Shown piece after piece: positions 1-64,000 of a stretch of DNA of 64,000 nucleotides (its first letter is position 1; each line of letters opens with the position of its first letter). Under the pieces are notes generated by a model, which did no database searches, was not told the DNA's origin, and was given only the letters and a program-made list of their open reading frames with translations. This stretch comes from Halopiger goleimassiliensis (lineage in GTDB: Archaea; Halobacteriota; Halobacteria; Halobacteriales; Natrialbaceae): NCBI RefSeq assembly GCF_000455345.1, contig NZ_HG315690.1, positions 588,815 to 652,814 on the forward strand, written 5' to 3'. The position numbers and the translations under genes were made by a program.

Positions 1-699
1 CTCGCCGCTGACGTACTCCGTGTCGGGATCGACGAAGAAGTACAACGGGCCGACGAGGTCCTCGTAGCTGGCCGGTCGGTCGCGGGGGAGTTCGTCGGGG
101 AACTCCTCGGAGTTCTCCACGACGTACGGCGAGATGGCGTTGACCGTGATACCGTCGTCCTGCGTGTCGGCCGCGAGCATCCGCGTGAACATCAACACAC
201 CGGTCTTCGCGACGAAGTACGGGAAGTTCCCCGGGCTGACCAGCCCCTTCTCGCTCGAGGCGTAGCCGAGGTTGACGATCCGGCCGTACTCCGCCTCGCG
301 CATCGTGGGCAGCGCCCGCTTCGAACAGAGGTAGGTGCCGTTGAGGTTCGTCTCGAGCACCCGGTTCCAGGTCTCGAAGTCGATCTCCTCCCAGTGGCGG
401 GGGGCGAAGTCGCCGACGTTGTTGACCAGCACGTCGACCGACCCGAGGTCGGCCTCGACGGTCGAGAAGATCCCGTCGACGCTCTCGGGGTCGGTCACGT
501 CGCCCTGGACGGTAGTCACCGCCGGCGCACCGCGCTCGCGTGCGTCCTCGGCGACCTCGCGGGCGGCATCGGCGCTGGTGTGGTAGTGGACGGCCGTCCG
601 TGCGCCACAGTCGGCGAGCGCGAGCAGGAGTGCGCGACCGACGCCGCGCGCGCTCCCCGTCACGAGCGCCGTCTGGTCGGAGATGTCGGGTCCGTTCAT
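1..699 (-). CDS. SDR-family oxidoreductase, partial (C-terminus off the left edge)
   Basis: Classical short-chain dehydrogenase/reductase, a cytoplasmic NAD(P)-dependent alcohol/ketone oxidoreductase of unknown substrate. The 233 residues present include the nucleotide-binding motif TGSARGVG (14-21), the structural motif NNVG (93-96, usually NNAG) and the active-site YxxxK (Y161, K165) with serines at 148-149. The last 15-25 residues lie outside the window. The ATG is preceded at once by a strong Shine-Dalgarno GGAGGTGAT, which is unusual here and fixes the start. It is divergent from the uspA gene to its right. The family is certain; substrate cannot be read from sequence, and 3-oxoacyl-ACP reductase-like annotations would be over-precise. 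Confidence 0.9.
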   Translation of the reverse strand, partial: MNGPDISDQTALVTGSARGVGRALLLALADCGARTAVHYHTSADAAREVAEDARERGAPAVTTVQGDVTDPESVDGIFSTVEADLGSVDVLVNNVGDFAPRHWEEIDFETWNRVLETNLNGTYLCSKRALPTMREAEYGRIVNLGYASSEKGLVSPGNFPYFVAKTGVLMFTRMLAADTQDDGITVNAISPYVVENSEEFPDELPRDRPASYEDLVGPLYFFVDPDTEYVSGE

Positions 700-821
700 A
701 TCACCTCCTGAACGGGGCCAGCCCTAACCCGCTATCGATCGGTTCCGGCCGGTTCCGTCGCGACCACTGCCCCGTGGACCGATCGTCCGGGTCGACAGTT
801 CGGTCCTCCTCTTCGCGTGGA

Positions 822-829
822 TTTACAAT
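822..829 (+). promoter_or_regulatory. TATA-like box for uspA-1
   Basis: TTTACAAT centred about 27 bases before the ATG at 852. This is the spacing expected when transcription starts at or next to the start codon (leaderless mRNA). No Shine-Dalgarno is visible. Confidence 0.45.
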
Positions 830-851
830 CGGTGATGTCCCTACTGGAAGT

Positions 852-1304
852 ATGGAACTGAACACCGTGTTGCTGGCCGTCGGTCCGGGCGACGCCGACC
901 GAAGCGACGACCTCGCCGAAGCCGTCCTGCAAGTCGCCGGGCCGGCGGACGCGACGGTCGTCCTCGCTCACGTCTTCACGGACTCCGAGTACGACGAGGT
1001 CGTCTCCCGCCTCGAGTTCGACGACGAGGCGGCGATCGAACCCGACGAAGTCGCCCGCCGCCACGCGACGATCCGCGAACTGCAGGACTTTTTCGACGAC
1101 CACGGCCTCGCGTACGAGACGCGCGGGTCGGTCGGCGACCACGGCGAGGCCATCGTCGATCTGGCCTCGGACGTCGACGCCGACCGCGTCGTCGTCGGCG
1201 GCCGTCGCCGTTCCCCGACCGGAAAGGCCGTCTTCGGATCGACCGCACAGGAGGTGCTGCTCTCGGCCCCCTGTCCGGCGACGTTCGTCCGGAGCGACGA
1301 GTGA
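852..1304 (+). CDS. Universal stress protein (UspA family), paralogue 1
   Basis: A 150-residue single-domain UspA protein. The C-terminal half has the ATP-binding signature of the ATP-binding Usp subfamily: GGRRRSPTGKAVFGS, i.e. G-x2-G-x9-G-S/T-like glycines followed by serine. The N-terminus (NTVLLAVGP) forms the first beta strand. It is likely a cytoplasmic dimer; the precise role is unknown for almost all archaeal members. ATG 852 is chosen because a TATA-like box lies 27 bases upstream and homology starts there; the open frame further upstream is not credible. The next gene is a clear paralogue in the same direction with its own promoter, so the pair looks like a tandem duplication. Confidence 0.9.
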   Translation: MELNTVLLAVGPGDADRSDDLAEAVLQVAGPADATVVLAHVFTDSEYDEVVSRLEFDDEAAIEPDEVARRHATIRELQDFFDDHGLAYETRGSVGDHGEAIVDLASDVDADRVVVGGRRRSPTGKAVFGSTAQEVLLSAPCPATFVRSDE

Positions 1305-1385
1305 TACCGCCGCCGATCACCGTGCGTCCAACGACGAGTGCAGCGTTCATTCCGCCCCTCTTCTGTAATTCTGCAAGTACGGGAA

Positions 1386-1393
1386 TACTTAAG
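1386..1393 (+). promoter_or_regulatory. TATA-like box for uspA-2
   Basis: TACTTAAG centred about 27 bases before ATG 1418, a textbook haloarchaeal leaderless promoter position. It shows the second usp gene can be transcribed independently of the first. Confidence 0.5.
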
Positions 1394-1417
1394 CGGGTCG
1401 CAACGCCAATAGTTGTC

Positions 1418-1882
1418 ATGGCTATCGATACGGTCCTGCTCGCTGTCGGCCCGATGGATACGGTCCGCGCCGAGGAACTCGCCGAGACCACCCTCGAGAT
1501 CGCCGACCCGCTGGGGGCGACGGTCGTGATCGGCCACGCCTTCACGGACGAGGAGTACGAGGAGTTCCGGGAGGAGCTGGGCTTCGAGGCCCGCGTCGAG
1601 AACGTCGATCCCGACGAGGTGGCCCGCCGTCGACCACCCGTCGGCGACCTCGAGGAGATGATGGAAGCGGCCGGCGTCGACTACGAAGTCCGTGGCGAAC
1701 GCGGCGAGGTCGCCGCCAAGGTAGTCGACATGGCCATCGACGTCGACGCCGATCGGATGATCCTCGGCGGCCGTCGCCGCTCTCCCGCGGAGAAGGCCGT
1801 CCTCGGGTCCGTCTCCCAGGAGATCATCCTTCAGGCCCCCTGTCCGGTCACGTACTTCCGGGATCTCGACGTCATGGAGTGA
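1418..1882 (+). CDS. Universal stress protein (UspA family), paralogue 2
   Basis: A 154-residue UspA protein, collinear with its upstream neighbour through both halves: both start with TVLLAVGP and share the nucleotide-binding segment GGRRRSPAEKAVLGSVSQE. In the middle this copy has RRPPVGDLEEMMEAAG, while the first has a different loop, so specificity or partner choice may have diverged. It is predicted to be cytosolic and probably binds ATP. The start is supported by the TATA-like box 27 bases upstream. Function beyond stress-associated nucleotide binding cannot be stated. Confidence 0.9.
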   Translation: MAIDTVLLAVGPMDTVRAEELAETTLEIADPLGATVVIGHAFTDEEYEEFREELGFEARVENVDPDEVARRRPPVGDLEEMMEAAGVDYEVRGERGEVAAKVVDMAIDVDADRMILGGRRRSPAEKAVLGSVSQEIILQAPCPVTYFRDLDVME

Positions 1883-2026
1883 CGCGTCGCGTCGGTCGGA
1901 TCTCGAGATACCTCATCGGTGCTGTTTCTGTGGAATATCGTGCGGATGGCACACTCGCAGCACGGAGATCCACAGTTGATCAGTACAGCCCACAGATTTT
2001 TCACTGCAGAAGACTACTCGGAAATA

Positions 2027-2191
2027 ATGCTCTCTGAACTTCTGGTTATTACGGCTATAAGCAGTATTTTCGTTGGGATACCGCTCGTTCTTTTGTTAAG
2101 TAAGATACTCAGAGGTGAGTTCTGGCCGGGACGGATATACGCCCAATACAAGGAAGGTAAACACGACGTTTCTAATTCTGATGATAGGTAA
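2027..2191 (+). CDS. Small hypothetical single-pass membrane protein
   Basis: A possible 54-residue protein starting MLSELLVITA, with one strong hydrophobic segment (about residues 4-24) followed by a basic/polar tail (KILRGEFWPGRIYAQYKEGK). An in-frame alternative start at 1919 would add 36 residues. The sequence is clearly AT-richer than the neighbours and uses codons such as TTA, ATA and AAA that are rare elsewhere in the window, so it may be recently acquired, a remnant, or not a gene. No family recognised. Called mainly because the hydrophobic helix and basic C-terminal side look protein-like. Confidence 0.3.
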   Translation: MLSELLVITAISSIFVGIPLVLLLSKILRGEFWPGRIYAQYKEGKHDVSNSDDR

Positions 2192-2340
2192 GCAATGCTA
2201 CTGATCACCCGCTCGATCGAACGAGCATCGAGCACAACTTCGAGTGACGACCGACCCGATCCCGTTTGCAACCCCGAGCCGCTACCGAACGTCCCCGGTT
2301 CCGACGAGGTCCGCAGGTCGAACCAGTCCCGTAATCGTCC

Positions 2341-4041
2341 TCAGGCCAAGCCGATTCGCTCGCTGTAGGCTCCGTGTCGTCGCTCGAAGACGGACATGAT
2401 CTCGCCCATCGTCGCGTAGGCCTTCACGGCGTCGACGATGTACGGCATCGCGTTCTCGCCGCGCTCGAGGGCCTCGTCGAGCGCCTCGAGCGTCTCCTCG
2501 ACCACCGCGTCGTCGCGTTCCTCCTTGACCGACTCGAGGCGTTCGCGCTGGCGTTCCTGGGCGGTCTCGTCGACCTGCAGGATGTCCGGGCTGGTGTCCT
2601 CCTCGAGGGTGTACTCGTTGACGCCGACGACGACCTCCTCGCCGCGTTCGACCCGTTCCTGGTACTCGTAGGCGGCGTCCTGGATCTCCCGGTGGAAGTA
2701 GCCGTCGTCGATCCCCTGCAGGATGCCGTCCCGAACGGAGCCGTCTCCCATGTCGCGGATCTCCTCGATGTAGGCCATCGCCTCCCGTTCGATCTCGTTG
2801 GTCAGCGACTCGACGGCGAAGCTCCCGCCCAGCGGGTCGACGATGTCGGCGACGCCGGACTCCTCGGCGATGATCTGCTGGGTGCGAAGGGCGACCCGAA
2901 CGGCCTCCTCCGAGGGCAGTGCCAGCGCCTCGTCGAAGCTATTCGTGTGCAGCGACTGGGTACCGCCGAGGACGCCCGCGAGCGCCTGGATCGTCACGCG
3001 GACGATGTTGTTCATCGGCTGCTGAGCGGTCAACGACTGGCCCGCCGTCTGGGTGTGGAACTTCAGCCGCTTCGATTCCGCGCGCTCGGCGTCGTACCAC
3101 TCGTCCATCACGCGGGCGTAGATCCGCCGGGCGGCCCGGAACTTCGCGATCTCCTCGAAGAAGGAGTTGTGGCAGTTGAAGAAAAAGGAGAGGCGGGGCG
3201 CGAACGCGTCGACCTCGAGGCCGCGGTCGACGGCGTCCTCGACGTAGCCGAAGCCGTCGGCGAGCGTGAACGCGAGTTCCTGGACGGCCGTGGAGCCGGC
3301 CTCGCGAATGTGATAGCCCGAGATCGAGATGGGGTGGAACTTGGGGGTCTCCTCGGTCGAGAACTCGACGACGTCCGTGACGAGGTCGAGCGAGGGTTCC
3401 GGGGGGATCACCCACTCCTTCTGGGCGATGAACTCCTTGAACATGTCGTTCTGGAGGGTGCCCCGGATCTCCTCGCGGGGAACGCCCTGCTGGTCGGCCA
3501 GCGCGACGTACATGGCGTAGATCACCGGCGCGGAGGGGTTGATCGTAAAGCTCGTGGAAATCTCGCCGAGGTCGATCCCGTCGAACAGGATCTCCATATC
3601 GCGCAGCGTGTCGACCGCGACGCCCTCCTTGCCGACCTCGCCGTCGCTCATCGGGTCGTCCGAGTCCAGACCCATCAGCGTCGGCATGTCGAACGCGACC
3701 GAGAGCCCCGTCTGACCCTCGTCGATCAGGTAGTGGAATCGCTCGTTGGTCTCCTCGGCCGTCCCGAAGCCGGCGAACTGCCGCATCGTCCACGTCCGGC
3801 CGCGGTACATCGTCGGGTACGGCCCCCGGGTGTACGGTTCCTCGCCCGGAAACCCCAACTCCTCGAGGTAGTCGAGATCGGCGACGTCCTCGGGGGTGTA
3901 GAGGCGATCTACCTCGAGATTCGAGACGGTCGCGAAGCGATCCTGTCGTTCGCCGTGGCGCTCCAGCACCGGATCGAGCGTCTCACGGTCCCATTCCTCG
4001 GTCGCCTTGCGGATCGCCTCGAGGTCGTCGGCGTCGTACAT
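2341..4041 (-). CDS. mcmA1: Methylmalonyl-CoA mutase, large (catalytic) subunit
   Basis: Catalyses (R)-methylmalonyl-CoA to succinyl-CoA isomerisation with coenzyme B12, the last step of propionyl-CoA assimilation. At 566 residues it contains only the substrate-binding TIM barrel, with TRGPYPTMYRGRTWTMRQ and the FAGFGTAEETN segment near residues 85-115. The cobalamin-binding domain (DxHxxG) is absent, as usual in archaea where it is a separate small subunit. That subunit and the MeaB-like chaperone are not in this window. Start chosen at MYDADDLEAI, where family alignment begins; an in-frame extension upstream is GC-noise. Functional partner in the window: the acyl-CoA carboxyltransferase at 53163. 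Confidence 0.93.
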   Translation of the reverse strand: MYDADDLEAIRKATEEWDRETLDPVLERHGERQDRFATVSNLEVDRLYTPEDVADLDYLEELGFPGEEPYTRGPYPTMYRGRTWTMRQFAGFGTAEETNERFHYLIDEGQTGLSVAFDMPTLMGLDSDDPMSDGEVGKEGVAVDTLRDMEILFDGIDLGEISTSFTINPSAPVIYAMYVALADQQGVPREEIRGTLQNDMFKEFIAQKEWVIPPEPSLDLVTDVVEFSTEETPKFHPISISGYHIREAGSTAVQELAFTLADGFGYVEDAVDRGLEVDAFAPRLSFFFNCHNSFFEEIAKFRAARRIYARVMDEWYDAERAESKRLKFHTQTAGQSLTAQQPMNNIVRVTIQALAGVLGGTQSLHTNSFDEALALPSEEAVRVALRTQQIIAEESGVADIVDPLGGSFAVESLTNEIEREAMAYIEEIRDMGDGSVRDGILQGIDDGYFHREIQDAAYEYQERVERGEEVVVGVNEYTLEEDTSPDILQVDETAQERQRERLESVKEERDDAVVEETLEALDEALERGENAMPYIVDAVKAYATMGEIMSVFERRHGAYSERIGLA

Positions 4042-4251
4042 GGATGCAATATTTGCCAGCCTGGTTGGTAAGGATTCCGGGGTGTGGTATCGAACGACAT
4101 CCAGGTCGGTATCGCAACACCTTTTTTCGAACCACCGAAAGCGTGCCGTAGTCATGCATATCGGGGAGGGTTCGGTTCCACTGATCGTCGCCCAGCAGGG
4201 ATCGTCCGCCCCTGTCTCGAGGGCCACGTCGCGTCACGGAGGGTCCCAGTA

Positions 4252-4920
4252 ATGTATCTCGTCGTCATCGGAGCCGGGAAAACCGGCCGAAGCCTGGTCG
4301 AACTCGCAGTCGAAGACGGACACGACGTGGTCGTCGTCGAAATCGACGAGGAGAAGGCGAACGCCATCTCCGCCGACTACGACTGTCTCGTGTTGCACGC
4401 CGACGCGACGAACGACGGCACGCTCCAGGACGCGGGGATCGACCGGGCCGACGCCGTGATCTCCACGACGAACGTCGACGCCGTCAACATCATGGTGATG
4501 TTGCTCGCCCAGGAACACGACGTGCCCAACCTGTTGAGCGTCGTCCACGAGCCGGCACACCTCCCCGTTTTCGAGAAGATCGGCGTCAACGTCATCGAGA
4601 ATCCCCAGCGGCTGATCGCCGAGTACCTGTATCACTCCGTTCAGTATCCCGGGGTCAGCGACTTCGTCGAACTCGCCGACGGGACGGAACTGGTCGAACT
4701 CGCGGTCGATCCGGGATCGCCCGTCGCCGACCAGTCCCTGGCTGACGCGAAGTCGTCGGGCGAGCTTCCGGAGGGCTGTCTCGTCGTCGCCCTGCAACGC
4801 GGCGACGAGTTGTACCCGCCGGACGGGACGACGGTGCTCTCGGCCGGTGACGACGTGACGCTGCTCGTCGACGACGAACACATCGACGACGCAATTGCGG
4901 CCTTTTCCTCGCCCGAGTGA
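4252..4920 (+). CDS. trkA: Trk potassium uptake system, RCK regulatory subunit TrkA
   Basis: A 222-residue soluble gating subunit that binds to the cytoplasmic face of TrkH. Residues 1-140 form the RCK-N Rossmann fold with GAGKTG (7-12) and an acidic residue ending beta-2 (VVVVEID), typical of NAD(H)/nucleotide binding. Residues about 145-220 are the RCK-C (TrkA_C) domain (ELVELAVDPGSPVADQSL). Its TGA lies directly before the trkH ATG, so the two form an operon. Regulation of archaeal Trk by ATP/NADH or cyclic di-AMP through RCK domains is known for relatives, not shown here. Confidence 0.93.
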   Translation: MYLVVIGAGKTGRSLVELAVEDGHDVVVVEIDEEKANAISADYDCLVLHADATNDGTLQDAGIDRADAVISTTNVDAVNIMVMLLAQEHDVPNLLSVVHEPAHLPVFEKIGVNVIENPQRLIAEYLYHSVQYPGVSDFVELADGTELVELAVDPGSPVADQSLADAKSSGELPEGCLVVALQRGDELYPPDGTTVLSAGDDVTLLVDDEHIDDAIAAFSSPE

Positions 4921-4922
4921 GT

Positions 4923-6467
4923 ATGGTATCGGTGCAGTTCGGAACCGTCGCGCGCGACGTCGGCCGCATACTGCGAGTCGTCGCGCTGATGCCGCTCGCC
5001 TCGATTCTCGTCGCCGTCGTCGTCGGCGAGTTCTACGCCGTTCCCGCGTTCGTCGCCACCGCCGTCGTGTTCGCCGCCGTCGGGACGGGCCTCGCCCGGC
5101 GGTACGCGGACGCGCCGCAGCCGGGCAAACTCCACGGGATGATGATCGCGGCGGCGGCGTGGGCGTTCGTCGCCCTCCTCGGAAGTCTCCCGTTCCTGCT
5201 CGTCGCTGGAACGATCGCGTACGGCCCGTCGTGGCTCGCCACGCCCGAACTCGGCGAGACGACCGCGGCGTTTCTGCGGCCGTTACACGCCGTCTTCGAG
5301 AGCATGAGCGGCTACACCTCGACCGGTCTCACGATGGCGACCGACGAATCGACGCTGCCGTCGTCGATCCAGTGGTGGCGCTCGTTCACGGAGTGGGTCG
5401 GCGGCGTCGGCGTGATCGTCCTCACGGTCGGCATCCTCGCCAGGCCGGGCAGCGGCTCGCTGACCCTCTACGAGAGCGAGGCCCGCTCCGAGAAGATCCA
5501 CCCCAGCATCGTCTCGACGGCGCGGGACATCTGGAAACTCTACCTCGGGTTCACGGTCGGAGCGATCGCCCTCTTCTTCCTCGCCGGCATGCCCGTCTGG
5601 GACGCGATCAACCACGCGATGACCGCCATCTCGACGGGCGGATTCTCGGTTCACGCCGACTCGATCGGCCACTACGGCGAGCCGCTCATCGAGTACGCCG
5701 TCATCCCCGTGATGGTCGCGGGATCGATCGCCTTCCCCGTCCACTACCTCATCTTCAAAGGGGAGATCCGGAACCTCTACGCCGACCTCCAGACCCGCTG
5801 GGTGTTCATCTGGTTCACCGTCGGCAGCGCGGTCCTGATCGCGATCCTCTCGCTGCGCGGGTTCTACGGCTCGCTCGAGGAGACGATACGGATCGGCCTG
5901 TTTCAGTTCGTCTCTGCGACCTCGAACGCCGGGTTCGGGACGGCGACGCTCGGCGGGGGGACCGAGCAGGTCTGGACGGCCGACGCGATCCTCTTTCTCT
6001 GTCTCGGGATGTTGACCGGCGCGGCAGCCGGGTCGACGGTCGGCGGCCTGAAGCTCATCCGCGTCATCACGCTCGTGAAAGGGGTCCGGTGGCGCATCAG
6101 CGGAGTATTTACGCCGGTCTCCGCGGTGCGACGCCTGCAACTCGGCGATCGGCGGCTCTCGGCGGACCAGGCCGCGAAGGAGATCGAAGAGGCCGCGATC
6201 GTACTGGTGCTCTGGTTCGCGTTTCTCGCGATCGGGATCGCGGTCATGCTGGCGATCCTCCCGACCGAGACGCCCACGGAGTACGTGATCTTCGACGTGA
6301 TGAGCGCCCAGAGCACCGTGGGGCTCGACACCGGTATCACCGGGGTGGAGATGCCCAACGCCGGGAAAGCGGTGCTGATCATCAACATGTGGGTCGGCCG
6401 TCTCGAGATCATCCCCGTCGTCGTCCTGCTCCGCGGGGCGTTGCTCCGGTTTGATCTCTACCGGTGA
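4923..6467 (+). CDS. trkH: TrkH-family potassium uptake transporter
   Basis: A 514-residue integral membrane K+ transporter/channel with fourfold repeated M1-P-M2 units. All four selectivity loops can be read, each with its conserved glycine: SGYTSTGLT, AISTGGFS, SATSNAGFG and AQSTVGLD. It imports potassium, the main compatible cation of salt-in haloarchaea. ATG 4923 sits two bases after the trkA stop; an alternative GTG at 4917 overlaps that stop by four bases and would add two residues. Co-transcription with trkA is very likely. Confidence 0.93.
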   Translation: MVSVQFGTVARDVGRILRVVALMPLASILVAVVVGEFYAVPAFVATAVVFAAVGTGLARRYADAPQPGKLHGMMIAAAAWAFVALLGSLPFLLVAGTIAYGPSWLATPELGETTAAFLRPLHAVFESMSGYTSTGLTMATDESTLPSSIQWWRSFTEWVGGVGVIVLTVGILARPGSGSLTLYESEARSEKIHPSIVSTARDIWKLYLGFTVGAIALFFLAGMPVWDAINHAMTAISTGGFSVHADSIGHYGEPLIEYAVIPVMVAGSIAFPVHYLIFKGEIRNLYADLQTRWVFIWFTVGSAVLIAILSLRGFYGSLEETIRIGLFQFVSATSNAGFGTATLGGGTEQVWTADAILFLCLGMLTGAAAGSTVGGLKLIRVITLVKGVRWRISGVFTPVSAVRRLQLGDRRLSADQAAKEIEEAAIVLVLWFAFLAIGIAVMLAILPTETPTEYVIFDVMSAQSTVGLDTGITGVEMPNAGKAVLIINMWVGRLEIIPVVVLLRGALLRFDLYR

Positions 6468-6572
6468 CGGCTTCGAGGCTGCGAGCCGACTTGCTGCCGT
6501 GATCGGAGCGAAACGAAACCGGGTAATCGGGCGACGGTCGACCCCTCAGCGGGTCCGAAGTGTGACCGGGGG

Positions 6573-7379
6573 TCAGTCGCCCGACTGGAGCCGCTGGGTC
6601 GTCTGGACGAGCGGGTGGTGGGCGTAGTCGACGACTTCGATGTCGTCGATCCGCTCGAGTCCCTCTTTCTCGGCCGTCTTGGCCATCCCGAGGTCGATCT
6701 CCCGATCGACGACGATCACGTAGGCGTCCATCTCGTCGATCCCCAGGCGATCGGCCGCGAGCACGCGGTGGTGGCCGTCCGCGAGCAACAGCGTCCCCGC
6801 GTTGTCGATGACCACCAGCGGTTCGGCCAGCCCGCGCTCGAGTTCGTAGCGCCGCCCCTCGAGTTCGTCGGCGTAGACCCGCCCCTGGGTCGGCGTCAGC
6901 GCCTCGAGGGCGACGGTCCGTCGCTCCTGCTCGAGGTCGATCTCGTGGATCTGTTCCAGGGTTCGCATCAGTTTGCCCACCTTCTGGGGCGTCGCGCGTT
7001 CGATCTGGCTGCGGACGACGTCGGCGTTGGAGATGATGCCCACCAGGTTGCCGGCGTCGTCGACGACGGGGAGTTTCTGGATCCCCGACCGGAGGATGAC
7101 GCGGGCGGCGTCGTTGACCTTCATCTCGGGGTGGGCGACGAGCAGGTCGGTCGTCATCACCTTGAAGATCGGTTCGTCCTCGTCGGCGAGCAACAGATCG
7201 CGGGCGCTGACGAACCCCTCGACCCGACGGCGTTCACAGACCGGATAGCCGCTGTGGTCGTCGCTCTCGGCGATGCGTTTCGCGACGGCTCCGACGGTCG
7301 CGTCCGGCGAGACCGTGGCCACGTCGCGGGTCATGTACTCCTGGACCTGCGCCTTGCTCCTGTCCGACGTGACCTCCAT
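6573..7379 (-). CDS. CBS-pair protein with C-terminal ParB/SerK-like domain
   Basis: A 268-residue protein. Residues about 10-125 form a tandem CBS pair (MTRDVATVSPDATVGAVAKR; SGIQKLPVVDDAGNLVGIIS), which usually binds adenine nucleotides or cyclic di-AMP. Residues about 140-260 are a ParB-like fold with the signature LLLADGHHRVLAADRLG. The DGHHR motif occurs in ParB-like nucleases and also in the archaeal ADP-dependent serine kinase SerK/SbnI family, so a kinase role is as plausible as DNA binding. ATG 7379 is picked because the CBS homology begins just after it. It lies between trkH and the RCK-DHH phosphoesterase. The domain calls are firm, the activity is not. Confidence 0.85.
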   Translation of the reverse strand: MEVTSDRSKAQVQEYMTRDVATVSPDATVGAVAKRIAESDDHSGYPVCERRRVEGFVSARDLLLADEDEPIFKVMTTDLLVAHPEMKVNDAARVILRSGIQKLPVVDDAGNLVGIISNADVVRSQIERATPQKVGKLMRTLEQIHEIDLEQERRTVALEALTPTQGRVYADELEGRRYELERGLAEPLVVIDNAGTLLLADGHHRVLAADRLGIDEMDAYVIVVDREIDLGMAKTAEKEGLERIDDIEVVDYAHHPLVQTTQRLQSGD

Positions 7380-7450
7380 GCCTCGCCGTACGGACCGGGC
7401 GCGCAAAAGTACTGTTATCGGCCTCCCGCCCCCGACGGCATCCGCACCGA

Positions 7451-8953
7451 TCAGGCCGACTCGCCGTCGCCGCGCTCGCCGGCGTCGGTGAACAGCCACT
7501 CGCTGGTCCGGTCGTACGCGCCGACCGGGACGCCGGGTCTGGTCTCGATCGCCTCGAAAAAGCGGTTCGTGATCACTTCCTCGACGACGCTGACTATCGA
7601 ATCGACCTCCTCGTCGTCGTCCACGTCGCCCAGGATCCCCACCTCGAGTTGGGCACCAGCCATGTCGGCGTGACCGCCAGCGCTGCCGATCCGCTCGAAC
7701 GCGTCGCGGAGGGTCTCGCCGAGGTCGACGTCGTCGGCGCGGGACCGGGCCGAGAGGTAGGCCATTTCGTCCCGGAAGCCAAACACCAGCGTCGTGTCGA
7801 CGCCCTCCATCGCGAGCAACTGGTCGGCCGCCTGCGGGAGCGCGTCCCGGTTCGAGAGGCGGCCGACGCTGGCGACGGCGACCGAATCACGCTGGTCCCG
7901 ATTCTTGATCGCCCGCGCGATGGTCTCTAAGGTTTCGCCCTCGATCGTCGGCTGTTCGATCTGCTCGAGGAGGCTCACGTCCGCGTGTCCCCAGAGGATC
8001 GACGCCGCCCGGAAGTCCGCGGGCGAGACCTCGCGGGTGAAGTCGCTGGTGTCGACGCGGATGCCGTAGAGTAACGCCGTGGCGGTCGCCGTCCCGAACT
8101 CGAGGTCGTACCGGTGCAGGAACTCGGTGAGGATCGTGCTGGTCGCCCCAACGTGTTCGCGAAGTTCGACGAACGTCCCGGGCACCGGTCCGCGCGGGGG
8201 ATGGTGGTCGACCACGATGTCGACGTGTAACGTCTCCGGGAGGCCGTCGTTGACGCCCGGCCGGGAGTGATCGACCAGCGCGAACGACGAGAACTCCTCG
8301 AGCGACGCCTGATCCTCGAGGTTGCGCAACGGGAGGTCGAGCAGGTTGACCATCGCCCTGTTCTCCTGGTGGGAGATTTCGCCGAAATAGCAGGCCTCGG
8401 CCTCGAGGCCGTGCCACTGGGCGATGTCGACCAGCGCGACGGCGCTTGCGATCGCGTCGGGGTCGGGATTGTCGTGGGTGACGACCGCCAGCGGCCCGTC
8501 GATCGACTGCAGTTGATGCCGGAGTTCGATCGCCGATTCCGCACCCGGGCCGAGGCTCACGTCGGCGACCCGGTCCGCGATCGCACTCTCGGCGTCGACC
8601 ACGTGATCGGCGAGGTCGCCGAACTCCGTTCGGTCGGCCGGCGTCGGGTTACCGCCCAGATACGCGACGATCGACGACTCCGGGAACCGTTCGCGGGCTC
8701 GCCGGAGCGCGACGCGGTTGACGTCGGTCCGATCTGCGCCGACGAAGACGGTCTCCGGGTCCTCGATCGAGGCGATCGCCGAGGGATCGGTCGGATCGGC
8801 CGCTCGAGCGGGGATGCTCGCGTCCCGCAGCGTCTCGACGATGCTCTCGTCGGCGGTGACGACGAGCAGGCGGTCGGTCCCGTCGCGCTCGGCCAGCTCC
8901 TCGATGATCCCGCGACAGACGCTACCGCAGCCGAGCACGAGCTGTAACCCCAT
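7451..8953 (-). CDS. RCK-N/DHH/DHHA1 phosphoesterase (cyclic di-AMP or oligonucleotide phosphodiesterase candidate)
   Basis: 500 residues. The N-terminal 130 form a TrkA-like Rossmann domain (LGCGSVCRGI). Residues about 155-330 form the DHH catalytic domain with DNPDPDAIAS, VDHSR, VDHHPP and VDTSDFTR carrying the metal-binding Asp/His. Residues about 385-470 form DHHA1 with GGHADMAGAQL, matching the GGHxxAAGA substrate motif. DHH-DHHA1 enzymes cleave short oligonucleotides, pAp or cyclic di-AMP. The fused potassium-type RCK-N domain and nearby trkAH suggest a signalling hydrolase rather than a RecJ nuclease. It starts 71 bases before the CBS gene in the same direction, so they may be co-transcribed. 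Confidence 0.88.
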   Translation of the reverse strand: MGLQLVLGCGSVCRGIIEELAERDGTDRLLVVTADESIVETLRDASIPARAADPTDPSAIASIEDPETVFVGADRTDVNRVALRRARERFPESSIVAYLGGNPTPADRTEFGDLADHVVDAESAIADRVADVSLGPGAESAIELRHQLQSIDGPLAVVTHDNPDPDAIASAVALVDIAQWHGLEAEACYFGEISHQENRAMVNLLDLPLRNLEDQASLEEFSSFALVDHSRPGVNDGLPETLHVDIVVDHHPPRGPVPGTFVELREHVGATSTILTEFLHRYDLEFGTATATALLYGIRVDTSDFTREVSPADFRAASILWGHADVSLLEQIEQPTIEGETLETIARAIKNRDQRDSVAVASVGRLSNRDALPQAADQLLAMEGVDTTLVFGFRDEMAYLSARSRADDVDLGETLRDAFERIGSAGGHADMAGAQLEVGILGDVDDDEEVDSIVSVVEEVITNRFFEAIETRPGVPVGAYDRTSEWLFTDAGERGDGESA

Positions 8954-9069
8954 CCTCGTATCGCGGCTTGCAACCCCGGCCGGTAAAAGCTACCGGGTCC
9001 AGCGAACGGCGAGCGGCCGGTCGGCTACCGATCGGGAACTCGCAAAAACGGTCGAATCGATGCCGCCGA

Positions 9070-10596
9070 TCAGGGCGGCCAGACGTCGCCAGCGGTCTCG
9101 AGCGCGACTTCGACGACCGGTCCGAAGCCGGGCAGCAGGACGACCGTCATCACGGCGGCGAACGCGATCGCCGCGTAGATGCCGGTCGGCTGTGCGAGCG
9201 GGTCGCGCTCGACCAGCGGCTCCTCGATCCAGACGGCCTTGACCAGCCGCGCGTAGTAGTACAGCGACAGGGCGCTGTTGACCACCAGCGCGGCCGCGAC
9301 CAGCAGCAGGCCGGTCTCGAGTGCGCCGACGAACAGGAAGTACTTGCTCCAGAAGCCGCCCAGCGGCGGAATGCCCGCGAGGCTGAACATGAAAATCGCG
9401 AGCGCGAAGCAGGCGACGGGCGCGCGGCGGGCGAGGCCGTTGTAGTCCTCGAAGGTGCGGCCGACGCCCCAGTGTTCGGCCAGCGCGACGAACAGGAACG
9501 CGCCGGTGTTCATGAAGCCGTAGACGAGCAGGTGCATCATCGCCGCGCCCATGACCAGTTCGCCGCCGTCGACGGTGAGGCCGGCCAGGCCGATCAGCAC
9601 GTAGCCCGCGTGTCCGATCGAGGAGTACGCGAGCATGCGCTTGACCTTGTCCTGGGTTGCGGCGGCGAAGTTCCCGACGGTCATCGTGACGACCGCGAGC
9701 ACGACGAACGCGAGCGTCCAGTCGATGCCGATCAGTTCGTTCGTCACGTCGATCGGGAACGCCGTCGAGAAGACGCGGAACGCGATCACGAAGCCGGCGG
9801 CCTTCGAGGCCGACGAGAGGAAGGCCGAGATCGGCGCGGGCGCGCCCTCGTAGGCCTCGGGGGCCCAGAAGTGGAACGGGACGCTGGCCGTCTTGAACGC
9901 GATGCCGCCGATCAGCATCAACACGCCGAGCCCCAGCAGCCCGCCGACCTCAGCGCCGTCGTCGACCAGCGTTCCGAGTTCGGTCGCGATGGCGTCGAGT
10001 TGGAGGACGCCGGTCGCGCCGTAGATCAGCGAGATGCCGTAGACCATGATCGCCGAGGACAGTGCGCCGATCAGGAAGTACTTCAGCCCGGCCTCGACGC
10101 TGCCGCGGTCGTCCTTGAGAATGGACACGAGCGCGTACGACGGCAGGCTCGAGAGCTCGAGCGCGATGAAGACCGTCACGAGGCTGTTGGCGGTGGCCAT
10201 CGTGGCCATGCCCGTCGCCGCGAGCATCATCAGGGAGTAGTACTCGGCCTGGTAGGCGTGGCCGTCCATGTAGTCGTAGCTGGCGACCGACACCAGCGCG
10301 GTGACGATCGCGACGACGATGGTGAAGTACAGGGCGAGCTGGTCGACGACGAGCTGGCCGTCGAACAGTTCGATCGCCCCGAAGCCCTCGATCCCGCCGA
10401 GCCCGACGTCGGCGGCGATGAACCAGGCGGCGACGCCCAGCGCGGCCAGCGAGCCGACGGTCGCGGTACCCGCGAGCAGTGCGCGATTGGTCGACCGCGG
10501 GCTGACGCTGTCGATCAGGAACAGGACGAGTGCGGTCGCGGCCAGCAACAGGGCCGGCGCGAGCGCGACCCACTCACCGAGTTCGATCAGCGCCAT
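9070..10596 (-). CDS. nuoN: NADH-quinone oxidoreductase-like complex I, subunit N
   Basis: A 508-residue antiporter-like membrane subunit of complex I and last gene of the nuo operon. The conserved charged helix-5 glutamate appears in ALELSSLPSYALV, and the proton-channel lysine helix in FKTASVPFHFWAPEAYEGA. About 14 transmembrane helices are expected and the hydrophobicity pattern fits. Its start ATG overlaps the nuoM stop TAA by one base, giving tight translational coupling. The complex probably takes electrons from ferredoxin, F420H2 or another donor, because nuoEFG are absent. Confidence 0.95.
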   Translation of the reverse strand: MALIELGEWVALAPALLLAATALVLFLIDSVSPRSTNRALLAGTATVGSLAALGVAAWFIAADVGLGGIEGFGAIELFDGQLVVDQLALYFTIVVAIVTALVSVASYDYMDGHAYQAEYYSLMMLAATGMATMATANSLVTVFIALELSSLPSYALVSILKDDRGSVEAGLKYFLIGALSSAIMVYGISLIYGATGVLQLDAIATELGTLVDDGAEVGGLLGLGVLMLIGGIAFKTASVPFHFWAPEAYEGAPAPISAFLSSASKAAGFVIAFRVFSTAFPIDVTNELIGIDWTLAFVVLAVVTMTVGNFAAATQDKVKRMLAYSSIGHAGYVLIGLAGLTVDGGELVMGAAMMHLLVYGFMNTGAFLFVALAEHWGVGRTFEDYNGLARRAPVACFALAIFMFSLAGIPPLGGFWSKYFLFVGALETGLLLVAAALVVNSALSLYYYARLVKAVWIEEPLVERDPLAQPTGIYAAIAFAAVMTVVLLPGFGPVVEVALETAGDVWPP

Positions 10597-12131
10597 TACA
10601 GTTCACCTCCGGTCTCGAGGATCGGATCGACTGCGTCCGTGATCATCTCGAAGATCAACTCGGGTGCCACGCCCAGCGCGATGATGATCCCCAGCAACAC
10701 GAACAGCGGGGCGACGTCGTGTAGCGGGGCGCGGCCGACGTCGTAGTCGGTTTCCAGGGTGTACGGTCCGAAGATCGCCCGCTGCATCGCAAACAGCAGG
10801 TAGCCCGCGACGAGGACGATGCCGAACATCGCCAGCGCGGTGAAGATCGGTGCGTACGCGAGTACCTCGGACTGGAACGCGCCGAAGAAGATGTAGTACT
10901 CGGCGGCGAAGCCGGACAGCAGCGGCAGGCCCATGTAGCCGAACGCACCGGCGACGAAGACGCCCGCGGCGACGGGCATCCTGTCGGCCATTCCGGACAT
11001 GTCCGAGACCATCCGGGTGTGGGTGGCGTTGTAGATGACGCCGACGGTCATGAACATCAGCCCCGAGATCAACCCGTGCGAGACCATCTGGAACGTCGCG
11101 CCGCCGACGCCGAACTGGGTCAGGGCGATCAGGCCCAGGATCACGTAGCCCATCGACGACACCGACGAGTAAGCGACGATCCGCTTCAAGTCGGTCTGGG
11201 CCAGCGCGAGCAAGGCACCGTAGATGACGCTGATGACCGCGACGACCGCGATGGGGACGAGGAACGGTTCGATCACCTCGTCCGGGAACATCGTGAAGTT
11301 GAACCGCAACAGCGCGTAGGTCCCCATCTTCAGCAGGACGCCGGCGAGCAGCACCGACGCGGGCGTCGGCGCTTCCACGTGGGCGTCCGGCAGCCAGGTG
11401 TGGAAGGGAACCACGGGCACCTTCACGGCGAAGCCGAGGAACATCGCGACGAACACGACCGACGCGAGCGTCGTGCCCTCGATGCCGTAGAAGGCGTCCG
11501 GGGTGCCCGCAAGCAGCGCCTGGGCGATCTCGGGGAGCGCGAAACTCGAGACGCTATCGCCGAGGCCGAACACGAGCGTGACGAACGCGCCGAACATTAC
11601 CAGCGACGCCACGTTCGTGTATACGAAGAACTTGATCGCGGCGTACTTCCGGCGCGGGCCGCCCCAGATGCCGATCAGCAGGTACATCGGGATCAGGACG
11701 GCCTCCCAGAAGATGAACCAGAGGAAGAAATCCAGCGCCGCGAAGACGCCGATGAGGTTGGCCTCGATGAACAGCACGAGCCCGTAGAACTGGGACTCGC
11801 GCTCGTCGATCGGCGTCCAGGAACTCACGATCGCCAGCGTGACCAGGATCGTCGTCAGCACGACCAGCGGCAGGCTGATCCCGTCGAGGCCGACGAACCA
11901 CGAGATGGCGTAGTCGCCGAACTGGACCCACTCGTACCGGGACTCGAAGGCGATCTCGCCGCCCTCGAGCAGGGCGTTGCCGCTGCCGTCGAAGGCCGCG
12001 AACAGCCAGAGGCCGATCGCGGCGGGCACGAGGCTGATCCAGAAGGCCAGTTTGCCGGCGATACGGTCAGGCGCGAGGAACACGGCTCCCGCGCCGATCA
12101 GCGTCACTGCGAGCAGGATCTCGATCATCAT
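10596..12131 (-). CDS. nuoM: Complex I, subunit M
   Basis: A 511-residue antiporter-like proton-pumping subunit. The key glutamate of helix 5 lies in FWEAVLIPMYLLIGIWGG, and the helix-7 lysine region reads FAVKVPVVPFHTWLPDAHVEAP. Start is taken at the first of two adjacent ATG codons (MMIEILL); this ATG overlaps the nuoL TGA in an ATGA tetranucleotide. A much longer open frame continues upstream inside nuoL but is not the gene. Membrane location and operon position are unambiguous. Confidence 0.95.
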   Translation of the reverse strand: MMIEILLAVTLIGAGAVFLAPDRIAGKLAFWISLVPAAIGLWLFAAFDGSGNALLEGGEIAFESRYEWVQFGDYAISWFVGLDGISLPLVVLTTILVTLAIVSSWTPIDERESQFYGLVLFIEANLIGVFAALDFFLWFIFWEAVLIPMYLLIGIWGGPRRKYAAIKFFVYTNVASLVMFGAFVTLVFGLGDSVSSFALPEIAQALLAGTPDAFYGIEGTTLASVVFVAMFLGFAVKVPVVPFHTWLPDAHVEAPTPASVLLAGVLLKMGTYALLRFNFTMFPDEVIEPFLVPIAVVAVISVIYGALLALAQTDLKRIVAYSSVSSMGYVILGLIALTQFGVGGATFQMVSHGLISGLMFMTVGVIYNATHTRMVSDMSGMADRMPVAAGVFVAGAFGYMGLPLLSGFAAEYYIFFGAFQSEVLAYAPIFTALAMFGIVLVAGYLLFAMQRAIFGPYTLETDYDVGRAPLHDVAPLFVLLGIIIALGVAPELIFEMITDAVDPILETGGEL

Positions 12132-14176
12132 AGGAACCACCCTCCGAGCAGTCCGAGGCCGAGCAACAGCAGGACGAACCCGGTCACCAACAGTGCGGCG
12201 TAGTTCGTGACGACGCCGGTCTGGAGTCGCTTCATCCAGCTCCCGCCGAACAGGCTGGTCGTCGAGACGCCGTTGACGACGCCGTCGATCACCGTCTGGT
12301 CGAACCGGTCGGCCAGCCGGGAGAGCGGCAGCGTCAGGCCCTCGGCGAGCCAGACCTGGTACTCGTCCTGGTAGTAGTTCTTCTTTGCCACCGCGCCGAT
12401 CGAACCGAGCCGCTCCGTGTGCGCGGTCGGCTCGGGACCGCTGTAGAGCCACCAGGCGAGGCCGGCACCGGCCAGCGCGAGCAGCAGGGACACCCCCGCG
12501 CCGAGCAGGACCGTCAGCGTCTCACTTCCGACGTAACCCGTCGCGTAGACCGCGTCGGCCCCGAAGATCATCTCCGAGTAGGCCTCGTAGGTCGTCCCCT
12601 CGACGCCGCCCGCGAGCCAGTGCTCGAGGAACGTGAGGTCGATCCCCGTGAGCTTGTACACCGGCGCGAGGTTGGCAGCGCCCGCGACGAGTGCGAGGGT
12701 ACCGAGTACGACCAGCGGTGCCTTGATCGACCAGCCGACGGGATGGGGGTTTTCGGCGACCTCCGACCGGGGTTCGCCGTGGAAGGTCAGTTTGACCATC
12801 CGGAAGGTGTAGAAGCCGGTGAAAAAGACCGCGAGCAGTCCCATCGCGTACGCGACCAGGAAGATGGGCTGCTCGAGGCCGACGATCAGGGCGTCGTAGA
12901 GCACCTCGTCCTTGGACCAGAAGCCCGAGAACGGAACGATCCCCGCGAGCGCGAGCGCGCCGGCGAGGAACGTGTAGTAGGTGATCGGCGCTTTCGATTT
13001 GAGGCCGCCCATCTTCCACATGTCCTGTTCGTGGTGCATGAGGACGATGACGGCACCGGCACCGAGGAACAGCAGGGCCTTGAAGAAGGCGTGGTTCATC
13101 AGGTGGAAGACCCCGGCGACGTAGCCGCCGACGCCGAGGCCGAGCATCATGTAGCCGTACTGGCTGATCGTCGAATAGGCCAGCACCTGCTTGATGTCGT
13201 CCTTGACGACGCCCATCGTCGCGGCGAACAGCGCGGTGAAGCCGCCGACGAAGGCGATGATCGCCAGCGCGGTCGGCGACAGCGCGTAGTAGCCGAACAT
13301 CCGGGCGACCAGATAGACGCCGGCCGCGACCATCGTCGCCGCGTGGATGAGCGCGGAGACGGTCGTCGGGCCTTCCATCGCGTCGGGGAGCCACGTGTGC
13401 AGCGGGAACTGCGCCGACTTCCCGATGACGCCACCCAGCACCAGGAGTCCAGTGATCGTCACCCACGTCTGGGCGTCGAAGCCGCCGGGAATCGACGCGT
13501 CGCCGGTTCCGTCGATGGCCGCTTCGGCGGCGTGGACGAACGACTCGTCGCCGGCGAACGCGACCGTGCCGAACGTCGCCGCGATGGCGACGACCCCGAG
13601 CAGGAAGAAGTAGTCACCGAAGCGGGTGACCAGGAACGCCTTCTTCGCGGCCGACGGCGCGGACTCCGTGCGGAACCAGAAGCCGATCAGCAGGAACGAA
13701 CACAGCCCCACGAGTTCGAAGAACATGAACGCCATCAGCAGGTTGTCCGCGTAGACGAACGAGAGCATGCTGAACGTGAAGAGGCCGAGACCGGCGTAGT
13801 ACCGCGGCAGGCCGGTCTCGCCCTCGGCGTTCATGTACCCGAGGCTGAAGACGTGGACGAGGAACGCGACCAGCGAGACGATCACCAGCATCAGCGCCGC
13901 CAGCGGATCGATCAGGATGCCGAACGTGAACTCCACGGCTCCATTGACCTCGCCGGCCACGTCGCCGACCACCCAGGTAAACAGCGTCTGCTCGTGGGGT
14001 TCGCCGCCCGCGACCGTGACGAGCGTCCACAGCGAGAGCAGCAGGGAGCCAGCCGTCGCTGCGATGCCCGGGATCGCCCCCTTCTTCGGCAGGTACTTGC
14101 CGAAGGTCAGGGCGACCACGAAGGCCACGAGCGGGAACAGTGCGATCGCCGGTGCGTAGTCGAATGCGCCTTCCAT
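12128..14176 (-). CDS. nuoL: Complex I, subunit L
   Basis: A 682-residue antiporter-like subunit, the most distal pump of the membrane arm. It carries FFELVGLCSFLLIGFWF (helix-5 glutamate) and SAQFPLHTWLPDAMEGPTTV, plus the C-terminal lateral helix region and final transmembrane segment expected for NuoL (about 16 helices). ATG 14176 follows the nuoK stop by two bases with GAGGTGGTG just upstream as a possible ribosome-binding site; a GTG nine bases further upstream is the alternative. Confidence 0.95.
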   Translation of the reverse strand: MEGAFDYAPAIALFPLVAFVVALTFGKYLPKKGAIPGIAATAGSLLLSLWTLVTVAGGEPHEQTLFTWVVGDVAGEVNGAVEFTFGILIDPLAALMLVIVSLVAFLVHVFSLGYMNAEGETGLPRYYAGLGLFTFSMLSFVYADNLLMAFMFFELVGLCSFLLIGFWFRTESAPSAAKKAFLVTRFGDYFFLLGVVAIAATFGTVAFAGDESFVHAAEAAIDGTGDASIPGGFDAQTWVTITGLLVLGGVIGKSAQFPLHTWLPDAMEGPTTVSALIHAATMVAAGVYLVARMFGYYALSPTALAIIAFVGGFTALFAATMGVVKDDIKQVLAYSTISQYGYMMLGLGVGGYVAGVFHLMNHAFFKALLFLGAGAVIVLMHHEQDMWKMGGLKSKAPITYYTFLAGALALAGIVPFSGFWSKDEVLYDALIVGLEQPIFLVAYAMGLLAVFFTGFYTFRMVKLTFHGEPRSEVAENPHPVGWSIKAPLVVLGTLALVAGAANLAPVYKLTGIDLTFLEHWLAGGVEGTTYEAYSEMIFGADAVYATGYVGSETLTVLLGAGVSLLLALAGAGLAWWLYSGPEPTAHTERLGSIGAVAKKNYYQDEYQVWLAEGLTLPLSRLADRFDQTVIDGVVNGVSTTSLFGGSWMKRLQTGVVTNYAALLVTGFVLLLLGLGLLGGWFL

Positions 14177-14178
14177 CG

Positions 14179-14487
14179 TCACCACCTCATCGTCGTCGGG
14201 ACGGTGACGTCGACGTCACCGAAGTTGCGGTACAGCACCAGGATGATCCCGAGTCCGATGGCGACCTCCGCTGCGGCGAGCGCCATCGTGAACAGGCCGA
14301 ACACCTGCCCCGTCAGGTTGCCGTGCAGGAACGAGAACGCGACCAGGTTGATCACCGCCGCGTTCAACATCAGCTCGACGGACATCAGGAACATCAGTGC
14401 GTTGCGACGCGTCAGGATGCCGAAGAGGCCGATACAGAACAGCCCCATCGACAGCATCACGAAGTACTCGATCGGCACCGACGTCAT
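14179..14487 (-). CDS. nuoK: Complex I, subunit K
   Basis: A 102-residue three-helix membrane subunit in the E-channel/proton path. Both buried glutamates are visible: SVELMLNAAVIN in helix 2 and AAAEVAIGLGII in helix 3. Full length for the family. It overlaps nuoJ2 by four bases (ATGA). Confidence 0.95.
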   Translation of the reverse strand: MTSVPIEYFVMLSMGLFCIGLFGILTRRNALMFLMSVELMLNAAVINLVAFSFLHGNLTGQVFGLFTMALAAAEVAIGLGIILVLYRNFGDVDVTVPTTMRW

Positions 14488-14933
14488 CGGGACTCACCCC
14501 CGTCGGTCGACCGATCGGTCGACTCGCCCCCGTCGGTCGCCGTGCGGTCGCGGCCGCCGTCGGCCACGACGTCGGAGCCGGCCCGACTCGAGGTCGCGCT
14601 CGTCGTGGCGAGCGGGGCCACGGGTTCGCCCTCGTCCTCGCGTTTCGCGAGCACGAGCGCGGCGTCCAGCGCCGCGTCGAGGACGATCGCGATCAGTAGC
14701 AAGGCGACGAGGAACGGCTCCGTGTCGGCCACGGCACCCTCGGTCGACTGCAACGCCTCGAGGTCGAAGAGGGCGTAGCCGATCTCGGAGGTGATCGAGA
14801 GCCCCTCCGGGAAGCCGGTCGGTCCCCCGAACTGCGTGTTCAGGACGACCGCCACCATCAGTCCGAAGAGGACGACGGCGAGCAGGCCAGGGAGGACGGA
14901 TCCCTCGCGTCGGAGTCGCGGTCGAGTCGTCAT
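14484..14933 (-). CDS. nuoJ2: Complex I, subunit J, C-terminal half (split gene)
   Basis: 149 residues. Two hydrophobic segments (about 15-31 and 71-92) correspond to the last helices of bacterial NuoJ. A Ser/Thr/Asp/Gly-rich tail of about 50 residues is likely a flexible haloarchaeal addition. It follows nuoJ1 with a four-base overlap. Split NuoJ is the usual haloarchaeal arrangement, so this is not read as a frameshift. The function (proton-channel loop next to NuoK) is inferred from NuoJ. Confidence 0.85.
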   Translation of the reverse strand: MTTRPRLRREGSVLPGLLAVVLFGLMVAVVLNTQFGGPTGFPEGLSITSEIGYALFDLEALQSTEGAVADTEPFLVALLLIAIVLDAALDAALVLAKREDEGEPVAPLATTSATSSRAGSDVVADGGRDRTATDGGESTDRSTDGGESR

Positions 14934-15211
14934 GTCTGTACCACCTCGTCGGCGTCCGCGTTCGCAGGCTCCTCGCGCTGGGTGAGCATCACGGCGAACG
15001 TGATGAGGATGAGGACCCCGCCGACGTAGACGAGGACCTGCATCACGGCGACGAACTCCGCCGCCAGCATCACGTAGTAAATCGCGACGCTCAACAGCGT
15101 GACGCCCAGCATGAGCGCCGAGTGCCAGGGGTCACGGAAGAGCACCACACCGAGCGCACTGGCGAGGGTGACGAACGCGAACAGCGCGAACGCGATCAAC
15201 TCGTATGGCAT
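14930..15211 (-). CDS. nuoJ1: Complex I, subunit J, N-terminal half (split gene)
   Basis: 93 residues with three transmembrane helices. The pi-bulge helix is recognisable in FVAVMQVLVYVGGVLILITF, the conserved NuoJ TM3 that gates the proton path. The remaining helices are supplied by nuoJ2 downstream. The start MPYELIAFALFAF matches the family start. A 40-base gap separates it from nuoI, the largest spacing inside the operon. Confidence 0.9.
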   Translation of the reverse strand: MPYELIAFALFAFVTLASALGVVLFRDPWHSALMLGVTLLSVAIYYVMLAAEFVAVMQVLVYVGGVLILITFAVMLTQREEPANADADEVVQT

Positions 15212-15251
15212 GGTTGGTTTCGTTGCCCGTATTGGGGGGACGGGCGACCCG

Positions 15252-15713
15252 TCACTGGTAGTCCACCTCTCCTTCGCCCTCGCCGATCCACGCGCCCCGG
15301 TCGGGTTCGCGTGACTCGAGGGGGTCGATGTCCTTGTACCACGGGACCGACTTCAGCTGCTCCTTGTTGTAGACGAAATCCTGCTTCGTGTCCGCCGTGA
15401 ACTCGAAGTTCTGCGTGAGCAGGATGGCGTCGGTCGGACACACCTCCTCGCAGAGCCGACAGTAGACGCACTGTCCGATGTGGAGGTTGTACTGTTCGCC
15501 GTTGCGCTGTTCGTCCATCACGATCTGGATGGTGTCGTTCGGACAGACGTTCTCGCACTGGCGACACCAGATGCAGCGCTCCTGGCTCCACTTGTGGACG
15601 CCCCTGAACCGGGGGGAGACGTCCGGTGCGGTCTTGGGATACTCCACCGTGAAGGTGGAGCCGTCCAGCGCGTGTTTCATCGTCGTCGCCATGGATTTGA
15701 GCAGTCCGATCAT
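15252..15713 (-). CDS. nuoI: Complex I, subunit I (2x[4Fe-4S] ferredoxin-like)
   Basis: A 153-residue electron-transfer subunit at the junction of the peripheral arm. Two classical cluster motifs are present: CIWCRQCENVCP (Cys47, 50, 53, 57) and CVYCRLCEEVCP (Cys82, 85, 88, 92). These ligate N6a and N6b, which pass electrons to N2 in NuoB. The ATG overlaps the nuoH stop by four bases. The C-terminal 50 residues are acidic, as usual in haloarchaea. Confidence 0.95.
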   Translation of the reverse strand: MIGLLKSMATTMKHALDGSTFTVEYPKTAPDVSPRFRGVHKWSQERCIWCRQCENVCPNDTIQIVMDEQRNGEQYNLHIGQCVYCRLCEEVCPTDAILLTQNFEFTADTKQDFVYNKEQLKSVPWYKDIDPLESREPDRGAWIGEGEGEVDYQ

Positions 15714-16804
15714 TGAATCACCCCGACGATCGCAGCGGTCAGGAACAGGTTCGCGAACGAAAGGACCAGCAGGCCCTTCCAGCCGATTTCGATCAGGTGG
15801 TCGATGCGCACGCGCGGCACCGCCGAGCGGAGCCACTGGGTCAGCAGGAAGACGGCCCAGATCTTCAGCAGGAACCAGACGATGCCAAGCGCTTCCGGAC
15901 CGGGACCGGCCGGACCGCCCAAGAAGATCGTCGCGATGATTGCACCGCCGAGGAAGATGTGGAGGAACTCCCCGAGGTAGACCAGCACGAAGTTGACCGA
16001 GGAGTACTCGGTCTGGTAGCCGGCGACCAGTTCGGCCGGCGCTTCGGGCATGTCGAAGGGGTTGCGGCCGACCTCGGCGAAGTTCGCGATCAGGAACAGC
16101 ACGAACGCGAACGGGTTGACCAGCGCGTACCAGGCCGGAATCGAGACGACGCCGAGGTCGACGAGCGTCTGGCTCGTCTGGGCGTCGACGATCGTACTCA
16201 TCTGTAACGACCCGGCGAAGATCACCACGGACATCCCGGTCACGACGAGCGGGATCTCGTAGGCGATGTTCTGAGCCACCGCCCGGAGTCCGCCCAGCAG
16301 CGAGTACTTGTTCCCCGAGGCGTAGCCGGCCATCGCGAGCCCGATCGAAGCGATGCCGGCGACGGCGAAGACGTACGCCAGGCCGACCTCGGGGTCCGCG
16401 AGGTGGATGCCGCTACCCATGGGGATGACGGCGAACCCGAGGAGTGCCGATCCCGTGAGGACGATCGGCGCGATGTCGTAGGCCGGACGATCCGCGCCCT
16501 CGGGGACGATGTTCTCCTTCGAGAGCATGCGGACCGCGTCGGCGATGATGATCCCGATCCCGGCCGGGCCGAGGTGGTTGATCGAGATCCGGTCGGTGAA
16601 CGCCGCGGTGATCTTCCGCTTGGCCCACGGGCCGGCGACGGCGGTCGTCGTGAGCATCAGCGTCCCGACGATCGCCGCGCCGACGAACGACGCGATCAGT
16701 TCGCCGAGGACGCCGAACTCGGCGAGGCCGGTGACCTCGCCGATCCGCTCGGGCAACAGCACCGTTTCACCGCTTTGCAGCGGCACAGCTCCCGTTCCGG
16801 TCAT
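15710..16804 (-). CDS. nuoH: Complex I, subunit H (quinone-site membrane subunit)
   Basis: A 364-residue membrane subunit linking the peripheral arm to the pump chain and forming the quinone chamber. The signature loop EVGRNPFDMPEAPAELVAGY is present, as is the motif GPAGIGIIIADAVRMLSKE near the first cytoplasmic loop. Eight to nine helices are expected. It overlaps nuoCD by four bases and nuoI by four bases. Confidence 0.95.
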   Translation of the reverse strand: MTGTGAVPLQSGETVLLPERIGEVTGLAEFGVLGELIASFVGAAIVGTLMLTTTAVAGPWAKRKITAAFTDRISINHLGPAGIGIIIADAVRMLSKENIVPEGADRPAYDIAPIVLTGSALLGFAVIPMGSGIHLADPEVGLAYVFAVAGIASIGLAMAGYASGNKYSLLGGLRAVAQNIAYEIPLVVTGMSVVIFAGSLQMSTIVDAQTSQTLVDLGVVSIPAWYALVNPFAFVLFLIANFAEVGRNPFDMPEAPAELVAGYQTEYSSVNFVLVYLGEFLHIFLGGAIIATIFLGGPAGPGPEALGIVWFLLKIWAVFLLTQWLRSAVPRVRIDHLIEIGWKGLLVLSFANLFLTAAIVGVIQ

Positions 16805-18453
16805 CGATCCACCTCCCCGAGGACGACGTCTAAGCTACCGAGCGATGCGATCAGGTCGGGGATGTACTCCCCTTCAGACATCTCGGGCAGCGCCTGCAGG
16901 TTCGAGAAGCACGGACTCCGGATCTTGAACCGGGCCGGCTTGTCCGTGCCGTCCGAGCGCATGTAGATCCCGAGTTCGCCCTTCGCGGCCTCGACCGCGC
17001 GGTAGATCTCCGCATCGGCGTCCGGCTTCAGGGTCCGCGGGACGTTCGCCTGCACGTCGCGTTCGTCCTCGGGCCACTCCTCGAGCAGGTCGAGACACTG
17101 CTCGACGATCTTGGCCGACTCCTCGACCTCCTCCATGCGACAGAGCACGCGGGCGTAGTTGTCACAGCCCTCGCGCGTGACGACGTCCCACTCCAAGTTG
17201 TCGTAGTAGCCGTAGGGATCGTCGCGCCGGAGGTCGTAGTCGACGCCGGAGCCGCGGGCGACCGGACCAGTACAGCCGTAGGATTTGGCTACCTCGGGCT
17301 CGAGGACGCCGGTGTCGATACACCGGGTCTGGAAGATCTCGTTCGAGGTGACCATGTCGTGGTACTCGTCGACCTTCGCGGGGAGTTCGTCGAGGAAGTC
17401 CCGCGTTTTCTCGATGAACTCCTCGCGGGGTTCCGGCAGGTCCCAGGCGACCCCGCCGACGCGGAAGTAGTTGAACATCATCCGCTGGCCGGTCAGATCT
17501 TCGAGGATGTCCTGGACGACCTCGCGGTCGCGGAACGTGTACATGAAGATCGCCGTGAACTCGCCGTAGACGTCCAGCGCGAACGTCCCCAGCGCGAGCA
17601 TGTGCGCGGCGATCCGGCACAGTTCCGCGCCCATCGTCCGGATGACCTGCGCGTACTCGGGAACCTCGATCTCCGCGAGGTCCTCGATCGCTCGCGCGTA
17701 GGCCCACTCGTTCAGGAGGCCGGCCGAGACGTAGTCCCACCGGTCGGGGTAGGGCATGATCTGGTGGCGGTAGGTCCCCGACTGGCACATCTGCTCCTCG
17801 CAGCGGTGGAGGTAGCCGATGTCGGGATCGACGTCGACGACGGTCTCGCCGTCCAGCACGGTCTCGACGTGGAGCACGCCGTGGGTCGCCGGGTGATGCG
17901 GGCCGATGTTGAGGAACATCGTGTCCGACTCCTCGTCCCGGTGATCCGGCTGGATCGGGTTCTCGTGCTCCGTCAGCGTCACCAGTTGCGGTTGCTCTTG
18001 GTCGTAGTCGTCCGAGAGGGGGTGGCCCTGCCACGTCTCGGGGAGCAGGATCCGCCGCAGGTCCGGGTGCTCCGCGTACTCGATCCCGACCAGGTCGTAC
18101 GCCTCGCGTTCGTGCCAGTCGGCGGTCCGGTACACCGGCTCCGCGCTCTGGCTGACCGGGTCGTCGGGCGTCGTCGGCACGACGACGCTGACCTCGTCGG
18201 TCGGATCGTCGAACTTCCGGAGGTGATAGATCGTCTCGTACCGGTCCGCGTACTGCTGGGCGGTCACGCACGCGCAGTGGTCGTATCCTGCCCGATCGCG
18301 GAGATCGAACAGCACGTCCTGCACGTCCGTCGGGTTGACGACGAACGCCGGGGCGTTCAGGTGGTCGTCCCGCCCGACGATCCGATCGCCCAGCAACGCC
18401 TCGAGATCGGACACACCGTCGGCGTCCGGCGTCGTTTCGAGTCCCGTGCTCAT
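16801..18453 (-). CDS. nuoCD: Complex I, fused subunits C and D
   Basis: 550 residues. The first 170 match NuoC (30 kDa; WHEREAYDLVGIEYAEHPDL). From about 175 onward the protein is NuoD (49 kDa; NIGPHHPATHGVL, then GYLHRCEEQM). NuoD forms the quinone site with NuoH. The CD fusion is also seen in several bacteria and is regular in haloarchaea. Conserved NuoD ends with EGEYIPDLIASLGSLDVVLGEVDR-like chemistry, so the C-terminus is complete. It overlaps nuoB and nuoH by four bases each. Confidence 0.95.
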   Translation of the reverse strand: MSTGLETTPDADGVSDLEALLGDRIVGRDDHLNAPAFVVNPTDVQDVLFDLRDRAGYDHCACVTAQQYADRYETIYHLRKFDDPTDEVSVVVPTTPDDPVSQSAEPVYRTADWHEREAYDLVGIEYAEHPDLRRILLPETWQGHPLSDDYDQEQPQLVTLTEHENPIQPDHRDEESDTMFLNIGPHHPATHGVLHVETVLDGETVVDVDPDIGYLHRCEEQMCQSGTYRHQIMPYPDRWDYVSAGLLNEWAYARAIEDLAEIEVPEYAQVIRTMGAELCRIAAHMLALGTFALDVYGEFTAIFMYTFRDREVVQDILEDLTGQRMMFNYFRVGGVAWDLPEPREEFIEKTRDFLDELPAKVDEYHDMVTSNEIFQTRCIDTGVLEPEVAKSYGCTGPVARGSGVDYDLRRDDPYGYYDNLEWDVVTREGCDNYARVLCRMEEVEESAKIVEQCLDLLEEWPEDERDVQANVPRTLKPDADAEIYRAVEAAKGELGIYMRSDGTDKPARFKIRSPCFSNLQALPEMSEGEYIPDLIASLGSLDVVLGEVDR

Positions 18454-19154
18454 GGTGAATCAGCCCAGTTGTAGCGCATGACGAGGTCGTCCTCGTCGAT
18501 CTCGTCGGCTAACTTCTGTACCAGTTCGTCCTCGGGGAGGTCGCCGAACTCCTCGAGTTCGTACGGCTTGACGACGACGGGCGAGGACTCGCCGTTCCGG
18601 ATCCGCTCCTGCAGCTTGAGGATCCCGTAGACGAGCGCCTCCGGCCGGGGCGGACAGCCCGGCACGTGGATGTCGACCGGGATGATCTCCTCGGCACCCT
18701 TGACGACGTTGTACCCCTTCTGGAAGGGGCCGCCGGAGATCGTACACGAGCCCATCCCGACGACGAACTTGGGTTCGGGCATCTGGTCGTAGACGCGCTT
18801 CATGCGCGGCCCGAACTTCGAGACGATCGTCCCGGGGACGATCATGACGTCGGCCTGCCGGGGCGACGCCCGCGGGACGCCCGCCCCGTACCGGTCGACG
18901 TCGTGTTTGAGCGCGTACGTGTGCATCATCTCGATGCTGCAGCAGGCGATACCGAACTGCAGCATGAACATGGAGTTCCCGCGAACCCAGTTCATGAACT
19001 TGTCGAACTTCGTGAGGATGAACGGCGACGCGCCGAACGCCTCGCGAAGTTTCGAGTTGAACCGGTCGTCGACGCCCTCGCCCATTCGGGCGTCTCGGGT
19101 ATCCGTTCCCGGTGCGGTACTCCCGTGGATCGATTGTCTGGGTTCCTGACTCAT
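18450..19154 (-). CDS. nuoB: Complex I, subunit B (N2 cluster)
   Basis: 234 residues. It ligates the terminal [4Fe-4S] cluster N2 with Cys71-Cys72 (GIACCSIEMM), Cys137 (MGSCTISGG) and Cys167 (VPGCPPRPE), all present. The first 30-40 residues are a polar haloarchaeal extension before the conserved core. It overlaps nuoA by four bases. Soluble, bound to the membrane arm through NuoH, NuoCD and NuoI. Confidence 0.95.
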   Translation of the reverse strand: MSQEPRQSIHGSTAPGTDTRDARMGEGVDDRFNSKLREAFGASPFILTKFDKFMNWVRGNSMFMLQFGIACCSIEMMHTYALKHDVDRYGAGVPRASPRQADVMIVPGTIVSKFGPRMKRVYDQMPEPKFVVGMGSCTISGGPFQKGYNVVKGAEEIIPVDIHVPGCPPRPEALVYGILKLQERIRNGESSPVVVKPYELEEFGDLPEDELVQKLADEIDEDDLVMRYNWADSP

Positions 19155-19564
19155 GATCGGTTACGGTTCGCGTCCACCTGGCGAGAGGAGCGTGCCCACT
19201 GGACCGCGCCGTTTCGCCACGCCCATCCGAGACCCACGAGCAGGATCGCGACGAATACGACCATCGGCCCGAGGATCTGGAACAGTGAGACGGCGTCCGA
19301 TTCGATGGCATCCAGATACACGACCGCCCACGGGAACAGCAGGACGGTCTCGATATCGAAGACGAGGAACAAGAGCGCAACCATGTAGTACTGGATGTTG
19401 AACCGGATGCGAGTCCCACCGGTCGGCACTTCGCCACTCTCGTAGGTGGCACGTTTGCTCGTTTCGGGGACGCTCGGGCGCAGCAGGTACGACACCACCA
19501 TCATACTCAGCGGTATCAGCACGGCCACGGTCGCCAGCGCCCCGATAGCTATCCAATCGTTCAT
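19151..19564 (-). CDS. nuoA: Complex I, subunit A
   Basis: 137 residues, three transmembrane helices, with the conserved YESGEVP loop and DIETVLLFPWAV motif. It is the first gene of the eleven-gene nuo operon, whose neighbours overlap by 1-4 bases almost throughout. ATG 19564 (MNDWIAIGAL) matches the family start. In-frame ATGs at 19594 and 19600 would add 10-12 residues; a TTAG-type box about 28 bases before 19600 makes a leaderless start there possible, so the exact start is open. Confidence 0.93.
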   Translation of the reverse strand: MNDWIAIGALATVAVLIPLSMMVVSYLLRPSVPETSKRATYESGEVPTGGTRIRFNIQYYMVALLFLVFDIETVLLFPWAVVYLDAIESDAVSLFQILGPMVVFVAILLVGLGWAWRNGAVQWARSSRQVDANRNRS

Positions 19565-20077
19565 CTCCGTAACGTTCGGGCGTTCATACCGCATGCACAT
19601 AAGGGTTGATTGTTCGTTTTCCGGTCTAACACCGGCCAAGCCCCGCCGTAAGCGGCGTTCGAACTGCCTGAATAATCACCGAAAACTATCTGTCGGAATC
19701 GTCCCGCTGAACGAAACGGTAATTCGAGATTACTGAACGCCAACGGGCGGGTTCGACGGCCGTCTGTTGTGTGAATGATACGATAGGGTGGTTGAGTCTT
19801 CGTCGAGCGGGGGCGACCGTACTCGAGCAGTCGCGGCCAGCGTTCGGCTACCCGCACGAGACGACGGCCTCGACGCGACACGACTCGACACCGCGTCGAA
19901 ATCGGCAGAAAACGTGGCAACTCCGTGAGGCGATTCGGATCGATGACGCGGACCCGAGTCGACAGCACGTCTCGCTTCGCCTACCAATCCGTGATTACGG
20001 TCCTCGGACGCTTCGAAGAGCGGGTCGACTCGGTCCGGTCGAGGGGTAGCGCTCGAGCGGCCCGTCCCGTGAATCGA
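19565..20077. other. 513-base gap ahead of the nuo operon, no credible gene
   Basis: No reading frame here has protein-like composition; those present are short, arginine/serine-rich and lack a recognisable start context. The part next to nuoA holds two short palindromes (annotated separately) and is the likely promoter region of the operon. The rest shows nothing I can interpret. Confidence 0.5.
19621..19657 (-). promoter_or_regulatory. Candidate nuo operon promoter/operator with two small palindromes
   Basis: CCGGT-CTAAC-ACCGG (19621-19635) and CGCCG-TAAG-CGGCG (19644-19657) lie 36-93 bases before the nuoA start. The centre of the first contains TTAG on the operon strand, about 28 bases before the upstream alternative ATG at 19600, so it may double as a TATA box and an operator. 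This is reading by eye only. Confidence 0.3.
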
Positions 20078-20713
20078 CTACTCCTCCCGGAACCGGTCGG
20101 TGCCGTCGTCGTGGAGGCGTCGGGAGACGTCCCCGACGCCCTCGCGCAGTTGCTCGTGGTAGTCGACGAGTCGGTCGCGCAGATCGTCGTGCTGGCGTGC
20201 GAGGATCTGGGCCGCCGAGAGCGCGGCGTTGAACGACTTGCCGGCGTCGACCGCGACCAGGGGCGCGCCGGTCGGCATCCCGATGACGCTGTCGACCGAC
20301 TTCTCCTGGACGGGGACGCCGATTACCGGCAACGGGTAGGCGATCGAGGCGGTCATGTTCGGCAGGTCGGCGGACTTTCCGCCCGCGCCCGCGATGATGA
20401 CCTCGATCCCCCGTTCCTCGGCGGTCTCCGCGTACGCGGTCATGAGGTCGGGGGTGCGGTGTGCGGAGGTGACGTACGTCTCGAACGTGAACCGCTCGTC
20501 GGGCGGGTTCTCGAAGTCGGTCTGTTCCGCGAAGCCGAGTTCGTCGACGAAGGCGTCGTAGGCACCCCGGCGTCGCCCGCCGGTCAGCATCGTCTCCAGA
20601 TCCGAGTCGCTGCCCATGACGATTCCCACGTCGGGGGTCTCCTCCGTCGGTCGGTCCTGCTCGGCCTCGCGGTGGAGCCGGTCGATCAGGTCCGCGACTG
20701 CTCGTGCGGTCAT
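20078..20713 (-). CDS. purE: N5-carboxyaminoimidazole ribonucleotide mutase PurE
   Basis: 211 residues. Converts N5-CAIR (made by PurK) to CAIR in purine synthesis. Motifs: VMGSDSDLETM, SAHRTPDLM (catalytic His) and AGAGGKSADLPNMTAS. Compared with bacterial PurE it has an extra stretch of roughly 25 residues between the first two motifs (about 46-70), a feature of haloarchaeal members, plus an N-terminal helix and polar C-terminal tail. The gene is downstream of purK, separated by a small unknown gene, all on one strand. Confidence 0.93.
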   Translation of the reverse strand: MTARAVADLIDRLHREAEQDRPTEETPDVGIVMGSDSDLETMLTGGRRRGAYDAFVDELGFAEQTDFENPPDERFTFETYVTSAHRTPDLMTAYAETAEERGIEVIIAGAGGKSADLPNMTASIAYPLPVIGVPVQEKSVDSVIGMPTGAPLVAVDAGKSFNAALSAAQILARQHDDLRDRLVDYHEQLREGVGDVSRRLHDDGTDRFREE

Positions 20714-20763
20714 ACGCGCCGCTTCCGTCCAAGGAGCAATGAAAGGTGGTGATTCGCCCCGTC

Positions 20764-21075
20764 TCAGCGTCGTCCCTGGCAGCCGCCACGCAGGCGACTA
20801 CACTGGGAGCGGCGAGTCTTCAGACAGCGGTCGCTTCCCTCGTACTCCTCCTCGAGAATCTCCTCGAGCAGGTCGATCTCGCGCTGGCCGTACCCGTCGT
20901 TCGCGATGAAGTGCGGGACGAGGCGTTCTTCGGCGACCCGCCGGCCACACAGCCCCTCGCTCTTGTACTCGCGTACGGCCGCTCGAATCTCCGCTTCCGT
21001 CGGTTCGGGGCCGAGATCGATCTCCGGAACGCGACCCTCGAAAAACTGCCCGAAAACGTGTTCTGTGTCGATCAC
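20764..21075 (-). CDS. Small conserved-looking hypothetical protein between purK and purE
   Basis: 103 residues, GTG start, unrecognised. The N-terminal two thirds are a well-formed acidic soluble domain (VFGQFFEGRVPEIDLGPEP, then RLVPHFIANDGYGQ and an acidic helix EEILEEEYEG). The last 20 residues switch to a basic, cysteine-containing tail (RCLKTRRSQCSRLRGGCQ). A TATA-like box 27 bases upstream of the GTG supports a leaderless transcript and hence a real gene. Its place between purK and purE hints at purine-related function, but there is no direct evidence. Confidence 0.6.
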   Translation of the reverse strand: MIDTEHVFGQFFEGRVPEIDLGPEPTEAEIRAAVREYKSEGLCGRRVAEERLVPHFIANDGYGQREIDLLEEILEEEYEGSDRCLKTRRSQCSRLRGGCQGRR

Positions 21076-21098
21076 GTTCCACGTGTTATCGGATAACG

Positions 21099-21106
21099 CA
21101 TAAAAC
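21099..21106 (-). promoter_or_regulatory. TATA-like box for the 103-residue unknown gene
   Basis: On the minus strand this reads GTTTTATG, centred about 27 bases upstream of the GTG at 21075. It is flanked by an AT-rich stretch in a GC-rich region. Confidence 0.45.
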
Positions 21107-21180
21107 GTTTTCCCACGCTAGAGCGCCCAAAACGACCGATTATGGCGAACACGTTCGCCTCCGGTCGTTCGAACTGACGG

Positions 21181-22341
21181 TCAGGATCGGAACGTGACCG
21201 CCGCTTCGAGCTCCCGGGCGGTCTCGAGCAGGTCGTCGACGCCGACCTCGTCCTCGCCCGTCACCGTCACGTGGCCCATCTTCCGCAGCGGTCGGACCTG
21301 GCGCTTGCCGTACCAGTGGAGGTGCGCGCCGGGAGTCTCGAGGATCCGGTCGACGTCCTCGAGTTCGGCTTCCCGCTCCTCGTCGACGTCGCCGAGGAGA
21401 TTCGTCATCACGGTCGGGGACCGGAGGTCGGTCGACGCGAGCGGCCATCCGAGGACGGCCCGGACGTGCTGTTCGAACTGCGAACTCCGCGCCCCCTCGA
21501 TCGTCCAGTGCCCGGAGTTGTGGGGGCGGGGTGCGATCTCGTTGAGCAGAATCTCGCCCGCACTCGTTTCGAAGAGTTCGATGCCGTAGACGCCGCGACC
21601 GTCCATCACCTCGAGCACGTCCGCGGCGACCTCGCGCGCTCGCTCCGCGACGGCGTCGCTCGAGCGGGCGGGAACGATCGTCTCCCGGAGGATCTCGTCG
21701 ACGTGGACGTTCTCGCCGATGGGGAAGGCGGCGATCTCGTCGTCGCCCTTGACGGCGATGACCGACAGTTCGCGCTCGAAGTCGACGAACGACTCGACCA
21801 TCGCGGGACCGGCGACCGACTCGAGGGCCGGTGCGGCATCGTCCTTTGACTCGACGGGGACGTTCCCGCGCCCGTCGTAGCCGCCGGTCCTCGCCTTGAG
21901 CATCACCGGCGCACCGTAGTCGTCGATCGCCTCGCGGACGTCGTCGACGTCCTCGACCGCCCGGAACGGCGGCACCGGAACGCCTGCGGCCTCGAGTTCG
22001 CGTTTCTGGACGAGTTTGTCGTGGATCGTCTCGAGCGTCTCGGGGTCGGGGTGAACCGGCGTTCCGGTCTCCTCGCTCACTCGCTCGAGGACGTCCTGGT
22101 CGGCCAGTTCGATCTCGAACGTGAGGACGTCGGCGCGCGCAGCGAGGTCGCGGATCGCCGCCTCGTCGTCGAAGTCGGCCACGATCTGGTCGCGCGCGAC
22201 GAGCGACGCCGGACAGTCCTCCGTCGGATCGAGGACGATCAACTCGACCCCCAGCGGCGCGGCGGCCTCGGCCAGCATCCGTCCCAGTTGTCCGCCGCCG
22301 ACGACCCCCACGGTCGGTCCGGGCGTCCGTAACGTCGTCAT
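21181..22341 (-). CDS. purK: N5-carboxyaminoimidazole ribonucleotide synthase PurK
   Basis: 386 residues, an ATP-grasp ligase using ATP and bicarbonate to carboxylate AIR. The N-terminal pre-ATP-grasp fold carries [13 protein letters not shown]; the core has [16 protein letters not shown] and the ATP-grasp metal/ATP site [28 protein letters not shown]. Full length for the family. A CTTAAG box lies 26-31 bases before the ATG. It is upstream of purE on the same strand, and the two enzymes act consecutively. Confidence 0.95.
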
Positions 22342-22366
22342 CGCGCGGCGGTTGTTCGGCCCCGCG

Positions 22367-22372
22367 CTTAAG
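22367..22372 (-). promoter_or_regulatory. TATA-like box for purK
   Basis: CTTAAG, which reads the same on both strands, 26-31 bases before the purK ATG. The spacing on the other side (70 bases to ATG 22442) fits purK better than the divergent transducer. Confidence 0.45.
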
Positions 22373-22441
22373 GATTCGCAATCGCCCCCGAGGACCGAAC
22401 GAGTTCGGACGCTCCCCGAATTCCGGACGATCTGTCATTCT

Positions 22442-24601
22442 ATGGCCAATAGTGCATTTGTGGAGGATGCGTATCGACAACCAAGGCCTATGCAACCAGC
22501 GGATTACATTCGCCGATTCGCGGGCGATCGGCGCGACAACGAACCGACCGACTCGAGCGCGACGAACGGCTCGTCGCCGTCCGACGCCGACGCGGGGACC
22601 GACGGCGTCACGATTCCCGACGGCGGCGTCTCCGGACGAACGCCGTCGACGGAAACGATCGGGGGGACTCCCGAGGTCGATTCCAGACTCGAGCGTGCCA
22701 GGGCGGCGATCGACTACGGAACCGGAACCGAGCGCCACCTCGAGGCGCTCTCCGGCGGTACGGACCTCGACCTCGACGTGACCGCGTTCGAGGGGAGCTA
22801 TCCGGTCGCGGTGCCCGTGGATGCAGCGTCGCGACAGGCGCGACTGCTCTCGACGGTCTTCGACGACCGGGATTCGACGCGTGCCTCCCGGGTCGCCGCC
22901 ATCGCGAGAGCGCACGCCGAGGCCGGCGCTCCCCCGTCGGCGTACGTCGCGACCTACGAACGGGTCGTCGAACGCCTGGTCGATCGGGCCGTCGATCGGA
23001 TCGACGACGGCGACGACCTCGACGAGGTCCGTGACGGACTGCTCGCTGGACTAAAAGCCACCCTCGTCGACGTACAGGTCGGCGTCGACGAGTTCGCCGA
23101 CGAGGAGAGCGTCGCACCGCTCGAAGAAGCGGACCACCTCGAGGGAATCGGCGTCGACGACGTGATCGACGCCGTCCCGCGACCGCTGTTCCTCATCGAC
23201 GACGAACACACGGTCGTCCACTACAACGTCCCGCACAAACGGTTGCTCAACCTCGGCGACGACCACCGGGAGCACGTCGGTCGTGACTGCCGCGAATCCG
23301 TCGCGTCGGCGTTTTACTCGGACGGCCGTCGCCACAACACGCTCGCCGACAAGGTCGCCGAAAACCCCCACGACGCCCACGAGGAGTGGGACGTCGACCG
23401 GATCGACGCCGACGAGGAGTACGTCGACCGGCCGGTCTACTACGACCAGAGCGTCTCGAAGGATCAGACCGGCACGGAGACCCACATCGAGTTCTTCGCG
23501 ATGCCGATCTTCGACGCCGAGGGCGAGTTGAACGCTGTGCTCGAACTCGTCGAGGACCGCAGCGACGAGGTCCGGCGGCGCAACAGCGTCGAGGAACTGA
23601 TCACCGAAGTGACGGACACGCTGTATCGGATCGGCGAGGGCGACCTCGAAGCCCGCGCCGAGTTCGAAGACGAACACGGCGTCGTCGAACCACACCTCCT
23701 CCAGTTGACCGACGACGTCAACGAGATGGCCACGAACTTCGAGTCGATCGTCACCCGCGTCGATCAGAAGACGACGGAACTCGCAGAGTCGATCGAACGC
23801 GCCACCGAGTACGCCGCCCTGATCGACGACCAGGCGACGAACCAGAGCGAGTCCCTCGAGACCGTCGCCGACGAGATGGAGGACTTCTCCGCGACGATGG
23901 AAGAGGTCGCCGCCTCTTCACAGGAAGTCGCCGAGGCGGCGGACGCCGCCCTCGAGGAGGTCGAACACGGGGTCCAGGCCAGCGAAGACGCCCGGGACGT
24001 GACCGACGAGGTGATGGCGATCAGTACGGAACTGGTCGATACCGTCGAGCAACTCGACGAGTACATGAGCGAGATCGGCGAGGTCGCCGAGGTGATCGCC
24101 GACGTTGCCGATCAGACGAACCTGCTCGCGCTCAACGCCAACATCGAGGCCGCCAAGGCCGACGAGGACGGTGCCGGCTTCGCCGTCGTCGCCAACGAGG
24201 TGAAAAACCTCGCTGCGGAGACGCAGGACCACACCGACGAGATCGCCGCCCGGATCGAACAGGTCCAGGAACAGACCGTCGAGACCGTCGACGAGGTCGA
24301 AACCTCACACGAGCACGTCCAGGACGTCGAGGCCGAGATCGCCAACGTCATCTCGTCCCTCGAGACGATCTCGGATCGCGTCGAAGCGGCCGTCGACGGC
24401 ATCCAGGAGGTCGCGGACGCCAACGACAAGCAGGCCGCCTCGGTCGAGGAGGTGATGGCGACGGTCGAAGACGTGCGCGAAAGTTCGAGTCGGGTAACGG
24501 AAACGGCGGACGAGATCGTCGAGGAGACCGAGCTACAGGAAGACGCCGTCTTCGAACTCTCGGACCGGGTCCGGACGTTGTCGGATCACGACGACGCGTA
24601 G
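22442..24601 (+). CDS. Soluble methyl-accepting transducer with globin-like and PAS regions
   Basis: 719 residues, no transmembrane segment, so a cytoplasmic chemotaxis receptor. Residues 1-75 are a polar, low-complexity lead. Residues about 110-215 resemble the second half of a sensor globin (protoglobin): [20 protein letters not shown] places His158 where HemAT has its proximal haem ligand, but the first half is hard to recognise. Residues about 238-365 form a PAS domain ([14 protein letters not shown]). A cytosolic HAMP-like stretch follows ([15 protein letters not shown]), then the MCP signalling hairpin [17 protein letters not shown] near 560. ATG 22442 gives the longest plausible start; ATG 22490 (MQPADYI) is the alternative. 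Signals to CheA/CheW. Divergent from purK. Confidence 0.85.
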
Positions 24602-24727
24602 GCCGTCGCTACTGCCCGCCGAGTTACGTATCGAGCGCGGAGGTCGCGGCGTTCGGGTGCCGGTGAGAACGGCCCGGTGCCCGTGAAGAACGGTACCTCT
24701 TTTACCCACCCTCTCCACGCGACGCAT

Positions 24728-25147
24728 ATGACCACGCTCGGACTGGTGGTCGCGGAGTTCAACCGTCCGATCACCGAGCAGATGGAGGAGGCCGCCCTCG
24801 AGGCGGCTGCCGACGACGGGGCGGAGGTGTACGAGACGGTCCACGTCCCCGGCGCGTACGACGCACCGCTGGCCGCGGATCGGCTCGCCCGCCGCGAAGC
24901 CGTCGACGCGGTCGCCGTCGTCGGCGCGATCGTGACCGGCGACACCGACCACGACGACGTGATCGGGCACGCGACCGCCCAGCGGCTGACCGACGTCAGC
25001 CTCGAGCGTGACACCCCCGTGACCCTCGGCGTGACCGGTCCCGGAATGTCCGCCGCCGAGGCGCGCGAGCGCGTCGACAACGCGGCCAAGGCCGTCGAGA
25101 GCGCGCTCGATCTCGCGACCACGCTTCCCGATCCGGAGACGGAGTAA
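24728..25147 (+). CDS. ribH: 6,7-dimethyl-8-ribityllumazine synthase
   Basis: A 139-residue lumazine synthase that condenses the ribityl-pyrimidinedione with dihydroxybutanone phosphate in riboflavin synthesis. Recognisable elements: EFNRPIT (substrate N-terminus), HVPGAYDAPLAADRLA, GAIVTGDTDHDDV with the catalytic histidine, and GVTGPGMSAAEAR. It is close to the family's minimal length. Its stop is two bases before the aminotransferase start, so both are probably read from one mRNA. It assembles into a capsid-like oligomer in relatives. Confidence 0.92.
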   Translation: MTTLGLVVAEFNRPITEQMEEAALEAAADDGAEVYETVHVPGAYDAPLAADRLARREAVDAVAVVGAIVTGDTDHDDVIGHATAQRLTDVSLERDTPVTLGVTGPGMSAAEARERVDNAAKAVESALDLATTLPDPETE

Positions 25148-25149
25148 CC

Positions 25150-26298
25150 ATGGCTATGGAATTCACCGATCGGCTGACTCGAGTCGAACCGTCCGCGACG
25201 CTTGCGATCTCTGCGCTCGCGACCGAACTGGAGAACGAGGGAAAGGACGTCGTCGACCTCTCGGTCGGCGAACCCGACTTCCCCACGCCCGAGAACATCG
25301 TCGAGGCAGGCAAGGCGGCGATGGACGCCGGCCACACCGGTTACACCACCTCCGCCGGTATCCTCGAGCTTCGCGAGGCCATCGCCGACAAACTCGCCGA
25401 CGACGGCCTCGACCACGGCCCCGAGGAGATCATCGTCACGCCGGGCGCGAAACAGGCGCTCTACGAGATCGTGCAAGCGCTGATCGGCGAGGGTGACGAG
25501 GTCGTCCTGCTCGACCCCGCGTGGGTCTCCTACGAGGCGATGGTCAAGATGGCCGGCGGCTCGCTGTCCCGGGTCGACCTCTCGCCCCACGACTTCCAGC
25601 TCGAGCCCGCGCTCGAGGACCTCGAGGCGGCCGTCTCGGACGAGACCGAACTGCTGATCGTCAACTCGCCGTCGAACCCCACCGGTGCGGTCTACTCCGA
25701 CGCGGCGCTCGAGGGCGTCCGCGACCTGGCCGTCGAGCACGACGTGACGGTCATCAGCGACGAGATCTACAAGGAGATCACCTACGGCGTCGAGCCCACC
25801 AGCCTCGGTACACTCGAGGGGATGGCCGACCGCACCGTGACGGTCAACGGCTTCTCGAAGGCCTACTCGATGACCGGCTGGCGGCTGGGCTACTTCGCCG
25901 GCCCCGAGGAGCTGATCGACCAGGCCGGCAAACTCCACAGCCACTCCGTCTCCTCGGCGGTCAACTTCGTCCAGCACGCCGGCGTCGAAGCCCTCGAGAA
26001 CACCGACGAGGCCGTCGACGAGATGGTCGCGGCCTTCGAACAGCGGCGCGACCTCGTCGTCGACCTGCTCGACGACCACGGCGTCGACGTCGCCGTCCCC
26101 GAGGGGGCATTCTACATGATGCTCCCGGTTGCTGAGGACGATCAGGCGTGGTGTGAGGGCGCGCTCGAGGACGCCCACGTCGCCACGGTACCGGGCAGCG
26201 CCTTCGGCACGCCCGGCTACGCCCGCGTGTCCTACGCCGCCAGCGCGGAACGCCTCGAGGAGGGTATCGAACGGCTGGCCGCGGAAGGCTACCTGTAG
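25150..26298 (+). CDS. Class I/II pyridoxal-phosphate aminotransferase (aspartate aminotransferase-like)
   Basis: 382 residues, fold type I. Key motifs: VGEPDFPTPENI near residue 37, YTTSAGILELREAIA (conserved tyrosine), NSPSNPTGAVYS (the PLP-binding asparagine), and the lysine loop NGFSKAYSMTGWRLGY where FSK carries the internal aldimine and the W-R the carboxylate arginine. Ends with ARVSYAAS, the second substrate arginine region. Likely aspartate/aromatic specificity; not decided by sequence. It follows ribH by two bases; no pathway link is obvious. Confidence 0.92.
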   Translation: MAMEFTDRLTRVEPSATLAISALATELENEGKDVVDLSVGEPDFPTPENIVEAGKAAMDAGHTGYTTSAGILELREAIADKLADDGLDHGPEEIIVTPGAKQALYEIVQALIGEGDEVVLLDPAWVSYEAMVKMAGGSLSRVDLSPHDFQLEPALEDLEAAVSDETELLIVNSPSNPTGAVYSDAALEGVRDLAVEHDVTVISDEIYKEITYGVEPTSLGTLEGMADRTVTVNGFSKAYSMTGWRLGYFAGPEELIDQAGKLHSHSVSSAVNFVQHAGVEALENTDEAVDEMVAAFEQRRDLVVDLLDDHGVDVAVPEGAFYMMLPVAEDDQAWCEGALEDAHVATVPGSAFGTPGYARVSYAASAERLEEGIERLAAEGYL

Positions 26299-26376
26299 CG
26301 GACGTCTGTTTCGTCCCGGCTCGAGTGTTCTACCCGGTTCACGACGGATAGCTGCTGCGTTGGGCTTCTGTCCCGC

Positions 26377-27126
26377 TCAATCGTCGGTGGGCGCGCCGGG
26401 TCCGACGGTTGGGCTGTCAGCCGTGCCGTCGTCGCCGGACCGCCCGGTACGGCCGGCCACGTGATCCAGCGCGGTCGGACTTCTGAACGTGAGCAGTCCG
26501 ACGCCGACCAGCAACAGGAGGTCCAGATAGGAGCCCAAGAAGATCCCCGCGAACGAGGTCAGGATCGCGAGGTTCTGCTCCGAGAGGACGCCGACGATCG
26601 GCAGAACGGCCCAGATCAACACCGAGATGTTTCGGAGTTTGCCGTAGAGGAGTCGTCGTTCGCCGCTGACCTCATGGGTCGCACGCGAGACGGGACCGAC
26701 GAGCAACGCGACGGTGGCGACGATGCAGACGAACACCAGTACCGACGCGATCGTCGCTGCCCCGCCCGAGAGGTTCCAACTGGCGAGGACGCTGGCAGGC
26801 AGGCCGTAGACCACGAGGATCAACAGCCCCGTCATCTCGGTACTCGCGCCCGCGACGCGACCGATGAGCCACGCGACGGGGCCGTACGCGACGAAGTAGC
26901 CGAGGAATCGTGCGTGGGGGTAGGCGACGCCGTCGGCCGTCGTCCGCGTCGGGATCTCGTTGGCCATGAGGGCGTTGGCGACCGCCATCGCGAAACAGGC
27001 GAGCGTAATCGCGAACCCGTAGCGTCGCCGCCGGGTGGGCTGTTGGAGCGTCCATCCGAGGAATCCGAACGTCGCGATCCCGAAACAGACCGCGAACGCC
27101 CAGTAGAGGTCGAGTCCGTCGATCAT
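26377..27126 (-). CDS. Type-1 opsin-fold protein lacking the retinal lysine (sensory rhodopsin II-like)
   Basis: 249 residues, seven predicted helices (about 7-27, 34-55, 73-92, 97-116, 124-145, 160-182, 187-214) and a polar tail. Helices C, F and G can be aligned without gaps to Natronomonas sensory rhodopsin II: ARFLGYF for ARYIDWI, KLRNISVLIWAVLP for RLRNLTVILWAIYP, SYLDLLLLVGVG for VYLDLVTKVGFG. The Schiff-base lysine is Leu206, the counterion aspartate is Gly76, and pocket residues Tyr174 and Trp178 are Leu175 and Gly179. Arg73, Trp172 and Asp202 remain. Retinal linkage is therefore not expected. Coupled by ATGA overlap to the upstream transducer, as in htrII-sopII operons. Lysine-less type-1 opsins have been reported elsewhere; ligand unknown. 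Confidence 0.85.
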   Translation of the reverse strand: MIDGLDLYWAFAVCFGIATFGFLGWTLQQPTRRRRYGFAITLACFAMAVANALMANEIPTRTTADGVAYPHARFLGYFVAYGPVAWLIGRVAGASTEMTGLLILVVYGLPASVLASWNLSGGAATIASVLVFVCIVATVALLVGPVSRATHEVSGERRLLYGKLRNISVLIWAVLPIVGVLSEQNLAILTSFAGIFLGSYLDLLLLVGVGLLTFRSPTALDHVAGRTGRSGDDGTADSPTVGPGAPTDD

Positions 27127-28709
27127 TCGCCCTCACCTCCGGCTGCCGGCCGTCCGACCGCAGGCGTCGACCCGTCGTCGACGGAGAAGACGTCGAGCGT
27201 CCGCGCCAGGTTTTCGGCCTGGCGATCGAGCGCGTTCGCGCGGTCGGAAACCTCGTCCGCCGTCGCCGCCGTCTCCTCCGCGGCGGCCGCGACGTCTTCG
27301 GCTTCGTCCGTCGTCTGGGCCGAGACCGTCGCCACGTCCTCGACGATGTCGGCGATCTCGGCCGCCGACTCGGCCTGCCGGGTCGCCGCGTCGTCGATCT
27401 CCTGGATCCCCGTGTTGACCTGTTCGACCCCGTCGGCGATCGTCTCGAGGTGCTCCTGGAGGTCCGCGATCGTCGTCGCCGTGTCGGTGATCCGATCCTC
27501 GAGGGCGTCGATCTCCGCCGCACTGGTGCCGGCACGTCGCTGGATCGACTGGAGGATCTCCTCGATCTCGGTGACGGCCTCCTGGGTCTCCTGTGAGAGT
27601 TGCTTGACCTCGTCGGCGACCGCGCCGAACCCTTCGTCGGCCCCCTCGGCGTCGGCGCGGGAGGCCTCGATGGCTGCGTTGACCGCAAGCATGTTCGTTC
27701 GGTGGGCGATCTCGTCGATGAGGGAGATCACCTCCTCGATCCGGGCGGCCTCCTCGTCGAGGGTCTCGATCGTCGTCACGAGGTCTCGCGTCGTGTCGAC
27801 CGACGCCGCTATCTCCTCGCCGGCGGCGGCAGCGTCCTCGCGACCGCTCGCCGCGAGATCGGCGACGCGATCGGACCGCGCGGCGATGTCCGTCGTCGTC
27901 GACGCGACCTCCTCGGTCGTCGCCGAGAGGCCCTCGACTTCTGCACTGGCGTTCTCGAGCGCGCCGGTCTGGGTTCGCGACCCGTCTGAGATCTCCTGAA
28001 CGCCGGCGGCGACCTCGTCGTTCGCCCGCTTGATCTCGGTGGCCGACTCCTGTAACTCGGTCGAGGAAACGTCGAGCGCCTCCGCGACCGTCTGCCCCTC
28101 CGCGACGATCCCCTCGAGTCGATCCACCATGTCGTTGAACGCCTCCGCGATGGCGACCATCGCCTCGTCGTCGGTTTCGGGCTCGAGTCGCCGCGTCAGG
28201 TCGCCGTCTGCACAGGCGTCCATCGCCGTCGAGAACCGGTCGGCTTCCGCGAGCAATCGATCGTTTCGTCGTTGAGTCTCCCGTTTGGCTTCACGAGCGC
28301 GTTCCCGCTCGCGGTCGAGATCCGACAGCGTCGCGTCGAGCGAATCGCGCATCTCGGCGACGGAATCGTAGAGTGTGCCGACCTCGTCGATCCGGTTCGA
28401 CTCGAGGTCGACGTCGAACTCGCCGTCGCCGATTCGCTCGGTCTTCTCGCTCAACTGGCGGAGGGCAAGCGCAACGTTGCCGCCGATCCCGATGCCGACG
28501 AGCGCGAGGTGAACCACGAAGACGATCAACAGCACTGCCATCGCGGCGATCGCTCGGTCAGCGGTCGTTGCTTCGGGACTCTCGAGGACGTACCAGGCGA
28601 ACAACAGCCCAACCGCGAGCGTGAGGACGACGACGACCGCGAGGAACGACGTCGTCTTGACGCTGTATCGACGCCGGACGAAATCGGGGGTGACGTGTTC
28701 GACGTTCAT
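27123..28709 (-). CDS. HtrII-type methyl-accepting transducer partnered with the opsin-like protein
   Basis: 528 residues with the layout of rhodopsin transducer HtrII (534 in Natronomonas). Two transmembrane helices (about 21-42 and 54-78) are joined by only about 11 residues, so there is no extracellular ligand domain. HAMP1 is near 80-130 (ERIGDGEFDVDLE), HAMP2 near 155-205 (CADGDLTRRLEPETDDEAM), and the coiled-coil signalling domain follows. The hairpin tip reads HRTNMLAVNAAIEASRA (336-352) and has two more residues than NpHtrII before the GF. The receptor input must come from a membrane partner, and the overlapping downstream opsin-like gene is the obvious one. The gene ends with a short acidic tail. 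Output is presumably through CheA/CheW, not encoded here. Confidence 0.9.
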   Translation of the reverse strand: MNVEHVTPDFVRRRYSVKTTSFLAVVVVLTLAVGLLFAWYVLESPEATTADRAIAAMAVLLIVFVVHLALVGIGIGGNVALALRQLSEKTERIGDGEFDVDLESNRIDEVGTLYDSVAEMRDSLDATLSDLDRERERAREAKRETQRRNDRLLAEADRFSTAMDACADGDLTRRLEPETDDEAMVAIAEAFNDMVDRLEGIVAEGQTVAEALDVSSTELQESATEIKRANDEVAAGVQEISDGSRTQTGALENASAEVEGLSATTEEVASTTTDIAARSDRVADLAASGREDAAAAGEEIAASVDTTRDLVTTIETLDEEAARIEEVISLIDEIAHRTNMLAVNAAIEASRADAEGADEGFGAVADEVKQLSQETQEAVTEIEEILQSIQRRAGTSAAEIDALEDRITDTATTIADLQEHLETIADGVEQVNTGIQEIDDAATRQAESAAEIADIVEDVATVSAQTTDEAEDVAAAAEETAATADEVSDRANALDRQAENLARTLDVFSVDDGSTPAVGRPAAGGEGE

Positions 28710-28740
28710 GGGGGCGTACTCGTCGTTCGGCGACCGATGC

Positions 28741-28782
28741 TATAGTGATTGCCATATGTCGAGTTGATTTATATATAACTCG
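28741..28782 (-). promoter_or_regulatory. AT-rich promoter of the transducer/opsin operon with inverted repeat
   Basis: TATAG at 28741-28745 lies about 32 bases before the transducer ATG (28709). Further out, CGAGTT (28760-28765) and AACTCG (28777-28782) form an inverted repeat around an 11-base A/T core. The 174-base intergenic region is shared with the divergent hydrolase gene, so a regulator bound here could affect both. Confidence 0.35.
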
Positions 28783-28883
28783 TGTAGGAATAGAGTACAA
28801 TATCGTAGTTATAAACGACAGTGCTGTAGATATATTATCCGATTCACATATATTTTTCTACCTGGTCTACAGAACGTCGCCCG

Positions 28884-29690
28884 ATGACGGACCCAGCTAC
28901 CGACATGTACCGCCACCGTGCCGATGCGCTCGCGACCGAGGCCGGATCCGGGCCGGAACTGCTCTGTGCCCACGGGTCGCTGATGGATCGAACGATGTAC
29001 GCCCCGCAACTCGAGGCGCTGTCCGACGAGTACCGCGTCGCAGCGTACGACCTCAGGGCGCGCACCGAACGCGCGGGATCACCGTACGACCTCTGGGACC
29101 TCGCGGGAGACTGTCGGGCAGTCATCGACGGTCTCGGAATGGACCAACCCGTCCTCGCGGGAATGTCCATGGGCGGGTTCACGGCGCTGCGCGTCGCGCT
29201 CGAGTATCCGGACGCGATCTCCGGTCTCGTGCTCATCGACGCCATCTCCCAGCCCCATCCCGAGGACGACGTCGAACTCTACCAGGGGATGATCGATTCG
29301 ATCCGCGACGAAACGCAGGTGCCGGAGAACACGGCCCGAACGTCCTCCCACTTCCTGTTCGGCGAGACGACGCGCGAAGAGCGTCCGGAACTCGTCGAAT
29401 CGTGGATCGACCGCTGGACTACCTATCCCGGCGAGGCCGTCTACCACGAGATCAGTTCGTGGCTCGACCGCGAGGACGTCACCGACCGCCTCCACGAGGT
29501 CGACGTGCCGGCGCTGGTGATCCACGGCGAGGAGGACGCCTCGCTCGACGTCGAACAGACCGACCCGATGGTCGAGGCGCTCGACGCCCGTCGCGAGGTG
29601 ATCCCCGAGGCCGGCCACTCCTCGAACGTCGAACGCCCGGAACCGGTCAACGCGGCGATCCGGGAGTTCCTCGAGTCCGTCTACGCGTAA
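28884..29690 (+). CDS. Alpha/beta-hydrolase
   Basis: A 268-residue cytosolic serine hydrolase. Triad: Ser95 in GMSMGG, Asp218 in HGEEDASLD, His245 in GHSSNVE. The oxyanion motif CAHGSLMDRTM lies near residue 28. Cap helices lie between about 125 and 195. The family includes lactonases, esterases, epoxide and haloperoxidase-like enzymes; substrate not assignable. Divergent from the transducer/opsin operon, with an ACATATATTTTT promoter-like stretch at 28846-28857. Confidence 0.88.
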   Translation: MTDPATDMYRHRADALATEAGSGPELLCAHGSLMDRTMYAPQLEALSDEYRVAAYDLRARTERAGSPYDLWDLAGDCRAVIDGLGMDQPVLAGMSMGGFTALRVALEYPDAISGLVLIDAISQPHPEDDVELYQGMIDSIRDETQVPENTARTSSHFLFGETTREERPELVESWIDRWTTYPGEAVYHEISSWLDREDVTDRLHEVDVPALVIHGEEDASLDVEQTDPMVEALDARREVIPEAGHSSNVERPEPVNAAIREFLESVYA

Positions 29691-29955
29691 CCGGCGCGGC
29701 GTCGGTTTCAGTGGCGTCGACAGCGGTACCGCTGGCGATCGTCACTGCTAGTCACACCCGAGAACCCACGCGGTCGTCTGTCCCGGGCGACGAAGTCTTC
29801 GGCCTCTTCTCGTACGTGACCTGAGCGTCCACTATCCGATGGCGAGTACGTCGCCAGAGCAGGTACGACTCGAGGTCTGCATCCGCGGAATCGGACTCGA
29901 GTCGTTTTACTTTCACTCTGGTTGGCTCGTGTTTATTTCAATTAGAAGTTGCAGT

Positions 29956-30705
29956 ATGGAATGTCCGACCTGCGGCAAAGCGTTAACTACCGAACGGGGA
30001 ATGCGCCAGCACCACACGAAAGTCCACGGAGATCCGCTGCCAAACCGGACGTGCAAGGGGTGTGAGTCGGAGTTTTACGATCCGAAAGCGCGCCGAGACT
30101 ACTGCGACGACTGTAACCCGAACGGCGGAGCGCACAACGGGAACTGGAAGGGAGCGAAAGAGACGACCGAGTGCAAACTGTGCGACTCATCGTTCGAGTA
30201 CCATCCCTCGGACAAGCCAGGGGTGTACTGTCCGGACTGCGTCGAAGCCGCGCCCGGGTTACTCCCCGAGTCGTATCCGGAACGAGGGGAACGAGTACGC
30301 GTACCGTGTCTAAACTGTCAAAGCGAACTCGAGGTCCGCCCGAAGCGCCTCGAAAATCGGGATCGAGGCTGCTTCTGCACGCTCGAGTGTTACGGCGAGT
30401 GGCTCTCCGAGAACGTCGTCGGTCCCGACCACCATCAGTGGGAGGGCGGGCCGATCGAGTACGGGCGATCCTGGTGGCGGATCCGGCGGCGAGCGCTCGA
30501 GCGGGACGGGTACGAGTGTCTGCACTGTGGCGGCGAGCCCGACGAACTCGGGCGAAATCCGGACGTCCACCACGTCCGGCCGGTTCGGTCCTTCGATCGA
30601 CCGGAGGAGGCCCACACGATGGATAACGTGGTAACGCTGTGTCGAAGCTGTCATCGCCTCGCGGAGGAGGGGACGATCGATGTATCGATCGAGAACGAAA
30701 AGTAA
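29956..30705 (+). CDS. Multi-zinc-finger HNH endonuclease-like protein
   Basis: 249 residues. Starts with a C2H2-like finger (CPTCGKALTTERGMRQHH...H), then three further Cys-rich knuckles (CKGCESEF...YCDDC, CKLCDSSF...YCPDC, CLNCQSEL...CTLEC). The C-terminal HNH domain runs from about 185 to 240: YECLHCGG, VHHVRPV, an asparagine in MDNVVTLC, and RSCHRL. The HNH residues H-N-H and two structural CxxC pairs are intact, so nuclease activity is plausible. ATG 29956 chosen because a TTTATTTCA box and AT-rich DNA lie just upstream and the zinc finger starts there. It sits beside tRNA-Gln; HNH genes of this type are common accessory genes in haloarchaea. Confidence 0.82.
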   Translation: MECPTCGKALTTERGMRQHHTKVHGDPLPNRTCKGCESEFYDPKARRDYCDDCNPNGGAHNGNWKGAKETTECKLCDSSFEYHPSDKPGVYCPDCVEAAPGLLPESYPERGERVRVPCLNCQSELEVRPKRLENRDRGCFCTLECYGEWLSENVVGPDHHQWEGGPIEYGRSWWRIRRRALERDGYECLHCGGEPDELGRNPDVHHVRPVRSFDRPEEAHTMDNVVTLCRSCHRLAEEGTIDVSIENEK

Positions 30706-30729
30706 CACTATTGTGTGACGGCGGCTTAC

Positions 30730-30799
30730 CTCGCCACCGACGGCGAGTCGCAGTCCCGTGGTGGTGAGCAGTTCCGACGGAACTGCGAGGACGCGGGAC
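30730..30799 (+). other. Tandem hairpin element between the HNH gene and tRNA-Gln
   Basis: Hairpin 1: CTCGCC/GGCGAG (30730-30747, 6-base loop). Hairpin 2: outer stem GTCCCGTG (30753-30760) with CGCGGGAC (30792-30799), asymmetric internal loop GTGGTGA/GAGGA, inner 8-bp stem GCAGTTCC/GGAACTGC with a 3-base loop. The internal loop can form tandem sheared G-A pairs next to the inner stem, as in kink-turns. Bases 30752-30763 are identical to the first 12 bases of the tRNA (30816-30827). It could be a small RNA, a tRNA-derived remnant or a pre-tRNA leader structure. Not an assigned family. Confidence 0.45.
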
Positions 30800-30815
30800 G
30801 ACGTACTCAGCGAGA

Positions 30816-30918
30816 AGTCCCGTGGTGTAGTGGCCAATCATCTGGGCCTTTGGACGGATTCGGTTCCGGCCGATTCGGAAGAGAGCCCAGGACGGCGGTT
30901 CGAATCCGCCCGGGACTA
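30816..30918 (+). tRNA. tRNA-Gln (anticodon UUG) with intron
   Basis: Acceptor AGTCCCG (30816-30822) pairs with CGGGACT (30911-30917), followed by discriminator A 30918; CCA is not encoded. The anticodon stem TGGGC (30843-30847) pairs with GCCCA (30885-30889). The loop CTTTGG-A gives anticodon TTG (30850-30852). The T arm is GGCGG-TTCGAAT-CCGCC. The coding halves are interrupted after position 37 by about 30 bases, the canonical archaeal intron site; Haloferax volcanii tRNA-Gln(UUG) is also known to carry an intron of about this size. A T-rich stretch follows (30922-30934), a likely terminator. Confidence 0.93.
30854..30883 (+). other. tRNA-Gln intron (about 30 bases)
   Basis: Lies between nucleotides 37 and 38. 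It contains TCGG...CCGA that can form the central hairpin of a bulge-helix-bulge splicing substrate. The boundary could shift by one base. Confidence 0.75.
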
Positions 30919-30921
30919 TAT

Positions 30922-30934
30922 CAATTTTCTTTCA
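30922..30934 (+). terminator. T-rich terminator after tRNA-Gln
   Basis: Pyrimidine-rich run with TTTTCTTTC directly after the mature tRNA end, typical of archaeal oligo-T termination. No further gene until 31189. Confidence 0.5.
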
Positions 30935-31188
30935 TATTCTCCACACTCTCCGTGCGATCCGCGAGAGTCTATACGCGAACCCCCTCGGTCGCCGTTCGGC
31001 GACGGAGTCTCGAGAGCACCAGCCGGGCGACCCGTGGCGTAAATCGCGACCGATCACGACGGTCGCCTCTCCTCGAGCCTGGCTACGATTCACAGCACCG
31101 ATAAACGATTTTGAAACGTCACGAAAGGTGAGAAACCGCCGTCCACGAACGACCGGTTATTTGAGACGAATCGACGTACCCGAAGTCG

Positions 31189-31716
31189 ATGACGGACGCC
31201 CGAACCGAACCCCCCGCGATCGATTACAGAACGGTACACTCGATCGGAAAGCTCCTCCTGACGACGCTGTCGTTGCTGTTTCTGCTATCGCTGGTGTCGT
31301 TGCTCCCCGGCGTGGATCGGCTGATCCCGGGTACGCCGGTGACGTTCGTCGCGGTCGTCAGTGCCATCGTGACCGTCGCCGTCGTGGCCCTCCTGCTGTA
31401 TCTGGCCCCGGCGCTCGCGCGACTCGTGCGGAAGACGCTGACGGGACCCGACCGGGTCGTCGACGACGTCGCGTCGATCGTCCAGCTATCGGTCGTCTTC
31501 GTGGCGGTCCTCGTCGCCCATCGCGGCCTCGAGCCGGCTATCACCCCGTTGCTCGAGGGGCTGGCGTGGATGTACGACGTGGTCTTCCTCGCCGTCGCGT
31601 TGCCCCCGCTCGCGATCCTTGCGGCACGACTGTACGTCTCGCTGGACCCGATGGCGGAGTTACTGGCCGACCGCCTCTCGGGCGAAGCGCCAGAGGGCGA
31701 CGGGACCGACGGCTGA
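31189..31716 (+). CDS. Hypothetical four-helix membrane protein
   Basis: 175 residues, ATG start. Hydrophobic segments at about 22-42, 52-75, 95-115 and 122-145. Charged cytoplasmic-looking linkers (RLVRKTLTGPDRVVDDV) and an acidic C-terminus (EAPEGDGTDG). No motif recognised. The sequence has normal codon use for this genome and is the only frame with protein-like composition here. Confidence 0.7.
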   Translation: MTDARTEPPAIDYRTVHSIGKLLLTTLSLLFLLSLVSLLPGVDRLIPGTPVTFVAVVSAIVTVAVVALLLYLAPALARLVRKTLTGPDRVVDDVASIVQLSVVFVAVLVAHRGLEPAITPLLEGLAWMYDVVFLAVALPPLAILAARLYVSLDPMAELLADRLSGEAPEGDGTDG

Positions 31717-31947
31717 GGCGCGGACTGGCACCCCCACTCGAAACGACTGTCGGTAACGACGGATTACCGAGGACACGGGACACGACCCAGTCGGTGATTG
31801 GACCGCTGTAACGAACCTTTTGATTGATTCACACGTTCGGATAGGAGCGGACCGTCAGCAACTACTGGCACCGTTTTCGGCAGTTCGGCTGGAACGGTCG
31901 TCGCGCTTTTTCACCGGTAGCGGCGTAGCCTCGAGCGGTGAGACAGC

Positions 31948-32400
31948 GTGAGCGAACCGACGAGCGATCCTGGCGAGACGAGAACCCGTGAACAGGGCGA
32001 ACCGAACGGACAGCTGTGGCTCAGCGGTATCGTCTCGGTGATCGGCCTGTGGATCACGGTCTCGCCGTTCGTCTACGAAACCGCCGCGACGATCGAGTGG
32101 AACAACTGGATCGTCGGCGCGGCCATCTTCCTGCTGGCAGGGTACAACTTCTACCGGATCTACACGGCCCACCCGACGAGCGCCGGGGTGATGTCCCTGG
32201 TGGCCTTGCTCGGTCTGTGGGCCATCGTCGCGCCGTTCGCGATCGACGGCCAGTTCGCGATCGATGGACTCGAGGCTGCGGCCCAGGGACTCGTCTGGAG
32301 TAATATCGTCTCCGGCCTCCTGAGCGCGCTCCTGGCGGCCTACGTCACCTACGCGGCCGGCAGCGAGGTGCGGACCGGAGCGCCCACCGGAACCCGGTAA
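31948..32400 (+). CDS. SPW-repeat membrane protein
   Basis: 150 residues, GTG start. Two SPW-type repeats, each a pair of helices: LWITVSPFVYE followed by WNNWIVGAAIFLLAGYNF, and LWAIVAPFAID followed by WSNIVSGLLSALLAAY. The S-P-F / A-P-F with a tryptophan in the next helix is the family hallmark. The first 22 residues are polar. Function of SPW proteins is unknown. Confidence 0.8.
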   Translation: MSEPTSDPGETRTREQGEPNGQLWLSGIVSVIGLWITVSPFVYETAATIEWNNWIVGAAIFLLAGYNFYRIYTAHPTSAGVMSLVALLGLWAIVAPFAIDGQFAIDGLEAAAQGLVWSNIVSGLLSALLAAYVTYAAGSEVRTGAPTGTR

Positions 32401-32420
32401 CGGTCATAGCGGGGTTCCAC

Positions 32421-33080
32421 TCACGACGGCTCTCCGTCACCGGGAACGTCCTCCGGCGGTCCTCCCTCACCGGGAACGTCCTCGGGTGGTCCCGTATCGT
32501 CGGGTCCGACGGGGACGCCACCATCCGAATCGCCGAATACCTCTGGGAGATCGACTCCGTCCGAGGTCACGTCGTCGAGGAACGAATCGTCCGGGCCGAC
32601 GTCGTCGAAGAACGAGTCGTCGACCGACGGACCGTCGGGATCGACGTCGTCCGGCATCGTCGGAAGATCCACCTCGTCCGGACCGGTCGGAACCTCGACG
32701 TCGGGACCGAACGGCAGGTCGATGGTGGGTGCTCCGTCCTCGTTACCCGGGCCGTCGGTCGGCCCCTCGGCGTCCTCCGCGTCGTCCGCTTCTCCCGACG
32801 GACGATCGTCGTCGGCATCTGACGAGTCGAGACCGTCTCCCTGCTCGTCGCCGCTGTCACCGGGTTCCTCGTCGGAACCGACGCCGAGGTCGTCGCCGTC
32901 CTCGAGCGACTCTTCCTCGGAGGACTCCGCCCCGTCGACGTCGCCGGACGGCCCGGGGCCGCCGTCGAAGACGCCGGGCATCACGACGACCGCGAGCAGA
33001 CTGAAGGTGAGGAAGACGGCGACGACGGTCACGAACAGGGCGAGCAGCGACGTCTCGGACGCGCTCGAGCGGGTGGGCAT
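32421..33080 (-). CDS. Single-pass protein with long acidic repetitive exodomain
   Basis: 219 residues. One membrane helix (about 11-34, LLALFVTVVAVFLTFSLLAV). The remaining roughly 180 residues are Asp/Glu/Gly/Pro/Ser with hardly any basic residues. Internal repeats: DDSFFDDVGP/DDSFLDDVTS and GPPEDVPGEG/GPPEDVPGDG. Looks like a surface-anchored, disordered extension. No family recognised. Orientation is convergent with the SPW gene (20 bases between stops). Confidence 0.6.
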   Translation of the reverse strand: MPTRSSASETSLLALFVTVVAVFLTFSLLAVVVMPGVFDGGPGPSGDVDGAESSEEESLEDGDDLGVGSDEEPGDSGDEQGDGLDSSDADDDRPSGEADDAEDAEGPTDGPGNEDGAPTIDLPFGPDVEVPTGPDEVDLPTMPDDVDPDGPSVDDSFFDDVGPDDSFLDDVTSDGVDLPEVFGDSDGGVPVGPDDTGPPEDVPGEGGPPEDVPGDGEPS

Positions 33081-33283
33081 CGCCAGGAGAGACGGTCCAG
33101 CGGGCCTTCGTTAACCGTCGCCCACAGCCGATACTGAGCCGCGAGCGCTCGAGGCGTCGACGTGTTCGGTCACGTTAAACCGACGCCGCGTCCGCCGTCG
33201 ATCTCGCAATCGCGCCTCGAACCCGGGCGAACAATGATATAGCCGGCACGCCCACTGTCGGGCAACGGAGTACCCGAGACCCA

Positions 33284-35968
33284 ATGACGAGTCACTACGA
33301 CCACGCCCAGGTACAGGAGTTCTGGCAGTACGTGTGGGAACGCGACGAGGTCTACCGCCTCGACGACGCCGCCGACCCGACGTACGTCCTCGGGATGTTT
33401 CCCTACACCTCCGGGACGCTCCACATGGGCCACGTCCGGAACTACGCGATCACGGACGCCTACGCCCGATACCGGCGAATGCAGGGTGACGACGTCCTCC
33501 ACCCGATGGGGTGGGACGCGTTCGGCCTGCCGGCGGAGAACGCCGCCCACGAACGGGCGACAGACCCCGAATCCTGGACCCAGGCCTGTATCCGGCGGAT
33601 GCGGGAGGAACTCGAGACGATGGGCTTCGGGTACGACTGGTCCCGCGAGATCACCACCTGCGAACCTAACTACTACCGATGGAATCAGTGGCTGTTCAAA
33701 CGACTCTACGAGGCGGGTCTCGTCGAGTACGACGCCGCCTCCGTCAACTGGTGTCCGGACTGCGAGACGGTGCTCGCGGACGCGCAGGTCGACGAACGCG
33801 AGGTCGAGCGGAGTGAGACCTCGAAGGCAGCGACCGGCGAGACCGCAAGCCGCGTCTGCTGGCGCTGCGAGACGCCCGTCGGTCGGCGGGAACTCGACCA
33901 GTGGTTCTTCACGATCACCGACTACGCTGAGGAACTCCACGAGGGTCTCGAGGAACTCGAGGAGTGGCCCGACGGCGTCCGGGAGATCCAGCGCAACTGG
34001 ATCGGCCGGCAGGAGGGAGCGAACGTCGCGTTCGAGATCGAGGGCCGCGAACCGGTCGAGGTCTTCAGCACCCGCCCGGAGACGATCTACGGCGCGACCT
34101 ACCTCGCGGTCTCGCCCGGGCACGACCTGGCGGGCGAACTCGCCGATTCGGACGAGGACGTGCGGGAGTACGTCGAGACCGTCCGGGAACTGCCGCCGGA
34201 CGAGGTCGGCTTCTCGGGCGTCGAAACCGACGCGACGGCGATCCATCCCCTGACCGGCGAGGAACTACCGGTGTACGTCGCCGGCTACGTCCTCGAGGAC
34301 GTCGGAACGGGCGCGGTGATGGGCGTGCCGGCCCACAACGAGCGCGATCACGCGTTCGCCAGCGAACACGACCTGCCGATCGAGACCGTCGTCGTTCCGA
34401 AGGACGACCCCCGCGAGATCGACGTCGCGGACGAACCGTACACCGGGGAAGGGATGCTCGACGGCGGCGGCGAGTACGACGGCCTCGAGACCGAGACGGC
34501 CCGCGAGCAGTTGCTCGAGGAGGTCGCCGCCATCGAGGGGGACGTCACCTACCGCCTGCGGGACTGGCTGATCTCCCGGCAGCGCTACTGGGGGACGCCG
34601 ATCCCGATCGTCCACTGCGAGGAGTGTGGTCACGTGCCCGTCCCCGACGAGGAGTTGCCGATCGAACTGCCGGAGTTCGTCCGGACCACGGGGAATCCGC
34701 TCGAGGAACACGAGTCGTTCCGCCACACCGAGTGTCCGGACTGCGGCCGGCCAGCCGAGCGCGAGACCGACACGATGGACACGTTCGTCGACTCCTCGTG
34801 GTACTTCCTGCGCTTTCTCTCGCCCGACCTCGAGGAGGCCCCGTTCGACGCCGACCGTGCGAACGAGTGGCTGCCGATCGACGTCTACGTCGGCGGCGAG
34901 GAACACGCCGTACTCCACCTGCTGTACATCCGCTTTATGACGCGGGCGCTGGCCGACCTCGGCCTGCTCGAGGTGCGCGAACCCGTACAGCGACTGCTCA
35001 GCCAGGGGACGGTGCTGTACGACGGCGAGAAGATGTCCACCTCGAAGGGGAACGTCGTCGATCCGCTGGAGTACGGTGCGGAGACGACGCGGCTGTTCGT
35101 CCTCTCGGCGGCCCACCCCGAACAGGACTTCGAGTGGACGGCGAACAACGTCCGCGGTGCCTACGACCTCCAGCAGACGCTGTACGGGATGGCGACCGAC
35201 TTCGTCGACGAGGGCGACGCTCGAGTCGAGCGCGAGCCACACGACGAGTACGTCGCCCGCGAGATCGATCGCACCATCGCGGCAGTCACCGACGAGTACG
35301 AGCGGTTCCGGTTCCACCGGGCGGCGACCGAGATACGGGAACTCGCCCGCCTGCTCCGGCGGTATCGCGAGTACGACCGCCCCCACGGCGAGATCTACCG
35401 GCGCGGCCTGTTGACCCTCGCGGCGCTGATCGCGCCGATGGCCCCCCACCTCGCCGAGGAGTGCTGGAACAAACTCCGGGGCGAGGGACTGGTCGTCCAG
35501 GCGGAGTGGCCCGAACCCGAACACGACGTCGAGGAGTACGCCCTCGAGCGCCGATTCGTCGACCGGACCCTCGAGGACGTTCGCGACATCGTCGACGTGG
35601 CCGACATCGACGCACCGGAACGGATCGAACTGGTCGTCGCCCCAGACTGGACGTACCGGGTGGCTGACGTGGCCGCGGACCGGGACGAGGGTGCGACCAT
35701 CGACGCCGACGCGCTCCTCGAGCGTGCGCGGGAGGGCGACCTCGACGCCCCCGACGATGAGGCACTCGAGCGCTACGTCGCTGATCTGGTCTCGCGGACG
35801 AACCAACACGGGTTCGATGGGTGCCTCGACCCCGAGACGGAACGACGCCTCCTCGAAACGGCGACGTGGCTCGTCGTCGACGAGTTCGACACCGACGTCG
35901 TGGTCCGACAGGCAGACGACGACCCGGGAAAGGCACGTCCGGGGAAACCGGCCATCAGGATCGATTGA
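33284..35968 (+). CDS. leuS: Leucyl-tRNA synthetase (bacterial-type catalytic scaffold)
   Basis: An 894-residue class Ia aminoacyl-tRNA synthetase charging tRNA-Leu. HIGH signature is HMGH (47-50); KMSKS signature is KMSTS (583-587). MGWDAFGLPAENAA and the zinc knuckle WCPDCETVLAD...CWRC are bacterial-type features; the archaeal/eukaryal version reads differently. The editing CP1 domain is inserted after residue about 215 (STRPETIYGATY). Haloarchaeal LeuRS is known to combine a bacterial body with an archaeal-style tRNA-binding C-terminus, which fits the final 60 residues here. ATG 33284 follows a GATATAG box at 33236-33242, giving a short leader. Confidence 0.94.
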   Translation: MTSHYDHAQVQEFWQYVWERDEVYRLDDAADPTYVLGMFPYTSGTLHMGHVRNYAITDAYARYRRMQGDDVLHPMGWDAFGLPAENAAHERATDPESWTQACIRRMREELETMGFGYDWSREITTCEPNYYRWNQWLFKRLYEAGLVEYDAASVNWCPDCETVLADAQVDEREVERSETSKAATGETASRVCWRCETPVGRRELDQWFFTITDYAEELHEGLEELEEWPDGVREIQRNWIGRQEGANVAFEIEGREPVEVFSTRPETIYGATYLAVSPGHDLAGELADSDEDVREYVETVRELPPDEVGFSGVETDATAIHPLTGEELPVYVAGYVLEDVGTGAVMGVPAHNERDHAFASEHDLPIETVVVPKDDPREIDVADEPYTGEGMLDGGGEYDGLETETAREQLLEEVAAIEGDVTYRLRDWLISRQRYWGTPIPIVHCEECGHVPVPDEELPIELPEFVRTTGNPLEEHESFRHTECPDCGRPAERETDTMDTFVDSSWYFLRFLSPDLEEAPFDADRANEWLPIDVYVGGEEHAVLHLLYIRFMTRALADLGLLEVREPVQRLLSQGTVLYDGEKMSTSKGNVVDPLEYGAETTRLFVLSAAHPEQDFEWTANNVRGAYDLQQTLYGMATDFVDEGDARVEREPHDEYVAREIDRTIAAVTDEYERFRFHRAATEIRELARLLRRYREYDRPHGEIYRRGLLTLAALIAPMAPHLAEECWNKLRGEGLVVQAEWPEPEHDVEEYALERRFVDRTLEDVRDIVDVADIDAPERIELVVAPDWTYRVADVAADRDEGATIDADALLERAREGDLDAPDDEALERYVADLVSRTNQHGFDGCLDPETERRLLETATWLVVDEFDTDVVVRQADDDPGKARPGKPAIRID

Positions 35969-36213
35969 GGGCCCTCCGTCTCACGCGGGAGTCGACCCGC
36001 GGGGGGACCGTCGAGCTATCCGTCACGAAAAATATCTTGTAACTAGTACGAACGCGACCTCGCGTATCGACCGATTCGAGTCGACCCGGCAGAACCGGCG
36101 GCTGTTGGCACCGTTCGGTAACCTTCGATATCGAAGGTAATCGGAGCGTTCCTATCAGGTTCTCGATTTAGAAGGACAGTTTTATTCGACCGGATTCGAA
36201 ACGGAGGGATACG

Positions 36214-36507
36214 ATGGAGGGTGGTGACCGCGTCGACGAGACGATACCGACCCCACCGAGTCGCGCAGTTATCGAAGCCGTTGCCGACGCGGAGGGGGTT
36301 TCGCCCGCAGAGCTGTGTCCCCCTGCGTACGATCCGTTACACGAAGCGATCGATCCGGACGCTCTCGACGCCCTCTTCGAGGACCGCGCCGACGGCGCTC
36401 CACGGTCGACCGGCAGCGTCTCCTTTCCGTACTGTGGCTACCTCGTGACGGTCGAGGAGGACGGCTCGGTGACCCTCGAGCCCCTCGAGTCGACCGACGA
36501 CGAGTAA
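36214..36507 (+). CDS. HalOD1 output-domain protein
   Basis: 97 residues. It matches the haloarchaeal output domain HalOD1: AVIEAVADAEGVSPAELCPPAYDPLHEAIDPDALDALF-like pattern (residues 18-55) followed by a short beta unit VSFPYCGYLVTVEEDGSVTLE. Such domains are usually attached to or encoded near signalling proteins; this one stands alone. GGAGG 8 bases before the ATG and a TTTTATTC box around 36180 support the start. Function unknown. Confidence 0.82.
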   Translation: MEGGDRVDETIPTPPSRAVIEAVADAEGVSPAELCPPAYDPLHEAIDPDALDALFEDRADGAPRSTGSVSFPYCGYLVTVEEDGSVTLEPLESTDDE

Positions 36508-36580
36508 CGGACCTTCCTCTCCCGCGTGGTACGGGAGTCGAATGACAAGACAAATGGCGGGGCTGTGCGAACGATCGACA

Positions 36581-37180
36581 ATGGCAACTGTCTCGGCGAG
36601 ACGACGGCTACGGGAGCGACCCCTGCGGCTGACGATCCTGTTGACCGTCGCCGGCTACGCGCTCGTCATCGGGACGTTCGTGCTGGACGTGCCGATCTAC
36701 CCCGACCTCACCAACGCGCAGGTGAACGCCTTGACCCACGCGATCGCGGTCATCAACGCGGTGACGACCGTGGCCCTCGTCCTCGGCTGGTACTGGATCC
36801 GCAAAGGCGAGGTCCGCAAACACCGGGCGGCGATGCTCACCGCCTTCGCGACGATCCTCCTCTTTTTGGTCGTCTACCTGATCCGGGTCGGCGGCGGCGG
36901 GACGAAGGAGTTCGTCGGCTCTACCATGATCCGCAACGCGTACCTCCTCATGCTGGCGATCCACATCGTGCTCTCGATCGTCGCCGTGCCGGTCGTCCTC
37001 TACGCGCTGATCCTCGGCCTCACCCACACGCCGACGGAGTTGCGCGACACCGCCCACGCCCGGGTCGGTCGCATCGCCGCCGCCTCGTGGATCGTGAGCC
37101 TCGTGCTCGGGATCGTCACCTACGTGATGCTCAACCACGTCTACGAGTACCGGTTCACGATGCTCCTCCCGCCGCTGTAA
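36581..37180 (+). CDS. DUF420 membrane protein (CtaM-like oxidase assembly candidate)
   Basis: 199 residues, five predicted helices. Family signatures include LTHAIAVINAVTTVALVLGWYWI, HRAAML and the histidine-bearing HIVLSIVAVPVVLYAL, ending NHVYEYRF. Bacterial relatives (CtaM/YozB) are needed for heme-copper oxidase maturation, and DUF420 genes often lie near oxidase genes. Start taken at ATG 36581 (MATVSARR); ATG 36542 would add 13 polar residues. Likely linked in function with the ctaB fusion at 43797. Confidence 0.82.
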   Translation: MATVSARRRLRERPLRLTILLTVAGYALVIGTFVLDVPIYPDLTNAQVNALTHAIAVINAVTTVALVLGWYWIRKGEVRKHRAAMLTAFATILLFLVVYLIRVGGGGTKEFVGSTMIRNAYLLMLAIHIVLSIVAVPVVLYALILGLTHTPTELRDTAHARVGRIAAASWIVSLVLGIVTYVMLNHVYEYRFTMLLPPL

Positions 37181-37248
37181 GCGGGAACTACCGGCGAACC
37201 GGTACGAACGAGAAGCCGATTTTCCCGGATCCGTTCGACGAACGTCGC

Positions 37249-38022
37249 TCAGTCGGTCCGCGGAATCGACCGCGCACCCAGCGCGAACGCGAGGACGGCG
37301 ACCGCCGCGAGGATCGCCAGGTTCGCCAGCGCGGGATCGAATCCGGCCACAGCAGGGACCTCCGCCCCGGGATAGGACGCCGCGCGCACGCCGCGGGCGA
37401 AGTACGTCAGCGGCGAGACGTTCACAAGCGGTTCGAACCAGCCGGGGAGTTGCTCGAGGGTGATGAACGTCTCCGAGAGGAACAACAGCGGCAGCGCCAG
37501 CGCGTTGCTGGCGGCGATCGCCCCGTCCTGGGAGTCCGTGTAACTGCCGAGCATCGCGCCGATGCCGCAGAAGCAGACGACGCCGACCAGCACGTACGGC
37601 ACCAGTAGCGGCGAGAAGGCGATCTCCGCTCCGGTGAGGACGATCACGAGCGCGAGGATGAGCACGCACGCCAGCCCGATGATGGCGGCGTTGACGACCG
37701 TCTGGGCGAGCAGCCACTCGCCTCGGGATTGGGGCGTCGTCGCCAGTTTCTCGAACCGGTTGCCCTCACGGTGGCGCGCCACCTCGCTTCCCATCCGCGA
37801 GAACGGGGTAAAGAGCACCACCACCGCGAGATATCCCGGCACGTAGTAGGCGGCCGGTTCCGCGAACAGCCCACCGCCGCCGGGATCGGTCCGGACGAGC
37901 GCCCCGAAGATGACGATCAGGATCACCGGGAAGAAGAACGTGAAGAAGACTGCCGTCCGGCGACGGACGAACGATCGCCAGCCGGCGTCGACCTCAGCCC
38001 GGACGCGTCCGAGTCGGGTCAC
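37249..38022 (-). CDS. ABC-2 type exporter permease
   Basis: 257 residues, six predicted helices. N-terminal amphipathic stretch (GRVRAEVDAGWRSFVRRRTA) followed by the first helix, then FSRMGSEVARHREGNRFEKLATTPQ, the conserved ABC-2 loop, and PLLFLSETFITLEQLPGWFEPLVNVSPL. The ATG overlaps the end of the ATPase gene by four bases, so the pair forms one exporter. Substrate unknown; nearby oxidase-assembly genes suggest but do not prove a respiratory role. Confidence 0.88.
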   Translation of the reverse strand: MTRLGRVRAEVDAGWRSFVRRRTAVFFTFFFPVILIVIFGALVRTDPGGGGLFAEPAAYYVPGYLAVVVLFTPFSRMGSEVARHREGNRFEKLATTPQSRGEWLLAQTVVNAAIIGLACVLILALVIVLTGAEIAFSPLLVPYVLVGVVCFCGIGAMLGSYTDSQDGAIAASNALALPLLFLSETFITLEQLPGWFEPLVNVSPLTYFARGVRAASYPGAEVPAVAGFDPALANLAILAAVAVLAFALGARSIPRTD

Positions 38023-39026
38023 GACGTCTCACCCGCACGTGCGGTCCCGGTGGGTTCCTCGGCGTCCGCATCCCCCGACTTCGCGCCGCCCTCGGTCCGT
38101 TCGCGCTCCGTCTCGTCCGCGAGTTCGAGGTAGACGTCCTCGAGGTCGGGTTCGCTCCAGGAGAGCCCGGTGTACGCGATCCCCTCCCGCTCGAGGTAGT
38201 CGACGACGGTCCCGATCGCGGCCGGATCGACGTCGTGGACGACGAGCTCGGCGTCGCCGCTCGAGACGCGATCCGCAGACCGGTCCCGATCGACGCGCTC
38301 GACGTCGTACTCGAGCTCCGCGAAATCCTCGGGCCGAGCGTCGGTCTCGATCGCGAGCCGACTCGAGCCGCCGTAGGTGGCGACGAGGTCCTCGGGACTG
38401 CCCTGCGCGACGAGCGAGCCGTCGGCAAGCAGGCCGACGCGGTCGGCCAGCCGTTCGGCTTCGGCCATGTCGTGGGTGGTGAGAACGACGGTCGTGCCGC
38501 CGGCGGCGAGGTCCTCGATCAGCCGCCAGACCGTCCGTCGGCCGGCGGGATCGATGCCCGTCGTCGGCTCGTCGAGAAAGAGCACGTCCGGGTCGTTCAC
38601 CAGCGTCGACCCGACGCAGACCCGGCGCTGCTGGCCACCGGAGAGGTTCTCGTACCAGGTGTCGGCGGCGTCGACGACGCCGACGTCCGCGAGGACGGTC
38701 TCTGGGTCGCGGGCGTCGTCGTACAGCCCCGCGTAGTACGCGAGCAGTTCGCGGGCGGTCAGCCGGTCCGGCGGCGAGAACGCCTGCGGGAGCACCCCCA
38801 GTCGGTCCCGATCGACGTCGGTCGGCGACGCGCCCAGCACGCGGGCCGTGCCAGAATCGGGATCGGTCGTCCCCGTCAGCGCACGGACGAGCGTCGTCTT
38901 GCCCGCGCCGTTGGGGCCGATGAGGGCGAACACCTCGCCCCGCTCGACCGCGAGGGTGGCCCCCGCCAGCGCGACCGTCTCGCCGTAGCGCTTCTCGAGC
39001 GCCGTCGCCTCGACTACGGCTTCCAT
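38019..39026 (-). CDS. ABC transporter ATP-binding protein
   Basis: 335 residues. Walker A GPNGAGKTT (38-46), Q-loop LPQAFSPP, signature LSGGQQRR, Walker B VLFLDEPTTG, H-loop THD. The 110-residue C-terminal extension after the ATPase resembles the DrrA/NatA-type regulatory tail (YVYLELADETERERTEGG region). ATG 39026 chosen where homology starts (MEAVVEATALEKRYGE). Couples to the downstream permease by an ATGA overlap. Confidence 0.92.
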   Translation of the reverse strand: MEAVVEATALEKRYGETVALAGATLAVERGEVFALIGPNGAGKTTLVRALTGTTDPDSGTARVLGASPTDVDRDRLGVLPQAFSPPDRLTARELLAYYAGLYDDARDPETVLADVGVVDAADTWYENLSGGQQRRVCVGSTLVNDPDVLFLDEPTTGIDPAGRRTVWRLIEDLAAGGTTVVLTTHDMAEAERLADRVGLLADGSLVAQGSPEDLVATYGGSSRLAIETDARPEDFAELEYDVERVDRDRSADRVSSGDAELVVHDVDPAAIGTVVDYLEREGIAYTGLSWSEPDLEDVYLELADETERERTEGGAKSGDADAEEPTGTARAGETS

Positions 39027-39126
39027 GCGGGAGCGTTCCCACCCATCGCGGGTAAGGCGTTCGATTCCCGACCCGTTGCCTGCGCAGGTCCAATCGTTAC
39101 CCACCCGTTCGTGGTAGCGAAGCCGG

Positions 39127-40083
39127 ATGCCACAGCTCGGATACACCCTCTCTAGCGAGGAACACGGCCCGCAACGACTCGTCGAGATCGCCGAACGCGC
39201 CGAGAACGCCGGCTTCGACTTCCTCTCGATCTCGGATCACTTCCACCCCTGGGTCTCCGCACAGGGGGAGTCGCCGTTCGTCTGGTCGACGCTCGGCGCG
39301 ATCGCGAACGCGACGGACGAGATCGAGGTCGGCGTCGGGGTCACCTGCCCCATCATTCGGATCCACCCGGTCAACGTCGCCCACGCCGTCGCCACGGTGG
39401 ACGAACTGTTCGGCGACCGGTTCACCTTCGGCGTCGGGACGGGGGAGAACCTGAACGAACACGTCACCGGTCAGCGGTGGCCGGAACACGACGTCCGCCT
39501 CGAGATGTTAGACGAGGCGATGGCGGTCATGCGCAAGCTCTGGACGGGCGAGACGGTCAGCCACCACGGCGAGCACTACACGGTCGAGAACGCGCGGCTG
39601 TACACCTGTCCGGAGGAACAGCCGACGACGATCGCGAGCGCGTTCGGCCCGCAGACGGCCGAGTGGGTGGCCGACAACGCCGACGGGCTGTGGTGTTCAG
39701 GCCCGAAGGAAGGCCCCGTCGAGGCCTACGAGGACGCCGGCGGCGACGGCCCGACCTACACGCAGTTACACGGCTGTTACGCCGAGAGCGAGGAGGAGGC
39801 CGTCGAGACGGTCTACGAGTACTGGCCGAACGGCTCGATTCCGGGCGAACTCGGGCAGGAACTGCCGACGCCCGCCCACTTCAAGCAGGCCGCACAGCTG
39901 GTCGAGAAGGCAGACATCGCCGAAGCCGGGACCACCACCAGTCCGGATCCGCAGGCCCACGTCGACAGCATCGAGCAGGCGATCGACGCCGGCTACGATC
40001 ACGTCTACTTCCACCAGATCGGTCCCGATCAGGAGGCCGCGATCGAGTTCTACGAGACGGAAGTGTTACCCTCGTTCCAGTGA
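39127..40083 (+). CDS. F420-dependent luciferase-like oxidoreductase (TIGR03557-type)
   Basis: 318 residues, LLM TIM barrel. Motifs: LGYTLSSEEHGP at the start, SISDHFHPW (His and Trp next to the deazaflavin), GVTCPIIRIHP, FGVGTGENLNEH, and QLHGCYAES. The whole pattern matches the group that includes F420-dependent glucose-6-phosphate dehydrogenase, but the substrate in haloarchaea is unknown. Uses coenzyme F420 by family knowledge. Divergent from the ABC operon. Confidence 0.88.
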   Translation: MPQLGYTLSSEEHGPQRLVEIAERAENAGFDFLSISDHFHPWVSAQGESPFVWSTLGAIANATDEIEVGVGVTCPIIRIHPVNVAHAVATVDELFGDRFTFGVGTGENLNEHVTGQRWPEHDVRLEMLDEAMAVMRKLWTGETVSHHGEHYTVENARLYTCPEEQPTTIASAFGPQTAEWVADNADGLWCSGPKEGPVEAYEDAGGDGPTYTQLHGCYAESEEEAVETVYEYWPNGSIPGELGQELPTPAHFKQAAQLVEKADIAEAGTTTSPDPQAHVDSIEQAIDAGYDHVYFHQIGPDQEAAIEFYETEVLPSFQ

Positions 40084-40189
40084 GACTGGCTCCAGCACGG
40101 GGATTCCCGCCACCTCCGGCGCCCTGCGCCTGCAAACGCGACACAGTTAGGAAGTAGGTTCAGGATGCATCCGACCGTGGAGGTACCTG

Positions 40190-40384
40190 ATGCGTCGCAT
40201 ACTGAACCCCCACACGAACACGCTGCACAGGGCGATCGACGACGCCGACTCACTCCGAACACCATGTGGGTCCCTCCGTCACGTAACGCGGGGGGAAGCG
40301 CGAGCCGTCTCCGAAAGCGAACTCGAAACGTTCGAGTCGGTCGATCGCTGCGGGAACTGCTTCGAAGGTAGCGGCGGCTACTGA
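40190..40384 (+). CDS. Small zinc-knuckle protein
   Basis: 64 residues. A single Cys (TPCGSLRHV) plus CGNC near the C-terminus make a probable three-Cys/one-His zinc site. GGAGGT five bases before the ATG is a strong Shine-Dalgarno and fixes the start. Many haloarchaeal genomes encode short CxxC proteins of this size, several of unknown regulatory role. No firmer assignment possible. Confidence 0.6.
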   Translation: MRRILNPHTNTLHRAIDDADSLRTPCGSLRHVTRGEARAVSESELETFESVDRCGNCFEGSGGY

Positions 40385-40520
40385 ACGGCGACCGGGAGCG
40401 AAGCCGACGAGACGCCGGATCGGCCCGTTTCTGCCCCGGCAGCCGACGACGAAACGACTACCGCGACCCGGGGAAGGACTGTCGCTGATACGAATAGTTA
40501 AGACAGTTCTCCTGCGATAC

Positions 40521-41420
40521 ATGTCGATAATGAGACGGACACAGGTTGCGGTAGCGGCAGTGGTGGGAATGCTGTTGCTGGCTGGGTGTATGGACGTCAC
40601 GATGAGGACCACGGTCGGTGCCGACGGCGACATCGAATCCATCGACACCAAGCTCGAACTCGACGAACTCGTCTACCAGATGATGGAACAACAGGCACAG
40701 ATGGAAGGGTACAGCTCTCTCGAGGCGATGCTCCAGGAAGACACTGACGAGGACGTTCGGGACGACGCCGTCGGGGACGTCTCGGTGTTGACCGTTCCCC
40801 ACGAGCACACGATCGTCATGTCGATGACCGACGTCGACGTCGACGAGATGGACGGGATCAATGTCACCGTCGAGAACGACACGGTCATCTACGAAGAGGA
40901 AGGCACCGGGAGCCAGCCCTTCGACGAGGAAGACATCTGGGACGACGGCGGTTGGGGCGAGGAGACGAGCCAGAGCCCCGAGTTCTCGACGCTGTCGACG
41001 GGCCAGGAGACCGCTGATCGCACGAACGAGTCCGACGACGGTTTCGGTGACAGTGAGAACGGATTCGGGGGCAACGAGGATGGCTTCGGTGACACCGAGG
41101 ACGGTTTCGGCGACGGTGACGTGTTCCAGGACGATTCCGGCATCTACCAGGAGATGATGGAGGTGGAGTTCGAGTACACCGTCGTCATGCCCGGCGAGAT
41201 TCAGGAGACGAACGCCGACGAGATCAACGAGGAGGAACGGACCGCGACCTGGACCGTGACCGTCGACGACGAGTCCGACGTCGAGGACGAGGTCGACACC
41301 TTCTACGTGGAGAGCTCGATCGACGAAGACGACGGTATCCCCGGGTTCGGCGGTGCCGCTGCGCTGGCGGCCCTGTTGACGGTAGCCGGACTCGGTTTCC
41401 GGACAGCCGTCACGGAGTAA
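40521..41420 (+). CDS. Lipoprotein with C-terminal PGF-CTERM-like anchor and glycine-acidic repeats
   Basis: 299 residues. Signal peptide with lipobox LLLAGC (Cys23). Residues 25-130 form a beta-rich domain (DGDIESIDTKLELDELVYQ). Residues 172-199 are tandem 7-residue GFG-acidic units (DGFGDSEN, GFGGNED, GFGDTED, GFGDGD). The C-terminus has P274-G275-F276-G277 followed by a hydrophobic helix and an arginine, which is the PGF-CTERM sorting pattern used by archaeosortase A. Having both a lipid and a PGF-type anchor is odd. MSIMRR at 40521 or MRRT at 40530 are possible starts. Confidence 0.8.
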   Translation: MSIMRRTQVAVAAVVGMLLLAGCMDVTMRTTVGADGDIESIDTKLELDELVYQMMEQQAQMEGYSSLEAMLQEDTDEDVRDDAVGDVSVLTVPHEHTIVMSMTDVDVDEMDGINVTVENDTVIYEEEGTGSQPFDEEDIWDDGGWGEETSQSPEFSTLSTGQETADRTNESDDGFGDSENGFGGNEDGFGDTEDGFGDGDVFQDDSGIYQEMMEVEFEYTVVMPGEIQETNADEINEEERTATWTVTVDDESDVEDEVDTFYVESSIDEDDGIPGFGGAAALAALLTVAGLGFRTAVTE

Positions 41421-41488
41421 GCGGGCCCCGCTCGCGTTTCGCTGGATTCATCGCGGTTTTGTCGGTGGACGACCAACGGTCCGTTGCA

Positions 41489-42487
41489 ATGGAGTACGTG
41501 ACACTCGGCAACACGGGTACGACCGTCTCGAGGCTCTGTTTCGGCACCTGGCGGTTCGCCAAGCGACACGGCGACACCGTCGAAACGGACCGCGAGGAAG
41601 CCCACGATCTGCTGGACACGGCGTGGGAGCAGGGCATCAACTTCATCGACACCGCCAACGTCTACGGCGATCCCAACGGCACCAGCGAGGAGTGGATCGG
41701 CGAGTGGCTCGCGGACCACGACCGCGAGGACTTCGTCGTCGCCTCGAAGGTCTACTTCCCCTTCGACGGCTGGGGCGAACCCGGCCCGAACGACTCCGGC
41801 CTCGGGCGCAAGCACATCCGCGCCCAGATCGAGGGGACGCTCGAGCGTCTCGGCACCGACTACCTCGATCTGTACTACATCCACCGCTGGGACGAGAACA
41901 CGCCGATCGAGGAAACCATGCGGACGCTGACGGAACTCGTCGAGGAGGGGAAGGTCCACTACCTCGGCGCGTCGTCGATGGCCGCCTGGCAACTGACGAA
42001 GGCCCTGTGGACGAGCGACGTCGAGGGCCTCGAGCGGTTCGACGTCACCCAGCCGATGGTCAACGCGGTCCAGTACGACGAGGTGAGCGACTACCTCGAC
42101 GTCTGTGCCGATCAGGACCTGGCAGTCTGTCCCTACTCGCCGCTCGCGGGCGGGTTCCTCACGGGCAAGTACGAGCGCACCGGGGACGGCGGCTTCGAAG
42201 CCCCCGACGGTTCGCGCGGGAGCCTCGACGAGATGTTCGACGAGTACTACGTCACCGAACGGGCCTGGGACGTCCTCGAGACCGTCGAATCGGTCGCCGA
42301 GGAGGTCGACGCGACGCCCGCGCAGGTGTCGTTGCGCTGGCTGATGGAACAGGACGAGTTCACCTGCGTCCCGATCGTCGGCGCGCGAACGCCCGCCCAA
42401 CTCGAGGAGAACGTCGGGGCCGTCGAGATCGATCTCACGGACGAGCAGTTCGAGCGGATCGACGCGGCCCGAAGTTCCGACGACTGA
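41489..42487 (+). CDS. Aldo/keto reductase
   Basis: 332 residues, NADPH-dependent TIM-barrel family. Tetrad elements visible: Asp in FIDTANVYG, Tyr in the same motif, Lys in ASKVYF, His in YYIHRWDE. The phosphate-binding C-terminus PIVGARTPAQLEENVGAVE is complete. Group resembles the YajO/YhdN-type reductases. ATG 41489 chosen at homology start. Substrate unknown. Confidence 0.92.
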   Translation: MEYVTLGNTGTTVSRLCFGTWRFAKRHGDTVETDREEAHDLLDTAWEQGINFIDTANVYGDPNGTSEEWIGEWLADHDREDFVVASKVYFPFDGWGEPGPNDSGLGRKHIRAQIEGTLERLGTDYLDLYYIHRWDENTPIEETMRTLTELVEEGKVHYLGASSMAAWQLTKALWTSDVEGLERFDVTQPMVNAVQYDEVSDYLDVCADQDLAVCPYSPLAGGFLTGKYERTGDGGFEAPDGSRGSLDEMFDEYYVTERAWDVLETVESVAEEVDATPAQVSLRWLMEQDEFTCVPIVGARTPAQLEENVGAVEIDLTDEQFERIDAARSSDD

Positions 42488-42499
42488 GGGTCCGTTGGT

Positions 42500-42958
42500 T
42501 CAGGCCGATCGCGTGACGATCGGCGCGAAATCGTCCAGCGCGGGGCCACCCAGTACGTCGATCGTCGCGACGCCAGCCGCCGCGAGGAGTGCGAGGACGA
42601 TCACGACCGTCACCCAGGCGATCGCCGCAATCGCGGCCGCGTCGCTCCAGTCGCCCGGGTATCGCCGCTTCACGAGCGCGACGTAGGTGACGAACAGCAG
42701 CACCTGTCCCAGCAGGGGCACCCAGCCGAACACGACGCCGCCGACGACCAGCACGACCGCGCCGATCAGGCCGGTGATCGCCGCGTTGACGTAATCATTC
42801 GAGTCGACGACGTACCGAGCGCCGAGATAGATCCCCAGGCCGCCGGTCAGCATGCTCACAGCGAGCGTGGTGAGTACGACCATCTCCAGCGTTAGCCGGT
42901 CGATCTCGAGGTGAGTGTCGCCTGCACGTGCGAGTAGCCGTTCCGAGACAGTCGTCAT
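42500..42958 (-). CDS. Hypothetical four-helix membrane protein
   Basis: 152 residues. A polar N-terminal 20 residues (ERLLARAGDTHLEIDRLTL), then hydrophobic segments at about 24-45, 55-72, 77-93 and 108-130, and a short C-terminal tail. No motif recognised. ATG 42958 chosen; an upstream frame is arginine-rich noise. It is convergent with the aldo/keto reductase (12-base gap). Confidence 0.7.
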   Translation of the reverse strand: MTTVSERLLARAGDTHLEIDRLTLEMVVLTTLAVSMLTGGLGIYLGARYVVDSNDYVNAAITGLIGAVVLVVGGVVFGWVPLLGQVLLFVTYVALVKRRYPGDWSDAAAIAAIAWVTVVIVLALLAAAGVATIDVLGGPALDDFAPIVTRSA

Positions 42959-43104
42959 CGGATCACGATCGGCGAGCGTTCCACGCGATGCTGACCGGCA
43001 TTGTCGGAGTTCTGTGTACCCCAACATCGACCGGCCGCTACACCAGGCTCACCCTCGAGAAGGAGTCACGGAGCTTCCGTCCCGCTTTCGAGTGTGACGG
43101 ACGT

Positions 43105-43746
43105 TCAGGCGGCGTCCTCGACCGCGGCGACGAGTTCGTCGACGTCGAACGGATCGTCGAGGCGTTCGCCGTCGACCACGACCGCCGGCGTTCCGCGAAC
43201 GCCGGCCTCGTCGCCGCGTTCCCAGTCGGCAGCCAGCGTCGGGTAGTAGGTCTCGGCCTCGAGCGCGCTCGTCACGGCCTCGGGGTCGGCGTCGACGGAG
43301 GCCGCGAGGTTGGCGAGGGCGTCGTCGCCCCGGTCGTCGGCGTCCATCACCGCGGCCTTGTACCGGAAGAACGCGCCGTTCGGGTCGTCGGCGTCGCCGG
43401 TCTCGTCCTGAACCGCCCGCGCGGCGTTGGCCATCTCGAGGGACTCGTCGGCAGCCCCGACGACGAAGTCGTAGTGGCGGAGTGTGATCTCGTCGCTCGC
43501 GAGCAGGTCGGCCTCGAGTTCCGGGACTACGTCGCCCTCGAACTCGCGACAGCCGGGACAGCCCAGATCCTCGTAGACGTCGACGGCGACGTCACCGTCG
43601 CCGCGACTCGGCACCGGTAGCTGGCGATCGGCCTCGACGGCCTCGAGCGGGTCGGGCATCGACGGCTCGAGCAAGCTGCTACAGCCCGCGAGTGCGACCG
43701 AGAGCGACGCCCCCGCGGTCGCCGAGAGAAACGTACGGCGGCGCAT
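43105..43746 (-). CDS. Tat-exported DsbA-like thioredoxin-fold lipoprotein
   Basis: 213 residues. Tat motif RRRTFLSAT, lipobox LAGC (Cys22). The redox motif is CPGC (63-66) in EDLGCPGCREF, and the cis-proline loop reads VRGTPAVVVDG near residue 185. A helical insertion between them is typical of DsbA/DSBA-like proteins. Predicted to act in thiol oxidation or transfer outside the membrane, possibly for cytochrome or oxidase maturation given ctaB next door (50-base gap, same strand). Confidence 0.88.
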   Translation of the reverse strand: MRRRTFLSATAGASLSVALAGCSSLLEPSMPDPLEAVEADRQLPVPSRGDGDVAVDVYEDLGCPGCREFEGDVVPELEADLLASDEITLRHYDFVVGAADESLEMANAARAVQDETGDADDPNGAFFRYKAAVMDADDRGDDALANLAASVDADPEAVTSALEAETYYPTLAADWERGDEAGVRGTPAVVVDGERLDDPFDVDELVAAVEDAA

Positions 43747-43796
43747 ACCCTACCTGTGGCTCGAGCGAGTGTAGATGCGTCGATCGGCGAACCCGA

Positions 43797-45212
43797 TCAG
43801 AAGACGAGCGCGTCGACGACGACTGCGACGAGGACGGCCCCGAGGAAGGCGTTCGAGGCGTGGAACGACCGGAACGCCGCACGCTCGGTCTGTTCGAAGT
43901 GCAAGGCGACGGCGGCCCAGAGGAACAGGCCCCCGAAGATCGCGACGGTTGCGGCGTAGAGTACGCCGAGTTCGGTGAGCCAGGCCAGCGCCACGGCCGA
44001 GACGAGCGTCGCCGCGATGTAGTAGACGATGTGTTTGCGCGTCTCGGTCTCGCCGCGGACGACGGGCATCATCGGGAAGCCGCCGCGGGCGTAGTCGTCC
44101 TTGTACGCCAGCGCGAGGTTGTAGAAGTGCGCCGGGGTCCACAGGAAGATCACGCCCGCGAGCGCGAGCGCAGGCAGGCCGATCTCGTTCGTGACTGCCG
44201 CCCAGCCGATCAATGCGGGTAACGCCCCGGCGAAGCCGCCGATGACCGTGTTCTGGACCGTGTTCGGCTTGAGCACCAGCGTGTAGACGACGCTGTAAAA
44301 GAGGATCGCGGCCAGACCGAGCGCCGCCGCGAGCGCGTTGATCGTCAGGAAGACGGCGATCGAAGCGATCGTCAGCAGGCCGCCGAACGCCAGCGCGTTC
44401 CGAACGGGCACGAGGTCGTTTGCCAGCGGGCGGTCGGCCGTCCGGGACATCCGCTGGTCCACGTCGCGCTCGAGGACGTGGTTGAACGTCCCCGACGCGC
44501 CGATCGCGAGGACGCCGCCACCGAGCGTCGCGACGATCGTGTGGAGATCGAGGTTCGAGCCCGCGGCCAGTGCCATCCCCGCGGCGGCCACGAGACAGAG
44601 CAACCACATCAGGCGTGGTTTCATCATCTCGAAATACGCGACTGCGGTGAGCCTGGCGCGAGCGAGGCGGCTCGAGGGGAGGGTTCGTTCGGCCGCGGCG
44701 GGGGGTTCCTCGATCGGCTCCGGCGCGTCGATACCGTCGTCGTCCTCGCCGGTCGCGAGTTCGAGGTCCCAGGCCAGCGCGAGGACGACGGTCCCGAAGA
44801 TGGCGACGCCGAGGGTCAGATGCAGGCCGGGCGTGATGGCGGACGGTCCCAGCACCGCCGTGGCCGCCCCGACGCCCACCTGGACGAGGTAGAGGACGCT
44901 CCCGGCGAAGATCGACCAGCGGACGCGCCGCGAGACGTCACCCAGAAGGGCACAGACGGCGGTCGTCGCGAGCAACAGGCCGACGAAGACGGCGGCGATG
45001 CGGTGGAGCCAGGCGATCAGTAGCTGTGTGTCGCTCAGCGGGTCGGCCGGCGTATGGCAGGTCGGCCAGGTCGAACACGCGGACGCGGCGTCGGTCAACG
45101 ACGTCGTCGCGCCGGCGATCAACAGCAGATAGACGCCCAGTCCCGTCGCTGCGAGCAGTCCAGCGAACCGCCGTCGCGTCTCTATCGGGCGGGGAAAGGA
45201 CTCGGATGCCAC
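43797..45212 (-). CDS. ctaB: Heme o synthase (CtaB) with N-terminal CtaA-like half
   Basis: 471 residues. Residues about 15-165 form four helices like half of the heme A synthase CtaA (LHRIAAVFVGLLLATTA, TPGLHLTLGVAIFG with histidines). Residues about 185-470 are protoheme IX farnesyltransferase with the Asp-rich prenyl motif NHVLERDVDQRMSRTADRPL and AYKDDYARGGFPMMP. Such fusions occur in haloarchaea. The CtaB part makes heme o; whether the CtaA half has activity, alone or with another protein, is unknown. Needed for heme-copper oxidase. Confidence 0.9.
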   Translation of the reverse strand: MASESFPRPIETRRRFAGLLAATGLGVYLLLIAGATTSLTDAASACSTWPTCHTPADPLSDTQLLIAWLHRIAAVFVGLLLATTAVCALLGDVSRRVRWSIFAGSVLYLVQVGVGAATAVLGPSAITPGLHLTLGVAIFGTVVLALAWDLELATGEDDDGIDAPEPIEEPPAAAERTLPSSRLARARLTAVAYFEMMKPRLMWLLCLVAAAGMALAAGSNLDLHTIVATLGGGVLAIGASGTFNHVLERDVDQRMSRTADRPLANDLVPVRNALAFGGLLTIASIAVFLTINALAAALGLAAILFYSVVYTLVLKPNTVQNTVIGGFAGALPALIGWAAVTNEIGLPALALAGVIFLWTPAHFYNLALAYKDDYARGGFPMMPVVRGETETRKHIVYYIAATLVSAVALAWLTELGVLYAATVAIFGGLFLWAAVALHFEQTERAAFRSFHASNAFLGAVLVAVVVDALVF

Positions 45213-45315
45213 GGCTACTCTCGTCTGGATGGTTCGCCTCCGGCTATTTAGCAGTCCCGCTTTGACCGCCCCCCTTTCGTCGGGCCGTCGGGCGTCTCAC
45301 AGGACCGTCGGTCGG

Positions 45316-45669
45316 TCACATCCCCATGTCTTCGGCCGCGGAGGGGACGGGTAACTCGTGAGCTCGGACGCCGAGCAGTTCGGCGGCGTGATCCAGCGCC
45401 ATGTCGAACCCGTAGTAGCGCTCGAGTTCGTCGCCGTCGGCGGTCGGCCGAACTTTCAGCATCGCGTATCCCTCCCGATTCTGCGCGATAGCGGCGGTTC
45501 TTCCGGTCTCTGACTCGCCCGTCGTCTCGAACGTCAGCAGCCGTTCGGTCTCCGTCTCGGTATACGTCGCCCGCACGCCCGCATCCTCCGCAGTCCGTTC
45601 GTCGGCCCCCTCGCCGGGGTCGGATTCCGCGTCGGCAGGATCGTCGGGGCCGGATTCGGCGTCGGTCAT
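45316..45669 (-). CDS. Hypothetical acidic protein
   Basis: 117 residues. A low-complexity acidic first third (PDDPADAESDPGEGADER) and a compact alpha/beta remainder (ETERLLTFETTGESETGRTAA, MLKVRPTADGDELERYYGFDMALDHAAELLG). No family recognised; the second part looks like a genuine conserved domain of haloarchaea. Alternative start 24 bases upstream (45693). Confidence 0.65.
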   Translation of the reverse strand: MTDAESGPDDPADAESDPGEGADERTAEDAGVRATYTETETERLLTFETTGESETGRTAAIAQNREGYAMLKVRPTADGDELERYYGFDMALDHAAELLGVRAHELPVPSAAEDMGM

Positions 45670-45762
45670 GGGAGACAGTCGCGGATCCAGCACCGGGAAG
45701 CTATCGGTTCAGCCCGGTCGGAGATCGATACCGCTTTTTCGTCGCCCCCGGGAGGAAGGGCC

Positions 45763-46662
45763 GTGCGCCGAACGGAGCCGACCCGGTCCCGACGGATCGT
45801 CGCGACCGTTCGATTCACGCGAACGGTCACTCTCCAGTGGCTGGTCGCCTCCGTCGTCGCCTTCTTCGGCTTCGCGTACTGCTTCGGGGCCGTCGCCTCG
45901 ACGATCCACGGTCGATCGCTCGAGCCGATCACGATCCCGGCGCTGTCCACGGCGGAGTTGGCAGGCTGGTCGATCGTCGCCCTCGTGGTCGTTGCGCTGA
46001 TCGTCGCCGTCCACGAACTGCTCCACGGCGTCGCGATGGCCGCCTTCGGGGGATCGCCGGAGTACGGCCTCGACGTGTCCCGGTTTCTCTTTCCCTACGC
46101 CTATGCCGCCTCCGAAGGGACGCGGTACAGCCGCGGACAGTTGCTGGTGGCGCTACTTACACCCGTCGTCGCCATTACCGTGGTCGGCCTCGCGGCGTCG
46201 GTCGTCGTCTCCTCGCCGCTTCTCCCGCTCGTGCTCGCCGTCAACGCCGCGGGGTCGACCGGGGATCTCTGGATGGCCGCCGTCGTGAGCCGGTATCCGG
46301 CCGACGTCCGGATCGGGCCGCTGGCAGACGAAGGCACGGACGGCTTCGCCATCTACGCGACCGACGACCGCGACCACTCCCGGGCGGGAGCGGACGCCGT
46401 CGTCGCGTTCTGTAGGGGTTTCCTCGGGACGCTCACGGTGCTCGTCGTAGGTGGGCTCGCCGTCGTCTTGCTCTCGCTTGCCGTCGGCTCCGGCACCGTC
46501 GTTCTCGGCAATCCGGACGGCGGCTGGTTCCTCCTCCGACACGAACGCCTGTCGACTGGCGGCGCGGCGCTCGAGGTCGGTGCGTCGTTGATCGCTCGCC
46601 TGTCGATTCTCGGCGGCGGTATCTGGCTGCTGGCTTCCCGACTGGTTCGGGCCATCGACTGA
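45763..46662 (+). CDS. DUF3267-type membrane zinc metalloprotease homologue
   Basis: 299 residues, GTG start. Five to six predicted helices. HELLH (86-90) is the zinc HExxH motif in VAVHELLHGVAMAAFGG; SRFLFPYAYAA follows; GSTGDLWMAAVV supplies the likely third ligand Asp in a SxGD motif. This is the DUF3267 pattern. Target unknown. The last codon overlaps a possible ATG for the next gene; the PadR gene follows closely, suggesting co-transcription. Confidence 0.82.
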   Translation: MRRTEPTRSRRIVATVRFTRTVTLQWLVASVVAFFGFAYCFGAVASTIHGRSLEPITIPALSTAELAGWSIVALVVVALIVAVHELLHGVAMAAFGGSPEYGLDVSRFLFPYAYAASEGTRYSRGQLLVALLTPVVAITVVGLAASVVVSSPLLPLVLAVNAAGSTGDLWMAAVVSRYPADVRIGPLADEGTDGFAIYATDDRDHSRAGADAVVAFCRGFLGTLTVLVVGGLAVVLLSLAVGSGTVVLGNPDGGWFLLRHERLSTGGAALEVGASLIARLSILGGGIWLLASRLVRAID

Positions 46663-46745
46663 TGGACCGCCGCGGCGAGTCGCGTCGCTGCCGAACGCTC
46701 GAGCGGAATCGAAACCCTCGAACGCTCGCACTCGATGAACCGACC

Positions 46746-47030
46746 ATGGGCAAGTGGCTCCAGAGCGGCCGCCGTCGGGACGTCTGTTACCTGCTCGCGG
46801 CCGCGGAGGACGGCGAACTGCGCGGGCAACAGCTCAAATCGCGCCTCGAGTCCCACTACGACGATCGGCTCGAGCCGAAGGCGTTCTACGGCTCGCTGTC
46901 GGCGCTCGTCGACGCCGGCTTCGTCGAGAAGCGGACCGACGGGATCCACGACGTGTACGCGTTGACCGACGCCGGGCGACGCCGAGTCCGGGAACACTAC
47001 CAGTGGGTCCGGGAGTGTCTGGAGGAATAA
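46746..47030 (+). CDS. PadR-like winged-helix transcriptional regulator
   Basis: 94 residues. Winged helix with RDVCYLLAAAEDGELRGQQLKSRLE, the recognition helix KAFYGSLSALVDAGFVEKR and the wing DGIHDVYALTDAGRRRV. ATG 46746 (MGKWLQSG) matches the usual haloarchaeal start; ATG 46662 would overlap the upstream stop and add 28 arginine-rich residues. DNA target unknown. Confidence 0.85.
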   Translation: MGKWLQSGRRRDVCYLLAAAEDGELRGQQLKSRLESHYDDRLEPKAFYGSLSALVDAGFVEKRTDGIHDVYALTDAGRRRVREHYQWVRECLEE

Positions 47031-47271
47031 CACCGACGAGCGCGCGTAGGAAGCCCCAGCGGGTTCGATCGCGTTGTGCGTACGATCCGCTCGTCGCACC
47101 GCCGTGAACCGACGGCGACACGAACCGACGGATCCACCACTACTGGCTCGATAGCTGTCGATCCCGACACTAATCACCGGCAGAACATAGCCACTGGTGA
47201 CATTCTTCCAGTATTTTTCCCGATTTAGTTATCTATTTCTGCAAAATACCGAATCTAGCGGACGAATGCAA

Positions 47272-47281
47272 ACACTTATCC
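47272..47281 (+). promoter_or_regulatory. TATA-like box for the cold-shock gene
   Basis: CACTTATCCG about 30 bases before ATG 47308, within an AT-rich upstream region. Confidence 0.4.
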
Positions 47282-47307
47282 GTGTCTCTTCCCACTGTTC
47301 AGTTGCA

Positions 47308-47502
47308 ATGGCAAACGGTAAGGTTGATTTCTTCAACGACACAGGCGGTTACGGTTTCATCGACACTGAGGACGCGGACGAGGACGTTTTCTTCCACATG
47401 GAAGACGTCGGCGGTGAGGACCTGACGGAAGGCACCGAAATCGAGTTCGACATCGAGCAGGCCCCCAAAGGTCCGCGCGCGTCGAACGTCGTTCGACTTT
47501 AA
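47308..47502 (+). CDS. cspA: Cold-shock-domain protein (CspA family)
   Basis: 64 residues, a single OB-fold. RNP1 is GGYGFID, RNP2 is DVFFHME. Full domain length. Binds single-stranded RNA/DNA and acts as an RNA chaperone in bacteria; haloarchaea carry several. Very acidic, as expected. Own AT-rich promoter. Confidence 0.92.
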   Translation: MANGKVDFFNDTGGYGFIDTEDADEDVFFHMEDVGGEDLTEGTEIEFDIEQAPKGPRASNVVRL

Positions 47503-47742
47503 CTACGGATATCTACCGTCGCCTCACGGCGACCGAATCTCCGCACGATTTCTTGCGACGCTACCTCGAGAGCGCCAGCGCTGCGTTCGAGTACTCGCTC
47601 CCCGTCTGGTGAGCGGTCGCGTTGACGACACAGGTGGCTTCGGCTCCACGCTCGGCGGCGAACACAGCCCCTGCAGCGTGGACTGTGATCGCCTGACCGG
47701 TATCCCTCGACTTCGAGGACCGCTCCACCGGCCGCGTCGCGG

Positions 47743-48600
47743 TCAGTCGTCGTACTCGTAGAAGCCCTGGCCGGTCTTTTTCCCCAGGTCGCCGGCCTCG
47801 ACCTTGCGCTTGAGGAGGTAGGCTGGCTGATAGCGGTCGCCGAGTTCCTCCGCGAGCGTCTCCGAGGCGTGCAGACAGACGTCGAGGCCGATGTGGTCTG
47901 CGAGCGTCAGCGGCCCCATCGGGACGTTCGTCCCCAGTTCCATCCCGCGGTCGATGTCCTCCTTCGATGCCACGCCCTCGTCGTAGGCGCGAATCCCCTC
48001 GTTGATCCAGGGCATCAGGATCCGGTTCGTGACGAACCCGGGCTTGTCGTCGGACTCCCAGGTCGTCTTCTCGAGGCTCTCGGCGACCTCGTGGGCCAGA
48101 TCGGTCACCTCGGGGCTCGTCTTCTCGCCGACGACGACTTCGACGCCCTCCATCACCGGCACCGGGTTCATGAAGTGCAAGCCGACGACGCGCTCCGGGT
48201 GCTCGAGATCGGACGCGATCGAGGTGATCGAAAGCGTACTCGTGTTCGTCGCGAGGACCACGTCCTCGACACAGACGGCCTCGAGATCGGCGAACACCTC
48301 CTGCTTGACCTCGAGGTTCTCGAGGACCGCCTCGACGACAAGGTCGGCGTCCCCGAGGGCATCGAGATCGGTCGTGCCCTCGATGCGCTCCCGGATCGTC
48401 CCGGGATCGGTCGGTAGTGCGTCCCGATTCGCGAGGCGCTCTAAGCTGTCGTCGATGCGATCGAAGCCGTTCTCGACGAACTCCCGTTCGACGTCGCGCA
48501 TGACCACGTCGTAGCCGTTGGTGGCCGCCACCTGTGCGATGCCGCTGCCCATCGTTCCCGCGCCGACGACGCCGATACGATCGATCGAATCGCGAACCAT
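47743..48600 (-). CDS. hbd: 3-hydroxyacyl-CoA dehydrogenase
   Basis: 285 residues. NAD-binding GVVGAGTMGSGIAQVAA near residue 9; catalytic HFMNPVPVMEGVE (His), followed by Ser/Asn of the catalytic triad region; C-terminal 3HCDH domain TNRILMPWINEG. Length fits the short stand-alone (PaaH/Hbd) type. Oxidises 3-hydroxyacyl-CoA to 3-oxoacyl-CoA in beta-oxidation or PHA-type metabolism. ATG 48600 at the homology start. Confidence 0.93.
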   Translation of the reverse strand: MVRDSIDRIGVVGAGTMGSGIAQVAATNGYDVVMRDVEREFVENGFDRIDDSLERLANRDALPTDPGTIRERIEGTTDLDALGDADLVVEAVLENLEVKQEVFADLEAVCVEDVVLATNTSTLSITSIASDLEHPERVVGLHFMNPVPVMEGVEVVVGEKTSPEVTDLAHEVAESLEKTTWESDDKPGFVTNRILMPWINEGIRAYDEGVASKEDIDRGMELGTNVPMGPLTLADHIGLDVCLHASETLAEELGDRYQPAYLLKRKVEAGDLGKKTGQGFYEYDD

Positions 48601-48717
48601 GGCGACCCATTCGCGAGAGGACGGCGTAAACGTGCGGGTCGTTTCACCGGTCGCTCCAGGCACGATAGTCACGTTAATTACATATTCCACGGAGGATAAC
48701 TTTCAAGACTGGACAGT

Positions 48718-48734
48718 GAGAGCTACCGGTAACT
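48718..48734. repeat. 17-base imperfect palindrome, copy 1
   Basis: GAGAGCTACCGGTAACT. Same sequence at 52666-52682. The core AGCTACCGGTAACT is a near-perfect dyad centred on ACCGGT. Lies directly before the GTG of the HhH protein. Confidence 0.5.
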
Positions 48735-48735
48735 G

Positions 48736-49299
48736 GTGAACCGCGTGCGCAAGAACGACATCGTGACCGAATCCGAGGACGCACGACCGCTCGAGTCCGA
48801 CGAGGAGGCCGCGCTCGAGGCCGCAGACGTCGATCCGGACGCCGTCCGCGAGAAGGAATATTCCTACCGGGCGCTGCTCGAGGCGGGGGTCGACGAGTCG
48901 GTCGCCGACGCCCTTCGCCGGCGGTTCTCGTTGCCGTGGTCGTACGAGACCGACGGCGACCTGGACCGGCGCTCGAACGAGGTTCGAGGTCTCGCCGATA
49001 GCGAACGGGAGTGGATCGCCGTCAGCGGGGACGAAGACTGGCAGTCGTTCGAGTACGAGACCGAAGACGTCGACGTGATCCCCCGCGAGAAACCCGACGA
49101 GCGTCCGTACCCGAAACCGACGCCCGTGACGGCCGTGACCGGCGTCGGCCCCGACGACGCGGAGAAGCTGGCCGAAGCCGGGATCGTCTCGGCCGAGCGG
49201 CTGGCGACGATAAACGCGTTCGAGGTCGCCAACGCGCTCGACCTGGACGTGCTCCACGTGCGAACGTGGCGACACAACGCACGCGAACTGCTCGCCTAA
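48736..49299 (+). CDS. Helix-hairpin-helix protein, function unknown
   Basis: 187 residues, GTG start (other GTGs at 48745 and 48763 are possible). The C-terminal 55 residues have a helix-hairpin-helix pattern (VTAVTGVGPDDAEKLAEAG, then VSAERLATINAFEVANALD), like DNA-binding or scaffold modules. The N-terminus is acidic and helical (EKEYSYRALLEAGVDES). Similar proteins are widespread in haloarchaea without known role. Divergent from hbd. Confidence 0.75.
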   Translation: MNRVRKNDIVTESEDARPLESDEEAALEAADVDPDAVREKEYSYRALLEAGVDESVADALRRRFSLPWSYETDGDLDRRSNEVRGLADSEREWIAVSGDEDWQSFEYETEDVDVIPREKPDERPYPKPTPVTAVTGVGPDDAEKLAEAGIVSAERLATINAFEVANALDLDVLHVRTWRHNARELLA

Positions 49300-49321
49300 T
49301 CTGCCGTAATCGGCCGCCACT

Positions 49322-49394
49322 TACTACAGAAGTACGTAATTTAGATAATTAGGACCATCAGAGATATATACCGCACTGGTGGACCATCTACCAG
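49322..49394 (+). promoter_or_regulatory. Promoter/operator of the fba-fbp operon
   Basis: TATA-like ATATATA at 49364-49370, 25-31 bases before ATG 49395. Between box and ATG lies a dyad CTGGTGGA-cca-TCTACCAG (49376-49394, seven of eight positions), right over the expected start site. Upstream is TACT-N5-AGTA (49322-49334), resembling but shorter-spaced than the TrmB motif known to switch gluconeogenic genes in Halobacterium. Hence likely a regulated, leaderless promoter. Confidence 0.45.
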
Positions 49395-50189
49395 ATGATC
49401 CCGATCGACGACTCACCGATCGTCCGCGACGGCAAGTCACTGATTCTGGCGATGGACCACGGACTCGAGCACGGGCCGGTCGACTTCGAGGAGGTGCCCG
49501 AGAAGCTGGATCCGTCGACGGTGTTCGAGACGGCGACCCACGACGCCGTCACCGCGATGGCCGTCCAGAAGGGGATCGCCGAAGGGTACTACCCCAGCTA
49601 CGAGGACGACGTCAACCTGCTGGCGAAGGTCAACGGGACCTCCAATCTGTGGATGGGCGAGTACGACTCGGCGGTCAACTGGTCGGTCGACTACGCGGCC
49701 GAGATCGGCGCGGACGCCGTCGGGTTCACACTCTACGGCGGGTCGAACCACGAAGTCGAGATGGCCGAGGAGTTCCGCGACGTCCAGGAAGCGGCCCGCG
49801 AGCACGACCTGCCGGTCGTCATGTGGTCGTACCCGCGCGGGCAGGGCCTCAAGAACGACACCAAGCCGGAGGTCATCTCCTACGCGACCCGCATCGGCCT
49901 CGAACTCGGTGCCGACATCGCGAAGGTCAAGTATCCCGGCAGCCCCGAGGCGATGGAACACGCCTGCACGGCCGCCGGCGACATGAAGGTCGTCATGAGC
50001 GGCGGTTCGAAGACGTCGGACTACGAGTTCCTCTCGACCGTCGAGGCTGCCATCAACGCCGGCGCGAAGGGACTGGCCGTCGGTCGGAACGTCTGGCAGC
50101 GCGAGAACCCCACGCGGATCCTCGACGCGCTCGAGCAGGTCATCTTCGAGGAGGAGACGGCTGACGCGGCACTCGAGGCGACCGAATAG
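49395..50189 (+). CDS. fba: Class I fructose-bisphosphate aldolase (archaeal DhnA type)
   Basis: 264 residues. Forms or cleaves fructose 1,6-bisphosphate. The Schiff-base lysine is in AKVKYPG near residue 178; LILAMDHGLEHGP at the N-terminus and VMSGGSKTSD, GAKGLAVGRNVWQ for phosphate binding are typical. Two bases before fbp, so the pair runs gluconeogenesis from triose phosphates to fructose 6-phosphate. Confidence 0.93.
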   Translation: MIPIDDSPIVRDGKSLILAMDHGLEHGPVDFEEVPEKLDPSTVFETATHDAVTAMAVQKGIAEGYYPSYEDDVNLLAKVNGTSNLWMGEYDSAVNWSVDYAAEIGADAVGFTLYGGSNHEVEMAEEFRDVQEAAREHDLPVVMWSYPRGQGLKNDTKPEVISYATRIGLELGADIAKVKYPGSPEAMEHACTAAGDMKVVMSGGSKTSDYEFLSTVEAAINAGAKGLAVGRNVWQRENPTRILDALEQVIFEEETADAALEATE

Positions 50190-50191
50190 GA

Positions 50192-51049
50192 ATGTCCGGA
50201 ACCGATCCGGTCGAGGACGTCGTCGGAACCATCGCCCGCTCGGCGATCGAGATCCGCCAGGGGCTGGTCGGCCGTCGCGGAGAGGCCGACGAGGAGAACC
50301 CCACCGGCGACAGGCAGGCCGAGGCCGACGTCTGGGCCGACGAGTTACTCGCCGAGCGGCTGACCGCCATCGACGGCGTCGCCGAGTACGCGAGCGAGGA
50401 GCGCTCCGAAATCGTCGACGGCGGTGACGAGCGGCTCCACGTCGCCGTCGATCCGCTCGATGGCTCGTCGAACCTCAAGTCGAACAACACGATGGGGACC
50501 GTGTTCGGGATCTACGACGAACCCTTGCCCGCGCCGGGCACCTCCCTGGTCGCCTCCGGCTGGATCCTCTACGGCCCCATCACGACCATGGCCTACGCCC
50601 GCGACGGCACGGTCACGAAGTACGAACTCACCGGCGGCGAACGCGCGGTCGTCGAAGAGGACGTTACCCTCCCGGAGGATCCGTTCGTCTACGGTTTCGG
50701 CGGCCGCGTCCCCGAGTGGACCGACGACTTCACCGCGTTCGCTCGCGAGATCGAATCCGACCCGAGCAACAAACTCCGTTACGGTGGGGCGATGATCGGC
50801 GACGTCAACCAGGTGTTGACCTACGGCGGCATCTTCGCCTACCCGGCGCTCGAGGGCAGCCCCCGCGGGAAACTCCGCCTGCAGTTCGAGGGGAACCCGA
50901 TCGCGTACCTCGTCGAGACCGCCGGCGGTCGCTCCTCGGACGGCGACCAGTCCATCCTCGAGGTCGAACCCGAGGACCTCCACGACAGGGTCCCCGTCCA
51001 CGTCGGGAACGCCGCGTGGATCGACCGCCTCGAGGACGCCCTGGCGTAG
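50192..51049 (+). CDS. fbp: Class 1 fructose-1,6-bisphosphatase
   Basis: 285 residues. The FBPase/inositol-phosphatase metal motif DPLDGSSN is at about 88-95, with acidic metal ligands in the YASEERSE region upstream. Ends with KLRLQFEGNPIAYLVETAGGRSS, the class 1 substrate-binding end. Co-operonic with fba. Irreversible gluconeogenic step. Confidence 0.93.
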   Translation: MSGTDPVEDVVGTIARSAIEIRQGLVGRRGEADEENPTGDRQAEADVWADELLAERLTAIDGVAEYASEERSEIVDGGDERLHVAVDPLDGSSNLKSNNTMGTVFGIYDEPLPAPGTSLVASGWILYGPITTMAYARDGTVTKYELTGGERAVVEEDVTLPEDPFVYGFGGRVPEWTDDFTAFAREIESDPSNKLRYGGAMIGDVNQVLTYGGIFAYPALEGSPRGKLRLQFEGNPIAYLVETAGGRSSDGDQSILEVEPEDLHDRVPVHVGNAAWIDRLEDALA

Positions 51050-51104
51050 TCCCTGACGGTCCGTTCTTCTCGTCGAGTGCCGGCGACTGCGACGTATTTC
51101 CCTG

Positions 51105-51410
51105 TCAACTGCGGGTCTCGTTTCGCCGCCGGCCGCTCCACGGAGCCGTGATAGCGACGTAGAGGGCGACGCCTGCCAGGAGTATCACGTAGAAGCCCCA
51201 CCGCGGCCAGGCCCGCTCGAGAAAGAGCAGGACGACGAAGAGCACCCAGGCCGCGAGGATCACGGCATCGAGGAGAATCCGACTGCCCAGTCGAACCGTC
51301 CGCCGGATCGGGCCGTCGGTGGGTCTCGATGCGTCGTCGGATCGTACCGAGTCGTCGGTGGACGACGTGGCGTCCTCGGTCGATCGATCGTCGGAAGGGA
51401 CGTCGGTCAT
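51105..51410 (-). CDS. Hypothetical two-helix membrane protein
   Basis: 101 residues. Polar acidic first 34 residues, then two hydrophobic segments (about 45-66 and 71-88) and a basic end (RRRNETRS). No motif. Stop and start positions place it just after the protease gene on the same strand (4-base gap), so they are probably co-transcribed. Confidence 0.65.
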   Translation of the reverse strand: MTDVPSDDRSTEDATSSTDDSVRSDDASRPTDGPIRRTVRLGSRILLDAVILAAWVLFVVLLFLERAWPRWGFYVILLAGVALYVAITAPWSGRRRNETRS

Positions 51411-51414
51411 CGGA

Positions 51415-52593
51415 CTAGAAGTGTACGCCGCGTTCTTCGGTCAGTTTGTACGCCGAGACGCCCCAGACGTAGCTCTGCCCGGGCCACCAGGTGCGGGCGT
51501 TGTTGAAGCCGGCGACGAGGACCTCGCCCTCGGGGAGGTCCGGGTGATCGTAGTAACTCACCGACCCGCTGTCGCCGTCGGTGAGGTCCATCTCGCCGCC
51601 CCACCGAATCTGGCCGCGCCGACAGAACTCGTCCGTGAAACACGTCACCGCGTCGAACCCCTGAACCCGGCCGGTCGTGTGACCGGTCAACGCGCCCACT
51701 TTCTCGAGTTCCTCGCCCCGCGCGACGAGATCGGCCAGTCCGAACCGGGTTAGCTGCCCGCGGACGCGGACGGGACGGGGGGCTGCGATCTCGCTCGTCG
51801 GTTCGAACCGACCGTCCGGTTCGATCAGGGCGACGTCCTCGGTCGGGTACGCGACCGACACCGTGCCGAGGTCGATCGTCTCTGCATCGTCCACCGGGAG
51901 CATCAACCCTTCGTCGAGCGGCTCTTCGACGCCCTCGTAGGCGTGTTCCGCCGTCGCGAAGAACCGCCGCGCCGAGTCCGGATCGTAGATGGCGGGACTG
52001 AGCGTCGCCATACTCGAAGCGGTCTCGCAGACGACGCCGCTCGGTGCCCGCCCGTCGGTGACGTCGAACGCCGACGCGAAACGCGGATTGGCGGGTTCGG
52101 GACTCTCCGAGAAGTCCTCGATCTCGAGGATCGTCTCTGCGTCGATCGAGATGCCCTCCGCGAGGTCCCGGAACAGGTCACGCAGGGAATCCCCTTCGTT
52201 CGAGATGCCTACTGAGACGGTCGCGGTCTCGCTGTCGTACGAGCCTGGAACGACCGCACTGCCGAGGTATCCGGTGAACGCGACACTGGCGAGGAGTTCG
52301 TTGAGTTCGATCGCTTTGGTGACGGCCGCGTACCACTTCGCGGGTACGTACTTGATTCGTTCTTCTAACGAGAACGGATCGTCCGGATCCGAGCGGACGA
52401 GTGCGGTAACGACGGGTACCTCGCCGTCGTCGGCGGCGAGAAAGTCCTCGGCACCGAGGAAACTCGCCATCCCGAGTGCGTACCCGCCGCTGGCGACCGT
52501 CCGCAGGAACTCTCGCCGATCCGTTCCCGATTCGATCCGATCGGAAAGCCCTGCGAGTCGTGCGACGAGTCCGTCCGTTCGTTCATCTGACAT
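51415..52593 (-). CDS. Tat-exported trypsin-like serine protease candidate
   Basis: 392 residues. Tat motif DRREFLRTV (Arg26-Arg27) and hydrophobic core to about residue 50. No trypsin name is obvious by overall sequence, but a full triad can be laid out: His217 in ATAEHAYEG (compare TAxHC), Asp253 in EDVALIEP (compare DxALI), Ser342 in DGDSGSVSYY, with glycine-rich GALTGHTTGRVQGFD upstream as in chymotrypsin-fold proteases. Cysteines near 318 and 324 could form a disulphide. So a secreted or membrane-tethered serine protease of an unusual haloarchaeal type is likely. Followed by a small membrane protein. Confidence 0.7.
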   Translation of the reverse strand: MSDERTDGLVARLAGLSDRIESGTDRREFLRTVASGGYALGMASFLGAEDFLAADDGEVPVVTALVRSDPDDPFSLEERIKYVPAKWYAAVTKAIELNELLASVAFTGYLGSAVVPGSYDSETATVSVGISNEGDSLRDLFRDLAEGISIDAETILEIEDFSESPEPANPRFASAFDVTDGRAPSGVVCETASSMATLSPAIYDPDSARRFFATAEHAYEGVEEPLDEGLMLPVDDAETIDLGTVSVAYPTEDVALIEPDGRFEPTSEIAAPRPVRVRGQLTRFGLADLVARGEELEKVGALTGHTTGRVQGFDAVTCFTDEFCRRGQIRWGGEMDLTDGDSGSVSYYDHPDLPEGEVLVAGFNNARTWWPGQSYVWGVSAYKLTEERGVHF

Positions 52594-52617
52594 GCCGTCG
52601 TCCCGGTACTGGCTGTT

Positions 52618-52665
52618 GATGGGCCCGTGCGGGCATAGCTAATGTTCACGTACACGGGGCCCATC
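52618..52665. promoter_or_regulatory. Long inverted repeat upstream of the protease gene
   Basis: GATGGGCCCGTG (52618-52629) and CACGGGGCCCATC (52653-52665) are inverted copies except for one extra G; loop 23 bases. It starts 25 bases before the protease ATG (minus strand) and directly abuts the palindrome at 52666. Could be an operator or an mRNA hairpin. Confidence 0.45.
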
Positions 52666-52682
52666 GAGAGCTACCGGTAACT
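52666..52682. repeat. 17-base imperfect palindrome, copy 2
   Basis: GAGAGCTACCGGTAACT, identical to 48718-48734. It lies 73 bases before the protease start, next to the inverted repeat. Confidence 0.5.
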
Positions 52683-53132
52683 ACTGCAAAACCGTCGAAA
52701 GCCGTTCTGCCTGCAGGTGCCGCCAGCCATCCCCGTTCCCTCTGGCAACTGGCTCGCCACTACGGGAGCCGAAACGACCGATTACTGCCGACGCGAGGGT
52801 CGGCGACGTGGTCGACGCTCGAGCCGAAGCGGACAGCTATCGCCCAGAACATAATACCTGCACGACTGAACGGAAGCGTTCGTCACACACCACCGTTTGG
52901 ATACGGATGTCTCCGTGCTGGTGACCACGGAGGCAGCGACCCACTCTCGATCGGTTCGCGCCCGCTCCACCCCCCGACCTCCCTTCCCCTTCCCTCCTCG
53001 CCGACCCCTCGTGGCGAGTCATGGTCGATCCGCGGTGCGAACCGGTTTCTCCCCCTTTCGTCGATCGCTCTTCGAGTCGAACCGCCGGAACGCAGATCGG
53101 CTTGATTCGCTGATTGCCACCCGCGGCATGGA

Positions 53133-53140
53133 TTTTTTAG
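53133..53140 (+). promoter_or_regulatory. TATA-like box for the carboxyltransferase gene
   Basis: TTTTTTAG, 23-30 bases before ATG 53163; leaderless spacing. Confidence 0.45.
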
Positions 53141-53162
53141 GAACACTCACGCACCGTTAGAT

Positions 53163-54962
53163 ATGCGAGTTCGTATCGCAGCAGGGGCGACCGACGAGGA
53201 AGCGAGCGCGATCGCCGCTGCGCTGTCCGAACACCTCGGCGACTCCGTCGAGGTGTTCGTCGGCGACGACACGGAGCCGACGGTCGTCCACGAGCGTGAG
53301 GAGCACGCGACGTCGGGCCAGCGAGCTACGGCTCCCCAATCCGCGGACGGATCCGCCGGGCCGGAGCGTCCAACGGACGACCTCGAGCCGACCGATCGCG
53401 AGCGCAGACTCCGCGAGGAGATCGAAGACATCCACGAGGGTGGCCCCGAGAAGTACAGAGCACAGCTACCGGAGGAGAACAAGCTGTTCGTCCGCGACCG
53501 GCTGGACCTGTGGTTCGGCGGCGACGACGACGCTTTCCTCTTCGAGGACGGGACGTTCGCGGCGTTCGACGACTGGCATCCCGATGGCGTCGGCGAGCCG
53601 ACCGACGACCGACTGCCCGCGGACGGGCTCATCACGGGCGGGGCGACCTTCGAGGGCCGGGACGTCCACTTCATGGCGAACGATTACACCGTCAAGCGCG
53701 GCAGTATGGCCGAGAAGGGCGTCGAGAAGTTCCTGCGGATGCAACAGCGCGCCCTGAAGACCGGCCAGCCGGTGCTGTACCTGATGGACTCCTCGGGCGG
53801 GCGGATCGACCAGCAGACCGGCTTCTTCGCCAACCGCGAGGGCATCGGGAAGTACTACTACAACCACTCGATGCTCTCGGGGCGCGTTCCCCAGATCTGC
53901 GTCCTCTACGGCCCCTGCATCGCCGGCGCGGCCTACACGCCCGTCTTCGCCGACTTCACGATCATGGTCGAGGAGATGTCCGCGATGGCCATCGCCTCCC
54001 CGCGGATGGTGCAGATGGTCACCGGCGAGGAGATCAGCCTCGAGGAACTGGGCGGACCGCAGGTCCACGCCCGCGAATCCGGCTCCGCCGATCTCGTCGC
54101 GGAAGACGAGGAGCACGCCCGCGAACTGGCCGCGCAGTTGCTCTCGTACCTGCCGAACAACGCCGACGAATCGCCGCCCCGAACGGACGGGACGGCACCG
54201 GCGAACTCGCCCGCGGGTCTCGACGCCGTCGTCCCCCAGGAACCGAACCGGGGGTACGACATGCACGACGTGATCGACCGGCTCGTCGACGCGGGTTCAG
54301 TCCTCGAGTTACGCCCGGATTACGGGTCGGAGATCCTGACGGCGTTCGCCCGCGTCGACGGCCGACCGATCGGTATCGTCGCGAACCAGCCCGCGAACCG
54401 CGCCGGCGCGATCTTTCCCGACGCCGCGGAGAAGGCCGCCCAGTTCATCTGGACCTGCGACGCGTTCAACGTGCCCTTACTCTACCTCTGTGACACCCCC
54501 GGTTTCATGGCCGGTTCGGGGGTCGAGAAGGAGGGCATCTTAGAGCAGGGCAAACGGATGATCTACGCGACCTCCTCCGCGACGGTGCCCAAGCAGACCG
54601 TCGTCGTACGAAAGGCCTACGGCGCGGGCATCTACGCGATGGGCGGGCCCGCCTACGATCCCGAGAGCGTCCTCGCGCTTCCCTCGGGAGAGATCGCCAT
54701 CATGGGCCCCGAGGCGGCGATCAACGCCGTCTACGCCCGGAAACTGGCCGAGATCGACGACCCCGAGGAACGCGAGCGGAAAGAACGGGAACTCCGCGAG
54801 GAGTACCGCGAGGACATCGACGTCCACCGAATGGCCAGCGAGGTCGTCATCGACGAGATCGTTCCCCCGAGTTCCCTGCGCGAGCAACTCGAGCGTCGCT
54901 TCGCGTTCTACGAGGGGCTCGAAAAGGACCTGCCGAGCAAGAAACACGGAACGGTTCTCTGA
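53163..54962 (+). CDS. pccB: Acyl-CoA (propionyl-CoA) carboxylase, carboxyltransferase subunit with epsilon/PccX-like N-terminus
   Basis: 599 residues. From about residue 76 on it is a biotin-dependent carboxyltransferase: DRLDLWFGG, the acyl-CoA/biotin oxyanion motifs SSGGRIDQQ, GPCIAGAAYTPVFADFTIM and, in the second half, CDTPGFMAGSGVEKEGILEQG and YGAGIYAMGG. Residues 1-45 (RVRIAAGATDEEASAIAAAL) look like the small epsilon/PccX subunits of actinobacterial and haloarchaeal acyl-CoA carboxylases, here fused; 46-75 is an acidic linker. Propionyl-CoA is the likely substrate given methylmalonyl-CoA mutase at 2341. The biotin carboxylase/BCCP subunit is not in this window. Confidence 0.88.
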   Translation: MRVRIAAGATDEEASAIAAALSEHLGDSVEVFVGDDTEPTVVHEREEHATSGQRATAPQSADGSAGPERPTDDLEPTDRERRLREEIEDIHEGGPEKYRAQLPEENKLFVRDRLDLWFGGDDDAFLFEDGTFAAFDDWHPDGVGEPTDDRLPADGLITGGATFEGRDVHFMANDYTVKRGSMAEKGVEKFLRMQQRALKTGQPVLYLMDSSGGRIDQQTGFFANREGIGKYYYNHSMLSGRVPQICVLYGPCIAGAAYTPVFADFTIMVEEMSAMAIASPRMVQMVTGEEISLEELGGPQVHARESGSADLVAEDEEHARELAAQLLSYLPNNADESPPRTDGTAPANSPAGLDAVVPQEPNRGYDMHDVIDRLVDAGSVLELRPDYGSEILTAFARVDGRPIGIVANQPANRAGAIFPDAAEKAAQFIWTCDAFNVPLLYLCDTPGFMAGSGVEKEGILEQGKRMIYATSSATVPKQTVVVRKAYGAGIYAMGGPAYDPESVLALPSGEIAIMGPEAAINAVYARKLAEIDDPEERERKERELREEYREDIDVHRMASEVVIDEIVPPSSLREQLERRFAFYEGLEKDLPSKKHGTVL

Positions 54963-55112
54963 CCGCCTGCAGAGGCACTGTTGACCTTCTACTGAATCGG
55001 TCGTCCTCCCCACTGGTACTGGTGGCGGTCCGTCGAGGGACGGTACGGCCGCAGTTGCGAACGATTACTGACGCGTACGCCGGCACCTCGATCGCCTACG
55101 GCTGCCATAACA

Positions 55113-55541
55113 ATGCCCCCGACGCTGGAAGCGCCGCGCACGGCGTCCGCTCCCTTCGGCGACGGCCGGTTCGACTCCGGTCGGGAGCGTATGAGTTCCG
55201 ACGGCGCGTACTCACACCGCGCCCTGCCCGTCGACGTGACGGCGCTCGCCCTCGAGCGTCTCCTCTGGGGGCTGGTCGCGCTGTCGCTGATCGGCGACGT
55301 CGCGACGACGTTCCTGGGGTTGCACCTCGGCCTCGCGGAGGCGAACCCGGTCGCCCGCAGCGCGATCGACGGCTACGGCCTCGTCGGGATGCTCGCGCTG
55401 AAGGCCGTCGCGGTCGGGATCGGGGTCGCCTGTCGACCCCTCCTGCCCGCCATCTACCGGCCCATCATCCCCGCGGGATTGGCCGTCCCCTGGGCGATCG
55501 CCGTCGGAATCAACCTCTATACGATCTCGACGATCGTCTGA
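55113..55541 (+). CDS. DUF5658-type membrane protein
   Basis: 142 residues. After a polar lead of about 40, three helices; GDVATTFLGLHLGLAEANPVAR is the family hallmark. Function unknown. ATG 55113 gives the longest form; ATG 55191 (MSSDGAYS) is also plausible. Confidence 0.75.
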   Translation: MPPTLEAPRTASAPFGDGRFDSGRERMSSDGAYSHRALPVDVTALALERLLWGLVALSLIGDVATTFLGLHLGLAEANPVARSAIDGYGLVGMLALKAVAVGIGVACRPLLPAIYRPIIPAGLAVPWAIAVGINLYTISTIV

Positions 55542-55666
55542 CCGTCTCGAGGACAGCGTCTCGTACGGGTCACCACGTCTCTCGACGGTCGGAGCATCCC
55601 GATCCCGACACAACAGTCGCCGAGCCGGGACCGGCGTGAACGCCGAGCGAGTTCCGACTCCCGACG

Positions 55667-56290
55667 TCAGTCTTCGAATCGAACCGTGACCTCGTGGGCG
55701 GCGTCGCCCCACTCCGACTGCGAGATGCTGTAGCGATAGCAGTCGGCCGGTTCGTCGTTTATCACGACGTAGTTCCGGAGTCGCCCTTCCCGGCTACCGC
55801 CGTAGGTCTCGACGTACTTCTCGATCGCCCGGTTCGACCGGTCGTTGTCGACGTGAGCAGCCACGGCCACCAGCTCGAGGTCCAGGCGGTCGAACGCGAG
55901 TTCGAGGAACGCCGCGGCGCGCTCGCCGGAGTATCCCCGGCCCCAGAAGGGCTTGCGGAGCCAGATACCCATGCCGAGCGTCCGCTTCTCCCACTCGACG
56001 CCGAACCCGGCGGTACCCGCGATCTCGCCGCCACGGTCTTCACCCTCCCGTGGCCGGATCACGTACGACGCGCCGTCGCTCGACTCGTACTGCTCGGTGA
56101 CCTCCTCGACGAACTCGAGCGTCTCCTTCGGCGTCTCGTGGGGGTCCCACGGCATGTACTCGGTGACCTCGTCGATGTACGGATCCGATGAACAGATCTC
56201 GTACAACTCGAGCGTGTCGACAGTCTCCGGACCCACCGCCTCGAGTCGCAGTCGGTCGGTGACGATCGTTTCGGGGAACACGTCGCCCAT
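55667..56290 (-). CDS. GNAT-family N-acetyltransferase (RimJ/RimL type)
   Basis: 207 residues. N-terminal TDRLRLEAVGPETVDTL, the acetyl-CoA pyrophosphate loop RKPFWGRGYSGERAAAF (Q/RxxGxG/A), and ELVAVAAHVDNDRSNRAIEKY, the conserved asparagine/tyrosine end. Likely acetylates a protein N-terminus or small molecule. Confidence 0.9.
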   Translation of the reverse strand: MGDVFPETIVTDRLRLEAVGPETVDTLELYEICSSDPYIDEVTEYMPWDPHETPKETLEFVEEVTEQYESSDGASYVIRPREGEDRGGEIAGTAGFGVEWEKRTLGMGIWLRKPFWGRGYSGERAAAFLELAFDRLDLELVAVAAHVDNDRSNRAIEKYVETYGGSREGRLRNYVVINDEPADCYRYSISQSEWGDAAHEVTVRFED

Positions 56291-56389
56291 ACGACTCGTG
56301 TCGACCGGTTGAGTAAAATCCCTACCGGTGGTGTGTGGGACGGTAGCGCGGTCGTGCTCGGCCGGTCGCCGACGGCGGGCCGTGGGCGA

Positions 56390-56848
56390 TCAGTCCGACG
56401 CGTACTCGCGTTTCAGCGAGAGGACCGTCCGGTCGAACTCGCAGACGAGGTCGTCGTGCTGGTTGAACACCTCGACGTGCATGGTCACGATTCCGCGTTC
56501 GCCGTCGCTGGTCTCGCGTTTGTCCGTCACCGTCGACTGGACGCGGATCGTATCGCCGTGAAAGACCGGATTCGGATGCTCGACCTCGTCGTACGAGAGG
56601 TTCGCGACGATCGTGCCGTCGGTCGTCTCGGGGATCGTGATCCCGACCGCGAGGCTCATCGTGTAGAGGCCGTTGACCAGCCGTTCGCCGAACTCCGTCT
56701 CGGCGGCGAACTCCCGATCGAGGTGCAACGGCTGCTGGTTCATCGTCATGTCGCAGAAGCGCTGGTTGTCGCTCTCCGTGATCGTCCGCCGTCGCTCGTG
56801 TTCGATCGTCTCGCCGACCTCGAACTCCTCGTAGTAGAGCCCGGTCAT
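56390..56848 (-). CDS. MaoC-like hot-dog dehydratase
   Basis: 152 residues, a single hot-dog domain. The hydratase-2 catalytic region is NQQPLHLDREFAAET (the D-x5-H type, Asn/His variation), preceded by RRTITESDNQRFCDMT. Substrates in the family are (R)-specific enoyl-CoA or mesaconyl-like CoA esters. ATG 56848 (MTGLYYEEF). Neighbour on the right is an aldehyde dehydrogenase on the same strand, gap about 106 bases. Confidence 0.87.
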   Translation of the reverse strand: MTGLYYEEFEVGETIEHERRRTITESDNQRFCDMTMNQQPLHLDREFAAETEFGERLVNGLYTMSLAVGITIPETTDGTIVANLSYDEVEHPNPVFHGDTIRVQSTVTDKRETSDGERGIVTMHVEVFNQHDDLVCEFDRTVLSLKREYASD

Positions 56849-56954
56849 ACCTTCAGGATCGATCAGCCGGAACAAAAGGGTGGCGGGCAATCGCTCGAGT
56901 CGGGCTGCCGGGCTGGATAGCCCACCGAACACAAGGCCCGCTCCGAAAGACGGG

Positions 56955-58352
56955 TTACTCGACAGACGCGGTCTCCTCGCCAGCCTTGTGCTGCACCCAG
57001 ATCGTCTTGCGGTTGACGAACTCGAGGATGCCGTCGCGGGCGAGTTCGCGGCCGTAGCCCGAGTCCTTGACGCCGCCGAAGGGCAGGCGCGGGTCGGACT
57101 TGACGAGTTCGTTCACGAAGGCCATCCCGGACTCGAACCGCCGGGCGACGCGCTCGCCGCGCTCGAGGTCCTCGGTCCAGACGCTCGCGCCGAGGCCGAA
57201 CCGGGTGTCGTTGGCCTTCTCGATCGCGGCCTCCTCGTCGGGGACGCGGAAGACGGTCGCCACGGGACCGAACAGTTCCTCGCAGTCCGCCGGGGCGTTT
57301 TCGGGGACGTCCGAGAGCACCGTCGGCGGGTAGAACGCGCCGTCGCGGTCGAGCGGTTCGCCACCGAGGCGGACCTCGCCACCCATCTCGACGGTCTCCT
57401 CGACCTGGTCGTGCAGTTCCCGCATGAGGTCTTCGCGCGCCTGCGGCCCGACGTCGGTCTCCTCCTCGAGTGGGTCGCCGATAACCTGGTCGGACATGGC
57501 GTCGACGAACCGGTCGACGAACTCGTCGTAGACGTCCTCGACGACGATAAAGCGCTTCGCCGCGATGCAGGACTGGCCGGAGTTGAGCAGTCGCCCCTGG
57601 ACCGCCGTCTCGACGGCCCGGTCCATCGGCGCATCCTCGAGGACGACGAACGGATCGCTGCCGCCCAGTTCGAGCACGCTCTTCGTGAGTTCGCTGCCCG
57701 CGGTCTCCGCGACGGCCCGTCCCGCACCCTCGCTGCCGGTGAGGGTGACCCCCTTGACCCGATCGTCCTCGATGACCGCGTCGACCTCGTCGGAGCCGAT
57801 CAGCAACGAGGTGAAGACGCCCTCGGGGTAGCCGGCCTCCCGGAAGACCTCTTCGATCGCTCGCGCACACCCGGGGACGTTGGAGGCGTGTTTCAGCAGG
57901 CCGACGTTGCCCGCCGTGAGATTGGGCGCGGCGAAGCGAAATACCTGCCAGAACGGGAAGTTCCAGGGCATGATCGCCAGGATCGGCCCGAGGGGCTGGG
58001 AGACCACTTTCGTCTCGGCGTCGGGTTCGCCCGCGAGGTGCTCGTCCTCGAGGAACTCGGCGGCGTGTTCGGCGTAGTAGTCACACACCCACGCACACTT
58101 CTCGACCTCCGAACGGGACTGGTCGATCGGCTTGCCCATCTCCCGGGTCATCAGTTCGGCGTACTCGTCGGCGTTCTCCCGCAGCACGTCACCCGCCGCC
58201 GCGATGCGTTGCTGGCGTCGCTCGATCGGTACCTCGCGCCACGCCTCGAAGGCGTCGGTCGCGCGCTCGAGGTGGGCTTCCCGTCGGTCGGAATCCGACT
58301 CGTACGTGTCGACGACCGCTCCGGTAGCCGGGTTGGTACTTTCGATGGCCAT
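56955..58352 (-). CDS. NAD(P)-dependent aldehyde dehydrogenase (succinate-semialdehyde-like)
   Basis: 465 residues. Oxyanion Asn131 in MPWNFPFW, general base Glu228 in LELGGSDPF, catalytic Cys262 in [11 protein letters not shown]. The order SDPF and the N-terminal ESTNPATG are typical of succinate-semialdehyde/GabD-like members. ATG 58352 (MAIESTNP). Substrate not proven. Confidence 0.92.
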
Positions 58353-58558
58353 ACAGGAAATCACGACGAGCACACGCTTGAAACACGGGCCCGGGTACAC
58401 AGCAAGCGGGTGTGCAACTATTGCCCCAACCGGAACGTAGTAGCAAGGGCTTTACTTCGGGGGGACACAATCGAAGCCATGGACCCGCGAAGCGACGCCG
58501 CCGTCCGAACACCGTCGTCTGGCCTGCGGAGTCGTTTCGACGGGCAGCAGCTCCGATT

Positions 58559-59833
58559 ATGACTACAGCCGACCCTACAGCCGAACCCGAGCCGGAGAGT
58601 GCCGTCGAAACGGCCCGTCGCCAGCTCGAGCGTGCCGCCGCTCACCTGGACGTCGACGACGGGATCGTAGAGCGACTGCGTCATCCGACGAGCGTCTATC
58701 GCGTGACGATTCCGGTCGAACGCGACGACGGTTCGACGGAGATGTTCACGGGCTATCGCGCCCATCACGACAGCGTGCGCGGTCCGTACAAGGGTGGGCT
58801 GCGCTACCACCCCGACGTCAGCGAGGAGGAGTCGATCGGGCTCTCGATGTGGATGACCTGGAAGTGTGCGGTGATGAACCTGCCCTTCGGCGGCGCAAAA
58901 GGTGGCATCGTGGTCGATCCAAAGGAACTCAGTTCCGACGAGAAAGAACGGCTCACCCGCCGGTTCGCCGAGGAACTGCGTCCCATCATCGGTCCGATGA
59001 AGGACATCCCAGCGCCGGACATGGGTACCGATCCGGCGACGATGGCCTGGTTCATGGACGCCTACTCGATGCAGGAAGGCGAAACGACGCCCGGCGTCGT
59101 CACCGGTAAACCGCCCGTCGTCGGCGGCTCCTACGGCCGTGAGGAGGCACCCGGTCGCAGCGTCGGGATCATCACCCGGGAGGCCGTCGACTACTACGGC
59201 TGGGACCTCGAGGACCTCACGGTCGCCGTCCAAGGGTTCGGGAGCGTCGGAGCCAACGCCGCCCGGTATCTGGACGACCGGGGTGCGTCGGTCGTCGCCG
59301 TCTCCGACGTCGACGGTGCGATCTACGATCCGGACGGCCTCGACACGAACGACGTCGAAGACCACGACGAGACGCCGGGAATGGTCTCGGGCTACGACGC
59401 CCCGGAGACGATGAGCAACGAGGAGTTGCTCGAGCTCGACGTCGACGTTCTCATCCCGGCCGCGATCGGCAACGTCCTCACCGCCGAGAACGCCGCCAAC
59501 GTACAGGCCGACATGATCGTCGAGGGCGCGAACGGGCCGACGACCTCGACGGCCGGTCAGATCTTCGAAGAGCGGGACATTCCCGTCATCCCGGACATCC
59601 TCGCCAACGCGGGCGGCGTCACCGTTTCGTACTTCGAGTGGCTCCAGGACATCAACCGCCGCGCGTGGTCGCTCGAGCGCGTCAATCAGGAACTCGAGGA
59701 GGAGATGCTCGAGGCCTGGCGGGCCGTCCGGGAGGAGTACGACTCTCGCGACGTCACCTGGCGCGACGCGACCTACATCGTCGCCCTCTCGCGGATAGCC
59801 GAGGCCCACGAGGCCCGCGGTCTCTGGCCGTAA
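58559..59833 (+). CDS. gdhA: Glutamate dehydrogenase, paralogue 1
   Basis: 424 residues, hexameric Glu/Leu/Phe/Val dehydrogenase. Substrate lysines in [11 protein letters not shown] and [12 protein letters not shown], catalytic Asp in PAPDMGTD, Rossmann [12 protein letters not shown] with acidic end AVSDVDG (favours NAD over NADP as a hint only). Interconverts glutamate and 2-oxoglutarate plus ammonia. Divergent from the aldehyde dehydrogenase. The second paralogue starts at 62329. Confidence 0.92.
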
Positions 59834-59923
59834 CGCCGTCGCCGTCGGTCCACGCCAGCAGCCGAGTGTCGACGTTCGGACCAGAACACTTGTTATTCAC
59901 ACTCCGTTAGGTTCGAACGAACG

Positions 59924-60508
59924 ATGGGATCGGAACGGGAGTCGATCGACCGCCGGACCGTCCTCGGAGCTCTCTGCGCCGGTAGCGTCGGCGCTGTCGC
60001 CGGCTGTCTGGGGGGCGACGAGAGCGAAGACGACGAGGAAGAGGAGGGAGTCGAACCCCAGCCCGTATCCGTCGATTCCGATGCGGACTGGTTGACGGCG
60101 TCGATCACCGACGTCACGACCGAGGAAGACGTGCGGATCGCCGATGCGAACCGACCGACGATGCTCCACACGTTCGCGACGGGGTGTGCGGCCTGCCAGA
60201 GCCAACACCGGCAGTTCGGTATCGCCTACGATCGGATCGGCGACGACGTGACGATCCTCGATCTGACGATCGATCCCGACGCCGATCCGGAGGACATCCG
60301 CGAGTACGCGGTCGAAGACGGCTACGAGTGGCGCTTCGGGATCAGTACGCCGGACCTCATCGGGAGTCTGGTCGACTCGTTCGGTAGCGACGTCCGAACC
60401 AGCGCGGCGTCACCGGTCGTCCTCGTCTGTTCGGACGATGAGGTATACACCCTCGACAAGGTCGTCTACGCCGACGAGTTCGAATCCGTCCTCGAGGAGG
60501 TCTGTTGA
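59924..60508 (+). CDS. Tat-exported thioredoxin-like lipoprotein
   Basis: 194 residues. RRTVLGALCA signal, lipobox VAGC (Cys28), acidic linker, then a thioredoxin fold with CAAC (88-91) in FATGCAACQSQHRQF and proline in AASPVVLVCS. TlpA/SCO-like peroxiredoxin-type family. A CTTGTTATTC box about 30 bases upstream. Followed by CcdA with overlapping reading frames, so the redox pair is likely one operon for extracytoplasmic thiol reduction or cytochrome maturation. Confidence 0.88.
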   Translation: MGSERESIDRRTVLGALCAGSVGAVAGCLGGDESEDDEEEEGVEPQPVSVDSDADWLTASITDVTTEEDVRIADANRPTMLHTFATGCAACQSQHRQFGIAYDRIGDDVTILDLTIDPDADPEDIREYAVEDGYEWRFGISTPDLIGSLVDSFGSDVRTSAASPVVLVCSDDEVYTLDKVVYADEFESVLEEVC

Positions 60509-60519
60509 CCGTCGTGGCG

Positions 60520-61257
60520 ATGGCGTCGACGAGCGCGGCGCTCCTCGAGTTTTTCCTGCTGGGGCTCGCGACGCCGCTGACGGCGGCGTGTGTCATCCCG
60601 CTGTATCCCGGGTTCCTCGCGTATCTGACGTCGGTCGGCGGAGACGACGACGGTGGCAGATCCACTCCCGTCGCTCTGCTTGGCGTTCTCGTGGTCGCGG
60701 GTGTGCTGGCGTTCATGGCGGTCGTCGGACTGCTCTGGACCGCCGTCTTCGGGGGCGGCGTAACCGACGCGGTCGAGCGACTCTCGCCGCTGGCGTTCGC
60801 CGTGCTGGCCGTCGTCGGCCTGGTACTGGTCGTCTCGCCCGGCGGCTTCTCCCGACTGCCGACGATCGAGCCACCCCACTCGCGGTATCCGACGGCGTCA
60901 GCGTTCGCCTACGGCTTCTTCTTCGGCGCGATCGTCATCCCCTGTAATCCGGGCCTGGTCGCGCTGTTCGTCAGCCGATCGACGGTCGCGTTCCCGGCGT
61001 TCGACGCCGGGTGGGAGGTCCTGCTCGGCTTCCTCGCGTTCGGCCTGGGCATCGGCGCACCGTTGCTGGCGTTCGCACTGCTCGATCAAGCCTCCAGCCG
61101 GCGGATCACGCGAACGCTCGCGCGGCACAGCGGCGCGATCAACCGCGCCGTCGGCGTCGTATTGCTTGCCGTCTCCGCCTACTACCTGGTGTTCGTCTTC
61201 CAGGTCGTGCCCGGTACCGCCGGCCTCGAGCCACCCCTCGAGTATCCGCCGGTCTGA
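60520..61257 (+). CDS. ccdA: Cytochrome c biogenesis/thiol transporter CcdA-like
   Basis: 245 residues from ATG 60520 (MASTSAALLEFF); an in-frame TTG at 60505 overlaps the upstream stop by four bases and is an alternative. Six helices. The redox cysteines lie in two symmetric motifs: AACVIPLYPGFLAYL and VIPCNPGLVALF, as in CcdA/DsbD. It shuttles reductant across the membrane, presumably to the lipoprotein encoded just upstream. Confidence 0.88.
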   Translation: MASTSAALLEFFLLGLATPLTAACVIPLYPGFLAYLTSVGGDDDGGRSTPVALLGVLVVAGVLAFMAVVGLLWTAVFGGGVTDAVERLSPLAFAVLAVVGLVLVVSPGGFSRLPTIEPPHSRYPTASAFAYGFFFGAIVIPCNPGLVALFVSRSTVAFPAFDAGWEVLLGFLAFGLGIGAPLLAFALLDQASSRRITRTLARHSGAINRAVGVVLLAVSAYYLVFVFQVVPGTAGLEPPLEYPPV

Positions 61258-61363
61258 CCGGCCGTCATCGGCGATCGATCGGCGAGAACCAACCGGCCTG
61301 AACGCCTGTCGGTTGTCTTCCGACTGACACTAGTCATTTACCGGTTGCCAGTCGAGTGTGCGT

Positions 61364-62245
61364 ATGGTTCGCAGAAGCGTCCTGTTCACGCCGGGTGACC
61401 GGCCCGAGATGCTCCGAAAAGCACCCGGTTCGGGGGCCGACGTGATCGTCTTCGACCTGGAGGACGCCGTCGCCCCCGGCCGAAAGGACGAGGCGCGGGA
61501 GACCGTTCGCGAGGTACTGACGGCCCCGGACTTCGATCCCGACTGCGAGGTGTGCGTCCGGCTCAACGCCGATCCGGACGCGATCGCCGCCGACCTCGAG
61601 TCGGTCTTCGACGGTGGCACCGACGAACTCCGCCTCGATAGCGTGATGCTGCCGAAAGTGGCCGGCCCGGAAGACGTCGACCGACTCGCGGGCGATCTGG
61701 CGGCTTACGACGCCGACCTCCCGGTGTTGGCGCTGCTCGAGAGCGCGGCCGGGATCCTCGCAGCACCCGAGGTCGCGGCCGCCTCAGCGACCGACGCCGT
61801 CGTATTCGGCGCGGAAGACCTCGCAGCGGACGTCGGCGCTACCCGTACTGACCGGGGGACCGAAGTGCTATACGCCCGCGAGCGCGTCGTCCTCGCCGCC
61901 GCGGCCCACGACTGCGAGGCCGTCGACACCGTCTACACCGACTTCGAGGACAGAGACGGACTCGTCGAGGAGGCGTCGTTCGCCGTCCAACTGGGCTACG
62001 ACGGCAAGTTGGCGATCCACCCGGCGCAGGTCGAGCCGATCAACGAGGCGTTCACGCCGTCGGCCGAGGATCGCGAGTGGGCCAGCCGCGTCCTCGCTGC
62101 GAAACGCGAGGCCGACGCCGCCGACCGGGGCGTGTTCGAGGTCGACGGCGAGATGATCGACGCGCCGTTGATCGCCCGCGCCGAGCGGATCCGCCGCCGG
62201 GCCGAGGCCGCCGGCGTGTGGACGAACGCCCAGTATAATGAGTAG
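61364..62245 (+). CDS. CitE-like HpcH/HpaI aldolase (citramalyl/malyl-CoA lyase type)
   Basis: 293 residues, TIM barrel. RRSVLFTPGDRPEML, VFDLEDAVAPGRKDEA, MLPKVAGPEDV, LLESAAGIL, FGAEDLAADVG and LAIHPAQVEPIN are all present; Glu/Asp of the last motifs bind Mg. Family members cleave citryl-, malyl-, methylmalyl- or citramalyl-CoA. Haloarchaea use such lyases in the methylaspartate cycle; without more genes this remains open. ATG 61364 with a CATTTACC box about 28 bases upstream. Confidence 0.88.
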   Translation: MVRRSVLFTPGDRPEMLRKAPGSGADVIVFDLEDAVAPGRKDEARETVREVLTAPDFDPDCEVCVRLNADPDAIAADLESVFDGGTDELRLDSVMLPKVAGPEDVDRLAGDLAAYDADLPVLALLESAAGILAAPEVAAASATDAVVFGAEDLAADVGATRTDRGTEVLYARERVVLAAAAHDCEAVDTVYTDFEDRDGLVEEASFAVQLGYDGKLAIHPAQVEPINEAFTPSAEDREWASRVLAAKREADAADRGVFEVDGEMIDAPLIARAERIRRRAEAAGVWTNAQYNE

Positions 62246-62295
62246 TCAATGTCTCCTAGGTCTATAGATATCCGTACCCATGGTAGATATTCGCT

Positions 62296-62304
62296 ACGCT
62301 TATC
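62296..62304 (+). promoter_or_regulatory. TATA-like box for gdh paralogue 2
   Basis: ACGCTTATC on the coding strand, 25-33 bases before ATG 62329; leaderless spacing. Confidence 0.45.
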
Positions 62305-62328
62305 CTTGGGGTGGGTAAAGAGGCAAGT

Positions 62329-63585
62329 ATGGCCGAGGAAGTGAACCCGTTCGACAGTTTGCAGTCCCAGATCGACGAGGCTGCGGCCCACCTCGACGTC
62401 CCCGACGACGTCATCGAGCGACTGAAACACCCCGAGCGCGTCCTCGAGACGAACCTCACCGTCGAACTCGACGACGGCTCCCTCGAGCGATTCACGGCGT
62501 TCCGCGCGCAGTTCAACGGCGACCGCGGACCCTACAAGGGCGGCATTCGCTACCACCCGCAGGTGAGCCGCGACGAAGTGAAGGCGCTGTCCGGGTGGAT
62601 GACTTACAAGACGGCGATCGTCGACGTCCCCCTCGGCGGCGGAAAAGGCGGGATCGTCGTCGATCCCGCCGACTACTCCACGGCGGAACTCGAGCGACTG
62701 ACCCGGGCGTTCGCGAAGGAACTCCGGCCCATGATCGGCGAAGACCGGGACATCCCCGCACCCGACGTGAACACGGGCCAGCGGGAGATGAACTGGATCA
62801 AAGACACCTACGAGACGCTCGAGAACACCACCGAACCGGGCGTCATCACGGGCAAGAACCTCGCCAGCGGCGGCAGCGAGGGACGCGTCGAGGCGACCGG
62901 CCGCTCGACCGTCATCGCAGCCCGCGAGGCGTTCGACTACCTCGACAAGGACCTCGAAGGGGCGACCGTCGCGGTCCAGGGCTACGGCAACGCCGGCTGG
63001 ATCGCCGCGAAACTGATCGACGAGATGGGCGCGACCGTCGTCGCCGCCAGCGACTCCTCGGGCGGCATCTACGACCCCGACGGCTTCGATCCCGTCGCCG
63101 CGAAAGAGCACAAGAACGAGACCGGCAGCGTCGTCGGCTTCGAAGGCAGCGAGGAGGAGATCACTAACGAGGACGTGCTGACGATGGACGTCGACCTCCT
63201 CATCCCGGCCGCGCTCGAGAACGCCATCGACGCCGACCTCGCCGAGCAGGTCGAGGCCGACGTCATCTCCGAAGCGGCGAACGGGCCGCTGACCCCCGCC
63301 GCCGACGAGGTCCTCGAGGAGAAGGACGTCTTCGTGATTCCGGACATCCTCGCGAACGCCGGCGGCGTCACCGTCTCGTACTTCGAGTGGGTTCAAAATC
63401 GCAACCGCTTCTACTGGAGCGAACGGAAGGTCAACGAGGAACTCGAGAGCCACATCGTCGACGGCTTCGACGCCCTCGTCGGGACGCTCGAAGAACACGA
63501 CCTCGAGAACCCTCGGACCGCCGCCTACGTGGTTGCGATCCAGCGCGTCGCTGACGCCTTCGAGGAAGCCGGAACCTTCCCCTGA
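62329..63585 (+). CDS. gdhB: Glutamate dehydrogenase, paralogue 2
   Basis: 418 residues. Shares the order of motifs with the copy at 58559: [31 protein letters not shown], but the Rossmann motif is [12 protein letters not shown] ending AASDSSG without the acid, which would tolerate NADPH. N-terminus shorter. Likely separate catabolic/anabolic roles. ATG 62329 (MAEEVNPF). Confidence 0.92.
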
Positions 63586-63873
63586 CCGGCCGCTCCCGTA
63601 TTTTCGAACCGGTTCGCGCCGTCACGACGGTTGGATGCCGCGCCGCGACCAGTGGGCCGCTGCCGATCCAAGAGCGGAGTATTCTCGGCCCATTGTTATT
63701 AGTAACTTGTCAATATATTTGTTGTAGAAGCTACCATTGTCGGTGGTAGGGTGAGAAACCCCCTCGTTCGAGAGGTCAGTACGGCGGATAGTGTTTCGAT
63801 TCGATATTAGAACGCTGTCAGACGATTCAGAATCCAACAAACACTTATGAACTGACGTCCGATTGGTTCCCTA
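63586..63873. other. 288-base AT-rich gap
   Basis: Clearly AT-rich against the window (63690-63870). No credible protein; a 72-codon minus-strand frame has little to support it. An AACACTTATG box lies about 30 bases before the next ATG (63840-63849). Confidence 0.5.
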
Positions 63874-64000
63874 ATGAAACGACGAACAATGTTGGGTGGA
63901 CTCGGTGCGGTCGGACTCGCCGGCGTCGCCGGCTGTCTCGGTGCCCTCGGACTCGATAAACACGAATCGACGCCAGGTGGGGTCGATCCGGGCGTGCTCG
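63874..64000 (+). CDS. Tat-exported lipoprotein, partial (runs off the right edge)
   Basis: The first 42 residues of a longer protein. Twin-arginine signal KRRTMLGGLG, hydrophobic core and lipobox VAGC (Cys20 or 21), followed by a short flexible region (HESTPGGVDPGV). The mature domain is missing, so function cannot be given; haloarchaea use this set for many substrate-binding or redox lipoproteins. Confidence 0.75.
   Translation, partial: MKRRTMLGGLGAVGLAGVAGCLGALGLDKHESTPGGVDPGVL

What the first reader, a model, noticed from the sequence alone, without database searches (positions are those of the whole stretch)
4252..8953. Possible potassium/cyclic di-AMP module: TrkA, TrkH, CBS-ParB and RCK-DHH-DHHA1
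A potassium transporter operon is followed by a CBS-pair protein and by a DHH-DHHA1 phosphodiesterase carrying an RCK-N (TrkA-like) domain. Known: cyclic di-AMP controls K+ transport through RCK and CBS domains in bacteria, DHH-DHHA1 enzymes degrade it, and haloarchaea synthesise it. All three classes of binding or degrading domain are adjacent here. Inference: a local feedback loop on K+ accumulation.
Basis: partly seen in the sequence, partly recalled or inferred. Interest (0 to 1): 0.6.

Follow-up and report, generated by a model that had tools for sequence, protein, structure and literature searches.

The report
Haloarchaeal RCK-DHH phosphodiesterase beside CBS-ParB protein
The potassium transporter beside these genes is a neighbour in this genome only, but the RCK-DHH-DHHA1 enzyme next to it is a good candidate for the still unidentified enzyme that degrades the signal molecule cyclic di-AMP in salt-loving archaea.

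Summary
The four genes are real, but they do not form a potassium module. trkA-trkH (+ strand) run towards the CBS-ParB and RCK-DHH-DHHA1 genes (- strand) and lie beside them only in this genome: 0 of 71 other haloarchaeal regions (±10 kb) and 0 of 80 named loci (±6 kb). The conserved unit is nuoN > RCK-DHH-DHHA1 > CBS-ParB, often followed by methylmalonyl-CoA mutase. RCK-DHH and CBS-ParB are adjacent in 74 of 88 genomes, but only in haloarchaea.

The c-di-AMP idea survives for the DHH protein alone. Across 247 archaeal genomes the RCK-DHH family co-occurs with diadenylate cyclase (among genomes ≥90% complete: 182 both, 13 neither, 7 discordant) and is co-lost with it. CBS-ParB does not follow this pattern. 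The closest solved structures are c-di-AMP phosphodiesterases, with GdpP first by sequence.

Haloarchaea carry two RCK-DHH paralogues. The slow one (P2), orthologous to the methanogen single copy, has an intact RCK motif but an altered active site. The window copy (P1) keeps every catalytic residue in all 80 sequences of a named set and has an eroded RCK domain. Best reading: P1 is a catalytically competent c-di-AMP/pApA phosphodiesterase and P2 is its sensing partner. No activity has been shown.

The parts
7451..8953 (-). P1: RCK_N-DHH-DHHA1 phosphodiesterase candidate, 500 aa
   Evidence: Pfam TrkA_N/DHH/DHHA1; AlphaFold model pLDDT 87; conserved in the order
8579..8953 (-). RCK_N (TrkA_N) domain of P1, residues about 1-125, eroded: GCGSVC in place of GxGxxG
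   Evidence: 39.6 bits against 75.7 in P2 and 94.4 in a methanogen orthologue; GxGxxG intact in only 35 of 80 P1 sequences; fold like 3llv/KtrA/MthK, Z 17-18
7964..8500 (-). DHH domain of P1, residues about 152-330: H160/D164/D166, D228, D249-H250-H251, D301
   Evidence: Invariant in 22 of 22 and 80 of 80 P1 sequences; aligned with GdpP
7643..7921 (-). DHHA1 domain of P1, residues about 345-437, with the G426-G427-H428 motif
   Evidence: Invariant in 80 of 80; Pfam DHHA1 47.3 bits
6573..7379 (-). CBS-pair plus ParB-like protein, 268 aa, start ATG 7379
   Evidence: CBS 91 bits; ParBc_2 and ParB hits; model pLDDT 85; in 95 of 99 genomes of the order and 155 of 247 of the phylum
6576..6944 (-). 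ParB-like C-terminal domain with the invariant LADGHHR-type box (DGHHR in all aligned)
   Evidence: Alignments A1 and A3
4252..4920 (+). TrkA (RCK_N plus RCK_C); not part of the conserved unit
   Evidence: absent from the same place in all other genomes compared
4917..6467 (+). TrkH potassium uptake subunit; not part of the conserved unit
   Evidence: TrkH 241 bits; patchy in the family
9070..10596 (-). NuoN, end of the complex I genes; conserved upstream neighbour of P1
   Evidence: Proton_antipo_M; synteny
2341..4227 (-). Methylmalonyl-CoA mutase; frequent neighbour on the other side of CBS-ParB
   Evidence: 730.8 bits; synteny

Best explanation
Shown: the window DHH protein (P1) is a haloarchaeal paralogue of an ancient euryarchaeal RCK_N-DHH-DHHA1 family. 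Its hydrolytic site is fully conserved and its RCK domain is decaying. The sister paralogue P2, elsewhere in the same genome, keeps the RCK nucleotide-binding motif but has changed active-site residues. Inferred: the ancestral enzyme hydrolyses c-di-AMP (and/or its product pApA) under control of a nucleotide (NAD(H), ATP or ADP) bound to the RCK domain. In haloarchaea the two jobs were divided after duplication: P1 does the hydrolysis and P2 senses and regulates, possibly as a complex. P1 therefore helps set the c-di-AMP level made by the genome's DacZ-type cyclase and so acts on osmotic balance in the whole cell. It is not tied to the neighbouring Trk transporter, whose position is a one-genome coincidence. 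The CBS-ParB protein is a separate, very conserved protein of unknown function that shares gene order with P1 in haloarchaea only.
For: Closest solved relatives are c-di-AMP phosphodiesterases: GdpP by profile (E 4.5e-22, aligned over the whole DHH-DHHA1 part) and by Foldseek (2.8e-22); TmPDE first by Z (27.4). A diadenylate cyclase is present in this genome. DAC and RCK-DHH co-occur over 247 genomes (at least 90% complete: 182 both, 13 neither, 2 and 5 discordant, odds ratio 237), with co-loss in 8 of 8 genomes of one family and 6 of 8 of one genus that still has CBS-ParB. Tree: P1 one clade (100/99), P2 one clade (100/100) that joins the methanogen single copies (100/98). Catalytic residues: P1 80 of 80 intact; P2 motif IV D to E in 15 of 15, GGH to xGH in 15 of 15, last H of DHH lost in 11 of 15, and in 70 of 92 genomes in the pattern survey. 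RCK: P1 32% mean identity against 68% in P2 across the same 11 genomes. Trk adjacency unique to this genome. An active/inactive DHH pair in one complex is known in Haloferax: RecJ3 with RecJ4, which lacks active-site residues (PMC10470531).
Against: No activity was measured. Family II pyrophosphatases, NrnA and RecJ share the same core fold, so substrate cannot be read from fold. The haloarchaeal orthologue of the family that tracks DAC in methanogens is P2, not P1. The own genome has two further DHH-DHHA1 proteins without RCK (P3, P4), and P4 also has all checked residues, so P1 is not the only candidate. Some methanogens carry E at motif IV with intact DHH (3 of 20), so D to E alone need not kill P2; P2 is strongly conserved overall and may have a changed activity instead. 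Families f9 and f11 do not show the intact DHH...R-[VTAI]-D-T pattern anywhere, so the prediction that genomes without P1 keep an intact P2 was not borne out. Seven of 202 good genomes are discordant between DAC and RCK-DHH.
Confidence: 0.55

Rival explanations
1. P1 is a nanoRNase/PAP phosphatase or pApA hydrolase of the NrnA kind: it cleans up short oligonucleotides or pApA and has no direct role on c-di-AMP.
For: NrnA, DhhP and Rv2837c are close in fold (Z 22-24) and in profile (E about 1e-7). Genomes such as G120 keep RCK-DHH without a detected DAC.
Against: GdpP fits better by profile (4.5e-22 against about 5e-8) and by Foldseek E-value. Loss together with DAC is not expected of a general nanoRNase.
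Confidence: 0.25
2. The reader's module: P1, CBS-ParB and TrkAH form a local c-di-AMP feedback loop on potassium uptake.
For: The genes are neighbours here; TrkA has an RCK_C domain; c-di-AMP controls Trk/Ktr proteins in bacteria (PMC12453120).
Against: Trk is next to the pair in this genome only (0 of 71 and 0 of 80 others); the genes are convergent; TrkH is patchy in the family; CBS-ParB is not linked to DAC.
Confidence: 0.06
3. P1 and CBS-ParB work as a functional pair on some other adenine nucleotide: the CBS pair senses AMP/ATP/Ap4A, the ParB-like domain binds an NTP, and P1 hydrolyses the product.
For: Adjacent in the same order in 74 of 88 genomes, all 14 families. The CBS model resembles AMP/ADP/Ap4A-binding AcuB and DarB. 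The ParB fold can bind ATP, CTP or GTP (PMC12704722).
Against: The pair is split in part of f17 and most of f5. CBS-ParB stands without RCK-DHH beside it in the regions from outside the haloarchaea that were read, and beside nuoN without P1 in f2 and f9, which fits P1 arriving at an older nuoN/CBS-ParB junction.
Confidence: 0.12

Closest known systems
GdpP (bacterial c-di-AMP phosphodiesterase; PDB 9n0l, 5xsi)
   Same: DHH-DHHA1 catalytic part with the same metal-ligand motifs; best profile and Foldseek match
   Different: P1 has an N-terminal RCK_N domain and none of GdpP's membrane, PAS and GGDEF parts (own knowledge of GdpP); about 23% identity
Archaeoglobus 'exopolyphosphatase-related protein', PDB 3llv
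   Same: RCK_N domain of what looks like the same archaeal RCK-DHH family (E 1.8e-27 to a euryarchaeal single copy; Z 17.8 to P1)
   Different: Only the RCK domain was solved; P1's RCK is eroded
H. volcanii c-di-AMP phosphodiesterase candidates HVO_0756, HVO_0990, HVO_1690
   Same: Published as predicted candidates (PMC8305020, citing He et al. 2020). HVO_0990 is probably the P1 orthologue, since it should lie beside the nuo genes (own memory, not checked here)
   Different: The listing does not separate a catalytically intact from an altered copy; no enzyme assay is known to me
RecJ3/RecJ4 of Haloferax
   Same: Pair of DHH proteins of which one lacks active-site residues, working in one complex (PMC10470531)
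   Different: Nuclease/RNA system of another DHH group, no RCK domain
Archaeal CBS-ParB fusion proteins
   Same: Same architecture class, reported as the commonest archaeal ParB-fold fusion, mainly in Methanobacteriota and Haloarchaea (PMC12704722)
   Different: That survey gives no function and does not mention the RCK-DHH neighbour (the term DHH does not occur in its main text)

Membership tests
DHH-DHHA1 phosphodiesterase (DHH subfamily 1) | Four metal-ligand motifs (HxxPDxD, D, DHH, D) and the GGH of DHHA1 | tested here: met
   22 of 22 and 80 of 80 P1 sequences; both Pfam domains over cut-off
c-di-AMP phosphodiesterase | Hydrolysis of c-di-AMP to pApA or AMP | not testable with these tools
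   Only indirect: co-occurrence with DAC and nearest structures
GdpP class | Membrane helices, PAS and degenerate GGDEF before DHH-DHHA1 | tested here: not met
   The N-terminus is RCK_N; no PAS or GGDEF hit
Bacterial RCK-type c-di-AMP receptor | RCK_C (TrkA_C) domain that binds c-di-AMP | tested here: not met
   P1 has TrkA_N only; the window TrkA does have TrkA_C, its binding was not tested
RCK_N nucleotide-binding domain | GxGxxG dinucleotide motif | tested here: not met
   Window P1 has GCGSVC; 45 of 80 P1 sequences lack the motif. P2 has it in 15 of 15
c-di-AMP/potassium gene module | Conserved neighbourhood of transporter and c-di-AMP genes | tested here: not met
   0 of 71 regions and 0 of 80 named loci have TrkA or TrkH beside the pair
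CbpB/DarB c-di-AMP-binding CBS protein | NCBIfam NF041630 score at or above cut-off | tested here: not met
   25.3 bits against 125; fold similarity to DarB is that of any CBS pair
ParB/Srx-fold protein (SerK-like) | ParB-fold domain | tested here: inconclusive
   ParBc_2 hit in 27 of 27 with best E 1.4e-6, window's own below gathering score; ParB structure at E 3e-4; the CBS part filled the fold lists
ParB/Srx-fold protein (SerK-like) | NTP binding or serine kinase activity | not testable with these tools
   Needs a biochemical assay

The most novel reading that the evidence does not exclude
Haloarchaea split an ancestral RCK-gated c-di-AMP phosphodiesterase into two obligate halves: a catalytic copy that gave up its nucleotide sensor (P1) and a conserved pseudoenzyme that kept the sensor (P2). 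The two act together, so that the cell's NAD or ATP state sets the rate of c-di-AMP breakdown and with it potassium and osmotic balance.
Probability: 0.25. Interest if true: 0.7.

Novelty: new variant of a known kind. Interest (0 to 1): 0.5.

Why it matters
c-di-AMP is essential in Haloferax volcanii (PMC6741144), but the enzymes that degrade it and its product pApA were reported as unknown in 2021 (PMC8646023, PMC8305020). This work points to one family by co-occurrence with the cyclase, and within it to the copy with an intact active site. It gives a clear two-gene experiment in a tractable organism. If the sensor/enzyme split is right, it links the energy or redox state of the cell to a second messenger in organisms that live by balancing salt with potassium.

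Tried and rejected
Trk/c-di-AMP local module: rejected on neighbourhood.

CBS-ParB as part of c-di-AMP signalling: rejected on phyletic pattern. It is absent from f19 and f22, which mostly have both DAC and RCK-DHH, and is retained where both are lost.

CBS-ParB and RCK-DHH as an ancient pair: rejected. In the regions read from outside the haloarchaea, CBS-ParB has no RCK-DHH beside it; the recurring neighbours there look from their sequences like a sugar-nucleotide transferase, an FKBP-type isomerase and a small heat-shock protein (my reading, no domain search).

P1 as orthologue of the methanogen enzyme: rejected by the tree, which turned attention to P2.

Prediction that families without P1 keep an intact P2: not borne out with DNA patterns (f9 has DHN).

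Neighbours of the methanogen RCK-DHH and of P2: nothing informative.

Fold search of CBS-ParB: the CBS pair filled the lists, so the ParB-like half remains untested by fold.

He et al. 2020 and Yin et al. 2020 are not held. No paper on archaeal RCK-DHH proteins was found with the phrases tried.
Full report
What is there. The window lies in a 3.9 Mb haloarchaeal genome; the closest named relatives of the DHH protein are from the Natrialba/Natronorubrum/Natrinema group, at about 70-76% identity. trkA (4252-4920) and trkH (4917-6467) are on the + strand. The CBS-ParB gene (6573-7379) and the RCK-DHH-DHHA1 gene P1 (7451-8953) are on the - strand, followed by nuoN, nuoM and nuoL. The two pairs converge. 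P1 has RCK_N (TrkA_N), DHH and DHHA1, but no RCK_C.

Neighbourhood. In 99 genomes of the order, P1 was found in nearly all and CBS-ParB in 95 as a near single copy at 60-87% identity. From the listed coordinates, P1 is directly upstream of CBS-ParB on the same strand in 74 of 88 genomes, in all 14 families compared, always in this order, with gaps mostly of 40-340 bp (coordinates were copied by hand). Seven of the ten f5 genomes have them far apart or on different contigs, and four of nine f17 genomes have them on opposite strands a few kb apart. TrkA or TrkH appears beside the pair only in the window genome among 72 regions of up to 20 kb, and in none of 80 named loci with up to 6 kb of flank. 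In f2 and f9, CBS-ParB lies next to nuoN without P1 between, so P1 probably arrived at an older nuoN/CBS-ParB junction. Outside the haloarchaea, the regions read around CBS-ParB hold no RCK-DHH.

Link with c-di-AMP. The genome has a DAC-domain protein over the family cut-off. RCK-DHH (profile A2, E <= 1e-50) is present in 222 and DAC in 223 of 247 genomes of the phylum. Of 202 genomes at least 90% complete, 182 have both, 13 neither, 2 only DAC and 5 only RCK-DHH (odds ratio 237, Fisher p 8e-15, presence lists copied by hand). Relatedness inflates the p value. The informative events are the absence of both from all 8 genomes of family f33 and from 6 of 8 genomes of genus g58, while the other two g58 genomes have both. 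Those six still carry CBS-ParB. In genomes where both were placed, the two genes are not neighbours (for example G151, 413 kb and 334 kb on the same contig), so one deletion does not explain the co-loss. CBS-ParB shows no link to DAC in non-haloarchaeal genomes once f33 is left out (odds ratio 1.25, p 0.74).

Structure and residues. The profile of P1 finds GdpP first among solved structures (9n0l E 4.5e-22; 5xsi 9e-17), then family II pyrophosphatases over the DHH half only, then NrnA and TmPDE. The model of P1 (mean pLDDT 87) matches GdpP best by Foldseek (2.8e-22) and TmPDE first by Z (27.4, rmsd 3.5, 307 aligned; GdpP 26.7). Its RCK part matches 3llv, MthK and KtrA (Z 17-18). All checked catalytic positions (H160, D164, D166, D228, D249, H250, H251, D301, G426, G427, H428) are invariant in 22 aligned P1 sequences and in 80 from the named set.

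Two paralogues. Nearly every haloarchaeal genome examined also has a second full-length RCK-DHH-DHHA1 protein, P2 (G000:C1:1846733-1848136, 40% identical to P1). In a tree of 59 sequences, P1 and P2 are each one clade, and P2 groups with the methanogen single copies (100/98) apart from P1. P2 keeps GxGxxG in 15 of 15, but has E in place of D301 in 15 of 15, A or M in place of the first G of GGH in 15 of 15, and loses the last H of DHH in 11 of 15. A DNA pattern that requires the E version finds P2 in 92 of 99 genomes; the last DHH position reads Y, H, F, N, L, R, D, Q, C, T or E, with only 22 H (rows copied by hand). P1 has the reverse pattern: GxGxxG is intact in only 35 of 80. In 11 genomes that carry both, mean pairwise identity is 32% (RCK), 60% (DHH) and 61% (DHHA1) in P1, against 68%, 70% and 83% in P2. 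P2 is thus a strongly kept protein with an altered active site, and P1 a catalytically complete protein with a loosening sensor domain.

Interpretation. The best-supported mechanism is hydrolysis of c-di-AMP or pApA by P1, with P2 as a sensing partner or regulator. Hydrolysis chemistry, substrate and partnership are inference. P3 and P4 (RCK-less DHH-DHHA1 proteins in the same genome) are alternative hydrolases. An active/inactive DHH pair in one complex has a precedent in Haloferax RecJ3/RecJ4 (PMC10470531). HVO_0990 and HVO_1690, two of the three published candidates, are listed among proteins that rise in abundance under hypochlorite stress (PMC10294847); whether they are P1 and P2 was not checked here.

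CBS-ParB. It is a CBS pair with a ParB-like domain (invariant DGHHR), present in 68 of 97 genera of the phylum. The architecture is reported as the commonest archaeal ParB-fold fusion, of unknown function (PMC12704722). Nothing here ties it to c-di-AMP or potassium.

Known and new. The c-di-AMP phosphodiesterase of Haloferax was reported as unidentified in 2021, with three predicted candidates (PMC8646023, PMC8305020). New here, as far as the held papers show, are the co-loss with DAC, the split between P1 and P2, and the finding that the Trk neighbour is accidental.

Noticed in passing
G000:C1:1846733-1848136 (locus L201): P2, a second RCK-DHH-DHHA1 protein that is highly conserved in haloarchaea although its active-site residues are changed; it looks like a conserved pseudoenzyme and deserves its own study.
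   Followed up: partly
6573-7379: The CBS-ParB protein is one of the more conserved proteins here (60-87% identity across an order, single copy, also in many methanogens) and has no known function.
   Followed up: partly
855-1882: Two universal-stress-protein-like ORFs in a row (the first confirmed by Pfam; the second is similar by eye), then a 90-aa ORF at 1919-2191 without any domain hit, upstream of methylmalonyl-CoA mutase.
   Followed up: no
L217 (5076-6212) and L216 (5047-6231) of the own genome: Two further DHH-DHHA1 proteins without an RCK domain (P3, P4); P4 has all checked catalytic residues, P3 has E at motif IV.
   Followed up: partly
G000:C1:593734, 1549081, 2902683, 2085042: Four TrkH homologues in this genome; the window copy is 66-70% identical to patchily distributed copies in the family, some genomes holding two in tandem.
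   Followed up: partly
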